This document shows, piece after piece, positions 1 to 37,614 of a stretch of DNA of 37,614 nt (position 1 is the first letter of the stretch; each line of letters begins with the position of its first letter). The stretch spans positions 1-37,614 of the IMG/VR virus record IMGVR_UViG_3300045141_000116, one strand, 5' to 3'. Both the position numbers and the translations under genes were made by a program. The notes under the pieces were generated by a model. The model ran no database searches. It saw only the letters and a list, made by a program, of their open reading frames with translations, and was not told where the DNA came from. The DNA is from a virus.

Positions 1-127
1 GCATGGACCTGGGCCTGCGTCAGCAGCAGGTGGGCGAGATCGGCCAGCAAGGGGCGTTCGCCAACACCGCGCAGAACCAGGGCTACGGGCAGAACCTGCA
101 ATCGATCGCGCAGAACAATCAAGCGCT
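1..127. repeat. Terminal direct repeat, left copy (circular closure)
   Basis: Bases 1-127 are identical to 37488-37614. A length of exactly 127 is a common assembler k-mer, and a single gene continues in frame across the join. I therefore read this as the overlap of a circular (or circularly permuted) molecule, not a biological terminal repeat. The unique length is 37,487 bp. Confidence 0.95.
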
Positions 128-764
128 CCAATCGCAGTTCGGCATGGGCCAGTCCGCGCAGCAGCAGCAGCTCGCCGCGCAGCAAGCGCTGTACGGGCAG
201 CAGCTCGGGACCGCAGGCTTCGGGCTGCAGCAGCAGCAGCAAAACTTCGGCCAGAACCTGCAGGCCAATAACCAGAACTTCGGCCAGCAAATGCAGCTTG
301 CCGGGTACCAGAACCAGCTGCGCCAACAGCAGATTGCAGAGGCGCTGCAGCAGCGCGGGCAATCGCTGAACGAAGCCAATGCGCTTCTGTCCGGGCAGCA
401 GGTCGGCTCGCCGAGCTTCGCGAACTTCGCCCAGGCAGGACAGGCGCAAACGCCCGACCTCCTGGGCGCGCAGTCGGCCGGCTATAACGCCGCGCTCGGC
501 CAGCAAGCGAACAGCAATGCCAGCACGGCGCAAACGGTCGGCACCGCGGCGAGCCTCGCCGCGCTGTTCTTCAGCGATCGGCGCCTGAAGCAAATCATTC
601 GGCGCGTCGGCACCCACCCGCGCGGCTTCGGCATCTACGTCATGCGCTACATCGGCGAATCGTCGCCGCGCGTTGGTGTCATCGCGCAAGAGGTCCGCCG
701 CTACATGCCCGCAGCCGTGCACGTGAACTCCGGCGTGCTCATGGTCGATTACGCCGCGCTCTGA
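1..764 (+). CDS. Q-rich virion protein with C-terminal S74-type chaperone domain (3' part)
   Basis: This is the end of a gene that begins at 36719 and crosses the circular join; the full protein is 510 aa. The visible part is very rich in Gln, Asn and Ala with runs of Gln, and is probably an extended or coiled structure. The last ~65 residues match the intramolecular chaperone of endosialidase (peptidase S74) family: SDRRLK near the domain start (the Ser and Lys region used in self-cleavage), then RVGVIAQEV, a conserved Pro, and a terminal VDY. The domain normally helps trimeric fibre proteins fold and then cuts itself off. The gene lies between a GNAT-like gene and the internal virion proteins, so it is likely a tail or ejection component. 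The chaperone call is firm; the role in the particle is inferred. Confidence 0.85.
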   Translation, partial: MDLGLRQQQVGEIGQQGAFANTAQNQGYGQNLQSIAQNNQALQSQFGMGQSAQQQQLAAQQALYGQQLGTAGFGLQQQQQNFGQNLQANNQNFGQQMQLAGYQNQLRQQQIAEALQQRGQSLNEANALLSGQQVGSPSFANFAQAGQAQTPDLLGAQSAGYNAALGQQANSNASTAQTVGTAASLAALFFSDRRLKQIIRRVGTHPRGFGIYVMRYIGESSPRVGVIAQEVRRYMPAAVHVNSGVLMVDYAAL

Positions 765-774
765 AAGGACCGAC

Positions 775-1254
775 ATGGACCCCACCCAGTACCCGAACGC
801 CTACCCCGTGGGCCAGCCCATCCCGATGCCCGGGCAACCTGCCGGCGCGGCCCAGCCGATGGGCATGAACGGCCAGATGCCGCCCGGTGGCGGTGGGCAG
901 ATTTCGCCCGAGGTCGTGCAGGCCATCTTGGCGTTGCAGCAGCAGCCGCAACAACAGGCCGCGATCGATCGGCAGATGAAGCAAGCGCAGGCCATGCGCG
1001 GGCAGTTCGCGCCCGACTCGCCGACGGGTGTGATGGGCGCGCGCGGTGGAAGCCTCGCGGTCGGCGCGCCGAACTATCTCGGTGCCATCGGGCAGGTGCT
1101 GAGTGCCTACAAAGCCGGCAAGCTCGAAGACGATGCCGATGTGCGCTCGAAGAACCTCGGCGTTCAGAAAACCGACGCAATGCGCCGCTACTTCGAATCG
1201 TTGACGAATCAGCGCGGGCCGGGCGTGGGCTTCATGGGTGACGAGGGCGAATGA
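775..1254 (+). CDS. Pro/Gln-rich small virion-operon protein
   Basis: The 159-aa protein has an N-terminal half rich in Pro, Gly, Met and Gln and a short Gln run near residue 60, and a more regular C-terminal half. The start has an AAAGGA ribosome site. The stop overlaps the next start (ATGA). I do not recognise a family. Its place between the S74-domain protein and the internal virion proteins suggests a minor structural or assembly role, which is inference from position only. Confidence 0.75.
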   Translation: MDPTQYPNAYPVGQPIPMPGQPAGAAQPMGMNGQMPPGGGGQISPEVVQAILALQQQPQQQAAIDRQMKQAQAMRGQFAPDSPTGVMGARGGSLAVGAPNYLGAIGQVLSAYKAGKLEDDADVRSKNLGVQKTDAMRRYFESLTNQRGPGVGFMGDEGE

Positions 1255-1586
1255 TGCTGACGACCTCGGCCCTCCTGAGCAATGCGAGCGGGCAGATTCG
1301 CCGCACGCTGACGGTGCCTGCAGTGCTGGCGAATGGTGTCACGCCCGCGGCCGCATCTGGCGTGCTGTCCGTGGTCGACGCGGTGCCCACGGTGTTCTGC
1401 AACGGCCTGGGCTACAACGCCGCGGGCTCGCTCTGCGCGGGCGCTGGCGCTGTCACGTCACGACAGCAGGGCATCCCCTTTACGGCCGATGGGCGCGTGT
1501 CGCTTGAGACTGCCGCGACGACCGGCTTTTGCAACGGCCTGCCGTTCACCGCGTCGGGCGCGATTGCGGCCGCTGCATTGGAGTAA
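1251..1586 (+). CDS. Small repeat protein with FCNGL motifs, virion operon
   Basis: The 111-aa protein has an internal duplication: VFCNGLGYNAAGSLC around residues 47-61 and GFCNGLPFTASGAI near residues 91-104, with GIPFTADGRVSL between them. Each unit has the pattern of aromatic, small and Gly residues seen in beta-structured phage fibre or decoration modules. It starts in an ATGA overlap with the upstream gene (ATG at 1251, or the adjacent one at 1254). Function is unknown; a fibre-associated or decoration role is inferred from composition and context. Confidence 0.7.
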   Translation: MMLTTSALLSNASGQIRRTLTVPAVLANGVTPAAASGVLSVVDAVPTVFCNGLGYNAAGSLCAGAGAVTSRQQGIPFTADGRVSLETAATTGFCNGLPFTASGAIAAAALE

Positions 1587-1591
1587 CTGCA

Positions 1592-2749
1592 ATGGCATCC
1601 GTGTTCCCCCTGACCCTCGGTGCCGGCGGCGCTGCAGCTGCAGCGGGCCTGCCGCCGGAGGCTGTTTTCAACGACCCCTACGCGCAGCAGATTGCGGAGA
1701 TGCAAGCGCGCTTGGCGAAGCAGCAGCAAGCACCGATGTTCACGCCGGAGCAAGTGCAGCAGCGCCGAAGCGACAACGATCGGCAGTACGCGCTCGGGCT
1801 GCTCGGCCAGCTGTCGGGGGATCAGAGCCTGGGTGAGGTTGGCGGAACGGTGCTCAAGCAGGCGCTTGCGCAGCGCGCGCCGCGCATCACTGAGAAGGGC
1901 GTGGCCGATCCCATCACCGGGCAATTCAACTATGACCCGGACTACATCCGCCAGCGCGACGAAGCCGCCCTGGCCGCGGTGCAGAACCGCAGTGCGGCTG
2001 CGCGCGCGAACTTCGATTCGCAACGCTTGGCCGCCGCCGATCGCGCGGAGCGAGATCGGCAGCATGCCGAGCTACTGCGGGGGCTGCAGAGTGGCAAGGG
2101 CGAAGCGCTCATGCAAGTGCAAATGCCGGACGGGTCGATTCAGTATGTGCCGCGCTCGCAAGCCGCTGGGATGACGGCGCCGCCGCGCGGTGGTCCCGGC
2201 AATGCCACCGAAGGCGAACGCGGTGCCGCCGGCTATGCCCTGCGCATGAACGAAGCTACCAAGCTGCTTGACAAGTTCGAAGCGCAAGGCCGCATGACCA
2301 TGGGCGCGCAGGGAGTGGGCGCGGTTCCCTACGTCGGAAGCACGCTGCAGCGCAACGCGATGACGCCCGCGCAGCAGCTCTACCGACAAGCGTCAATGGA
2401 TTGGATTCGGGCGAAGCTCCGCAAAGAGTCGGGCGCCTCCATCGGCAAGGAAGAAGAAGAGAACGAATACCGCACCTATTTCCCATTGCCCGGTGAGCCC
2501 CCGGTGGTGGTGGAACAGAAGCGGCAGGCCCGTGCCATCGCCAATGCTTCGATGATGGCAAGCGCTGGGCGCGCGGCCCTTCCTGAAGTGCCGCCGCTTC
2601 CCGGCACTGCGCCTTCCATCGATGTCGGTGCAGCGCTCGGTCGTCCCGGGCAGCGCGTTCAGCCCGGCGCCGCTCGCCCGCAAGCGTTGCCGAAGGCGAA
2701 CCCGCAACCCCCTGCAGGTGCAAATCGCGTCGTTGACGCGGGATGGTGA
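1592..2749 (+). CDS. Internal virion / DNA-ejection protein (385 aa)
   Basis: I chose the ATG at 1592, six bases after the previous stop; an in-frame start at 1529 would lie inside that gene. The middle (about residues 60-170) is charged and helical, with coiled-coil character. Around residues 270-320 is the motif RKESGASI followed by an acidic run, then YFPLPGE and VVEQKRQAR. This pattern recurs in internal virion proteins of many podoviruses and sometimes in their portal-adjacent proteins. The C-terminus is Pro/Ala-rich. It is likely packaged in the capsid and ejected with the DNA; the family match is from memory of the motif. Confidence 0.7.
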   Translation: MASVFPLTLGAGGAAAAAGLPPEAVFNDPYAQQIAEMQARLAKQQQAPMFTPEQVQQRRSDNDRQYALGLLGQLSGDQSLGEVGGTVLKQALAQRAPRITEKGVADPITGQFNYDPDYIRQRDEAALAAVQNRSAAARANFDSQRLAAADRAERDRQHAELLRGLQSGKGEALMQVQMPDGSIQYVPRSQAAGMTAPPRGGPGNATEGERGAAGYALRMNEATKLLDKFEAQGRMTMGAQGVGAVPYVGSTLQRNAMTPAQQLYRQASMDWIRAKLRKESGASIGKEEEENEYRTYFPLPGEPPVVVEQKRQARAIANASMMASAGRAALPEVPPLPGTAPSIDVGAALGRPGQRVQPGAARPQALPKANPQPPAGANRVVDAGW

Positions 2750-2752
2750 GCC

Positions 2753-4675
2753 ATGCCCTACGACCTCAAGACCAAGAGCGGCATCGTGCTGCGCAACATC
2801 CCGGACGACGTGGACCCGAACGCGCCCGAGCTGAAAGCCCTCGTGCAGAAACAACTGGCGATGCGCCCGAATGCTGCAGAAATTCCGCAGCTGGCGGTGA
2901 GCGACAAGGCCGAAGCGGCGCGCATGGCGACCGAGGGCATGAGCTGGCCTGAACGGATGCTTGTCAACGCGGGCGCCGGCTTCGATTCGGCCATTGAGGG
3001 CGGCAAGCAGCTGGCCTCGAAGGTCGGAATCGGCGAGGGCATCAGCGACGACGACCTGAGGGAAAAGCGCGCGCGGGATTCCGCCCTGGCGGACACCACC
3101 AGCGGCGGCGGCCTCGCGCAGCTTGCCGGCGAGGCGGCCCCTACCCTTGTCATCCCGTTCGGTGCGCTCGCCAAGGGCGCAGGATTGGGCGTCAAGGGCC
3201 TCGGAGCCGTTGCCGGCAGGGTAGGTGCCGCCCCGATCGCCCGAGGCGCCCAGGCGGCCGCCAATGCGATCGGCCAGGGCACCACGCGGGCGGTGGTGGA
3301 TAGCGCCCTGGGTGGCGCCCTGGGCGGCGCCATGGGGCCGGTGACCTCGGACGAGTCGCGGCTTCTGAACGCCACGATCGGCGGCACCATCGGCTCGGCA
3401 CTGCCGATCGCCGGCCGGGCCATCGGCGCCGGGTATCGCGCGCTGACCAAGACCGGCGCGGCGAAGCGCGCAGCCACCGAGGCCCGCGCCGCGCTCGGCG
3501 ACCGTGTCGGTGATGTCGTGCAGAACCTGGACGACTACGCCGCGCGCCAGCGCCCCGGCGACATTCCCTTGACCAGCGCGGCCGCCGCACAGAGCGCGGA
3601 CCTTGCGCGCATGGAAGCCGGCGCACGCGCGCGCAACGGCGCTGACTTCTTCGATGCTGACCAGGACCAAGCGCGCGCGGTTGCGCGCAACGTGCTGGGC
3701 GCGACCGAGGAAGCCGGCGATCTCGCGTCCCGCAAGGCCAATCGGCAGGCCGAATGGAACTCGAACTGGAACACCGCCGAGACCGTCGCCGATCCGGCGG
3801 TTTTCGGAAGCGAGATGGCCCAGCTCGGCCCGCGCCTGGAGAAGCTCGCGCGCTCGCCCGAAGCCTCGAATCCCGCGGTTGCCGGCGTCATCAGCCAAAT
3901 CCAAGCGGAGATCGCGCGCCTGGGCGACGACTTCACTCCGGCGCACCTGCAGCAGATTCGCGCGAACCTGAACGCGCGCGGCAAGGCGATGCCGACCAAC
4001 AGCTACCAAGCGGCGCCGCGCGACTCGCCCGCAGTCAATCGCCTGATCGATGAGGTTGACGACATCCTGAACCGCACGACGAACGATGCGTGGAGCGGCG
4101 TCACCGGTGGCTATGCGGCTTCGTCGCGGCTTGTCGATCAATCGAAGGCCGCCGGGCGCGTGCGCGATGCGTTCATCGACCCTACCGGGCAGGTGAAGAA
4201 GGTCGCGGCGGACCCGCAAGGCGAGATTCCGAAGATCACCGAGGCGGGACTGCGCGGCGCGATCAACTCCGCCGCTGATCCTGCGCGCGGCAACCTGCTT
4301 TCGCCGCGCGCGAATTCGGTTCTGAACCAGACGCTTGAAGCACTGCGCGCCCAGGGCATCACCCAGCGCGTCAAGAACTCGGCCACGTCCGGCGGCGGAT
4401 CGAACACCGCAAGCGACAACTTCGCCGCGGGGCTGTTGGACCGTGCACCGCAAGGCGGGTGGATCAGCGGCGCGTGGAACTTTGCGAAGGATGCCGCGAA
4501 CACGAAGCGCGATGCGGCGATGGTCGATGCGCTGCGCGACCCCGCGGCAATGCGCCGGCTGCTCACCCTGGCCGCCAATGCGCCGGGCGAGCTGACCACC
4601 GCTGAGCGGCAGCTGCTGCAGGTGCTGCGCAGCACGTTGCCCGCGGCGAGCAATGAGGCGTTCACGCCGCAATAA
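2753..4675 (+). CDS. Large internal virion protein, ejectosome candidate (640 aa)
   Basis: The 640-aa protein starts three bases after the previous stop. Residues ~115-235 are a long Gly/Ala-rich hydrophobic stretch with several possible membrane-inserting segments (for example GGALGGAMG and the segment ending GSALPIAGRAI). The rest is charged and helical. A helical soluble part with an amphipathic or hydrophobic Gly-rich stretch just before the tail fibre gene is typical of podovirus ejection proteins that form a trans-envelope channel. No catalytic motif (for example a transglycosylase) was seen. The role is inferred from composition and position. Confidence 0.65.
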   Translation: MPYDLKTKSGIVLRNIPDDVDPNAPELKALVQKQLAMRPNAAEIPQLAVSDKAEAARMATEGMSWPERMLVNAGAGFDSAIEGGKQLASKVGIGEGISDDDLREKRARDSALADTTSGGGLAQLAGEAAPTLVIPFGALAKGAGLGVKGLGAVAGRVGAAPIARGAQAAANAIGQGTTRAVVDSALGGALGGAMGPVTSDESRLLNATIGGTIGSALPIAGRAIGAGYRALTKTGAAKRAATEARAALGDRVGDVVQNLDDYAARQRPGDIPLTSAAAAQSADLARMEAGARARNGADFFDADQDQARAVARNVLGATEEAGDLASRKANRQAEWNSNWNTAETVADPAVFGSEMAQLGPRLEKLARSPEASNPAVAGVISQIQAEIARLGDDFTPAHLQQIRANLNARGKAMPTNSYQAAPRDSPAVNRLIDEVDDILNRTTNDAWSGVTGGYAASSRLVDQSKAAGRVRDAFIDPTGQVKKVAADPQGEIPKITEAGLRGAINSAADPARGNLLSPRANSVLNQTLEALRAQGITQRVKNSATSGGGSNTASDNFAAGLLDRAPQGGWISGAWNFAKDAANTKRDAAMVDALRDPAAMRRLLTLAANAPGELTTAERQLLQVLRSTLPAASNEAFTPQ

Positions 4676-4687
4676 GGAGAAGACCAC

Positions 4688-6844
4688 ATGCCGCGCAACA
4701 GCTCGGGTACTTACAGCCTCCCAGCGGGAAATCCCGTCGTCTCGGGCACGCTCATTGAAACCAACTGGGCGAATCCGACGATGTCGGACCTCGGTGCCGC
4801 CTTGACCGATTCACTCGACCGCTTCGGGCGCGGCGGCATGCTCGCGCAGCTCAAGCTCGCTGACGGCACGCTTGCGGCGCCCGCGTTTGCATTCAACTCC
4901 GAAGCGTCCACGGGCCTCTACCGACCGGCGGCCGCCACGCTGAATATCGGTGTGCTGGGCTCGTTGGTCGCGTCCTTCACGAACACCGCGATTTCGTTCG
5001 CGAAGGCAACGACGGTGAATGCAGCGCTCACCGTGACGGGTTTGCTCACTGCAAGCGGCGGCATCACCATTGCCGGCGTGTTGGCATGGGCCGGCGGCAC
5101 CGCTGCACTGCCGGGCCTCGCCGTGGCCGGTGATCTGGACACCGGTTTCTACAGCGTCACGGCAAACACCATCGGCGCATCGACCAGCGGCGTCAGTCGC
5201 TGGCTGACCACGGATGAGGGCCTGGGCCTCAATACGACCGTCGCCGCACTTTCCAGCGTCGGGCCGCAATTCCGCGTGCAGGGCCGCGATGTCACCCATG
5301 CGGGCTGGGCTTCGGTTGTGGAATCGACTGGCGCCGCATGGCTGGGCATGTATTCGGGCATCACCGTTGCCGACAATCCGGCGATCGTTTTCAACAACAC
5401 CGGCGCACTGCGCTTCGGCACGTCGACGGCACAGGCTGTCATCTCGTTCGCTGAGCTGATGCGGCTCACCGCAACCGGCCTCGGCGTCGGTGGCACTGCC
5501 GCCGCGAAACTGAACGTCATTGGTGGCACGACGATCGCCACCCTGACGGATTGGAATACAAAGGCCAATTCGCAGTTCAATTTGGCGAATGTCAATGTGC
5601 GTTTTGGCATTGGATACACCGCCGCCGACATTGTCGAATTGCAGGGCTATGACTCGTCGAACGGCGCGCGCAGCATCAGCATGCAGCGGCTTGGTGGCTT
5701 TGTCGGAATTGGCGGGATTACGCCTGCGTACCTCCTGGATATTCTGAGCCCCATCAGCGGCGCAAAGCTGTTCCGCTTCGCCGCGAACGGCGCTACGACC
5801 CTGTTCGGTTTCTCGGATTCCGGAGGGTCTGGCATCACCAACACCGACCCCCAAACAGGCGGTGCACTCGTCTACCTTTCAGGCCAGACGGTGCAGCTCT
5901 ACACGGCAGGATTGGAGCGTTTGCGCGTCGACGCAGCGGGCCGGGTGGGCATTGGGCGCACGCCGACTTCGAACCTCCTCGAACTCGCAGGCACTGTCGG
6001 GATTGTCGTCGCCAGTGCGGCCATTGACATCGGCTACAGCGGCTCAATGACCGGCGTTCTGGCCTTCGCACTCGGATTCAACAACACCGCCGGCACGAAC
6101 GCCTTCGGGGCGCCCGCGGGGACTGTTTACTTCGGCGCCCAGGCCGCGGCAATGGTGTTCACCACCTCGTCCGCCGAACGCGTGCGCATCGATGCAGGCG
6201 GCAACGTCGGCATTGGCGCAACGTCCGTTACGGCCGCGCTTGAGGTCGCACGCGCCGCAACGGCCGAAATGGTGTTGCGCGGCAATGGCGGCGCATACGC
6301 CGCTGGCCTGAGCCTGTCTCAGTCGTCGACCGCGGCGAACGTTTTCAATCGCGCCAATACTGATCTTCAGTTCGGGACCAATTCATTGGTTCGGGTTGTT
6401 GTCACGGCAGACGGGCGCCTGTACGGAACGGCACTGCACAACAATGCGGGCGCGGTCACCGGGACGGTGAATCAGTACATCGCGAGCGGGACCGCTGCGA
6501 GCACGTTCAACAACATTGCAAACATCAGCGTTCTGACGGGCAACGGTGGATTCCGCTGGATTCGCGTCGGCAACATCGTGACCGTCAGCGGGTCAATTAC
6601 GGTGACCCCGACCGCAGCGGCGGCCAATACGCAATGGACCGTCACGCTTCCGATTGCAAGCGCGGTCGGTGGGATCGCGGGTGCATTGCAGGGGACGATT
6701 GTCGGGCGCGATGGCGGCACCAACACCATTACGAGCGGGCGCATCACGCAAGACCCGGTGAACCCGGTGGCGCTTTTCATCATGACCCCGCCATCGAACG
6801 TTGCATACATCTGCTCATTCAATTTTCAATACGAAGTTCTCTGA
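4688..6844 (+). CDS. Tail fibre protein (718 aa)
   Basis: The N-terminus (residues ~1-40: MPRNSSGTYSLPAGNPV, then a TNWAN/ALTDSLDR segment) is the common particle-attachment module of podovirus and siphovirus tail fibres. The middle has repeated shaft units of the type GLGVGG, FVGIGG, RVGIGR, NVGIGA, each followed by a LEV- or LNV-like strand; these are typical of trimeric beta-structured fibres. The last ~100 residues (from GGFRWIRVGNIVTVSG on) are a compact beta-rich tip likely to bind the receptor. There is no C-terminal S74 chaperone here, although such shafts often carry one. A strong AAGGAG ribosome site precedes the ATG. Confidence 0.85.
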   Translation: MPRNSSGTYSLPAGNPVVSGTLIETNWANPTMSDLGAALTDSLDRFGRGGMLAQLKLADGTLAAPAFAFNSEASTGLYRPAAATLNIGVLGSLVASFTNTAISFAKATTVNAALTVTGLLTASGGITIAGVLAWAGGTAALPGLAVAGDLDTGFYSVTANTIGASTSGVSRWLTTDEGLGLNTTVAALSSVGPQFRVQGRDVTHAGWASVVESTGAAWLGMYSGITVADNPAIVFNNTGALRFGTSTAQAVISFAELMRLTATGLGVGGTAAAKLNVIGGTTIATLTDWNTKANSQFNLANVNVRFGIGYTAADIVELQGYDSSNGARSISMQRLGGFVGIGGITPAYLLDILSPISGAKLFRFAANGATTLFGFSDSGGSGITNTDPQTGGALVYLSGQTVQLYTAGLERLRVDAAGRVGIGRTPTSNLLELAGTVGIVVASAAIDIGYSGSMTGVLAFALGFNNTAGTNAFGAPAGTVYFGAQAAAMVFTTSSAERVRIDAGGNVGIGATSVTAALEVARAATAEMVLRGNGGAYAAGLSLSQSSTAANVFNRANTDLQFGTNSLVRVVVTADGRLYGTALHNNAGAVTGTVNQYIASGTAASTFNNIANISVLTGNGGFRWIRVGNIVTVSGSITVTPTAAAANTQWTVTLPIASAVGGIAGALQGTIVGRDGGTNTITSGRITQDPVNPVALFIMTPPSNVAYICSFNFQYEVL

Positions 6845-6864
6845 TTCATCAACGAAAGGCAACC

Positions 6865-7071
6865 ATGTCGGACCTCAAAGACCAAGCGAAAAGCATCATC
6901 GTTCCCTTCACCGCGCAGATGCTCGACATCGTCGTGAACGCGCTCGCTGCGCGCGCGTTCTCGGAGGTGGCGCATGTCATGCAGCACATCGCCGGGCACG
7001 TGCAGCTGCACAATGACGAGATCAGCGGCAAGGTGCCGACGATCCCGCCGAGTGACGACCGCCCGGGCTGA
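6865..7071 (+). CDS. Small protein, last gene of late operon
   Basis: The 68-aa protein starts at the ATG at 6865, after a GAAAGGC ribosome site. Residues ~8-50 form one or two amphipathic helices. It is not recognised. It follows the tail fibre with 20 bases between and ends just before the operon terminator. Tail-fibre assembly helpers often occupy this place, but the sequence gives no direct support. Confidence 0.65.
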   Translation: MSDLKDQAKSIIVPFTAQMLDIVVNALAARAFSEVAHVMQHIAGHVQLHNDEISGKVPTIPPSDDRPG

Positions 7072-7085
7072 TTCGGGCCAATGAG

Positions 7086-7112
7086 AAAGGGGCGCCACTG
7101 GCGCCCCTTTTT
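7086..7112 (+). terminator. Intrinsic terminator of late operon
   Basis: GGGGCGCC, loop ACT, GGCGCCCC, then five T; A-tracts on the left arm make it work in both directions. It separates the rightward late operon from the convergent accessory genes. Confidence 0.9.
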
Positions 7113-7126
7113 CGTTTGCGGGTGGC

Positions 7127-7327
7127 TCACGCCACGCGCTGAAAGTCGGGGTGCTGCCCCGCCTTGATCAAGAACAGTTCCCAGCGCGCGGCGTCCATCG
7201 TGCGCACGCCCCGTTCGTACTCGGCCCAGCGCACCGACGCGCCCAGGTGCACCAGCTCCGCAGCTTGCTTCTGGGTCAGCGATGCCGACTCGCGCGCCGC
7301 GCGCACCGCCTCAGGCGTCATCATCAT
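7127..7327 (-). CDS. Small helix-turn-helix protein
   Basis: The 66-aa protein begins at MMMTPEAV. Residues ~6-55 fit a short XRE-like helix-turn-helix (LTQKQAAELV as helix 2, SVRWAEYERG as recognition helix and turn), followed by an acidic/aromatic tail containing ARWELFLIKAGQHP. Small proteins of this pattern occur in many phages and prophages as putative regulators. The start overlaps the stop of the upstream gene (TGATG), so it is the last gene of the leftward accessory operon. Its DNA target is unknown. Confidence 0.7.
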   Translation of the reverse strand: MMMTPEAVRAARESASLTQKQAAELVHLGASVRWAEYERGVRTMDAARWELFLIKAGQHPDFQRVA

Positions 7328-7557
7328 CACTGAACCTCCACCGAGTACGGGCACCACTGCGTGAAGGTCATCTGAAAGACCTGCGATCCGTAGCGGTACG
7401 TGCCGACGTAGATGTAGTGCCCCGTCACGCTTGTGGCGCCGTTGCAGCTGACCAAGGTCGCTTGCACGGCCTTCGCATCGGTCGGGAGGATTGCCAGGAT
7501 CGCAGAAAGGATCGTCACCACCGTGGTGATGATGGCGCGCAGCTTGGTCAGGGTCAT
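7327..7557 (-). CDS. Secreted or membrane-anchored small protein
   Basis: I chose the ATG at 7557, which has a GGAG site about 8 bases upstream; the GTG at 7566 overlaps that site. The 76-aa product has a Sec-type signal: Lys/Arg near residues 5-7, a hydrophobic core to ~residue 24, and a PTDAKA-like cleavage site near residue 30. The exported ~45 residues hold two Cys (VSCNG and QWCPY), possibly a disulfide. It lies in a block between the late terminator and attP, the usual place for lysogenic-conversion genes. A role in superinfection exclusion or host surface change is speculation. Confidence 0.6.
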   Translation of the reverse strand: MTLTKLRAIITTVVTILSAILAILPTDAKAVQATLVSCNGATSVTGHYIYVGTYRYGSQVFQMTFTQWCPYSVEVQ

Positions 7558-7641
7558 GATGTGCACTCCGGTTTGGTTGTGGTGCGGGTGGGATGATCCG
7601 CCCCGGCCTGGGTGCGGATCAAGTGAAAAGATCGCGGTTTC

Positions 7642-7848
7642 TCAAGAGTTGTGACTGGGCTGGCGCTCGCGCATCAGCTGGGCTGTGAGACGGGCCACGA
7701 CATCCTCGGCCAAATTCACTTCAACATCGGCCCAGGCAATCGCCGTCGCGTCCGCCCCTTGGTCGCGCAACAGGCGAGCCATGCGCCGCCGCTTGCGGCG
7801 CAGATGCATCGCGAACGCGAGGGCGTCCGCTGCGGCTTCCTCGGTCAT
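7642..7848 (-). CDS. Hypothetical small helical protein
   Basis: The 68-aa protein is strongly basic and helical (LRRKRRRMARLLRDQG in the middle, then an acidic/hydrophobic helix). It starts in an ATGA overlap with the upstream gene, so the two are translationally coupled. No family is recognised. It belongs to the leftward accessory operon next to attP. Confidence 0.6.
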   Translation of the reverse strand: MTEEAAADALAFAMHLRRKRRRMARLLRDQGADATAIAWADVEVNLAEDVVARLTAQLMRERQPSHNS

Positions 7849-8183
7849 GGCTTCGCGGCGAAGTGGTCAACGTAGACGCGGACTGTCTCCATCACCTCAC
7901 GGCCGTCCGCGCAGAAATGGGCGCCGTCGCACGGGTCTTCCGGCTTGTCCGCAAGGTCCGGATGCGTCACCCAGTAGCCCCCCTGCGGATCGCGCTCGAT
8001 CTCGACACCGATGCGCGCCGCAGCGCGGCGTGCGCGCCCGATGGCGCTGCGGTCTAGCCGGTCTTCCTCGCGCTCGGCCGCCGACTTCACCGGGCGCCGA
8101 GCGGGGGCCTTCTTCTGAACCGGGATGCTGAACCACGGCATCAGAGCGGTCCAGTTCAGCGGGGTGCGATCGTGCGCGCTCAT
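7845..8183 (-). CDS. Hypothetical protein, accessory operon
   Basis: The 112-aa protein has a basic N-terminal third (KKAPARRPVKSA), a helical RRAAARIG region, and a C-terminal part with GGYWVTHPDLADK, a lone acidic PCDGAHFCADG loop and a final helix. It starts in an ATGA overlap with the upstream gene. No family is recognised. Confidence 0.6.
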   Translation of the reverse strand: MSAHDRTPLNWTALMPWFSIPVQKKAPARRPVKSAAEREEDRLDRSAIGRARRAAARIGVEIERDPQGGYWVTHPDLADKPEDPCDGAHFCADGREVMETVRVYVDHFAAKP

Positions 8184-8527
8184 GCTGCCACCTTGGCATT
8201 CTTCGCGGCGCGCTTCGCTGCAGCGTTGACGTACTTCTGAGCCCAGACAAACCGCGCGGTTTCATCCTTGAAGACCATCAGCGGTTGCGATGCGCCGTAG
8301 TCCTTACCGTTGCGGGTGGACGAGTAGTCGATGCAGAAAATCGTGCCATGCGCGTAGGTCTGAGTCGTGCAGTCCCAAACACGGCCGCCCGCTTCCGGGT
8401 AGGTGTGAAGGGTCAGGCGGGCGCCGATCGTGCGGCCCATGCGGTCGGTGTGGCCGAAGTCGTGACGCTCGGTGCCTTCGTCGATAACGTCGATGTCGTC
8501 ACCGTTGATATTGCGGATGATGCTCAT
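8180..8527 (-). CDS. Hypothetical protein, first gene of accessory operon
   Basis: The 115-aa protein has an N-terminal beta-like region (INGDDIDVIDEG), a central segment with two Cys (WDCTTQ and FCIDYSS), and a basic helical tail (AAAKRAAKNAK). The leader before the ATG contains GCCACACGAAGGGCA, nearly identical to the integrase leader on the other strand. Decamer array A lies 83 bp upstream and points into this gene. It is therefore probably transcribed from the attP region. Function is unknown. Confidence 0.65.
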   Translation of the reverse strand: MSIIRNINGDDIDVIDEGTERHDFGHTDRMGRTIGARLTLHTYPEAGGRVWDCTTQTYAHGTIFCIDYSSTRNGKDYGASQPLMVFKDETARFVWAQKYVNAAAKRAAKNAKVAA

Positions 8528-8610
8528 GGTTGGTGCCCTTCGTGTGGCTGGTTAAGGAGCCTCCATCATAACGCTATGCGTTAGAAGCTGGCTACAACTT
8601 TTCGCACACA

Positions 8611-8650
8611 ATCGCCGCTAGGCGCCGTCACGTGCCGCTATTTGCCAACA
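8611..8650 (-). repeat. Decamer array A (4 x 10 bp)
   Basis: On the minus strand there are four contiguous decamers: TGTTGGCAAA, TAGCGGCACG, TGACGGCGCC, TAGCGGCGAT. GGC sits at positions 5-7 of each. The array ends 83 bp before the first codon of the leftward accessory operon and forms the left arm of the attP-like region. Confidence 0.85.
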
Positions 8651-8733
8651 CCCGCAAAAAAAAGGGAAATTTACAGTGGAAAGTCACAAACAAGGCCAAG
8701 AGCGAGCATTGGCGCGGGCTGCAGCTCGATTGG

Positions 8734-8750
8734 CTGAGCCTGTCGAAGGA
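8734..8750 (+). other. REP-like 17-mer, possible attP core
   Basis: CTGAGCCTGTCGAAGGA lies between arrays A and B, 11 bp from array B, where a crossover core would be expected. From memory it resembles a dispersed extragenic palindrome half (CCTTCGACAGGCTCAG) common in several proteobacterial genomes. Both the identity with that repeat and its use as a core are unproven. Confidence 0.4.
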
Positions 8751-8760
8751 TCATTCTAGG

Positions 8761-8800
8761 TCCCGGCAGGTAGCGGCGAGTGACTGCATATAGCGGCAAT
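8761..8800 (+). repeat. Decamer array B (4 x 10 bp)
   Basis: Contiguous decamers: TCCCGGCAGG, TAGCGGCGAG, TGACTGCATA, TAGCGGCAAT. The third has TGC in place of GGC. The array is flanked by CTAGG on both sides (8756-8760 and 8804-8808). It lies inside the attP-like region, oriented toward the integrase. Confidence 0.85.
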
Positions 8801-8810
8801 TCCCTAGGTG

Positions 8811-8823
8811 AATCAATGACTTA
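8811..8823 (+). promoter_or_regulatory. IHF-binding site
   Basis: AATCAATGACTTA matches WATCAANNNNTTR at every defined base. It lies 10 bp after array B and 11 bp before array C, so IHF bending would bring the two arrays together as in known intasomes. Confidence 0.65.
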
Positions 8824-8834
8824 GCCTCACCATC

Positions 8835-8874
8835 ATACGGCATGTGGCGGCGCTTGACGGCGCATAGCGGCGGG
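8835..8874 (+). repeat. Decamer array C (4 x 10 bp)
   Basis: Contiguous decamers: ATACGGCATG, TGGCGGCGCT, TGACGGCGCA, TAGCGGCGGG. It ends 67 bp before the integrase start and points toward it. It contains a -35-like TTGACG, so a bound protein could also control the integrase promoter. Confidence 0.85.
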
Positions 8875-8941
8875 GGATTTACAGGGCGGTTTGCAGGGTT
8901 CAGGATTGAGGCCTCATCAACGCCACACGAAGGGCAACACC

Positions 8942-10270
8942 ATGACCAAGCGCCACGCCATCCGCGACGAACGCACCATCCGTGCACTGACCGTCGACAC
9001 GAAGGCAACCCAGCTGACCGACGGCGAAGGCCTGTACCTGAAACTGCGCTGGAAGACGGGCCAGCTCCACAGCTGGAATTTCGACTTCCGTTCCCCGGTC
9101 ACCGGCAAGCGCAACACCATCACCATTGGCGACTTCCCGCACATCGGTCTCAAGGCCGCCCGCGATGACGCCGAACGCATGCGCGGCATGGTTGCCCGCG
9201 GCGAGTGCCCCGCGGCCGCCCGCGATGCTGGCAAGGAAGCCACCCAGGCCGCCCAGACGCGCGCAAAGCGCATCGCGCTGGGTCTGCCCGTCGCCGGCAC
9301 CTTCAAGGCCGTAGCGCACGATTTCCGCGCCCTGAAGTGGCAAGAGACACCGACCGGCGGTTTCAAAAACCAATGGTCCGATGTGCACGCCACGAAGTGG
9401 CTGCGCGTGCTGAAGGATCACGTGTTCCCTGAGCTGGGTGACCGGATGTGCGCCGACCTGACGGCGCAAGACTTCCTGCGCGTCCTGGCGGTGCTCGATG
9501 CCAAGGGCATGGCCGAAACCGGCGTGAACGCCCGGACCTACTCGAAGCAGGTCATGGATTACGCAGTGGTCATGGACATCTGCAAGGGCAACCCTGTCGG
9601 CTCGCTGCGCGTGGTGCTGAAGCCGCGCGGCGTGCGGTCGCACTACGCTTCCTGCACCACGCCGGCTGATGTCGCCGAGCTGCTGCACACGATCGATGCC
9701 GCGGGCCTGAAGCCGCTCATGCGCGATTGCATCCTGATGCACGCGCTGACGTGGCAGCGCCCGGGCAACGTGCGCGCGATGCGCTGGGATGAGATCAACT
9801 TCGATGCGCGCACCTGGGTCATCCCGTCCGCCAAGATGAAGCGCCGCATTGACGAGAAAGAGCACGGCGCGGACCACGTCGTGCCGCTGCCCCGCCAAGC
9901 AATGGACATCCTGGCGCGCCTGAAGGCCACCAGCGAGGGCGACTACGTGTTCCCGGTGCGCTCGGGTGCCGACGCCGATTTCGTGACGCAGGGGGCCGTT
10001 TCCAAGCTCCTGGCGCGCATCGGGTTCGGCGGCAAGATGACGGCGCATGGTTTCCGCGCGATGGCGCGCACGCTGTTGGACGAGGTCCACGGCATTGACT
10101 CGCGGGTGTTGGAAGCCCACTTGGCTCACAGCAATGGCGAACAGCTCGGGAAGAGCTACGCGCGGGCAACGTACCTTGATCGTCGGGTGGTCGCCGCCCA
10201 GACCTGGGCGGACTACTTGGATGACCTGCGCAACGGGGCGCAGGTCATCCAGCTCAAGCAAGCGGCCTAG
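8942..10270 (+). CDS. int: Tyrosine-recombinase integrase (P4-like)
   Basis: The 442-aa protein starts at the ATG at 8942, after a GAAGGG site. Residues 1-~95 are the DUF4102-type arm-binding domain (LTDGEGLYLKL, W45, the TIGDFP segment, a KAARDDAE helix). The core-binding domain spans ~118-225. The catalytic domain from ~235 shows R273 (WQRPGNV), a Lys region near 298-300, H369-G-F-R372, H393 in LEAHLAH, and the probable nucleophile Y406 (KSYARATY). It catalyses site-specific integration and excision at attP, which lies directly upstream. Its stop overlaps the stop of the convergent AlpA-like gene by two bases, a compact int/xis pair. Confidence 0.95.
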   Translation: MTKRHAIRDERTIRALTVDTKATQLTDGEGLYLKLRWKTGQLHSWNFDFRSPVTGKRNTITIGDFPHIGLKAARDDAERMRGMVARGECPAAARDAGKEATQAAQTRAKRIALGLPVAGTFKAVAHDFRALKWQETPTGGFKNQWSDVHATKWLRVLKDHVFPELGDRMCADLTAQDFLRVLAVLDAKGMAETGVNARTYSKQVMDYAVVMDICKGNPVGSLRVVLKPRGVRSHYASCTTPADVAELLHTIDAAGLKPLMRDCILMHALTWQRPGNVRAMRWDEINFDARTWVIPSAKMKRRIDEKEHGADHVVPLPRQAMDILARLKATSEGDYVFPVRSGADADFVTQGAVSKLLARIGFGGKMTAHGFRAMARTLLDEVHGIDSRVLEAHLAHSNGEQLGKSYARATYLDRRVVAAQTWADYLDDLRNGAQVIQLKQAA

Positions 10271-10503
10271 ATGTGTGCGGGCTGGCTTTCGGCCAGCCAC
10301 GCATGCACCGCTTCGGCTCGCCACCGGACCATTCGGCGGGAGCGATAAGCAGGGGACGGAAACGTCCCCTTTTTCACGCGGTCGCGAATGGTCCGCGGCG
10401 CAAGCCCGACGAGTGCGCACACGACATCAACTGTGAGCAATGCATCGGGGACATTCGCAGCCTCAATGGGCTGTTTGTAGTGGTTGCCATCTGGCGTTTT
10501 CAC
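10267..10503 (-). CDS. AlpA/excisionase-like winged-helix protein
   Basis: The 78-aa protein has a GTG start with an AAAGG ribosome site. Residues ~22-70 match the AlpA/MerR-like excisionase fold: LLTVDVVCALVGLAPRTIRDRVKKG is the helix-turn-helix region, a short wing follows (FPSPAYRSRRMVRW), then the EAVHAWL helix. AlpA-type and Xis-type proteins bind tandem direct repeats, bend DNA, direct excision and regulate integrase genes. It is the last gene of the leftward operon and meets the integrase tail to tail. I propose it as the protein that binds the decamer arrays; that link is inference. Confidence 0.8.
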   Translation of the reverse strand: MKTPDGNHYKQPIEAANVPDALLTVDVVCALVGLAPRTIRDRVKKGTFPSPAYRSRRMVRWRAEAVHAWLAESQPAHI

Positions 10504-10543
10504 CGGGGTACCTTTCTTGTTGAAACGCCTTCCCGCCCTTCTG

Positions 10544-10873
10544 TTATTCGGCCCGGAATCTACCCCTCTGTTCCCAGGCCTCTAGCGCCGCTTTAGCGGC
10601 CTCACGTCGCGTCATTCCATCCGGGTCCGGGGGTTGGTCACCCCCACAACAGAAACACCGTCCTAGCTGGTGATTCACGCCGCCCGCGATGGGTCTGAAA
10701 AAGCACTCATAGTGCCGCGGTCTGATTGCACGTATCGGGCCGCTGATGATCACACCCGAGTCACCCTCGGCGATGGCCTCGCCGCAATGCGCACACGCGA
10801 TGCCCACCGGCGTCTCGACGTGCGGGAAGTCATGTTCATAGCCTGCGCCGTATGGCCTGCCAAACCACTTCAT
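10544..10873 (-). CDS. Zinc-binding hypothetical protein
   Basis: The 109-aa protein has two Cys clusters: CAHCGE (C27, C30) with HYEC (H54, C57), and H68 with CFCCGG (C73, C75, C76). These could hold one or two zinc ions. A helical tail with TRREAAKAALEAW follows. Related small phage proteins are common in early operons, but their role is unknown. The start overlaps the upstream stop (ATGA at 10870-10873). Confidence 0.7.
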   Translation of the reverse strand: MKWFGRPYGAGYEHDFPHVETPVGIACAHCGEAIAEGDSGVIISGPIRAIRPRHYECFFRPIAGGVNHQLGRCFCCGGDQPPDPDGMTRREAAKAALEAWEQRGRFRAE

Positions 10874-11154
10874 GGCCCGTTCCCCGCACGCTCGATTGCA
10901 GCGATGAGGGTGTCACGCGCTTGCACCGCTTCGCGCGTCGCTTGCCACAGCTCGGAGCCATCCTCAAGGCATGCACGGATGGCCTCGTCATCGGCGCCCG
11001 GGCTCGTGTCGCCCGAGTCGACCCACTCGATTTCATGCAGTGCTGCCGCGACTTTTTCGAGGTGCGCGGCGAAGGCACGGCGAAGCACCGTGTTTCGCCG
11101 GAACTCCGCCATTTCGACCTTCGTCGAAAGGTAGTTCATGCTGCCGCCGCTCAT
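10870..11154 (-). CDS. Hypothetical early protein
   Basis: The 94-aa all-helical protein has LRRAFAAHLEKVAAALHEIEW in the middle (a likely amphipathic helix) and an acidic C-terminal half. It is coupled to the upstream gene by a TGATG overlap. No family is recognised. Confidence 0.65.
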   Translation of the reverse strand: MSGGSMNYLSTKVEMAEFRRNTVLRRAFAAHLEKVAAALHEIEWVDSGDTSPGADDEAIRACLEDGSELWQATREAVQARDTLIAAIERAGNGP

Positions 11155-11417
11155 CAGCTGCCCCGCCTTGCAATGAAACCCGCCGGTTCATCGTCCTCGC
11201 TCTGCAGCTCGGCGAAGCGCTGCAAGGCCAGTTTGCGATCTTCAAAGCAGAACCGCGCGCCGTAGCCGTGACGGTTCAGACCGAGAAAAATCGCGGTCGT
11301 GAACATGAGCTGCGACAAGCCTGCCACGGACTTGTCAGGCAGCACACGAAGAAACGCATAGTGCGGCGCCAGCTCTAGAAGCAGCTCGGCCGTTTCGATC
11401 ACCTCGGCCTCTGTCAT
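11154..11417 (-). CDS. Hypothetical early protein
   Basis: The 87-aa protein starts at MTEAEVIE, where ATG overlaps the upstream stop (ATGA). It has helical N- and C-termini and a central hydrophobic stretch (SQLMFTTAIFLGLNRHGYG). No family is recognised. The operon position suggests early expression. Confidence 0.65.
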   Translation of the reverse strand: MTEAEVIETAELLLELAPHYAFLRVLPDKSVAGLSQLMFTTAIFLGLNRHGYGARFCFEDRKLALQRFAELQSEDDEPAGFIARRGS

Positions 11418-12091
11418 GGCATCCCCCGCGCGATCAACATTTGATGGGCCAGCGATCCGCCTTCGGTCGCCACGTGCGCGGCCGCGGTGATGACCTCGGC
11501 CGAAATGCTTGCCACCATCACCACCGCGCCGCCGGGCTTCAAGACGGTGTCGCAAAGCTCCGGGTCAGAACGCACCAGCACCTTCCGGCAGACAAGCGGG
11601 CGGTGTTCATACACGCCGCAGCGCCCGTCATCCGTGAGGAAGCCGCAAGCGCGTTCCGCGTGCGGCTGCTGCCTCCACGTGTCATCGGTCCAGAGCGCTT
11701 GCCGCGCCGCGCGGTCGTAATCGAACCGGACGCCCGCATCCTCCACAGCCATCGTCAAGAGCTGCGCTTCCTGATCGGTGATGTAGACCGGCTGATAGCA
11801 GCAGTGCGAGCACCCTTCCCGGCAGCTGATGGTGATGTTCGGCGACTTGTGCGCGAGCATGTCATTCATGGCGCGGTCGCACAGCTCATGCTGCCCTGCG
11901 GCGATGCCGGCAGGTTGCGCGCCTTTCGTCCGCGCCCTGACGAACTCGCGTTGGTAGTGCGTGGCCGCGCGCCGCACTTCGTCGACCTGGGCGGGCGTGC
12001 CGGTGCGCATCACGTTCGCGATCGACGGATAGGCGCCCGCGATGATCTCGACCGGGATGGCAATGTCATCAGTGCTTGGGGGTGTCTTCAT
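11414..12091 (-). CDS. YkgJ-type cysteine-cluster (metal-binding) protein
   Basis: The 225-aa protein starts at MKTPPSTDD. It carries the YkgJ-family pattern CREGCSHCC (C90, C94, C97, C98) followed by C149 in ACGFL, C158 in GRCGVYEHRP and C168 in LVCRK. These form the zinc- or iron-chelating cluster of that family, whose biochemical role is not settled. The N-terminal ~80 residues are a helical extension. The full Cys set is present, so it is probably functional. It lies in the middle of the leftward early operon; its use to the phage is unknown. Confidence 0.8.
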   Translation of the reverse strand: MKTPPSTDDIAIPVEIIAGAYPSIANVMRTGTPAQVDEVRRAATHYQREFVRARTKGAQPAGIAAGQHELCDRAMNDMLAHKSPNITISCREGCSHCCYQPVYITDQEAQLLTMAVEDAGVRFDYDRAARQALWTDDTWRQQPHAERACGFLTDDGRCGVYEHRPLVCRKVLVRSDPELCDTVLKPGGAVVMVASISAEVITAAAHVATEGGSLAHQMLIARGMP

Positions 12092-12665
12092 CGTCTCGAC
12101 TCCGCAAGAGGTCTGCAATCGTTTCTTCGCCCACTTCCTCAAATTTCTTCCGCAGCGTGTCGGCGAACTGCTTCTGCATCGCACGGGTTTCACCGAAGCC
12201 GGTCAAGTCGCGCTTGAGCTGGCGCGTGATCAGTTCCAACAAAGCCGTGTGGGACCTGTCGGGCAAGCGGGTTGCGATGACACGGGCCATCACATGCACC
12301 AAAGCGTGGATCAGCGCCGTGACCGAACCCGTTTGCTCGGCCAGGACAATCACCGGGTCCATCAGGTCGTCAACGAACGTCGACATGACGCCCAGGCCGA
12401 GGCGGTTCGCGTTCACCTTCACGTGCGTGAACTGCAAGCCCATGGCCTTTGCAACGTCATCGATCGTCGCGCCCTTGAAGGTGACAGGACCCGAGTCATC
12501 GCCCGGATGTGAGAGCTTCAAGGCCCATGAATCCGAGCCGTCATCGGCGCGGGTGATGTGGCCCAAAACCGAGACAGGCGTTTCCTCTGCATCGTCCTCA
12601 CAGATGATGACGTGATAGGTCTCGTGCGGTCCGGAGTCCGGGCACGGTTCAGTTTTGATGTGCAT
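12069..12665 (-). CDS. Hypothetical early protein (198 aa)
   Basis: The N-terminal ~60 residues look beta-rich (HVIICEDD, SVLGHITRADDG), with a helical remainder including a hydrophobic stretch, VTALIHALVHVMARVIATRL. A basic/acidic C-terminal helix ends in RDDEDTPKH. The start overlaps the previous gene by 17 bases and the end overlaps the next by 23. It is not recognised. Confidence 0.65.
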   Translation of the reverse strand: MHIKTEPCPDSGPHETYHVIICEDDAEETPVSVLGHITRADDGSDSWALKLSHPGDDSGPVTFKGATIDDVAKAMGLQFTHVKVNANRLGLGVMSTFVDDLMDPVIVLAEQTGSVTALIHALVHVMARVIATRLPDRSHTALLELITRQLKRDLTGFGETRAMQKQFADTLRKKFEEVGEETIADLLRSRDDEDTPKH

Positions 12666-13023
12666 GCATCCCCTTTACTCTTTCGATGGTTACGTCAAGC
12701 CACCTGATGGATTCTTCGATCCATGCCAGTTCGGCCATGTACTCTCGCCAACGACTCTCAGAAACTCGCCACGTGTTGCAGAACGACCAAAAAAGCACTG
12801 CCGTGACGCAGCCGCTAAACCACGTGAGGAAAACGGACGGCTGCTTGCCGATCGTCGACAGGTTCCACACGATCAAGACCACATCCACCAGCATGAAGCA
12901 GCGGTTCACCCACAGCCACGTGCGATGGAACCGGCGCATTCCTTGCGCACGCGCCAAGAGGCTTCCCGCATGCGCGCGACTACCCTCCAGCCGGAACAGA
13001 ATCCCGGGCCACCCGTCATCCAT
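12649..13023 (-). CDS. Membrane protein with two transmembrane segments
   Basis: The 124-aa protein has predicted membrane helices at ~36-55 (LWVNRCFMLVDVVLIVW) and ~62-83 (VFLTWFSGCVTAVLFW), flanked by basic residues on the N side. Its C-terminal 40 residues form an amphipathic Trp-rich helix. Such proteins in early operons often act in superinfection exclusion or membrane targeting of replication; a holin is less likely because it is far from the endolysin and on the other strand. The role is inferred. Confidence 0.65.
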   Translation of the reverse strand: MDDGWPGILFRLEGSRAHAGSLLARAQGMRRFHRTWLWVNRCFMLVDVVLIVWNLSTIGKQPSVFLTWFSGCVTAVLFWSFCNTWRVSESRWREYMAELAWIEESIRWLDVTIERVKGMHAHQN

Positions 13024-13033
13024 GACACCCCCT

Positions 13034-13273
13034 TTAAACGATGATGCTGTGACCGCACCGTGCGCACTTCAGACCCGCCAGCGCCTCGCGCTTGCCGCTG
13101 TCGATCAACGCCACTGCCGCGCTGCTGATGGCCGGATCAAGCGCCATCGCAACTTCATCGCGGATCAGGTTGGCGAGCGTTCCGACCGGGTCGTTCTCAT
13201 CGAAATCCACCCAGCCGACCACGCAGGCTTCAATGACGGCCGCGCGCCATGGGTTCGGGTCCGCGTCACTCAT
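13034..13273 (-). CDS. Hypothetical early protein with C-terminal CxxC
   Basis: The 79-aa protein is mostly helical and acidic and ends in LKCARCGHSIIV, a half zinc-ribbon. The start overlaps the upstream stop by 8 bases. No family is recognised. Confidence 0.6.
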   Translation of the reverse strand: MSDADPNPWRAAVIEACVVGWVDFDENDPVGTLANLIRDEVAMALDPAISSAAVALIDSGKREALAGLKCARCGHSIIV

Positions 13274-13484
13274 TTGCGCCGAAGTGGAAGACGGGGCCGC
13301 CGGGCTCGCCGCGCCCGAGGTACTTCATCAGCTCATCGGACGTTTCCTTGAAAACCAGCGTGAACGAAGCGCCGAGCCCGGGCAGCTCGAATGTGTGCGA
13401 GCCGAGTTCCTCCAAGACGCGGACATCCTGGCGCGTCAGGGCAACGAGGTAGGCGCCGCTTTCGTTTTGGCCGAACATGGGCAT
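13266..13484 (-). CDS. Hypothetical early protein
   Basis: The 72-aa protein begins MPMFGQNESG. It has a mixed beta/alpha pattern with FELPGLGASFTLVFKE in the middle. It begins almost at the stop of the upstream gene. It is not recognised. Confidence 0.6.
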   Translation of the reverse strand: MPMFGQNESGAYLVALTRQDVRVLEELGSHTFELPGLGASFTLVFKETSDELMKYLGRGEPGGPVFHFGANE

Positions 13485-13485
13485 G

Positions 13486-13779
13486 TCAGTGGATCTCCGG
13501 TGTTGGTTGCGCGCGGCGCCCCGATGCCCGCATGAGGTCCTCGACGATCTCGGGCAGGTCCTGAACGCCGTGCATCGTGTCGGGCTCGGGCTCGCCTTTG
13601 ACGATGTTGACGATGCGGGTCAGCAAGAGGCCCTGCATGTCGCGAACATAGATGGTCATGTCCAGCAGGTCGGCGATTGCCGCCAGCTGGTCGCGCACGT
13701 TCGCGCCGTGCTTGAAACGGTCCTTCGCAAATTTGCGCAGCCACTCGGCTTCATGCGACTTGTTCGGTGCGTCGGTCAT
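13486..13779 (-). CDS. Hypothetical early protein
   Basis: The 97-aa protein starts at MTDAPNKSHEAEW in an ATGA overlap. It is helical (WLRKFAKDRFKHGANVRDQ; LLDMTIYVRDMQGLLLTRI) with an acidic, Pro-containing C-terminus. It is not recognised. Confidence 0.6.
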   Translation of the reverse strand: MTDAPNKSHEAEWLRKFAKDRFKHGANVRDQLAAIADLLDMTIYVRDMQGLLLTRIVNIVKGEPEPDTMHGVQDLPEIVEDLMRASGRRAQPTPEIH

Positions 13780-14030
13780 TCCGTCGATTCCTTTTTGAGG
13801 TCTGCATACGGCGGCAGCGCGTTGACGTGTCTGACGAGCACCTGCCGCGCCTGTTCCAAGATCAAAGGAGGTGCCTTCATCTTGATGAACCTGTCGAGTC
13901 GATCCGCCGCCTTGAGAATCCAATACTCCGGTTCCGGGTGCTGACGAATTTCAGCCTCAAACGCTTCAGCCATCGACTGAACCAAGGCGGCAAGGTCTTC
14001 TTCAGCAGGGTGAGGGCGCTTGCTGCTCAC
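13776..14030 (-). CDS. Hypothetical early protein
   Basis: The 84-aa protein has a GTG start in a GTGA overlap with the upstream stop. It is helical: an acidic first helix (EEDLAALVQSMAEAFEAEI), then a basic one around RLDRFIKMKAPPLILEQA. It is not recognised. Confidence 0.6.
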   Translation of the reverse strand: MSSKRPHPAEEDLAALVQSMAEAFEAEIRQHPEPEYWILKAADRLDRFIKMKAPPLILEQARQVLVRHVNALPPYADLKKESTE

Positions 14031-15607
14031 ACCGGCACCCCTTCGTTCTGGTGAAGCGCCTCGATTGCGTGAATCACCGCGCCTGCCCCGCCGCGCACCT
14101 GCACCGGTTTGATGCCGTAGCGTGCGCACTTCAGCGTGGCGTCATGGCTGATGAATTTGATGTCCAGCACCACGTGCGCGCCGCGCCGCGGAACCCATCC
14201 TTTGATGTGGTCCGCCTCCACGAAGCGAAGCGACGTGTGCCCATTGAATGCCTTGCGCACTTCGTCGGGCTGCACGCCCTTCAGGCCGACGATGTCAACA
14301 ATGAGTTTGCCGCGGTCCCCGGGGTCGACCGGTTCGAGTTCGTCCGGGGACGGTGCGCGGCGCGGCTGGCCCTTGTAGACGATCGGCACCGACGCAACAC
14401 GTTCCGCTTCGTAGGCCGCCGGTCCGCGCACCTCTTGCGGCGCACTCGCGCTGGCAACGGGAACCGGCGGCGTGCTCGGCGATGCGCTGGGCGGCAAGCT
14501 CGGCGTCGGCGGCGTGCTGGGCGCGGGCGCGGGCGGCGGTGACACCGGGCCGCCGAGTTCCTCGGTCATGATGCCGACGACGGTGCTGCGCAGGCCATCG
14601 GTGATCTGCTTCGCGACCATGGCGCCGATGCTCTCGGCAGCGCGGCCCAGGCGCTCATCCATCGTCGAGTAAATGTGCTCCGCGTGAGCCTTCAGCAGCG
14701 TATCAAGTGCATCTTCAAACTGCGCGGCGAAGGCTTGCATTGCGAACCCGAACGTGGCGCGTGGCGCAATCGCTGCGGGGGTAGTAGCCCGATGCGGCGC
14801 CGAAGCGACTGGCGGGGCTGCTATGGGTGCTGGCGGCGGTTCCGGGGCCTGGGTGTGGGTGACCATTTCCAAGACCTGTTCCGGTGGCGCATCGTCGGCC
14901 AGCAAATTCAGGTCGGCCCAGCCGCGCGCGAGAAGCCGGCCATTGATCTTGGACGTGTCGCCCTGGGTGATGTTGGCCCACTTGCGCCAGCGGTTCGGAA
15001 CCAACACGGCGGATTGCGCCTCGTTGATCAATCGGCCAAGCGTGCGCTTGTCGCCTGCGTCCTGCATGCGCTTGACTTCGCGCGCCAATGCGGCCCATTC
15101 GATCGGCACCCAACGGATGGTGTTGCCCTGGGTCCGCGAAGCCTGACGCGACGCAGCCAGGACCTTCGGATGCACGGCGCTGACGTTGACCTTCGCGGAG
15201 TCCGCCGGCGGCGGGGGCGGCACGGGTGGTGCGGCCGCCGGTGCTTGCCCTGCGGACGCTTTCGCGTAGGCCTTCAGGGCCGCCTGCATGTAGTGATCAA
15301 CGGCGCCGTTACCGCTCGGTGCCTTGCTGCGCGCGATGAGCTTTTGCATCGAATCTTTGTCGCGCTGCCGGGGCCGCGGCAAAACCAGCCGTTGCGCCTT
15401 CATGAGCGCGTCAAACAGGTCGTGCCCCTGCGCCATCAGCGGCGCGGCCGCACCGGCGATCAAGGTCCATTCCTGCTGCTTCCAACGAAGCAATTCGCCT
15501 GCGTTCATATGACCATCCCCTTTGCTAGTTGGCACCCGCTCAAAGGGCGGGGCAAACGGATTCGACACGGCACCGGGGTTATCCGTCAAGCTAGGTTGCG
15601 TACTCAT
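14027..15607 (-). CDS. Large early protein with DUF2325-like C-terminal domain
   Basis: The 526-aa protein starts in an ATGA overlap. Residues 30-120 are helical. Two Pro/Ala linkers (about 125-140 and 360-390) divide it into modules. The last ~97 residues (from 430) have alternating hydrophobic strands and helices with LIVDIVGL, a GHTSLRF turn, KFISHDAT and KPVQVRGGAG. This pattern resembles DUF2325, where a SHD/SHN motif follows a strand. The match is by eye and moderate. It lies beside the RecT/RecE genes but has no visible nuclease or ATPase motif. Confidence 0.6.
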   Translation of the reverse strand: MSTQPSLTDNPGAVSNPFAPPFERVPTSKGDGHMNAGELLRWKQQEWTLIAGAAAPLMAQGHDLFDALMKAQRLVLPRPRQRDKDSMQKLIARSKAPSGNGAVDHYMQAALKAYAKASAGQAPAAAPPVPPPPPADSAKVNVSAVHPKVLAASRQASRTQGNTIRWVPIEWAALAREVKRMQDAGDKRTLGRLINEAQSAVLVPNRWRKWANITQGDTSKINGRLLARGWADLNLLADDAPPEQVLEMVTHTQAPEPPPAPIAAPPVASAPHRATTPAAIAPRATFGFAMQAFAAQFEDALDTLLKAHAEHIYSTMDERLGRAAESIGAMVAKQITDGLRSTVVGIMTEELGGPVSPPPAPAPSTPPTPSLPPSASPSTPPVPVASASAPQEVRGPAAYEAERVASVPIVYKGQPRRAPSPDELEPVDPGDRGKLIVDIVGLKGVQPDEVRKAFNGHTSLRFVEADHIKGWVPRRGAHVVLDIKFISHDATLKCARYGIKPVQVRGGAGAVIHAIEALHQNEGVPV

Positions 15608-16119
15608 GCCATTTCGACAACCGGTTGCGTCAACTGAAAGTGCACGTCGTGTTGCACATGCATACCAAGGTGACCGAGTGTTTCAGCGTTCAGACCCTCA
15701 CTGCATGACAGAGTGAAACTGACCGTGCACGTGCCTCCTTTTTTGGCAGCGAACGTCAATTTGTGAAGCGTGCAATCTGTCAACCGAAGCAGATACCGCT
15801 CACCAATACCATAGTCAATCACTAGGGTATAGCCACCGGTCTTACCGCTCCACGACTGGGGCATTCCGAGTTCAGGAAACCGCAGTTCGGTTGCATCGCT
15901 GACCGGCTCAATGCCCGGCAGCTCATCCGCCGCCGGGGTGCCGGCGATGTAGAACATGTCACGCAGGCCCGGCGCGAAGCGCTCAAGCACGCTATTCGGC
16001 AGGTCCAGCTGCAAGCGAATGTCGGTGCGTGGCACCAGCATTTCGCCGTGACGCTCGCTGTCGGGGTGCACCGCGTTCAGCTTGGCGCGGGTGATCTCCG
16101 GGAACTCGAAAGCCATCAT
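15604..16119 (-). CDS. Conserved phage protein next to recT-like gene
   Basis: About 171 aa, starting at MMAFEFPEITRAKL; GAGGTG just upstream is the ribosome site, so I prefer the ATG at 16119 (or 16116) over the GTG at 16125 inside that site. The protein is beta-rich with GGYTLVIDYGIG, LRLTDCTLHKL and GTCTVSFTLSCSE. Proteins of this pattern are frequent beside RecT/RecE-type genes in phages of Gram-negative bacteria, but I know no proven function; a role with the recombination pair is inferred from position. Confidence 0.7.
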   Translation of the reverse strand: MMAFEFPEITRAKLNAVHPDSERHGEMLVPRTDIRLQLDLPNSVLERFAPGLRDMFYIAGTPAADELPGIEPVSDATELRFPELGMPQSWSGKTGGYTLVIDYGIGERYLLRLTDCTLHKLTFAAKKGGTCTVSFTLSCSEGLNAETLGHLGMHVQHDVHFQLTQPVVEMA

Positions 16120-16236
16120 GTTCACCTCGGTTGCAGGGGGTGGAAGAAAGAGGGCGCCGGCTTGCGGCCGGGCACATCAGCCAAGGTCAGGGAGGGAGGC
16201 GGGAGGAGGTTTGCTGACGTGTCGCGCCCTGAAAAC

Positions 16237-16461
16237 TCAGGCGCTCGGTTGCAGCTCCGGTTGCGCACCCGGTTGCCCATCGCCGGGCAACGGTTCGGCG
16301 CGTTCGATCTGCACACCGGCGTTGACCAAATCGAGCAAGTCAGTCTGTGACGCGACGCGCGCGCCGAAACAGTGGTTCTTCGCTTGGCTCGGGTGGCCGG
16401 CCCAGACAAGGCGGCGCACCTTGCCCTCAGTGTCGAATGCAACGTAAATGCGGGAAGACAT
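16237..16461 (-). CDS. Hypothetical small protein
   Basis: The 74-aa protein starts at MSSRIYVAF; AAAGGA 8 bases upstream decides the start. A beta-type N-terminus (SRIYVAFDTEGKVRRLVWAG) is followed by a helix and a Pro/Gln-rich tail. It lies between the annealing protein and the conserved 171-aa protein, with a 117-bp gap after it that holds no visible gene. It is not recognised. Confidence 0.6.
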   Translation of the reverse strand: MSSRIYVAFDTEGKVRRLVWAGHPSQAKNHCFGARVASQTDLLDLVNAGVQIERAEPLPGDGQPGAQPELQPSA

Positions 16462-16472
16462 CAGGAGTCCTT

Positions 16473-17474
16473 TCAAGTTGGGAAACGGGTGCGATAGGCG
16501 GCGATGACGGCCGCCGCTTCGTGTTCAGGGAGCACGCTGCGCGCTTCGTCCATGACGAGGCCTGCGGTTTCCTCGCTGGTGGCCTTCGCAATGGCGTCGA
16601 TGAAGAACGCGGCGCCCGGCGGCGAGGCGGCATCGGCTGCGCTCTTGCGCTTGGCCTGGACCTGGGCCTTGACGACCTCCATGTGCGGCGCGGCTTCCAT
16701 CGGCACAACATGCGATTCGAACCACTCCGCAGGCGTGCTCATTTCGTCGCGCAAGGATGCGTAGATGCGACGCAGCGTGATGACCTGGGCCGGGGCGATG
16801 GCGTCCAGTCGGCGCTGAATGCGTTTCTCGATCTGCTCTTTGGTCACGCCGAATGCGGCGAACGCCTCGACCAACTTCCCCATTGCCTCGGGCGTGGTGT
16901 CGGCCTTGATGCTCAGGGTTGTCTCGGCCTGTTGCATGGCGCCGTCGATCACGTCCTGAGGCAACAACGACAGGATGCAAGCGCGCGTGCGGCGCTGCGC
17001 CATGTTGGCGGTGAGTTCGTACACGTCGCGCTCATCCTTGAGGCGGTAGCCGCCCTGCTTGGTGTCGCGCCAGTGCCGCACGATGAAGGTGATGGGCCGG
17101 CGCGTGCGGGACTGCAGGTCGGTCGCGAACGACTCAATTTCACTGAAGGGGATGCCGTCGACGCCGACGCCGCGCGACACCTCACGGAACCCGAATTCCA
17201 TGTTCCCCCACTGCTGCGCGATGGCCTGCGCGGCGTGGATGCTCGGGCCGCTGATGGCGCTGCCGCCCTTGCCGTACTCATACGCCGCGCGCTCGGCGAG
17301 GCCCTGCCGGCTGAACGCATTCAGGATGCCGTCCATGGCCTTGCGCTCATCGCGCGGGAAGCGCTGCGCCATCAGGTACTTCGTCTGCATCTCCGCGACT
17401 TCGCGGGACTGCGTCGCGAGCGCGCCCGAGGTGGGCTCGCTGGTGCTGCTGAAGGATTCGATGAGGTCGTTCAT
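16473..17474 (-). CDS. RecT-like single-strand annealing protein
   Basis: The 333-aa protein has a conserved core at ~35-200: QRFPRDERKAMDGIL, then RQGLAERAAYEY with GGSAISGPSIHAAQAIAQQWGN, then VRHWRDTKQGG and TANMAQRRTRACILSLLP. These are features of one RecT/Red-beta-like phage annealing family. It would coat single-stranded DNA made by the neighbouring exonuclease and pair it with a complement. It lies three bases after the exonuclease gene; the pair forms a phage recombination system. The C-terminal part is helical and probably binds a partner. Confidence 0.75.
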   Translation of the reverse strand: MNDLIESFSSTSEPTSGALATQSREVAEMQTKYLMAQRFPRDERKAMDGILNAFSRQGLAERAAYEYGKGGSAISGPSIHAAQAIAQQWGNMEFGFREVSRGVGVDGIPFSEIESFATDLQSRTRRPITFIVRHWRDTKQGGYRLKDERDVYELTANMAQRRTRACILSLLPQDVIDGAMQQAETTLSIKADTTPEAMGKLVEAFAAFGVTKEQIEKRIQRRLDAIAPAQVITLRRIYASLRDEMSTPAEWFESHVVPMEAAPHMEVVKAQVQAKRKSAADAASPPGAAFFIDAIAKATSEETAGLVMDEARSVLPEHEAAAVIAAYRTRFPT

Positions 17475-17477
17475 TGG

Positions 17478-18317
17478 TCAGGCCCAGGGGGGAAGTTGTA
17501 GGGTGGTGATCTCGGGCGAGTAGCTCGGCCATGCGTCGGCCTTCACGCATTCCGTGTAGTGCTTGAGCGCGTCGCGGGTCGCGGCGCGGCCCTTGTCAAG
17601 CGCGGGCTCGTCAAGCATGTAGAGCGCGCACGCATGCGGGTATTCGGACTCGACGACGGCGAACACCATGCCGTGCACGTCCATGCCCGAGGCCTGCGCG
17701 TAGCCCTCGCAGTACCAATCGGCCTGCAGGTGGTAGCCCAGGTCCGCGGCGCTGCGCGCGAAGGCCTGCGGGCTCGCATCCTTGGTCGTCTTCACGTCAA
17801 GCAGGATCGACCCAGTGCCGAACGCCACCGGCGACACCCAGTCAGGACGGCACTTGCAGAGCACGCCGCCGACAAGCCAGTACGCGGACACCTCGGCGCG
17901 GCCGTCGCCCAGCAAGGTCGCGACATCGGGCAGCGCGCGCAGTGCATTCGCTTGCCGTTCGGCCGCATCGAACTGCACTTGGCTGATCACCTCCCAGCCG
18001 GCGGCGCTGCTGTCGCGCAGGAACTCTTTCCACTCGCGGGTGCGCTTGTCGACATCGGGGCCGATGACGTAGCGCTTGAAGAACTGATCAGGCTCAAGCA
18101 CCAAGCAGTGCACCAAGGTGCCATTGATCATCGCGGGCGTGGGCGCGGTGGGCGGCGCGTCATGCGGCTGCGCCAATGCGTGGTAGTGAAACGGCGTGCG
18201 CCGAAACCGTTTGATGCCGCTGACGCTGAGGCCCGGCCCTTGGTGGTAGTCCTCATTCGACAGGCCATGCAGCAGGCCGCCGGCCTCGCGCACTTGGGCG
18301 AAACGATCGCCGCTCAT
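17478..18317 (-). CDS. RecE-like PD-(D/E)XK exonuclease
   Basis: The 279-aa protein starts at MSGDRF, where ATG overlaps the upstream stop (ATGA). Nuclease motifs in order: SVSGIKRFRRTP (33-42), GTLVHCLVLEP with H70, AEVSAYW (E142), KCRPDW (D159), LLDVKTTKD (D174, K176), then YHLQADWY (Q198). This matches the RecE/RecB-type family that degrades one strand of duplex DNA. It makes the single-stranded substrate for the RecT-like protein encoded next. All catalytic residues are visible. Confidence 0.88.
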   Translation of the reverse strand: MSGDRFAQVREAGGLLHGLSNEDYHQGPGLSVSGIKRFRRTPFHYHALAQPHDAPPTAPTPAMINGTLVHCLVLEPDQFFKRYVIGPDVDKRTREWKEFLRDSSAAGWEVISQVQFDAAERQANALRALPDVATLLGDGRAEVSAYWLVGGVLCKCRPDWVSPVAFGTGSILLDVKTTKDASPQAFARSAADLGYHLQADWYCEGYAQASGMDVHGMVFAVVESEYPHACALYMLDEPALDKGRAATRDALKHYTECVKADAWPSYSPEITTLQLPPWA

Positions 18318-18484
18318 GTGCACCACCACACCGAACGAACCCAGCGCTTGAAGCGCATCCACCGGGTCACGGTGTAGGCGTGCGGGCGCACCTTGCCCGA
18401 GCTGGTGAGGGCATCGCGGTGCTTGCGGCGGAACGGCCCTTCGAAGGCGTTCCCGGTGCGCAGCCGGGTGAACCAGTCACGCAT
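18314..18484 (-). CDS. Small basic early protein
   Basis: The 56-aa protein starts at MRDWFTRL, inside the end of the upstream gene, and ends in an ATGA overlap with the exonuclease. It is strongly basic with several aromatic residues (YTVTRWMRFKRWVRSVWW). Tight coupling on both sides supports a real gene; the basic charge suggests nucleic-acid binding. Function is unknown. Confidence 0.55.
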   Translation of the reverse strand: MRDWFTRLRTGNAFEGPFRRKHRDALTSSGKVRPHAYTVTRWMRFKRWVRSVWWCT

Positions 18485-18854
18485 CGCTGCCATCCTGTTC
18501 TGCCGTGTCTTCGGCGTGGAACTGGGCATGCTGGTGGGCCATGCACATCAGCAGCGCGTTTGCCGGCAGGCGGGTCGCCGGGTCCTCGCCTTCAGCACAG
18601 GTCACGATCAGCGAAACGATTCGGTCAAGCAGGTGCAGCTCATCACGGCCGCAGAACATGTCCGAAACCACGTCGACCAATCGCATACGTTTGTCGGGAA
18701 AACCTGGGGTGCGAATCTCGGAAAGCGGGTTCGCAAACGCGGCGGTGATGAACTCCGATCGCAGCTCCCGATACGCTGCACGAATCAGGTCTTCGCGGGC
18801 GTCGATGTGCGATTGCATTCGGAGGGCTTCAAGGGTGGTTTGTGCGGGCTGCAT
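18477..18854 (-). CDS. Hypothetical first gene of leftward early operon
   Basis: The 125-aa helical protein has AYRELRSEFITAAF near residues 27-40, LVDVVSDMFC and LLDRIVSLIVTCAEGED, and an acidic tail. It is the first gene after the putative leftward promoter and decamer array D (86 bp upstream). First genes of such operons are often regulators or antiterminators, but no motif here supports either. Confidence 0.65.
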   Translation of the reverse strand: MQPAQTTLEALRMQSHIDAREDLIRAAYRELRSEFITAAFANPLSEIRTPGFPDKRMRLVDVVSDMFCGRDELHLLDRIVSLIVTCAEGEDPATRLPANALLMCMAHQHAQFHAEDTAEQDGSDA

Positions 18855-18863
18855 GGGAGGCGC

Positions 18864-18892
18864 ATTGCACGCCGGTTGACAACACCCCGCAA
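18864..18892 (-). promoter_or_regulatory. Candidate leftward early promoter
   Basis: On the minus strand: TTGCGG, 17-bp spacer, TGCAAT (4 of 6 matches at each hexamer). The spacer contains the 9-bp palindrome GTTGTCAAC (18875-18883), a natural operator position. The start would give a very short leader to the first gene at 18854, so it is only a candidate. Confidence 0.35.
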
Positions 18893-18940
18893 CCGATGCC
18901 CACGAAAGCAGCTCAAGTCAGCGCAACCTACGTTGACGGC

Positions 18941-18980
18941 GCCGCCGCCACGCGCCGCTAAGCGCCGCAAACTGCCTTAC
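18941..18980 (-). repeat. Decamer array D (4 x 10 bp)
   Basis: On the minus strand: GTAAGGCAGT, TTGCGGCGCT, TAGCGGCGCG, TGGCGGCGGC. It ends 86 bp before the first gene of the leftward operon and points into it. It lies in the 179-bp gap between that operon and the rightward gene at 19034. Confidence 0.8.
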
Positions 18981-19033
18981 AGTGCGGCACGTAAAAAAAT
19001 CCGAGTAGTCACAACAAAACGGGGGTTTTCGGG

Positions 19034-19543
19034 ATGGTCACGGATCACGGAGCGCGCTGGCTGGTGAACCGCCGCGCGGTGCAGGCAGAGCTGCAGGGCG
19101 ACACCTTGTGTGTGAACGTGCGTGGGCGGATCACGCCCTGGCGCCTGCGCATCATCGCGGCGGCGGTGACGCGGGCGATGGAGCCACACGACTGCGGCGC
19201 GGTGATGGTCAGCGTGATCACCGCCCAACTGGACATGGACCCTGAGGCCCTGGCGTGGCTGTGGGCGCGCCCTGATGCCTACCCGCTGGCGGCGCGGTTC
19301 GTAGGCGTGCTGTTCGATACGCGGCGCGGCCGCACGAAGTGGCTACTGCGATCGGCGGCGAACCTGCTTGCGAGCAGGTTCCCGGGTCATCTGCTTGAGC
19401 TTTTCGACATGGGCAACTTCAAAGCAGCGGCGCACTGGGCGGACCGTCATGCAGTGCTGTTCCGGCAGGTGCAGGCAGAGAAGGAAGCACGGGCCGTTCA
19501 CCGCGGCAAATCAGCGTCAACACCACGTAGGCGTAGGACCTGA
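19034..19543 (+). CDS. Hypothetical protein near immunity region
   Basis: The 169-aa protein has an alternating strand/helix pattern in its first ~120 residues (TLCVNVRGRITPWRLRIIAAAV; GAVMVSVITAQLDMDPEAL; ARFVGVLFDT) that loosely resembles a STAS-like domain, and a basic tail (STPRRRRT). It is convergent with the repressor and overlaps it by 125 bp, so the two transcripts would collide or pair. No ribosome site is clear. It could be a lysogen-expressed gene; function is unknown. Confidence 0.55.
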   Translation: MVTDHGARWLVNRRAVQAELQGDTLCVNVRGRITPWRLRIIAAAVTRAMEPHDCGAVMVSVITAQLDMDPEALAWLWARPDAYPLAARFVGVLFDTRRGRTKWLLRSAANLLASRFPGHLLELFDMGNFKAAAHWADRHAVLFRQVQAEKEARAVHRGKSASTPRRRRT

Positions 19544-19832
19544 CTTCAGGCTCCAGTGCCTCAAGGCGCTTCGCGCATTCAAGGGTAAGCCCGGAGAATT
19601 CCTGCGGCTTGTGCTCGGGCACGTAGTGCCCACCCTCGCCGGTGCACAGCCAGAACACATCGGCGCCCAGGTAGCGCGCGGCACGCGCGACGTTCTCGGG
19701 CTTGAGGTTCTTCAGCGGCGAGCGCTCAAGGCTCGCAATGGCTTGTCGGGAAATCCCTATAGCTTGCGCAAGGTTTGTGCGTGATTTCCCTGCGTGCTCT
19801 AGGGCTATATCGATCCGTTCGATCAGGTTCAT
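19419..19832 (-). CDS. XRE-family repressor (CI-like, short)
   Basis: The 137-aa protein has an XRE helix-turn-helix at ~10-45: ALEHAGKSRTNLAQAIGISR then QAIASLERSP, with a typical post-HTH segment (LKPENVARAARYLG). The C-terminal half (CTGEGGHYVPEHKP and the ECAKRLEALE helix) has no LexA/CI peptidase motif and is too short for one, so induction cannot be by RecA-stimulated self-cleavage. It diverges from the Cro-like gene. Its first codon abuts array E. The SD is weak, so a leaderless transcript is possible. It is the likely lysogeny repressor. Confidence 0.8.
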   Translation of the reverse strand: MNLIERIDIALEHAGKSRTNLAQAIGISRQAIASLERSPLKNLKPENVARAARYLGADVFWLCTGEGGHYVPEHKPQEFSGLTLECAKRLEALEPEVRSYAYVVLTLICRGERPVLPSLPAPAGTALHDGPPSAPLL

Positions 19833-19833
19833 G

Positions 19834-19873
19834 AGGTGGCACTTTCAGGCATGTAGCGGCAGCTAGCGGCATG
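19834..19873 (+). repeat. Decamer array E (4 x 10 bp)
   Basis: AGGTGGCACT, TTCAGGCATG, TAGCGGCAGC, TAGCGGCATG. It fills the space between repressor and cro from one base after the repressor start codon and points toward cro. A protein bound here would block or alter repressor transcription. Confidence 0.8.
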
Positions 19874-19917
19874 GTTGCAGGACACCGAAACTAGCTGCTT
19901 GCAAGAGGTTGCGGGTC

Positions 19918-19934
19918 GGCGTCAACTTGACGCC
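19918..19934. promoter_or_regulatory. Perfect palindrome before cro
   Basis: GGCGTCAACTTGACGCC is an 8-1-8 perfect inverted repeat ending 2 bases before the cro start codon, where a ribosome site would be expected. It could be an operator (core GTCAA-C-TTGAC) or an RNA hairpin that masks the start. No Shine-Dalgarno sequence is seen for cro. Confidence 0.6.
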
Positions 19935-19936
19935 CC

Positions 19937-20155
19937 ATGAAAAAACAAACAGCCCTCCAATTGCTCGGCGGCACCGAGCTGAGCGCAGCCCAGGCCCTCG
20001 GTTGCAGCCGACAGAACGTCAACAGGTGGCCCGACGACCTGCCACGCAGGATCGCTGACCGCGTCATTGCGGCTCGGGTGCGCAAGGAATGGTCCGACTC
20101 TCTGCAGGGTGGGACTGTGAACGTGCCCGCCCTCATCGCCGACGCCATCGCCTGA
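19937..20155 (+). CDS. Cro-like regulator
   Basis: The 72-aa protein has residues ~5-45 that form a Cro/YdaS-type helix-turn-helix: LLGGTELSAAQALGCSRQNVNRW, followed by LPRRIADRVIAARV. It lies divergent to the repressor at the start of the rightward operon, the standard place for Cro. It should repress the repressor promoter and tune early transcription. Confidence 0.8.
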   Translation: MKKQTALQLLGGTELSAAQALGCSRQNVNRWPDDLPRRIADRVIAARVRKEWSDSLQGGTVNVPALIADAIA

Positions 20156-20201
20156 CGCTTGCCAATGCCCTCAATCATGGCATGGCTGCATTGTCAACAG
20201 C

Positions 20202-20219
20202 GGTTGCAGGTTTGCAACC
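20202..20219. promoter_or_regulatory. Inverted repeat upstream of replication gene
   Basis: GGTTGCAGGTTTGCAACC is a 7-4-7 perfect inverted repeat. It lies 4 bases after ATTGTCAAC (20190-20198). The half GGTTGC(A/G)GG recurs at 19873 and 19907 and on the minus strand at 18886-18894, all in immunity-region gaps, so it may be a repressor or Cro operator. Confidence 0.5.
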
Positions 20220-20277
20220 CCCTGGCCGGTGTCGGGCGCGTCACTTCCGTAACGCGGGTGACGGTGGGGGATGACCG

Positions 20278-21321
20278 GTGAACTGGTTTCCATTCGACAT
20301 GGATGCGTGGAATCGGCGCACGAAGGAACTCGGCCATACCCACCGGGGAATCTACGTGACCCTCCTGGCGTGGTACTACGGCACCGGCGGCCCGTTGCCG
20401 ACCAGCTGGGAGCGCCTGTATCGCATCGGCGAAACCCAGACCGCGCCCGAGCGCGAAGCCCTGCATGAAACCCTCGCGGCATTTTTCGAATGCACCGACG
20501 ACGGTTGGCATAACGTGCGCGCCGACGAAGAGCTGCAGCATTTCTACGGGTCCCGCGGGGCCGATGTCACGTTGTCACGTGACATGAGCGTGACAGGCGT
20601 GACTCGTCACGCGTCACGCACCGTGACACCGTCACGCCTGAAATCTGATGCATCGCGACAACGTCGTTACCGTGACATGAAGACTTTAGTTGCGGATCGG
20701 CTCAATAAGTTAGGGGTCACTTGCTCCCGACATCAACCTTTTAATGAGCTGCAACAAATCGCCAAATCCCTCGGTGTGGTTATTGACGAGGATTTTTTGG
20801 GCCGTGACGAAACGCCTTTTGTCACGCGTGACCTCACGATAGAAGCCAGAAGCCACAAAGAAGAGACAGCCCGCGCTTTGAGTGCGAGCGCGGGCGAAGC
20901 GGGCGCGGAGGGGGTCGAAAGTGCTGAAAAAAGTGGCATTTCGGAGGGTTTTCCCTTGGTCGACACCACTGCGGCCGCGGTCTGTCGCAGGGTGAAGCAA
21001 CAGGGTCTGTTCGGCCTGTACCCCTCGCACCGGGGCCTCGTTGACCTCCTGGCAGCTGGCGCCACGCCGGACGAGATCGTCAACACCGCCGCCGAGGCTG
21101 TTGCCAAGGGCAAGGGAATGGCGTGGATGCTCGCGACCGTTCGGGGCCGGCGTGACGACATCAGCCGGCAGGCCGAACAGCCCCAGCAAGCCCGCAAATC
21201 GGGCCGTGGTGACATCAAAACGAACAGGCTGCAGGCCTGGGTGCCGGAATTGGTTGCGAAGCCTCAGGCGCCCGATTTCGCGTTCTACGACGACAAGGTG
21301 CCGCATGTCCCTGCCGACTGA
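20278..21321 (+). CDS. DUF1376 replication protein (initiator)
   Basis: The 347-aa protein has a GTG start preceded by GGTGGGGG. Residues 1-~90 match the DUF1376 (YdaU-like) domain: MNWFPFDMDAWNRRT, RGIYVTLLAWYYGTGGPLP, ERLYRIGETQT. The middle (95-215) is low in order, encodes the iteron-like DNA at 20566-20660 and is lower in GC. The C-terminal part from ~225 (AAAVCRRVKQQGLFGLYPS, LLAAGATPDEIV, KGMAWMLATV) looks like the small helical domain that ends several phage replication proteins. It probably binds the origin inside its own gene, as lambda O does. Confidence 0.8.
   Translation: MNWFPFDMDAWNRRTKELGHTHRGIYVTLLAWYYGTGGPLPTSWERLYRIGETQTAPEREALHETLAAFFECTDDGWHNVRADEELQHFYGSRGADVTLSRDMSVTGVTRHASRTVTPSRLKSDASRQRRYRDMKTLVADRLNKLGVTCSRHQPFNELQQIAKSLGVVIDEDFLGRDETPFVTRDLTIEARSHKEETARALSASAGEAGAEGVESAEKSGISEGFPLVDTTAAAVCRRVKQQGLFGLYPSHRGLVDLLAAGATPDEIVNTAAEAVAKGKGMAWMLATVRGRRDDISRQAEQPQQARKSGRGDIKTNRLQAWVPELVAKPQAPDFAFYDDKVPHVPAD
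20560..20840. other. Candidate origin of replication (iteron cluster)
   Basis: About 13 copies of GTCAC/GTGAC, most extended to GTCACG or CGTGAC, are packed into ~270 bp inside the replication gene. Nine lie between 20566 and 20676. A visibly AT-richer stretch (~20680-20800) follows, then three more copies at 20804-20833. Iterons beside an AT-rich unwinding region in the initiator gene is the lambda ori layout. Confidence 0.6.
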
Positions 21322-21832
21322 CTGGGTTGACGCGATCTTTGCCCGGCTGACCGTGGCCTACGGCGATCGGTTCCTGGCGCAATGGCCTGGGCAGCAGCCC
21401 GAGGTCGTCAAGGCGCATTGGGGCGCGGTGCTGACCGGCATCACGTCCGGCGGCATCAGCTACGCCCTGCAGCACCTGCCGCCGGACTACCCGCCGAACG
21501 CGATGCAGTTCGATCGGCTGTGTCGTGGTCGGCCCAGTGCTGCCGAAGGCCCGCGCAAGGCCCTGGCAGGCCCGCCAGTCGATCCGCAGCGCGTGGCCGA
21601 CGCCATGGCAGCAGCTGGCCGAGTGCGCAGCCGTGATCCGAAGGCCTGGGCGCGCCGGCTGCAGCAGCGCGAGGAAGGCGGCGAGCGGCTGAACCGAGCG
21701 CAAGCCGCGATGTGGCGCGAAGCCTTGCTCAGGCCCAGCCGATCCAGCATTGGCGCGGGGTCGGAGCCCGATGCACCCGCCGGCCCTGTAAATCCCCCTG
21801 CAGAGCTGGCATACCCGGAGACCCCCCCATGA
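21305..21832 (+). CDS. Lambda P-like helicase loader
   Basis: The 175-aa protein starts at MSLPTDWVDAIF, overlapping the replication gene by 17 bases. DAIFARLTVAYGDRFLAQW, then EVVKAHWGAVLTGI and PPDYPPNAMQFDRLCR match the conserved core of phage replication protein P-like loaders, which bring the host DnaB helicase to the phage initiator. The C-terminal third is Arg/Ala-rich and ends in a Pro-rich tail. The partner is most likely the DUF1376 protein encoded just upstream. Confidence 0.75.
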   Translation: MSLPTDWVDAIFARLTVAYGDRFLAQWPGQQPEVVKAHWGAVLTGITSGGISYALQHLPPDYPPNAMQFDRLCRGRPSAAEGPRKALAGPPVDPQRVADAMAAAGRVRSRDPKAWARRLQQREEGGERLNRAQAAMWREALLRPSRSSIGAGSEPDAPAGPVNPPAELAYPETPP

Positions 21833-21942
21833 GCCCTCCCCGCATCCCCCGTGCTCCCGTCGCTACCTGCTGGCTGTGTCTGGTGCTGGCCCTGCTGGCC
21901 TGGGCTGGGCTCGGGCTGCTGGGCTGGTGGTGGTTCGCATGA
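21829..21942 (+). CDS. 37-aa single-span membrane protein
   Basis: This very small gene starts in an ATGA overlap with the helicase loader. It has a basic N-terminus (MSPPRIPRAP) then one hydrophobic helix (CWLCLVLALLAWAGLGLLGWWW). Tight coupling favours a real gene. It could be a small membrane effector or pinholin-like protein; no direct evidence. Confidence 0.5.
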   Translation: MSPPRIPRAPVATCWLCLVLALLAWAGLGLLGWWWFA

Positions 21943-22069
21943 TGCCCCGCGGTCCGTGACATTCCGCACGGTTTTGACCCCCAGGGGGGGTGAAATCGGC
22001 GACCGGGGTCCCAAAAAAAATATGGTCCCTACCCCACATGGAAAACCCAAAAACCCAAACGGTAACAAA
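21943..22069. other. Gap with palindrome and low-GC island
   Basis: No gene is seen in these 127 bases. ACCCCCAGGGGGGGT (21979-21993) is a strong near-palindrome. GGTCCC occurs twice (22008 and 22025) around an A8-TAT run, and AAACCCA-type units repeat at 22041-22060. Composition is much richer in A than the neighbours, which suggests recent insertion or a regulatory leader. Confidence 0.5.
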
Positions 22070-22213
22070 ATGGATACTCCCGAAAAACCCATCACCGAAA
22101 TCCACATTCCGCTGATCCCGATATTCCTGATCGTGGGAATCATCTGCCTCACCGTGATGACGGTAGTTTCTACGATCTATGACAGCCAGGTCGTCGCCTG
22201 CAAAAAGCCATGA
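22070..22213 (+). CDS. 47-aa single-span membrane protein
   Basis: MDTPEKPITEIHIP is followed by a hydrophobic helix (LIPIFLIVGIICLTVMTVVS) and a short periplasmic or cytoplasmic tail with one Cys. The stop overlaps the rusA start (ATGA). Codon use is less GC-rich than in neighbours. An earlier in-frame ATG at 22022 is possible. It is a candidate small holin-like or regulatory membrane peptide; not recognised. Confidence 0.5.
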   Translation: MDTPEKPITEIHIPLIPIFLIVGIICLTVMTVVSTIYDSQVVACKKP

Positions 22214-22656
22214 CATTCCATCACGTCACATCAGACCAAGCGGCGGTTTTCACCATCCGCGGCGAGGCTGCGAGCAAAGCGAACTCTCGGCAGCTGGTGA
22301 CCTTCGGCGATCGGCCCGCGAGTATCAAGAGCGCGAAGGCCCGGAGCTTCGAAACCGTTGCGATGCTGCAGATTCCCAGTGCGGCGAAGCGGATGTTTTC
22401 GGGGCCGGTCGCCGTCGAGATGAACATTTACTACGCGAGCAATTTGCCGGACCTGGACGAATCGATTGTGCTCGATGTGCTGCAGGCGAAATTCACCGGC
22501 ACCGGGAAGAAACGGAAACTCGTGCGGACTGGGGTTTATCTGAATGACAGGCAGGTGACCGAGAAACACATTTTCAAGCACATCGATCGGGCAAACCCTA
22601 GGGTGGAAATCGCGGTTGCACCCGCGGCAACGGAACAACAACAGGAGGTCATCTGA
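22210..22656 (+). CDS. rusA: RusA-like Holliday-junction resolvase
   Basis: The 148-aa protein matches the RusA family: IRGEAASKANSRQ (17-28), the metal-binding PDLDESIVLDVLQ (80-92; D81, D83, D89), and YLNDRQVTE (N112, D113) followed by DRANPRVEI. It cuts four-way junctions made in replication and recombination before packaging, as a homodimer. The start is in an ATGA overlap; the end is coupled to the next gene (TGATG). Confidence 0.88.
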   Translation: MTFHHVTSDQAAVFTIRGEAASKANSRQLVTFGDRPASIKSAKARSFETVAMLQIPSAAKRMFSGPVAVEMNIYYASNLPDLDESIVLDVLQAKFTGTGKKRKLVRTGVYLNDRQVTEKHIFKHIDRANPRVEIAVAPAATEQQQEVI

Positions 22657-22898
22657 TGGGCGGATACATCTCACATCCCGAGATTGAGGGCGTGCTGAAG
22701 CGGTTCGCCGCAACCGGGCCGATCTATGACGTGGGCAACTTCGAACGCGAGTTGATCCACATGGCCTACATGCGGTTGCGCTGGCAGTTCCTGCTGAGCA
22801 TGCTGCACCCGTCGTCGGTCGACGAGCTGGAACGCGACGTGGACAACCTGATTCACGCGGACGCCGAGCGCGTGCGCTCGCAAGGGGATGCAGCATGA
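22656..22898 (+). CDS. Hypothetical middle protein
   Basis: The 80-aa helical protein (IYDVGNFERELIHMAYMRLRWQ) ends in an acidic helix. It is coupled on both sides by overlapping start/stop codons. Not recognised. Confidence 0.65.
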   Translation: MGGYISHPEIEGVLKRFAATGPIYDVGNFERELIHMAYMRLRWQFLLSMLHPSSVDELERDVDNLIHADAERVRSQGDAA

Positions 22899-23191
22899 CC
22901 TGGGATTTCCAAGTGACCGGCGACAACGACGGCGGCGCGCAGCTGCTGTTCGCCAATGAGCTGCAAGAGGTCGGCGGCCCGGGCGGCAAGGAACTGACCG
23001 AGGCCCTGCGCAACGCGGCGTTTCACCTGGGCTTCGCGTTCAGCCACCACCACACGGTGACCATCCAGACCCGCGGCTACCTGCTGAAAAACGGCGTGGG
23101 GTCGGTGACCGTCAGCGTATCGGTGGTGCCCCGTATCGAGTTCGAACAGAAGGAGCGCAATGAGCAACCATCCGAAGAAGGCGCGCCGTGA
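22895..23191 (+). CDS. Hypothetical middle protein
   Basis: The 98-aa protein starts in an ATGA overlap. A central helix (ELTEALRNAAFHLGFAF) is followed by beta strands (VTIQTRGYLLKNG, GSVTVSVSVV) and a charged tail. Not recognised. Confidence 0.65.
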   Translation: MTWDFQVTGDNDGGAQLLFANELQEVGGPGGKELTEALRNAAFHLGFAFSHHHTVTIQTRGYLLKNGVGSVTVSVSVVPRIEFEQKERNEQPSEEGAP

Positions 23192-23496
23192 CTACCCGCC
23201 TGCGTTCAAAGGCCTGGACGATGCTTCGCGGGCGGCGCTGCGCAGCTCGCTACGTCCGAATGTTCATGCCGTGGTATCTCGTGCGCGCCCGGCAGACCGC
23301 GCGCATGAGCCGCTATGCGGTGCATGGTCGGATTGCGGACCGGCATCGCTTCCGGACGTATGCGACGAAGGACCGGGAGCTGTTCGAGGAATTGGTGGCG
23401 TTGACCAATCAAGCGATCGAATGGCTTATGCCGCGGATTGCTGCGACCCGGACGAGCAATGACGTGCTCTTGCGGCACATGAAAGGCAAGAAATGA
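23188..23496 (+). CDS. Hypothetical basic protein (start uncertain)
   Basis: The 102-aa protein has a GTG start in a GTGA overlap; it is basic, with a C-terminal part KDRELFEELVALTNQAIEW in good codon use. A second frame starts at the ATG at 23160 after a far better ribosome site (GAAGGAG) and also has good codon use for ~30 codons (MSNHPKKARRDYPPAFKGL). Either two frames overlap here or one gene is broken by a frameshift near 23240-23260. Not recognised. Confidence 0.5.
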   Translation: MTTRLRSKAWTMLRGRRCAARYVRMFMPWYLVRARQTARMSRYAVHGRIADRHRFRTYATKDRELFEELVALTNQAIEWLMPRIAATRTSNDVLLRHMKGKK

Positions 23497-23975
23497 GCTT
23501 CGCTTTCGGTCAGAAATCCATCGCCGAGCTGAGCGGCGTGCATCCCGACCTGTTCGCGGTCGTGAGCCTCGCTCTTGAGTATTCGGAGGTCGACTTCGCG
23601 GTGCATGACGGTGCGCGCAGCGAGGATGAACAGCGCGAGTACGTGCGCACCGGCGCGAGCAAGACCATGCAGTCATTGCACCTGCCGCAGAGCGATGGAT
23701 TCGCGCACGCGGTCGACCTCGTCCCGGTCGTCAACGGCAAGTTGCGATGGGAATGGAACCCGATCTATTTCGTTGCGGCCGCCATGCGCCGCGCTGCGCA
23801 AGAGCTGCACGCCCACATCGTGTGGGGTGGGTGCTGGGATCAGGAGCTGAACTCGACCAGCGACACCCCCGAGGCCATGCGCCATGGCTACGAAGAACGG
23901 CGCGCCGCGATCGGCAAGCGCGCGTTCCTCGATGGCCCGCATTTTGAAATTCACCTGCCAACTGTGAAGGGATGA
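23493..23975 (+). CDS. Endolysin, M15 L-alanyl-D-glutamate peptidase
   Basis: The 160-aa single-domain enzyme has SLHLPQSDGFAHAVDLVP (61-78), which gives zinc ligands H63 and D75, and GPHFEIH (148-154), which gives H150 and the acidic E152. DGARSEDEQREY (39-50) is the usual upstream motif. It cleaves the peptide stem of peptidoglycan for lysis. It has no signal sequence, so a holin is needed, and none is clear beside it. Confidence 0.85.
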   Translation: MSFAFGQKSIAELSGVHPDLFAVVSLALEYSEVDFAVHDGARSEDEQREYVRTGASKTMQSLHLPQSDGFAHAVDLVPVVNGKLRWEWNPIYFVAAAMRRAAQELHAHIVWGGCWDQELNSTSDTPEAMRHGYEERRAAIGKRAFLDGPHFEIHLPTVKG

Positions 23976-23979
23976 CCCG

Positions 23980-24897
23980 ATGAACCGCGATCACATGATG
24001 GGCTATGCGCCCGCCGCCATGGTGTCGGCCGAGTGCCCGCACTACGAAGACGAATTTGCGATCTTCGATTACGAACGCTACCCGCTGGGCACGCCGACGC
24101 GCCTGCGCACCGAGCGCCTCGCGCGCTGGGATGCTGAGCACGCCGCACGCCTGCACCTGAACGATTTCGAACGATTTCCGCACCCGAATCCGGACGGCAC
24201 CTTCACGCCCGTGCGCCCTGGCGCGACCTTCGCGAAGAAGGCGGAAAGCGATGGCCCCGTCACCCAGGCTGCGGACTACTCCTACAGCGAAGAACACGCG
24301 CCGGTAGTCGTCGCCGACTGGCGCGCGCTGCCGGCGCAACAGGCAGTCCCGCTGTCCGCGCTGGTGCCCCGGGAAGTGATGCGCATCGACGCGCGCGGCG
24401 AGATGCACATGACGTGGTTTGCGGATGGCAATCACTATTTCGTCAACGGGCGCGAAGTCAGCCGCGAGGAATACCTGCGCGCGCAGAAATCGAGCACGCC
24501 GCCTGAGGTCGACGTGGCCGCGTCAATCCGCAGTGCGTTTGATCAGTGCAAGCCCGGCGGTGCCGCGCAGCAGCTCCTGGGCCGTCAGCTGCAGTCGCTG
24601 CAGGACCGCGCGCAAGCAGTAGTCGACCGCGTGAAAACGCCGATGCGCAATGACCTCCTGGCGCAGGCCCTTCAGAAGGCGAACGAAGACCCCTCTATCC
24701 GGGAGCGCTGGACCAAGCGTGTGAAGGAAATCAATGCGGACCTGAAGCAGGAAGCCCAGAGCAAGGGTGACGGCGGCATCGCGATGCCCGAAATCGATGC
24801 GGGGAAGCTGGCGCGTTTGGAGGCGATGTCGATCCCGATCCGCATCAACTACGTCGGCCCCTACGACAGCGGCTTTGACTTCCCGCCCAATGCGTGA
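23980..24897 (+). CDS. Hypothetical protein (305 aa)
   Basis: The first ~75 residues are acidic and aromatic (YEDEFAIFDYERYPLG; HLNDFERFPHPNPDG). A middle segment is predicted beta (MTWFADGNHYFVNGREVSREEYL), and residues ~180-270 are helical coiled coil. It is not recognised. It lies between endolysin and the putative late regulator and overlaps the latter by 8 bases. Confidence 0.65.
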   Translation: MNRDHMMGYAPAAMVSAECPHYEDEFAIFDYERYPLGTPTRLRTERLARWDAEHAARLHLNDFERFPHPNPDGTFTPVRPGATFAKKAESDGPVTQAADYSYSEEHAPVVVADWRALPAQQAVPLSALVPREVMRIDARGEMHMTWFADGNHYFVNGREVSREEYLRAQKSSTPPEVDVAASIRSAFDQCKPGGAAQQLLGRQLQSLQDRAQAVVDRVKTPMRNDLLAQALQKANEDPSIRERWTKRVKEINADLKQEAQSKGDGGIAMPEIDAGKLARLEAMSIPIRINYVGPYDSGFDFPPNA

Positions 24898-25222
24898 GCT
24901 TGGCTCATTGCTCGGCCGGTGGCATCAGTGGCGCCGGGGCTACTCGCATGAACGCAGGTTCGCGCGGACAGACCTCGGTGCCGACTCGATGCACGATGAG
25001 GATGACTTCGAAGTGATGCTCATGCAGGCCATGGAATGCGAGATCGAAGCCCTGTCGCAACAGCACCAGCTGGCGCTGCAGCACGTGGCGCGAGCCGAGT
25101 GCCTGGGCGTGGAAGTCATCATGAACGGCCGACTTCCGAGCGACCGCACCGAGCGCGAATCGCTCTGCCAGGAGGCCATGCGCGCATTGCACCGAAGGCT
25201 GTTGCACCTCGGGTTCATGTGA
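24890..25222 (+). CDS. Possible late antiterminator (Q-like by position)
   Basis: The 110-aa helical protein starts at MRELGSLLGRWHQW. The C-terminal half (ESLCQEAMRALHRRLLHLGFM after RLPSDRTER) resembles the helical tail pattern of phage Q/ArpU-like regulators, but the match is weak. The main support is context: it is the last gene before a cluster of terminators and a promoter-like sequence, ahead of the terminase genes, as Q is in lambda. Confidence 0.45.
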   Translation: MRELGSLLGRWHQWRRGYSHERRFARTDLGADSMHDEDDFEVMLMQAMECEIEALSQQHQLALQHVARAECLGVEVIMNGRLPSDRTERESLCQEAMRALHRRLLHLGFM

Positions 25223-25281
25223 GCGCAGAATTGCGGCACCGAGCTGGATCGACTGTCTGCGAAGCACGCCGAAAGGCGCTG

Positions 25282-25320
25282 AAAACCCCCGCGAATTCCC
25301 TAATTCGACGGGGGTTTTCT
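25282..25320. terminator. Bidirectional intrinsic terminator
   Basis: AAAACCCCC and CGAATT arms pair with AATTCG and GGGGGTTTT around loop CCCT, with T-rich and A-rich flanks on both sides. It ends the early/middle rightward operon. Confidence 0.85.
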
Positions 25321-25343
25321 TTGCCCAATTTGTCAACTATGAT
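25315..25343 (+). promoter_or_regulatory. Candidate late promoter
   Basis: TATGAT at 25338-25343 with a weak -35 (TTTTCT, 17-bp spacer). TTGTCAAC, a motif shared with the leftward promoter spacer, sits just before the -10. It lies between the first terminator and those that follow. The -35 is poor, so this is only a candidate. Confidence 0.35.
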
Positions 25344-25414
25344 TGCGCTTCCCCCGTAACCCTGACAGGCGCCGGGGGTCCTCCCTGACCCTCGGTCCTC
25401 CCCCGAGGGGTTTC

Positions 25415-25451
25415 AAGCCCCGGCAGCGCAAGCAGCCGGGGCTTTTCTTTG
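25415..25451 (+). terminator. Intrinsic terminator in late leader
   Basis: AAGCCCCGGC, loop of 10, GCCGGGGCTT, then TTCTTT. It lies between the late promoter candidate and the terminase, so readthrough would need antitermination. Confidence 0.8.
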
Positions 25452-25563
25452 TCCGGAATAGGGTGGCACAATGCGCGCCGTGGGCGTTCGTGCGCCCACA
25501 GGTTGTGCGGGGATTCAGCGTCGTTTTCGAACGGCGGTGGACATGATCCGCGGCACCCTTCGA

Positions 25564-25596
25564 AGCGCCCCTGCACCGTCAGGGGCGTTTTCGTTT
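25564..25596 (+). terminator. Second intrinsic terminator in late leader
   Basis: CGCCCCTG, loop CACCGT, CAGGGGCG, then TTTTCGTTT, 19 bases before the small terminase start. Confidence 0.75.
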
Positions 25597-25614
25597 CCGC
25601 CCTCGATTGCTGCC

Positions 25615-25947
25615 ATGAATGACACGCCCGCGCCGCGCAAGAAGCATGGCGGGCGCAAGCCTGGGACGCCGAACAAGAGCACCCAGGAAGTCAAGGCCAA
25701 GATCCTGGCCGCCCTCGACATGGTCGGCGGTGAAAAGTACCTTGCCCAGGTCGCGCGCACGCACCCCGCCGCATTCATCGCGCTTGTCGGCAAGGTCCTG
25801 CCGATGCAGGTCCGCGCGGACATCACCGATTTCACCTACGTGATTCAGCGCCTCGAAGTGAGCGCGCAGCCGGTGCCGGGCGTGATCAGCAATGGCCTTC
25901 CTCAGGCGCCGCGCCTCCTGGCGCCGAAGGTGGCGAACGATGGCTGA
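25615..25947 (+). CDS. terS: Terminase small subunit
   Basis: The 110-aa protein starts at the ATG at 25615; in-frame starts further upstream would place the terminator hairpin inside the gene. KKHGGRKPGTPNKSTQEVKA near the N-terminus and AALDMVGGEKYLAQVARTHP are typical of the small-terminase/DUF5681-like proteins that precede large terminases. It recognises the packaging site. It overlaps the large subunit by 8 bases. Confidence 0.8.
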   Translation: MNDTPAPRKKHGGRKPGTPNKSTQEVKAKILAALDMVGGEKYLAQVARTHPAAFIALVGKVLPMQVRADITDFTYVIQRLEVSAQPVPGVISNGLPQAPRLLAPKVANDG

Positions 25948-27292
25948 GCTTGTCATCGATGGCGGCATGCAGCCGCGTCACTACCAACTGCCGTACATGG
26001 TCGCCATGGATGGTGGCTGCAAGTTCGCGGTCTGGGTGATGCATCGGCGCGGCGGCAAAGACCGCACCGCGCTGGCCCAGGCCTGCAAGATGGCGTTCGT
26101 TCGGCCCGGCCTCTACTGGCACTGCCTGCCGACGCTGAAGCAGGGCCGCAAGGTGGTGTGGGACAACATCACCAGCGAAGGCAAAAACCTGATCCGGCAG
26201 ACCTTCCCGGACCACCTTGTGCGCCGTCGTCTCGAAGACGAAATGAAGGTGGAGCTGATCAATGGCGCGATCGTGCAAATCGTCGGCGCCGACAACTTCA
26301 ATGCGCTGGTGGGCGCCTCGCCGGTGCATGTGACCTTCTCCGAATGGTCCCTCACCGATCCGCGCGCCTACGACTTCGTGCGCCCGATCCTGCGCGAGAA
26401 CAACGGATCGGTGTCGTTCATCTACACGCCGCGCGGCTACAACCATGGTTGGACCACGCTCAACATCGCGCGCAAGCTGCCGGGCGCTTTCGTCGCGGTG
26501 ATGTCGATCAAGGACACCGGTGTCCTGAGCGAAGCTGACATGCAGCTTGAGCTGGCGCAGGGCATGGCGGAGGAGCTGATTGCCCAGGAGTATTTCTGCG
26601 ACTTCAGCAGCGCGAACGTGGGCGCGATCGTGGGCCGGCAAATCTCCCAGGCTGAACGCGACGGCCGCATCAACGAAGACACCACGCATTCGCCGGGCTC
26701 GCGCATCGTCGTCAGCTCTGACATCGGCTACCGCGATCAATCGGCGTGGTGGTTCTGGCAGCTGCGCCTCGGCGGTTTCGACCTCATCCGCTACATCGAA
26801 GGTTCGGGCCTCGATGCGGATGACTGGATCGAAAAACTGAAGAACTGCGGCACCCCGATTGATCACATCTACCTGCCGCACGATGCGCGCGCCAAGACCA
26901 TGGCGACGAAGCACACCGTCATTGAGCGCTTCGCCCAGGCCTTTCAATGCAGCATCGTCCCGCGCACCAAGCTGTCCGATCGGATCAACGCCGCGCGCGC
27001 GGTGATCCCGCGATGCAACTTCGCAATCAACGACTGCAGCCGGGGGCTTGAGGCCCTGCGCGCGTGGTCGTTCCGCTTCGATGACGAACGCAAGATTTTC
27101 AGCGCTGAGCCTGAACACGATTGGTCGTCGCACGGCGCCGATGCATTCAGCTACGGCGCGCAGATGGTGCAAGAGCTGGTGAAGGACACCGGCGGCGCCC
27201 GCAAAGAAAAGCCCGACTACATGGGCACGCATTACCCGATGACTCTTGACGAGCTTTTCGCCGACGCAGCTGCCCTGCGCCTCGACAACTAG
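25940..27292 (+). CDS. terL: Terminase large subunit
   Basis: The 450-aa protein starts at MAELVIDGG. ATPase: a degenerate Walker A HRRGGKD (35-41) and Walker B VTFSEW (131-136) with catalytic E135. Nuclease: SSDIGYRD (D260), LPHDARAK (D314) and the SSHGADAFSYG segment (H397, D400). It pumps DNA into the procapsid and cuts the concatemer, docked on the portal encoded next. The type (headful or site-specific cutting) cannot be told from sequence alone; the missing fixed ends favour headful. Confidence 0.93.
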   Translation: MAELVIDGGMQPRHYQLPYMVAMDGGCKFAVWVMHRRGGKDRTALAQACKMAFVRPGLYWHCLPTLKQGRKVVWDNITSEGKNLIRQTFPDHLVRRRLEDEMKVELINGAIVQIVGADNFNALVGASPVHVTFSEWSLTDPRAYDFVRPILRENNGSVSFIYTPRGYNHGWTTLNIARKLPGAFVAVMSIKDTGVLSEADMQLELAQGMAEELIAQEYFCDFSSANVGAIVGRQISQAERDGRINEDTTHSPGSRIVVSSDIGYRDQSAWWFWQLRLGGFDLIRYIEGSGLDADDWIEKLKNCGTPIDHIYLPHDARAKTMATKHTVIERFAQAFQCSIVPRTKLSDRINAARAVIPRCNFAINDCSRGLEALRAWSFRFDDERKIFSAEPEHDWSSHGADAFSYGAQMVQELVKDTGGARKEKPDYMGTHYPMTLDELFADAAALRLDN

Positions 27293-27300
27293 GGGCACGC

Positions 27301-29421
27301 ATGGAATACCTCGCGACCGACACCACAGCAGCTGACGAACGCCCGGAAGAAGCGTCCGACACCGCGCGCAAAGACCCGCTCACCGCGAGCGCGGAGAAGG
27401 CACGCAAGTGGCAAACCGAACTCGATGCTTCAAAGCGTTGGATGGAAAAATTCTGCGCCCAGGCGCGGCGCTGCGAAGCGGCCTACATGGGCAGTGCGAC
27501 CAACGGCGACAGCAGTGGGTCCGACCCGCTGAACCGCGATCAACGCGGGAAGGTCAATCTCTTTTGGTCGAATGTGCAGGTCATCTTGTCGGCCATTTAC
27601 GGCCGACTGCCGCAGGCCGAAGTGGATCGCAAGTTCGGCGACTTCACCGATGACGTGTCGCGCGTGGCCGGCATCATCATGCAGCGCATCTTGAATGGCG
27701 ACATTGAGCGCGAGCACGACGACACCAACGCCGCGATGCGCGACGCCGTGCAGGACCGATTCATTGTCGGGCTCGGGCAGGTGTGGTGCCGCTATGAAGT
27801 CGAGACCGAGGAAGTCGACCAGCCGGTGCGAAACCCGCTGACGGGTCAGCCGATGATCGACCCTACGACCGGTCAGCCGATCACCACCAAGACCGAAAAA
27901 ATCATCAACGAGGAAGCCCCCGTTGATTACGTCCACTGGGAGGACTTCCGCTACAGCCCCTGCCGCCGGTGGCGTGAAGCGCGCTGGGTCGCGCGCCGCG
28001 TCTACATGAACGAAAAGCAGCTCCGCAAGCGCTTCAAGCTGACGCCTGTTCAGCTCGGAATGATCCCGATGCGCGCCAGCGCAATGGACGCAAGCGACCG
28101 CAGCGAGAGCACCAGCGTTTTGCGCGCCACGCCGTTCAAACAGGCGGGCGTGTGGGAGCTGTGGGACAAGGAAGAAAACTACGTCTGTTGGTACGTGGAA
28201 GGCTGCAGTTTCATCCTTGACGAAGTGCAAGACCCGCTGCAGCTCGATGACTTCTTCCCGTGCCCGCAGCCGGTCGTCGCGACCACGCTGACCAACGCGT
28301 TCCGCCCGCGCGCTGACTACTCGATGGCGCAGGACCTGTATCGCGAACTCGACCGCATCAATGCGCGCATCGCGAGCATCACGCGCGCCGTCAAGGTCGC
28401 AGGGGTCTACGACAAGACCGCAGGCCCGCTGAAGTCGCTGCTGACGACGGCCGTCGAAAACGCGCTGGTGCCTGCTGACAATTGGTCGACGTTCGTCGAG
28501 AAAGGCGGCATGAAAGGCGTCATCGATTGGATGCCCATTGAACAGTACGTCAACGCCCTGATGCAGCTGGTTCAGCGCAAAGGCCAGATTGAACGCGACC
28601 TGTACGAAGTGCTGGGCATCTCCGACATCATGCGCGGCACGTCAGCACCGAGTGAGACCCTCGGCGCGCAGCAGCTGAAAGCGCAGTATGGCGGCGCGCG
28701 CCTGGGCAACCTGCAGAACGAAGTCGCGCGTTTCGTGTCGGCCACGATGCGCATCCGCGCGAACATCATCAGCAACCATTTCCAGCCCGAAACGCTGATC
28801 AAGCGCAGCTTGATCGAACGCACGCCTGACGCCCAGCTCGCGCAGCCGGCAGTGCAGCTGCTGAAGGACTTCGGCACCGCGCTCTACTCCATCACCGTCA
28901 CCGCCGACACCCTGGCCGCGCCGGACTGGGCCGCGGAGAAGGAAGCGCGCACCGAGTTCATGGGCGCGACTTCGAACTACCTGATGGCCGCGGGGCCGAT
29001 GGTGCAGCAGAGCCCGGAAATCGGAGCGTTCCTGCTCAAGCTGCTGCAGTGGGGCGCCGCGGGCTTCAAGGGCTCGAAGACCATCGAAGGCGTTCTGGAC
29101 CAAGCTGCGCGCGCGCTGGAACAGCAAGCGCAGCAGCCGAAGCCGCCGGCACCGCCGACGCCGGAAGACCGGAAGGACGATGCGGCCGCGGTGAAGTCGC
29201 AGGCCGATGCCGAGCGCTCGAAGGCCGAAGCGCAGCGCACCACGATCGAAACCGCGATCTTGGCGCGCGGCACCGGCATGCCATACCCGATGCCGGGCCA
29301 GCTCGGCGCGCCGCCGCAAGGCATGCAGCCGCCGCAGATGCCGCAACCCCCGCAGCTGCCACCGCAGCCGCAAGCGCCGCAAATGCCCCAGGTGCCCGGC
29401 AATCCGATGGGAGGTGCGTGA
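27301..29421 (+). CDS. Portal protein
   Basis: The 706-aa protein has a portal core at ~75-520. VNLFWSNVQVILSAIYGRLPQAEVDRK marks the N-terminal part, VDYVHWEDFRYSPCRRWREARWVARR the clip/stem part, and IERDLYEVLGISDIMRG with ETLGAQQLKAQYGGARLG the stem helix. This pattern is seen in podovirus portals of P22-like size. The C-terminal ~90 residues are a Pro/Gln/Met-rich tail. A dodecameric ring at one vertex serves packaging and ejection. Confidence 0.9.
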   Translation: MEYLATDTTAADERPEEASDTARKDPLTASAEKARKWQTELDASKRWMEKFCAQARRCEAAYMGSATNGDSSGSDPLNRDQRGKVNLFWSNVQVILSAIYGRLPQAEVDRKFGDFTDDVSRVAGIIMQRILNGDIEREHDDTNAAMRDAVQDRFIVGLGQVWCRYEVETEEVDQPVRNPLTGQPMIDPTTGQPITTKTEKIINEEAPVDYVHWEDFRYSPCRRWREARWVARRVYMNEKQLRKRFKLTPVQLGMIPMRASAMDASDRSESTSVLRATPFKQAGVWELWDKEENYVCWYVEGCSFILDEVQDPLQLDDFFPCPQPVVATTLTNAFRPRADYSMAQDLYRELDRINARIASITRAVKVAGVYDKTAGPLKSLLTTAVENALVPADNWSTFVEKGGMKGVIDWMPIEQYVNALMQLVQRKGQIERDLYEVLGISDIMRGTSAPSETLGAQQLKAQYGGARLGNLQNEVARFVSATMRIRANIISNHFQPETLIKRSLIERTPDAQLAQPAVQLLKDFGTALYSITVTADTLAAPDWAAEKEARTEFMGATSNYLMAAGPMVQQSPEIGAFLLKLLQWGAAGFKGSKTIEGVLDQAARALEQQAQQPKPPAPPTPEDRKDDAAAVKSQADAERSKAEAQRTTIETAILARGTGMPYPMPGQLGAPPQGMQPPQMPQPPQLPPQPQAPQMPQVPGNPMGGA

Positions 29422-29422
29422 C

Positions 29423-29641
29423 ATGGCAACTACCGCCGAAATCGATGCAGCAATCGTCCTGCTGCGTTCCGCCCGTCTCTTGCTCGCCCAGGTCGGTGAC
29501 CAGCGTGCGCGCGCCGTCCTGGCGCGTGACGCGGCAACCGCCAACGTGCTGGACCTCAATGGAAAGCTGACCGCCGCGCGCGACGCGGTGACGGCTGCGA
29601 AAACCGCGCTGACGGCGCTGCTGCAACAACCGGAGACCTGA
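29423..29641 (+). CDS. Small coiled-coil protein
   Basis: The 72-aa protein is almost wholly one alpha-helical heptad pattern (LLRSARLLLAQVGDQRARAV; LNGKLTAARDAVTAAKTAL). It lies between portal and the zinc-ribbon protein. Not recognised; small coiled-coil proteins here are often assembly aids. Confidence 0.65.
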   Translation: MATTAEIDAAIVLLRSARLLLAQVGDQRARAVLARDAATANVLDLNGKLTAARDAVTAAKTALTALLQQPET

Positions 29642-29643
29642 CG

Positions 29644-30033
29644 ATGCCGACCTACTCATTCCGGTGCGCCGCGTGCGAGGAAGTCACCGATGCAGTGATG
29701 TCGATTGCGACTTACATCGCAAACCCGCCGACCTTCGTGCACTGCGGGCAGCGCATGGAACGCTTCTTTCAGGTCGCGGGCGGTTCTGCGATCGGCAACG
29801 CCCTGGCCGGCGATCGGCATTACGACGGGCTCACCGCAACCGATGGAACCGACATCAGCACCCGCGCCAAGCATCGGGCGTACATGAAGGCCAAGGGCCT
29901 GACCACCGTCGACGACTTTTCAGGGACGTGGAAGAAGCAAGCGCAAGAGCGCGAAGCGCGCATGGCCGGCGCGGACTCGACGCGAAAGGCCGACATCGCT
30001 GCAGCAATTCAGCAGCACCGGCAGCGCCGGTGA
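29644..30033 (+). CDS. FmdB-like zinc-ribbon protein
   Basis: The 129-aa protein begins MPTYSFRCAACEE (C8, C11) with a second half-site HCGQ (C34) that lacks the usual fourth Cys. Phage proteins of this type lie between portal and scaffold in many podoviruses. The rest is polar and helical, with RAKHRAYMKAKGLTTVDDF. Role unknown. Confidence 0.75.
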   Translation: MPTYSFRCAACEEVTDAVMSIATYIANPPTFVHCGQRMERFFQVAGGSAIGNALAGDRHYDGLTATDGTDISTRAKHRAYMKAKGLTTVDDFSGTWKKQAQEREARMAGADSTRKADIAAAIQQHRQRR

Positions 30034-30050
30034 TGTTCCACGGGAAACGA

Positions 30051-30090
30051 TAACGGCCCATAGCGGCAATTAAAGGCGAGTAGAGGCGGG
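30051..30090 (+). repeat. Decamer array F (4 x 10 bp)
   Basis: TAACGGCCCA, TAGCGGCAAT, TAAAGGCGAG, TAGAGGCGGG. It sits in the 79-bp gap inside the late operon, ends 22 bp before the scaffold start and points toward it. It is the only array far from the immunity and attP regions. Confidence 0.8.
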
Positions 30091-30112
30091 AAACCTCAAA
30101 CACGCACAGACC

Positions 30113-31213
30113 ATGGCAACCGAAAACACTGCACTCGACACCAGCACCGAAGAACCCGACAACCTGCGGGAGACCCTCGAAGCCGCGTACCGTCAACACG
30201 CGACGGATGAGAAGGACACGCCCGCGCCGACGACCGCACCGGCGGCCGCCGAGCCCGCGCCCGCGCCGGCCGAGGGTGACGGCCGCGTGCGCGATGCGTC
30301 CGGCCGGTTCGCACCGAAGACCGGCGACGCCCCCGCGCAAGCCCCTGCAGCCGCGCAGGCGCCCGCAACGGGCGACGGACAGGCCTTCACCCCTGCACCG
30401 CCGCCGCCCGAGCTGAAAGCGCCCGCATCGTGGACGCCCCAGGCGCGCGAGCGCTGGGCCAATCTCGACCCCGAGGTGCGCGCCGAAGTGCATCGCCGCG
30501 AGGGCGAGCTGCAGACGGTGCTGCAGCGCTCGGCGAGCGCTCGGCAGTTCACCGAGGCATTCGAGAACGTCATGCGGCCCTACGAAGTGTTCATCCGTCA
30601 GGAGAACAGCAACCCGCTTCAGGCCGTGCAAAACATGATGCAGACGGCCGCAACCATGCGGGTTGGAACTGCGCAACAGAAGGCCGAAACGGTCGCCGGA
30701 ATCATCCGCAATTTCGGCGTCGACATCGAACAGCTTGACTCGCTCCTGGCCGGTCAATTGCCGCCGCAAGGATCGCAGCGCCAACAGGAGTTTCGCGACC
30801 CACGTTTCGATCAATTCTTGGCCGCGCAACAGGCCATGATTCAGCACAACGAATCGCGGCAAATGCAGAGCATCCAACAGGAGGTGCAAGCCTTCGCAAG
30901 CTCGCATGAGTTTTACAGCGATGTTCAGCCAATCATGGCAGACCTGATGTCAATTCGCGCAAAGCAAGGGCAGGCATTGGACCTTGAAGGTGCCTACAAA
31001 TTGGCCTGCGGAATGCACGAAGGCGTTGCAGCGACTATTGCGCAACGCGCCGCGTCGTCGCAGAATGCGGGCCAATCGCAAGCGGTACTGCGAGCGAAGC
31101 GAGCTGCAGCAAGCGTCAAAGGTGATCCGACCCCGCACACCGGGGCCACGGTGCCGAAGGACGACTCAGTTCGCTCAAGCATCGAAGCCGCGATTCAGCA
31201 GCTGCGCGAGTAG
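30113..31213 (+). CDS. Capsid scaffold protein
   Basis: The 366-aa protein has an acidic, Ala/Pro-rich N-terminal ~110 residues. A helical core follows (WTPQARERWANLDPEVRAEVHRRE and RQFTEAFENVMRPYEVFIRQ near residues 105-165), then Gln-rich helices and a basic C-terminus around RAKRAAASVKGD. This is the composition and place of scaffolding proteins that template the procapsid and leave before packaging. The start lacks a clear SD and follows array F. Confidence 0.8.
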   Translation: MATENTALDTSTEEPDNLRETLEAAYRQHATDEKDTPAPTTAPAAAEPAPAPAEGDGRVRDASGRFAPKTGDAPAQAPAAAQAPATGDGQAFTPAPPPPELKAPASWTPQARERWANLDPEVRAEVHRREGELQTVLQRSASARQFTEAFENVMRPYEVFIRQENSNPLQAVQNMMQTAATMRVGTAQQKAETVAGIIRNFGVDIEQLDSLLAGQLPPQGSQRQQEFRDPRFDQFLAAQQAMIQHNESRQMQSIQQEVQAFASSHEFYSDVQPIMADLMSIRAKQGQALDLEGAYKLACGMHEGVAATIAQRAASSQNAGQSQAVLRAKRAAASVKGDPTPHTGATVPKDDSVRSSIEAAIQQLRE

Positions 31214-31332
31214 CTGCAGCCCCGAAAGCCCCCGAGGTCCTTTCGGTTTGCAAGCGCCATTAGACCGGCGCGGATGAACCCGCAAGGGCCATCACCAACA
31301 GGTCGCAAACCGTTGACTGAAAGGGGCCTAAC
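31214..31332. other. Gap between scaffold and capsid genes
   Basis: 119 bases with no gene seen. A hairpin CCGAAAG/CTTTCGG (about 31222-31246) lacks a T-tract, so it is more likely an mRNA processing or stability element than a terminator. Confidence 0.5.
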
Positions 31333-32298
31333 GTGGCATTCCCAAACGTGACTGACATCGTCGCAACGACGATTGAAAACCGTTCGCGCAAGCTCGCGGA
31401 CAACGTGACGAAGAACAATGCGCTGCTGATGCGCATGAACCAGCGCGGCAACATCCGGACCGTCTCCGGTGGCTCGCTGATCTTCGAAGAACTGACCTTC
31501 GCCGAAAACGGCAACGTGGGTTGGTACTCGGGTTACGACCTGCTGCCCGTCGCGGCACAGGACGTGATCAGCTCGGCGCAATTCGACTTCAAGCAGGCGG
31601 CCTGCCCGGTCATCATCAGCGGGCTCGATGAGCTGCGCAACAGCGGCGAACAGGCGTTCATTGACCTGCTTGAGGGTCGCGTGAAGGTCGCCGAGTCGTC
31701 CATGATGAACCTGCTTGCGCAGGGCATCTACAGCGACGGCACGGCCGCCGGTGGCAAGCAGGTGACCGGCCTGAATGCCGCAGTCCCGGTGAACCCGGCG
31801 ACGGGCGTCTATGGCGGCATCGACCGCGCCACCTGGACGTTCTGGCGTTCGAAGACCACCACGGCAGGCGTCGCGCTCACCGCGCTGACGATTCAAGCCG
31901 CGTTCAACAACATGTGGGCTTCGCTGGTTCGCGGCATGGACCGCCCGGACCTGATCATCGTGGACAACTTCATGTGGGCGACCTACATGGCGTCGCTGCA
32001 AGCGCAGCAGCGTTTCACGAATCCGAGCACCGGCAATCTGGGCTTCCCGTCGATCCAGTACATGGATGCAGACGTGGTGCTTGACGGCGGCATCGGGGGC
32101 TTCGCGGTGACGAACACCGCGTATTTCTTGAACACCAAGTACCTGTTCTGGCGTCCGCATTCGGCCCGGAATCTGGTGCCTCTGAGCCCGAATCGCCGGT
32201 ATGCGATCAACCAGGATGCAGAGGTCCAAATCCTGGCATGGGCTGGCAATTTGACTGCCAGCGGGACGCAATTCCAAGGGCGTCTGATCTCGCCGTAA
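31333..32298 (+). CDS. Major capsid protein
   Basis: The 321-aa protein has a GTG start preceded by AAAGGGG. MAFPNVTDIVATTIENRSRKLADNV, then GGSLIFEELTFAENG near 46-60 and DVISSAQFDFKQAACPVIISG are typical of HK97-fold capsid proteins of podoviruses with a small head. The C-terminal part has LIIVDNFMWATYMAS and FWRPHSARNL. It is preceded by scaffold and followed by a terminator-like hairpin, so it could be the most abundant late product. Confidence 0.9.
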   Translation: MAFPNVTDIVATTIENRSRKLADNVTKNNALLMRMNQRGNIRTVSGGSLIFEELTFAENGNVGWYSGYDLLPVAAQDVISSAQFDFKQAACPVIISGLDELRNSGEQAFIDLLEGRVKVAESSMMNLLAQGIYSDGTAAGGKQVTGLNAAVPVNPATGVYGGIDRATWTFWRSKTTTAGVALTALTIQAAFNNMWASLVRGMDRPDLIIVDNFMWATYMASLQAQQRFTNPSTGNLGFPSIQYMDADVVLDGGIGGFAVTNTAYFLNTKYLFWRPHSARNLVPLSPNRRYAINQDAEVQILAWAGNLTASGTQFQGRLISP

Positions 32299-32345
32299 AG
32301 GGGCAATTGGCCGAGGGCAGCTCGGTCTTTTGCGGTTGCCATCTT

Positions 32346-32376
32346 CCCCGGGGTGCAAACACATCCCGGGGCCTTT
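32346..32376 (+). terminator. Terminator-like hairpin after capsid gene
   Basis: CCCCGGG and CCCGGGG arms with a 12-base loop, then CCTTTTC. It could reduce downstream expression relative to the capsid gene. Confidence 0.55.
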
Positions 32377-32389
32377 TCAAGGAAGCGCA

Positions 32390-32569
32390 ATGCCGAAGCA
32401 ACCCGTCAACGTCCCCGACCCGGAACCCGAAGTGGGGCCGCCCGCCGATCCGGTGAGCGGCCCCGATGTCGTTTCAACCGAGGCCCCCACGGAGCCACTG
32501 CCCGAGGGCTATCGCAGCGCAATGGATGACCCCGCGCATCCGCTGCACCACCTGCGCAACGCAATTTGA
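32390..32569 (+). CDS. Small Pro-rich protein after capsid
   Basis: The 59-aa protein starts with a GGAAG site upstream. It is acidic and Pro-rich (PVNVPDPEPEVGPPADP), ending in AHPLHHLRNAI. Not recognised. Confidence 0.55.
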   Translation: MPKQPVNVPDPEPEVGPPADPVSGPDVVSTEAPTEPLPEGYRSAMDDPAHPLHHLRNAI

Positions 32570-32579
32570 GGATTCATCC

Positions 32580-33230
32580 ATGCCCGCAACCTTCGCACTC
32601 GATGGCGCCCTAGCGGCCCGTCAGGGCGGCAACGACACCGGCGCGGCATGCACCGGCATCGGGACTGCCTCCAATCAATCCGGCGTGCCGGTGCCGCAAA
32701 ACTTCACCGTCACTGCCGCCGACTTCGTCGCGCAGCACATCGGCGGCGGCGCGCTCGCCACGTCCGCCGGCAACACCGGCAACATCATTCAAGAGCCGAT
32801 CGCCATCACGGCGGGCAGTGGCTACACGAACGGGACCTACCGCGTGCAGTCGAATGCCTCGGGTGGTCAAGGCGCAGGCGCTGGTGAGATCGAATTCACC
32901 ATTGCCGGCGGCGCCGTCACCGCGGCGCGCGTGGTGCGCCCTGGCTCGGGCTTCACGTCCGCGCCGACCTTCACCGTTGCCAATGCCATCAACACCAACG
33001 GCACCGGCGCAGGTCCTGGCGGCGGCACGCTGGGCGCGCTGGTGGTCACGGTTGGTCTTGGCTCGCGCGCAAACATGCTCGGCGCGGCCTTCGGCGTCGA
33101 CAAGGGCACGCAGCGGCTGCAGGCGGTGGGCGCCGTCGCAATCAATGCGGCCGTCACGCCCTCCACCTATCTGAATCGTTCGGGCCGCGCGTTGGTCGCG
33201 GGCGATCAGACCTGGGCAGTCGCGCCCTAA
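32580..33230 (+). CDS. Head decoration-like structural protein
   Basis: The 216-aa protein is rich in Gly, Ala, Thr and Val with repeated beta turns (AITAGSGYTNGTYRV; GGAVTAARVVRPGSGFTS). This composition is typical of capsid decoration or short fibre proteins that follow the capsid gene. No chaperone or enzyme motif is seen. The call rests on composition and position. Confidence 0.6.
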   Translation: MPATFALDGALAARQGGNDTGAACTGIGTASNQSGVPVPQNFTVTAADFVAQHIGGGALATSAGNTGNIIQEPIAITAGSGYTNGTYRVQSNASGGQGAGAGEIEFTIAGGAVTAARVVRPGSGFTSAPTFTVANAINTNGTGAGPGGGTLGALVVTVGLGSRANMLGAAFGVDKGTQRLQAVGAVAINAAVTPSTYLNRSGRALVAGDQTWAVAP

Positions 33231-33250
33231 ACCACAACAAGGAAACGCAA

Positions 33251-33835
33251 ATGGCAACCTACGAATACGACCACAACCAATTCAATCTGCAACGCCCTGA
33301 CCTGGGCGACGAAAAGCTGGTGGCCTTCTTCTACATGGGAGTCCTGCAAAACGAGACTCGCACCACGGAAGAAGGTCGCCCGATTTTCGATGACGTTGAA
33401 TGCATCAAGATCATCGTTCCGGGCGACAAGAACAACGTCATTGATCGACCGGCGACGAAGCAAGACAAGCTGCGCTTTGCGAAGCAGTACGCGGCATTCA
33501 AGGAAGGCCACGCCGAAGAGGCGCAAGTGGGCGGCACGCCGCTGACTGAGTGGCCCTTCCTGTCGCGCGCCCAGGTGGAGGAGCTGAAATATCTCGGCAT
33601 CCGCACCGTCGAGAACATCGCCGAATGTCGCGACGACATCACCAGCCGCGTGCCGGGCATGGTGAGTCTGAAGCGCAATGCGCAGGTGTGGCTCGGCAAG
33701 AGCAAGAGCGCTGCCGAAGCCGCGAAGACCACGAAGCTCATCGAAGACCAAGCCGCGCAGATTGCCGCGCTGCAAGAGGCAGTGCGCGACCAGGGCAAGC
33801 GACTCGCTGACGCGACGATGAGCGCGAAGGCCTGA
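33251..33835 (+). CDS. Conserved structural-operon protein
   Basis: The 194-aa protein has residues ~1-60 that are beta-like, then RFAKQYAAFKEG and GTPLTEWPFLSRAQVEELKYLGIRTVENIAE, a helix-hairpin-helix-like segment, and a C-terminal coiled coil (IEDQAAQIAALQEAVRDQGKRLA). Similar proteins are common between capsid and tail-adaptor genes of podoviruses, function unknown. Confidence 0.65.
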   Translation: MATYEYDHNQFNLQRPDLGDEKLVAFFYMGVLQNETRTTEEGRPIFDDVECIKIIVPGDKNNVIDRPATKQDKLRFAKQYAAFKEGHAEEAQVGGTPLTEWPFLSRAQVEELKYLGIRTVENIAECRDDITSRVPGMVSLKRNAQVWLGKSKSAAEAAKTTKLIEDQAAQIAALQEAVRDQGKRLADATMSAKA

Positions 33836-33848
33836 GCGAGGGGCGAGC

Positions 33849-34595
33849 GTGGCGAATTTCAACAAGTTTCAGACGGGACTCGCGATCGTCCAGAACGCGT
33901 GCGGCATCCTGGGTTTGCCGGTCCCGATTGCAGCTGTTGGGAACCCGACCGATGTCAACGCACGGCAGATGATTGCCATGCTGAATTACATCGGGCGGCG
34001 CCTCGTCAAGCCCACTGCCGGCTACCGCTGGCAGGTGCTGACGCGCACCTTCCAGCTCGTCACGAATCTTGTTGACACGCTCTACCCGCTGCCGGCCGAC
34101 TGGGATTCATTCGAAGACCTGACCGGCTGGAACTTCAGCAGCCGGCTTCCGATGCTCGGCCCGGCGACCGATCCGCAATGGCAGACCCTCAAGGCTCGCA
34201 ATCTCGGGTCGTCGACCATCAGCGTGATTTACCGGACGCGCGGGAATCAGTTCGAGATTTACAACACCTTCCCGACTCCGCAAGACCTGCGCATTGAGTA
34301 CAGCTCGCGCGGCTGGGTGCAAGACGCGACCGTCCCGGCAACGCGGAAAGACTTCGTCGAGAACGACGGCGATCTCGTCCTGTTCGATTCGGACCTGATG
34401 ATTGCCGCGCTGAAGCTGCATTTCCTGACGATGAAGGGCTTCGACACGACGGCAGCGCAGGCGGACTACAACCAAGCGGAGGAAGCCGCGATCTGTGCGG
34501 ACACGGATGCACCCGTGCTCACGCTGACCACTGGCGACACGTACCCGCTGATCAGCACGCAATTCAACGTGCCTGATACCGGCTTCGGGAGCTGA
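33849..34595 (+). CDS. Head-tail adaptor (P22 gp4-like)
   Basis: The 248-aa protein has a GTG start. Helical N-terminal ~60 residues (QMIAMLNYIGRRLVKPTAGYRWQVL), then FQLVTNLVDTLYPLPADWDSFEDLTGW and a beta-rich middle, then DGDLVLFDSDLMIAALKLHFL. The LPADW segment and overall order are typical of podovirus neck/adaptor proteins that bind below the portal. No lysozyme motif was seen. Confidence 0.75.
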   Translation: MANFNKFQTGLAIVQNACGILGLPVPIAAVGNPTDVNARQMIAMLNYIGRRLVKPTAGYRWQVLTRTFQLVTNLVDTLYPLPADWDSFEDLTGWNFSSRLPMLGPATDPQWQTLKARNLGSSTISVIYRTRGNQFEIYNTFPTPQDLRIEYSSRGWVQDATVPATRKDFVENDGDLVLFDSDLMIAALKLHFLTMKGFDTTAAQADYNQAEEAAICADTDAPVLTLTTGDTYPLISTQFNVPDTGFGS

Positions 34596-34598
34596 CGC

Positions 34599-36275
34599 AT
34601 GCCGTCCCCCGTGCTGAGTCGCCCTTCGCGGGTGCGCGCGCCGCAGCTGATGACGCAGGCCGTGCAAACGGCGCTGCCGCCGGTGCGCGGCCTGAACTCG
34701 ACCGGCGCGGCCGCATCGATGCCGGAGACCGACGCGCTCGAAATGGACAACTTCATTTCGCAGGACCTCGGGCTGACCGTGCGCGAAGGTTGGTATGAGT
34801 ACGCGACCAACATTGGCGGCGATGCACTGAGCGAAATCCGCACCGTCATGCCGTACAACGGCGCGCCCGGCACGTCGCTGAGCAATCCGCTTGCGGACTC
34901 GATCCTGTTCGCCGCGATCGACAAAGGCATTTACAACATTGAAGGCGGCGGCAACCTCATCGCGCTTGCGCCGGCCATCGCCCTGAGTGCCGCGAGTGGC
35001 GCGGGCTTCATGAGCTACGCGCAGTTCACCACCGATGCCGGGCAGTTCCTTGTCGCATGCAGCGAGACGGACGGCGCGTTCTTCTACAACGGCGCGGCGT
35101 GGATGAAGGCAACCAGCGTCGGCGGCCCTGGCCCCGGCATCATCACCGGCGTTGACCCGTCGACCTTCGTGCAGGTGTGCGTCTGGAAAAAGCGCCTCCT
35201 GTTCATGACGCGCGAATCCGGGAAGATGTGGTTTCTGTCGGTCGGCGCCGTGGGTGGTGTCGCCCAGGCCTTCGACTTCGGGCCGCAGCTCATCAACGGC
35301 GGCGCGGTGGTGGGTCTCGCGAACTGGACGCAGGACGACGGCGCGGGTGTCGACGACCGGCTGTGCATCATCGGCAGCGGCGGTGACCTCGTCATCTACG
35401 AAGGCACCGACCCGGGCGACGCGACCAAGTTCAGCGCAATCGGTACGTGGTTCATCGGGCAACCGCCAGTCGGGCGCCGGAGCTTCACCACGGGCGGCGG
35501 TAACGTCTACGTGCTGACGACGATCGGTGTAGTGCCGGTGAATCAGGTCGTGCAAGGCGGCCTAGACAACCTGCTTACCTCGGACACGGCATTGCTGTCG
35601 CAGCTGCGCAAGCTGCAAAGCCAGCTCAACACCGATTTCTCATCGCTGATCAATACGACCGGCTGGGAAATGCTGACCGTTCCAACGAAGGCGATGCTGA
35701 TCATTGCGCGGCCCTCGGCCAGCGTGTCGGAGCACATTCAATACGCCTTCCAACAGCATCAGCTGGCGTGGTCGCGGCTGTTGGACATCCCTGCGGTGAC
35801 GATCTCGCGGCGCCTCAACGAGGTCTACGGGGGTACTGCTGACTCCCGCGTGATTCGCTACCTCGATGGCTTCACCGACGCCCAGAAGATCGACGGCACG
35901 GGCGCCGTCGAAGTGCGCGCGCGACTCACGCCGGCCTTCAGCTACTTCGGCAATCCGGGCGTCCAAAAGATGGCCCAGATGATCCGGTGCAACTTCCTCG
36001 CGACGAAGGCACCGGCCTATGCGGTGCGCATGAACGTGGACTTTTCCATCAGTGGCGTCGGCGCCACCGGCGTGCCGAGTTTCTCGGTCGGCTCGCTGTG
36101 GGACAGCGCGTTCTGGGACGCCGGCATCTGGGCCGGCGGTGTCGGGAGCTTCGGCGAATGGCGCGCAGTGGAAGGCATGGGCTATTCGCTGTCGCCGTCG
36201 ATCTTCGTCAGCAGCACCACGCGCACCGTTCTGGCGTCGATTGAGTACATGAACAACGGCGGAGGTCCACTGTGA
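34599..36275 (+). CDS. Tail hub / DNA-stabilisation protein (P22 gp10-like)
   Basis: The 558-aa protein is mostly beta with WD-like turns (LPPVRGLNSTGAAASMPETDALEMDNF; GLTVREGWYEYATN; KKRLLFMTRESGKMWFLSV; GWEMLTVPTKAMLIIARP). These are usual in podovirus tail hub proteins that seal the packaged DNA and hold the tailspikes or fibres. It follows the adaptor with a 3-base gap and ends in a GTGA overlap with the next gene. Confidence 0.8.
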   Translation: MPSPVLSRPSRVRAPQLMTQAVQTALPPVRGLNSTGAAASMPETDALEMDNFISQDLGLTVREGWYEYATNIGGDALSEIRTVMPYNGAPGTSLSNPLADSILFAAIDKGIYNIEGGGNLIALAPAIALSAASGAGFMSYAQFTTDAGQFLVACSETDGAFFYNGAAWMKATSVGGPGPGIITGVDPSTFVQVCVWKKRLLFMTRESGKMWFLSVGAVGGVAQAFDFGPQLINGGAVVGLANWTQDDGAGVDDRLCIIGSGGDLVIYEGTDPGDATKFSAIGTWFIGQPPVGRRSFTTGGGNVYVLTTIGVVPVNQVVQGGLDNLLTSDTALLSQLRKLQSQLNTDFSSLINTTGWEMLTVPTKAMLIIARPSASVSEHIQYAFQQHQLAWSRLLDIPAVTISRRLNEVYGGTADSRVIRYLDGFTDAQKIDGTGAVEVRARLTPAFSYFGNPGVQKMAQMIRCNFLATKAPAYAVRMNVDFSISGVGATGVPSFSVGSLWDSAFWDAGIWAGGVGSFGEWRAVEGMGYSLSPSIFVSSTTRTVLASIEYMNNGGGPL

Positions 36276-36709
36276 TTCAAACCAACGCCGCCCAGGTTGT
36301 TCACGCCTTCTTTGCGGACCGCCTCGGCCTGAAATGGTCTGAAGACTTCCGAGGCAACCTGTGGGTTCCTGAAGAGCACCGCGACCAGCCGGCGGACATG
36401 GATCACGTCGCGGTCGCCGTTGCCTACAACGCGTTCATTGGCCGCACGTGCTGCATGCACACGGTCATTCAGCGGCCCGACCTTGTGAGCCCGCGCGTCG
36501 TGCGCGACACCTTCGCTTTCCCCTTCGAAGTCTGCAACTGCGAAGCGGTGTTGGCGCTGGTCGACTCGACCAATGACGCGGCGCTGTCCTTCGATTCGAA
36601 ATTGGGCTTTCGCGAAATCGCGCGCATCCCGAACGGCGGCACTGACGGTGACCTCGTCGTCATGCAGATGACGCGCGCCGAATGCCGCTGGCTTCGCAAA
36701 CCGCACTGA
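36272..36709 (+). CDS. GNAT-like acetyltransferase-fold protein
   Basis: The 145-aa protein has a GTG start. The C-terminal half has LVDSTNDAALSFDSKLGFREIARIP and GDLVVMQMTRAECRWL, the usual C-terminal part of the GNAT fold. The N-terminal half is less clear, and the Q/RxxGxG/A acetyl-CoA loop was not seen, so it may be inactive. Such genes recur in tail cassettes of podoviruses. Confidence 0.65.
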   Translation: MIQTNAAQVVHAFFADRLGLKWSEDFRGNLWVPEEHRDQPADMDHVAVAVAYNAFIGRTCCMHTVIQRPDLVSPRVVRDTFAFPFEVCNCEAVLALVDSTNDAALSFDSKLGFREIARIPNGGTDGDLVVMQMTRAECRWLRKPH

Positions 36710-36718
36710 GGTCACACC

Positions 36719-37614
36719 ATGGGAAAGAAGAGCGGACCGCCCGCACCCGACTACGCTGCGACCGCGGCCGCGCAAGGCCAAGCGTCGCAAGAGAACCTGA
36801 CGCAACAGACCTGGGCGAACCGCCCCGATCAAACGTCGCCGTTCGGCAGCATCACGTGGGGCAGTCAAGACACCGTCGACCCGGCGACGGGCCAGAAGGT
36901 CACCAAGTGGACGCAGAACACATCGCTTGACCCGACCCTGCAGAACGCGCTGAACAGCCAGCTATCACTGCAGCAAGGCCGCAGCGACCTTGCGAATCAG
37001 CAGCTCGGCCAGCTGCAACAGACCTACTCGCAGCCGATGGACTGGAGCAATTTCGCTCCGCTGGCCGGCAACGTGTCGGGCCAGTACACGAACGCGACCA
37101 CGGGCAATAACGGCCTGAGCTTCCGCCCGCAGAACATCAACACGTCATTGCAGGGCCAGCCGCAGCTCAACACCAACGCGGGCGCGAACCAAGGGCAGAT
37201 TCAGAGCGGCCTGGACTTCGGCGGTGTGCAGAACGTCAGCAATGCGGCGGACACCCGCGCGCGCGCCGAACAGGCTGCATACGGGTCGCTGACCTCCCGC
37301 CTTGATCCGCAGTTCGCGAACCAGCAAAGCAGCCTTGAAAGCGACCTTGCAAACCGCGGCATCACGCGCGATAGCGCCGCGTACACGCGCGCCATGGATG
37401 ACTTCAATCGCTCGAAGACTGATGCCTACTCGCAGGCCTCGCTGAACGCCATCAACGTCGGCGGCAATGAAGCGCAGCGTGACTACGGCATGGACCTGGG
37501 CCTGCGTCAGCAGCAGGTGGGCGAGATCGGCCAGCAAGGGGCGTTCGCCAACACCGCGCAGAACCAGGGCTACGGGCAGAACCTGCAATCGATCGCGCAG
37601 AACAATCAAGCGCT
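36719..37614 (+). CDS. Q-rich virion protein with S74-type domain (5' part)
   Basis: This is the beginning of the 510-aa protein whose end is at 1-764; the reading frame is continuous across the join. MGKKSGPPAPDYAATAAAQGQ and WANRPDQTSPFGSITW form a conserved-looking N-terminus, followed by Gln/Asn-rich helices (LSLQQGRSDLANQQLGQLQQ). The remainder is described at the 3' part. Confidence 0.85.
   Translation, partial: MGKKSGPPAPDYAATAAAQGQASQENLTQQTWANRPDQTSPFGSITWGSQDTVDPATGQKVTKWTQNTSLDPTLQNALNSQLSLQQGRSDLANQQLGQLQQTYSQPMDWSNFAPLAGNVSGQYTNATTGNNGLSFRPQNINTSLQGQPQLNTNAGANQGQIQSGLDFGGVQNVSNAADTRARAEQAAYGSLTSRLDPQFANQQSSLESDLANRGITRDSAAYTRAMDDFNRSKTDAYSQASLNAINVGGNEAQRDYGMDLGLRQQQVGEIGQQGAFANTAQNQGYGQNLQSIAQNNQA
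37488..37614. repeat. Terminal direct repeat, right copy
   Basis: Identical to 1-127; overlap of the circular molecule. Confidence 0.95.

Follow-up and report, generated by a model that had tools for sequence, protein, structure and literature searches.

Excisionases moonlight as early regulators, and the locus considered here raises the question of what an array of short direct repeats, of a kind otherwise found at attP and in the early control regions, is doing in the late operon of a temperate phage. The window, i.e., the whole stretch of DNA that was analysed, spans the 37,614 bases of a virus record and belongs to a temperate phage with a Mx8/BUCT555-type head module, and the array in question, called array F, stands before the gene in the scaffold position. 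A tRNA search of the window found none, and a capsid relative, sought in genome contigs as a lead to the host, was not found there.

Array F consists of four head-to-tail 10-bp direct repeats with a period of exactly 10 and the core TANNGGC, and its 3′ end lies 22 nt from the ATG of the scaffold-position gene, as a preliminary description of this DNA had it (Table 1). The 79-nt gap that houses it is one of very few, as also claimed there: in the late operon (25892-36930), only two other gaps exceed 20 nt, namely the one filled by the RNA leader discussed below and a second at 32299-32465. With a loose unit score taken over three consecutive units, array F reaches 21; in the 30 dinucleotide-model shuffles that served as the control for the array scan, the maximum was 17 and none scored 18 or more. 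The array is confirmed as genuine, being absent from the shuffled windows.

Table 1. Coordinates of the features discussed in the text, numbered from the first base of the window
Feature	Position	Strand	Remarks
10-bp array	8611-8640	-	far left of putative attP
10-bp array	8761-8800	+	directly left of putative attP core
Putative attP core GAATCAATGACTTAGCC	8810-8826		similar sequence upstream of int in five relatives
10-bp array	8835-8874	+	right of putative attP core
Putative integrase arm-type repeats TTTACAGGG/TTTGCAGGG	8878-8898	+	12-bp spacing; third copy at 8670
Tyrosine integrase	8942-10270	+	phrog_1, E=5.8e-50
AlpA-like excisionase (RDF candidate)	10267-10503	-	78 aa, GTG start; convergent with integrase
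First early-left gene	18477-18854	-	
10-bp array	18941-18980	-	before first early-left gene
Repressor	19419-19832	-	
10-bp array	19844-19873	+	between repressor and cro-like gene
Cro-like gene	19937-20155	+	
Zinc-ribbon gene	29644-30033	+	small protein, head operon; PF09723 E=7.7e-6, below curated cut-off
Scaffold gap	30034-30112		houses array F
parS-like palindrome TGTTCCACGGGAAACG	30034-30049		13/16 to TGTTTCACGTGAAACA (parS consensus); directly upstream of array F
Array F	30051-30090	+	TAACGGCCCA TAGCGGCAAT TAAAGGCGAG TAGAGGCGGG; units start at 30051, 30061, 30071, 30081
Scaffold-position gene	30113-31213	+	366 aa; before major capsid gene; phrog_25516 E=0.012 (weak)
Structured RNA leader	31214-31332	+	119 nt; between scaffold-position and major capsid genes
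Major capsid gene	31333-32298	+	phrog_9953 E=5.6e-111

The motif of array F is common to five more arrays, three around the putative attP and two in the early control regions, at a distance of about 10 kb from array F, and on these positions our coordinates agree with the preliminary description. At att, and likewise in the early region that controls lysis and lysogeny, the units are repeated directly at intervals of about one helical turn, which is the arrangement of Apl- and Cox-type sites. Regarding the core itself, the form RATCAANNACTTA is common to the window and to the attP regions of five relatives (G003, G004, G005, G010, and G023), whose integrases are divergent. In the more distant relative L112, two copies of TGTTCCACGTGGAACA occur 54 bp apart, approximately 8.0-8.1 kb before its capsid gene.

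The candidate binder is encoded next to the tyrosine integrase, as a small wHTH/HTH_17 protein that matches PF12728 with 32.7 bits against a cut-off of 27, as well as phrog_66 (excisionase) and phrog_597. Its structure model has a mean pLDDT of 80, and the Foldseek matches in the PDB include RdfS (top), the GIsul2 excisionase, BldC-DNA, Pukovnik Xis, and TorI, with weak E-values (best 0.02), such as a protein of 78 residues would be expected to give. Homologs convergent with the integrase are found in G002, G003, G004, G005, and G010, the match in G003 being weak, and they vary along the recognition helix. Apl (PMC7498355) and BldC (PMC5859096) offer precedents for the direct-repeat binding mode. 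From the sequence evidence taken together, we infer that array F is very probably bound by this AlpA-like protein, a candidate RDF.

The integrase is a second candidate, given that 10-bp arrays stand on both sides of the putative attP core, like arm-type sites, and array F might then be a stray integrase site. However, a separate repeat with 12-bp spacing is present at attP in the window (8878/8890), in the relative G002 (12180/12192 and 12389/12401), and in the relative G005 (3392/3404), and this repeat appears to fit putative arm-type sites better than the 10-bp arrays do, which makes the integrase less likely as the binder. Moreover, arm-type sites are confined to attP, whereas copies of the 10-bp arrays also occur at the repressor/cro and early-left positions, so that the integrase reading is very improbable.

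The claim that one and the same protein acts at array F, at attP, and in the early control region can be examined in related phages, for which we used 80 loci with related capsid genes. A search of these 80 capsid relatives with the TAGCGGC motif found no second such array before the scaffold; a single weaker match, in L009, fell within the scaffold-position gene. This search looked negative, but the 10-bp repeats at the attP of relatives differ in sequence from those of the window, and a search of each phage with its own motif reversed the picture. For this purpose, each matrix was built only from the attP units of one phage and then scanned over the genome of that phage. In both G002 and G005, the motif taken from attP turns up again in the scaffold gap of the same phage, and this gap is the best match outside attP in G005 (19.2; next 14.3) and the third in G002 (17.4), behind the repressor/cro site (25.7) and the early-left site (20.3). 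G001, a fragment without an integrase, was tested with the motif borrowed from G004, and its scaffold gap is the top match for the G004 attP matrix. When matrices are tabulated against gaps, the diagonal reads 21.5 for the window (G000), 17.4 for G002, 19.2 for G005, and 13.8 for G001 with the G004 matrix, against off-diagonal scores of at most 10.5; the shuffled-gap p is at most 0.0004, and 0.0086 for G001. The attP units were at first chosen after the gaps had been viewed, and in a blind repeat, in which motifs were discovered from nothing but the attP region, the scaffold gap ranked first (G000), second (G002), and fourth (G005) genome-wide outside attP.

The early sites keep their places as well. 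In G002, the array at 644 stands between cro and the repressor, and the one at 2908 precedes the first early-left gene; the site of G005 at 13216 is found before the same early-left gene as in the window. In G004, the attP motif stands above shuffles, yet its own scaffold gap has no array; the attP motifs of G003, G010, and G023 are not above shuffles, which makes these three genomes uninformative rather than negative. In the phage collection, the scaffold-position gene follows its neighbour without a gap in BUCT555 and Mx8, and after a short one in ppBjS10J-1. Judged from these comparisons, the 10-bp arrays appear to be a small regulon of fixed positions and drifting sequence, which is the expected trace of a co-evolving phage-encoded binder, and the claim of a shared protein is well supported by the co-variation of the motifs.

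As to what the protein would do in the scaffold gap, AlpA monomers would line up head to tail, one per 10-bp unit and on one helix face, as Apl, Cox, Xis, and BldC do, and a single AlpA regulon would comprise attP (for excision), the repressor/cro region, the early-left operon, and the pre-scaffold gap. The gene order suggests that AlpA is expressed from the early-left operon, in which case array F would stand unoccupied in the lysogen and become bound once induction has taken place. The earlier proposal of silencing in the lysogen is for this reason doubtful, the early-left operon being repressed there. Early after induction, AlpA at the gap could repress, could stand in the way of read-through, or could, like Cox, activate a non-consensus promoter, and its occupancy would time shell production with respect to excision and replication. 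As to the internal promoter also proposed earlier, a scan of 29300-31400 found no sigma-70-like promoter, and one of the scaffold gap for sigma-70 promoters and terminators gave nothing above chance. On balance, we think it probable that transcription entering the scaffold and capsid genes changes when array F is occupied, repression being slightly more likely than activation, and we lean towards array F being an AlpA-like RDF binding array that sets the timing of shell production against that of excision and replication.

The lack of a visible promoter also fits a site that AlpA binds with no local regulation, i.e., an architectural, loop-forming, or titration site that sets the level of free AlpA or links the late region to attP. 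RDFs are known to bend DNA and to spread (PMC7498355), and a weak filament would be passable by late-operon read-through. However, a titration site needs no fixed place, whereas the array stands directly before the same scaffold-position gene in the window, G002, G005, and G001, and we regard such a role with no local regulation as unlikely.

The scaffold gap holds a second element, a palindrome that the stop codon of the zinc-ribbon gene abuts and that resembles the parS consensus with 3 mismatches in the window and 1-4 in the relatives, its position being strongly conserved. When up to 3 mismatches are allowed, the 16 non-duplicate members tested have exactly 16 sites, one in each genome, and all lie in the scaffold gap except that of G010 (L036), which is found one gene further upstream (-1648). 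A further 774 kb of other capsid relatives contained two more parS-like sites, both in near-duplicates of members. A role of the palindrome as a ribosome-binding element is ruled out by the upstream site of G010 and by conserved positions that are roughly symmetric.

These properties allow the gap to be read as a host-partition element, in which host ParB would occupy the parS-like palindrome and the AlpA array would serve as its boundary or competitor beside the scaffold. The single site per genome and the near-symmetry of its conserved positions agree with such an element, as does a search of nine phage genomes that found no ParB_N or HTH_ParB domain while its positive controls worked; in addition, excess ParB represses promoters beside parS3/parS4 in Pseudomonas aeruginosa (PMC5521831). 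On the other side, most sites carry 2-3 mismatches, exact parS 14-mers are common among the IMG/VR matches listed, probably at chance level, and the palindrome, which precedes the array in all four array-bearing phages, is present without an array in many other members. The host-partition reading is thus decidedly unlikely, and we are equally sceptical of a two-input switch, in which the parS-like site would recruit host ParB and an excisionase filament would block or displace it, so that shell production would open after the excision signal. If such a switch did exist, a host-centromere site would have been turned into a phage regulatory element, and the parS-like element in any case raises the separate question of whether phages use the host chromosome-partition protein.

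Among known systems, the best reading of the locus is a dual excisionase-regulator like Cox or Apl with an additional conserved site in the late operon. Apl of coliphage 186 is likewise an excisionase and regulator, and the direct repeats that it binds, at 10-11 bp or one-turn spacing, occur at att as well as in the early control region; the sites mapped for it are those of att and pR-pL (PMC7498355), whereas here an extra array lies in the late operon and the protein is of the HTH_17/AlpA type. P2 Cox and XisF4 of Pf4 are excisionases that repress a repressor gene and activate a phage replication gene, the initiator gene in the case of XisF4 (PMC7379572); unlike these targets, the site described here is fixed in the scaffold gap, with a motif that co-varies. 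RdfS of ICEMlSymR7A, the top structural match, is an oligomeric wHTH RDF that acts on attP and on distant promoters, but it has no clear consensus motif and governs conjugation (PMC11963761), whereas here the motif is clear and capsid genes are nearby. BldC is a MerR-like wHTH protein that binds 9-bp direct repeats head to tail as a filament and regulates promoters, although it is a cellular developmental regulator with no link to an integrase (PMC5859096). Finally, the palindrome beside array F resembles the sites of chromosomal ParB/parS systems, but it is known here from sequence and is located in a phage late operon with no phage ParB. Our literature search, with most subscription papers outside its reach, returned no report of an excisionase site before a scaffold gene or of parS in a phage late operon. 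If the preferred reading is true, the array before the scaffold-capsid genes ties the decision to exit the chromosome to virion assembly, and the co-variation of motifs between attP and distant sites may provide a general route to further excisionase targets in phages known only from metagenomes.

The scaffold label rests on the position of the gene before the major capsid gene and on a weak head-and-packaging match (phrog_25516); used as a query, this gene retrieved only three loci, with a 58% identical relative in L009/L102. The assignment of the major capsid gene is secure, its product being 69% identical to that of BUCT555 and 60-63% to those of Mx8/Mx9. Control of scaffold and capsid expression by array F, as put forward in the preliminary description, is plausible, and any decoupling of the two may lie partly at the capsid RNA leader, since the capsid gene has this conserved leader of its own. 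No Rfam family was above threshold at the scaffold gap or at the leader. In an alignment fitted to its own model, and hence favouring that model, the leader has 25 pairs, 18 of which are changed on both sides, and 0 of 500 shuffles scored as high. In relatives, the leader model picks out the corresponding stretch in front of the capsid gene, as it does, weakly, in Mx8.
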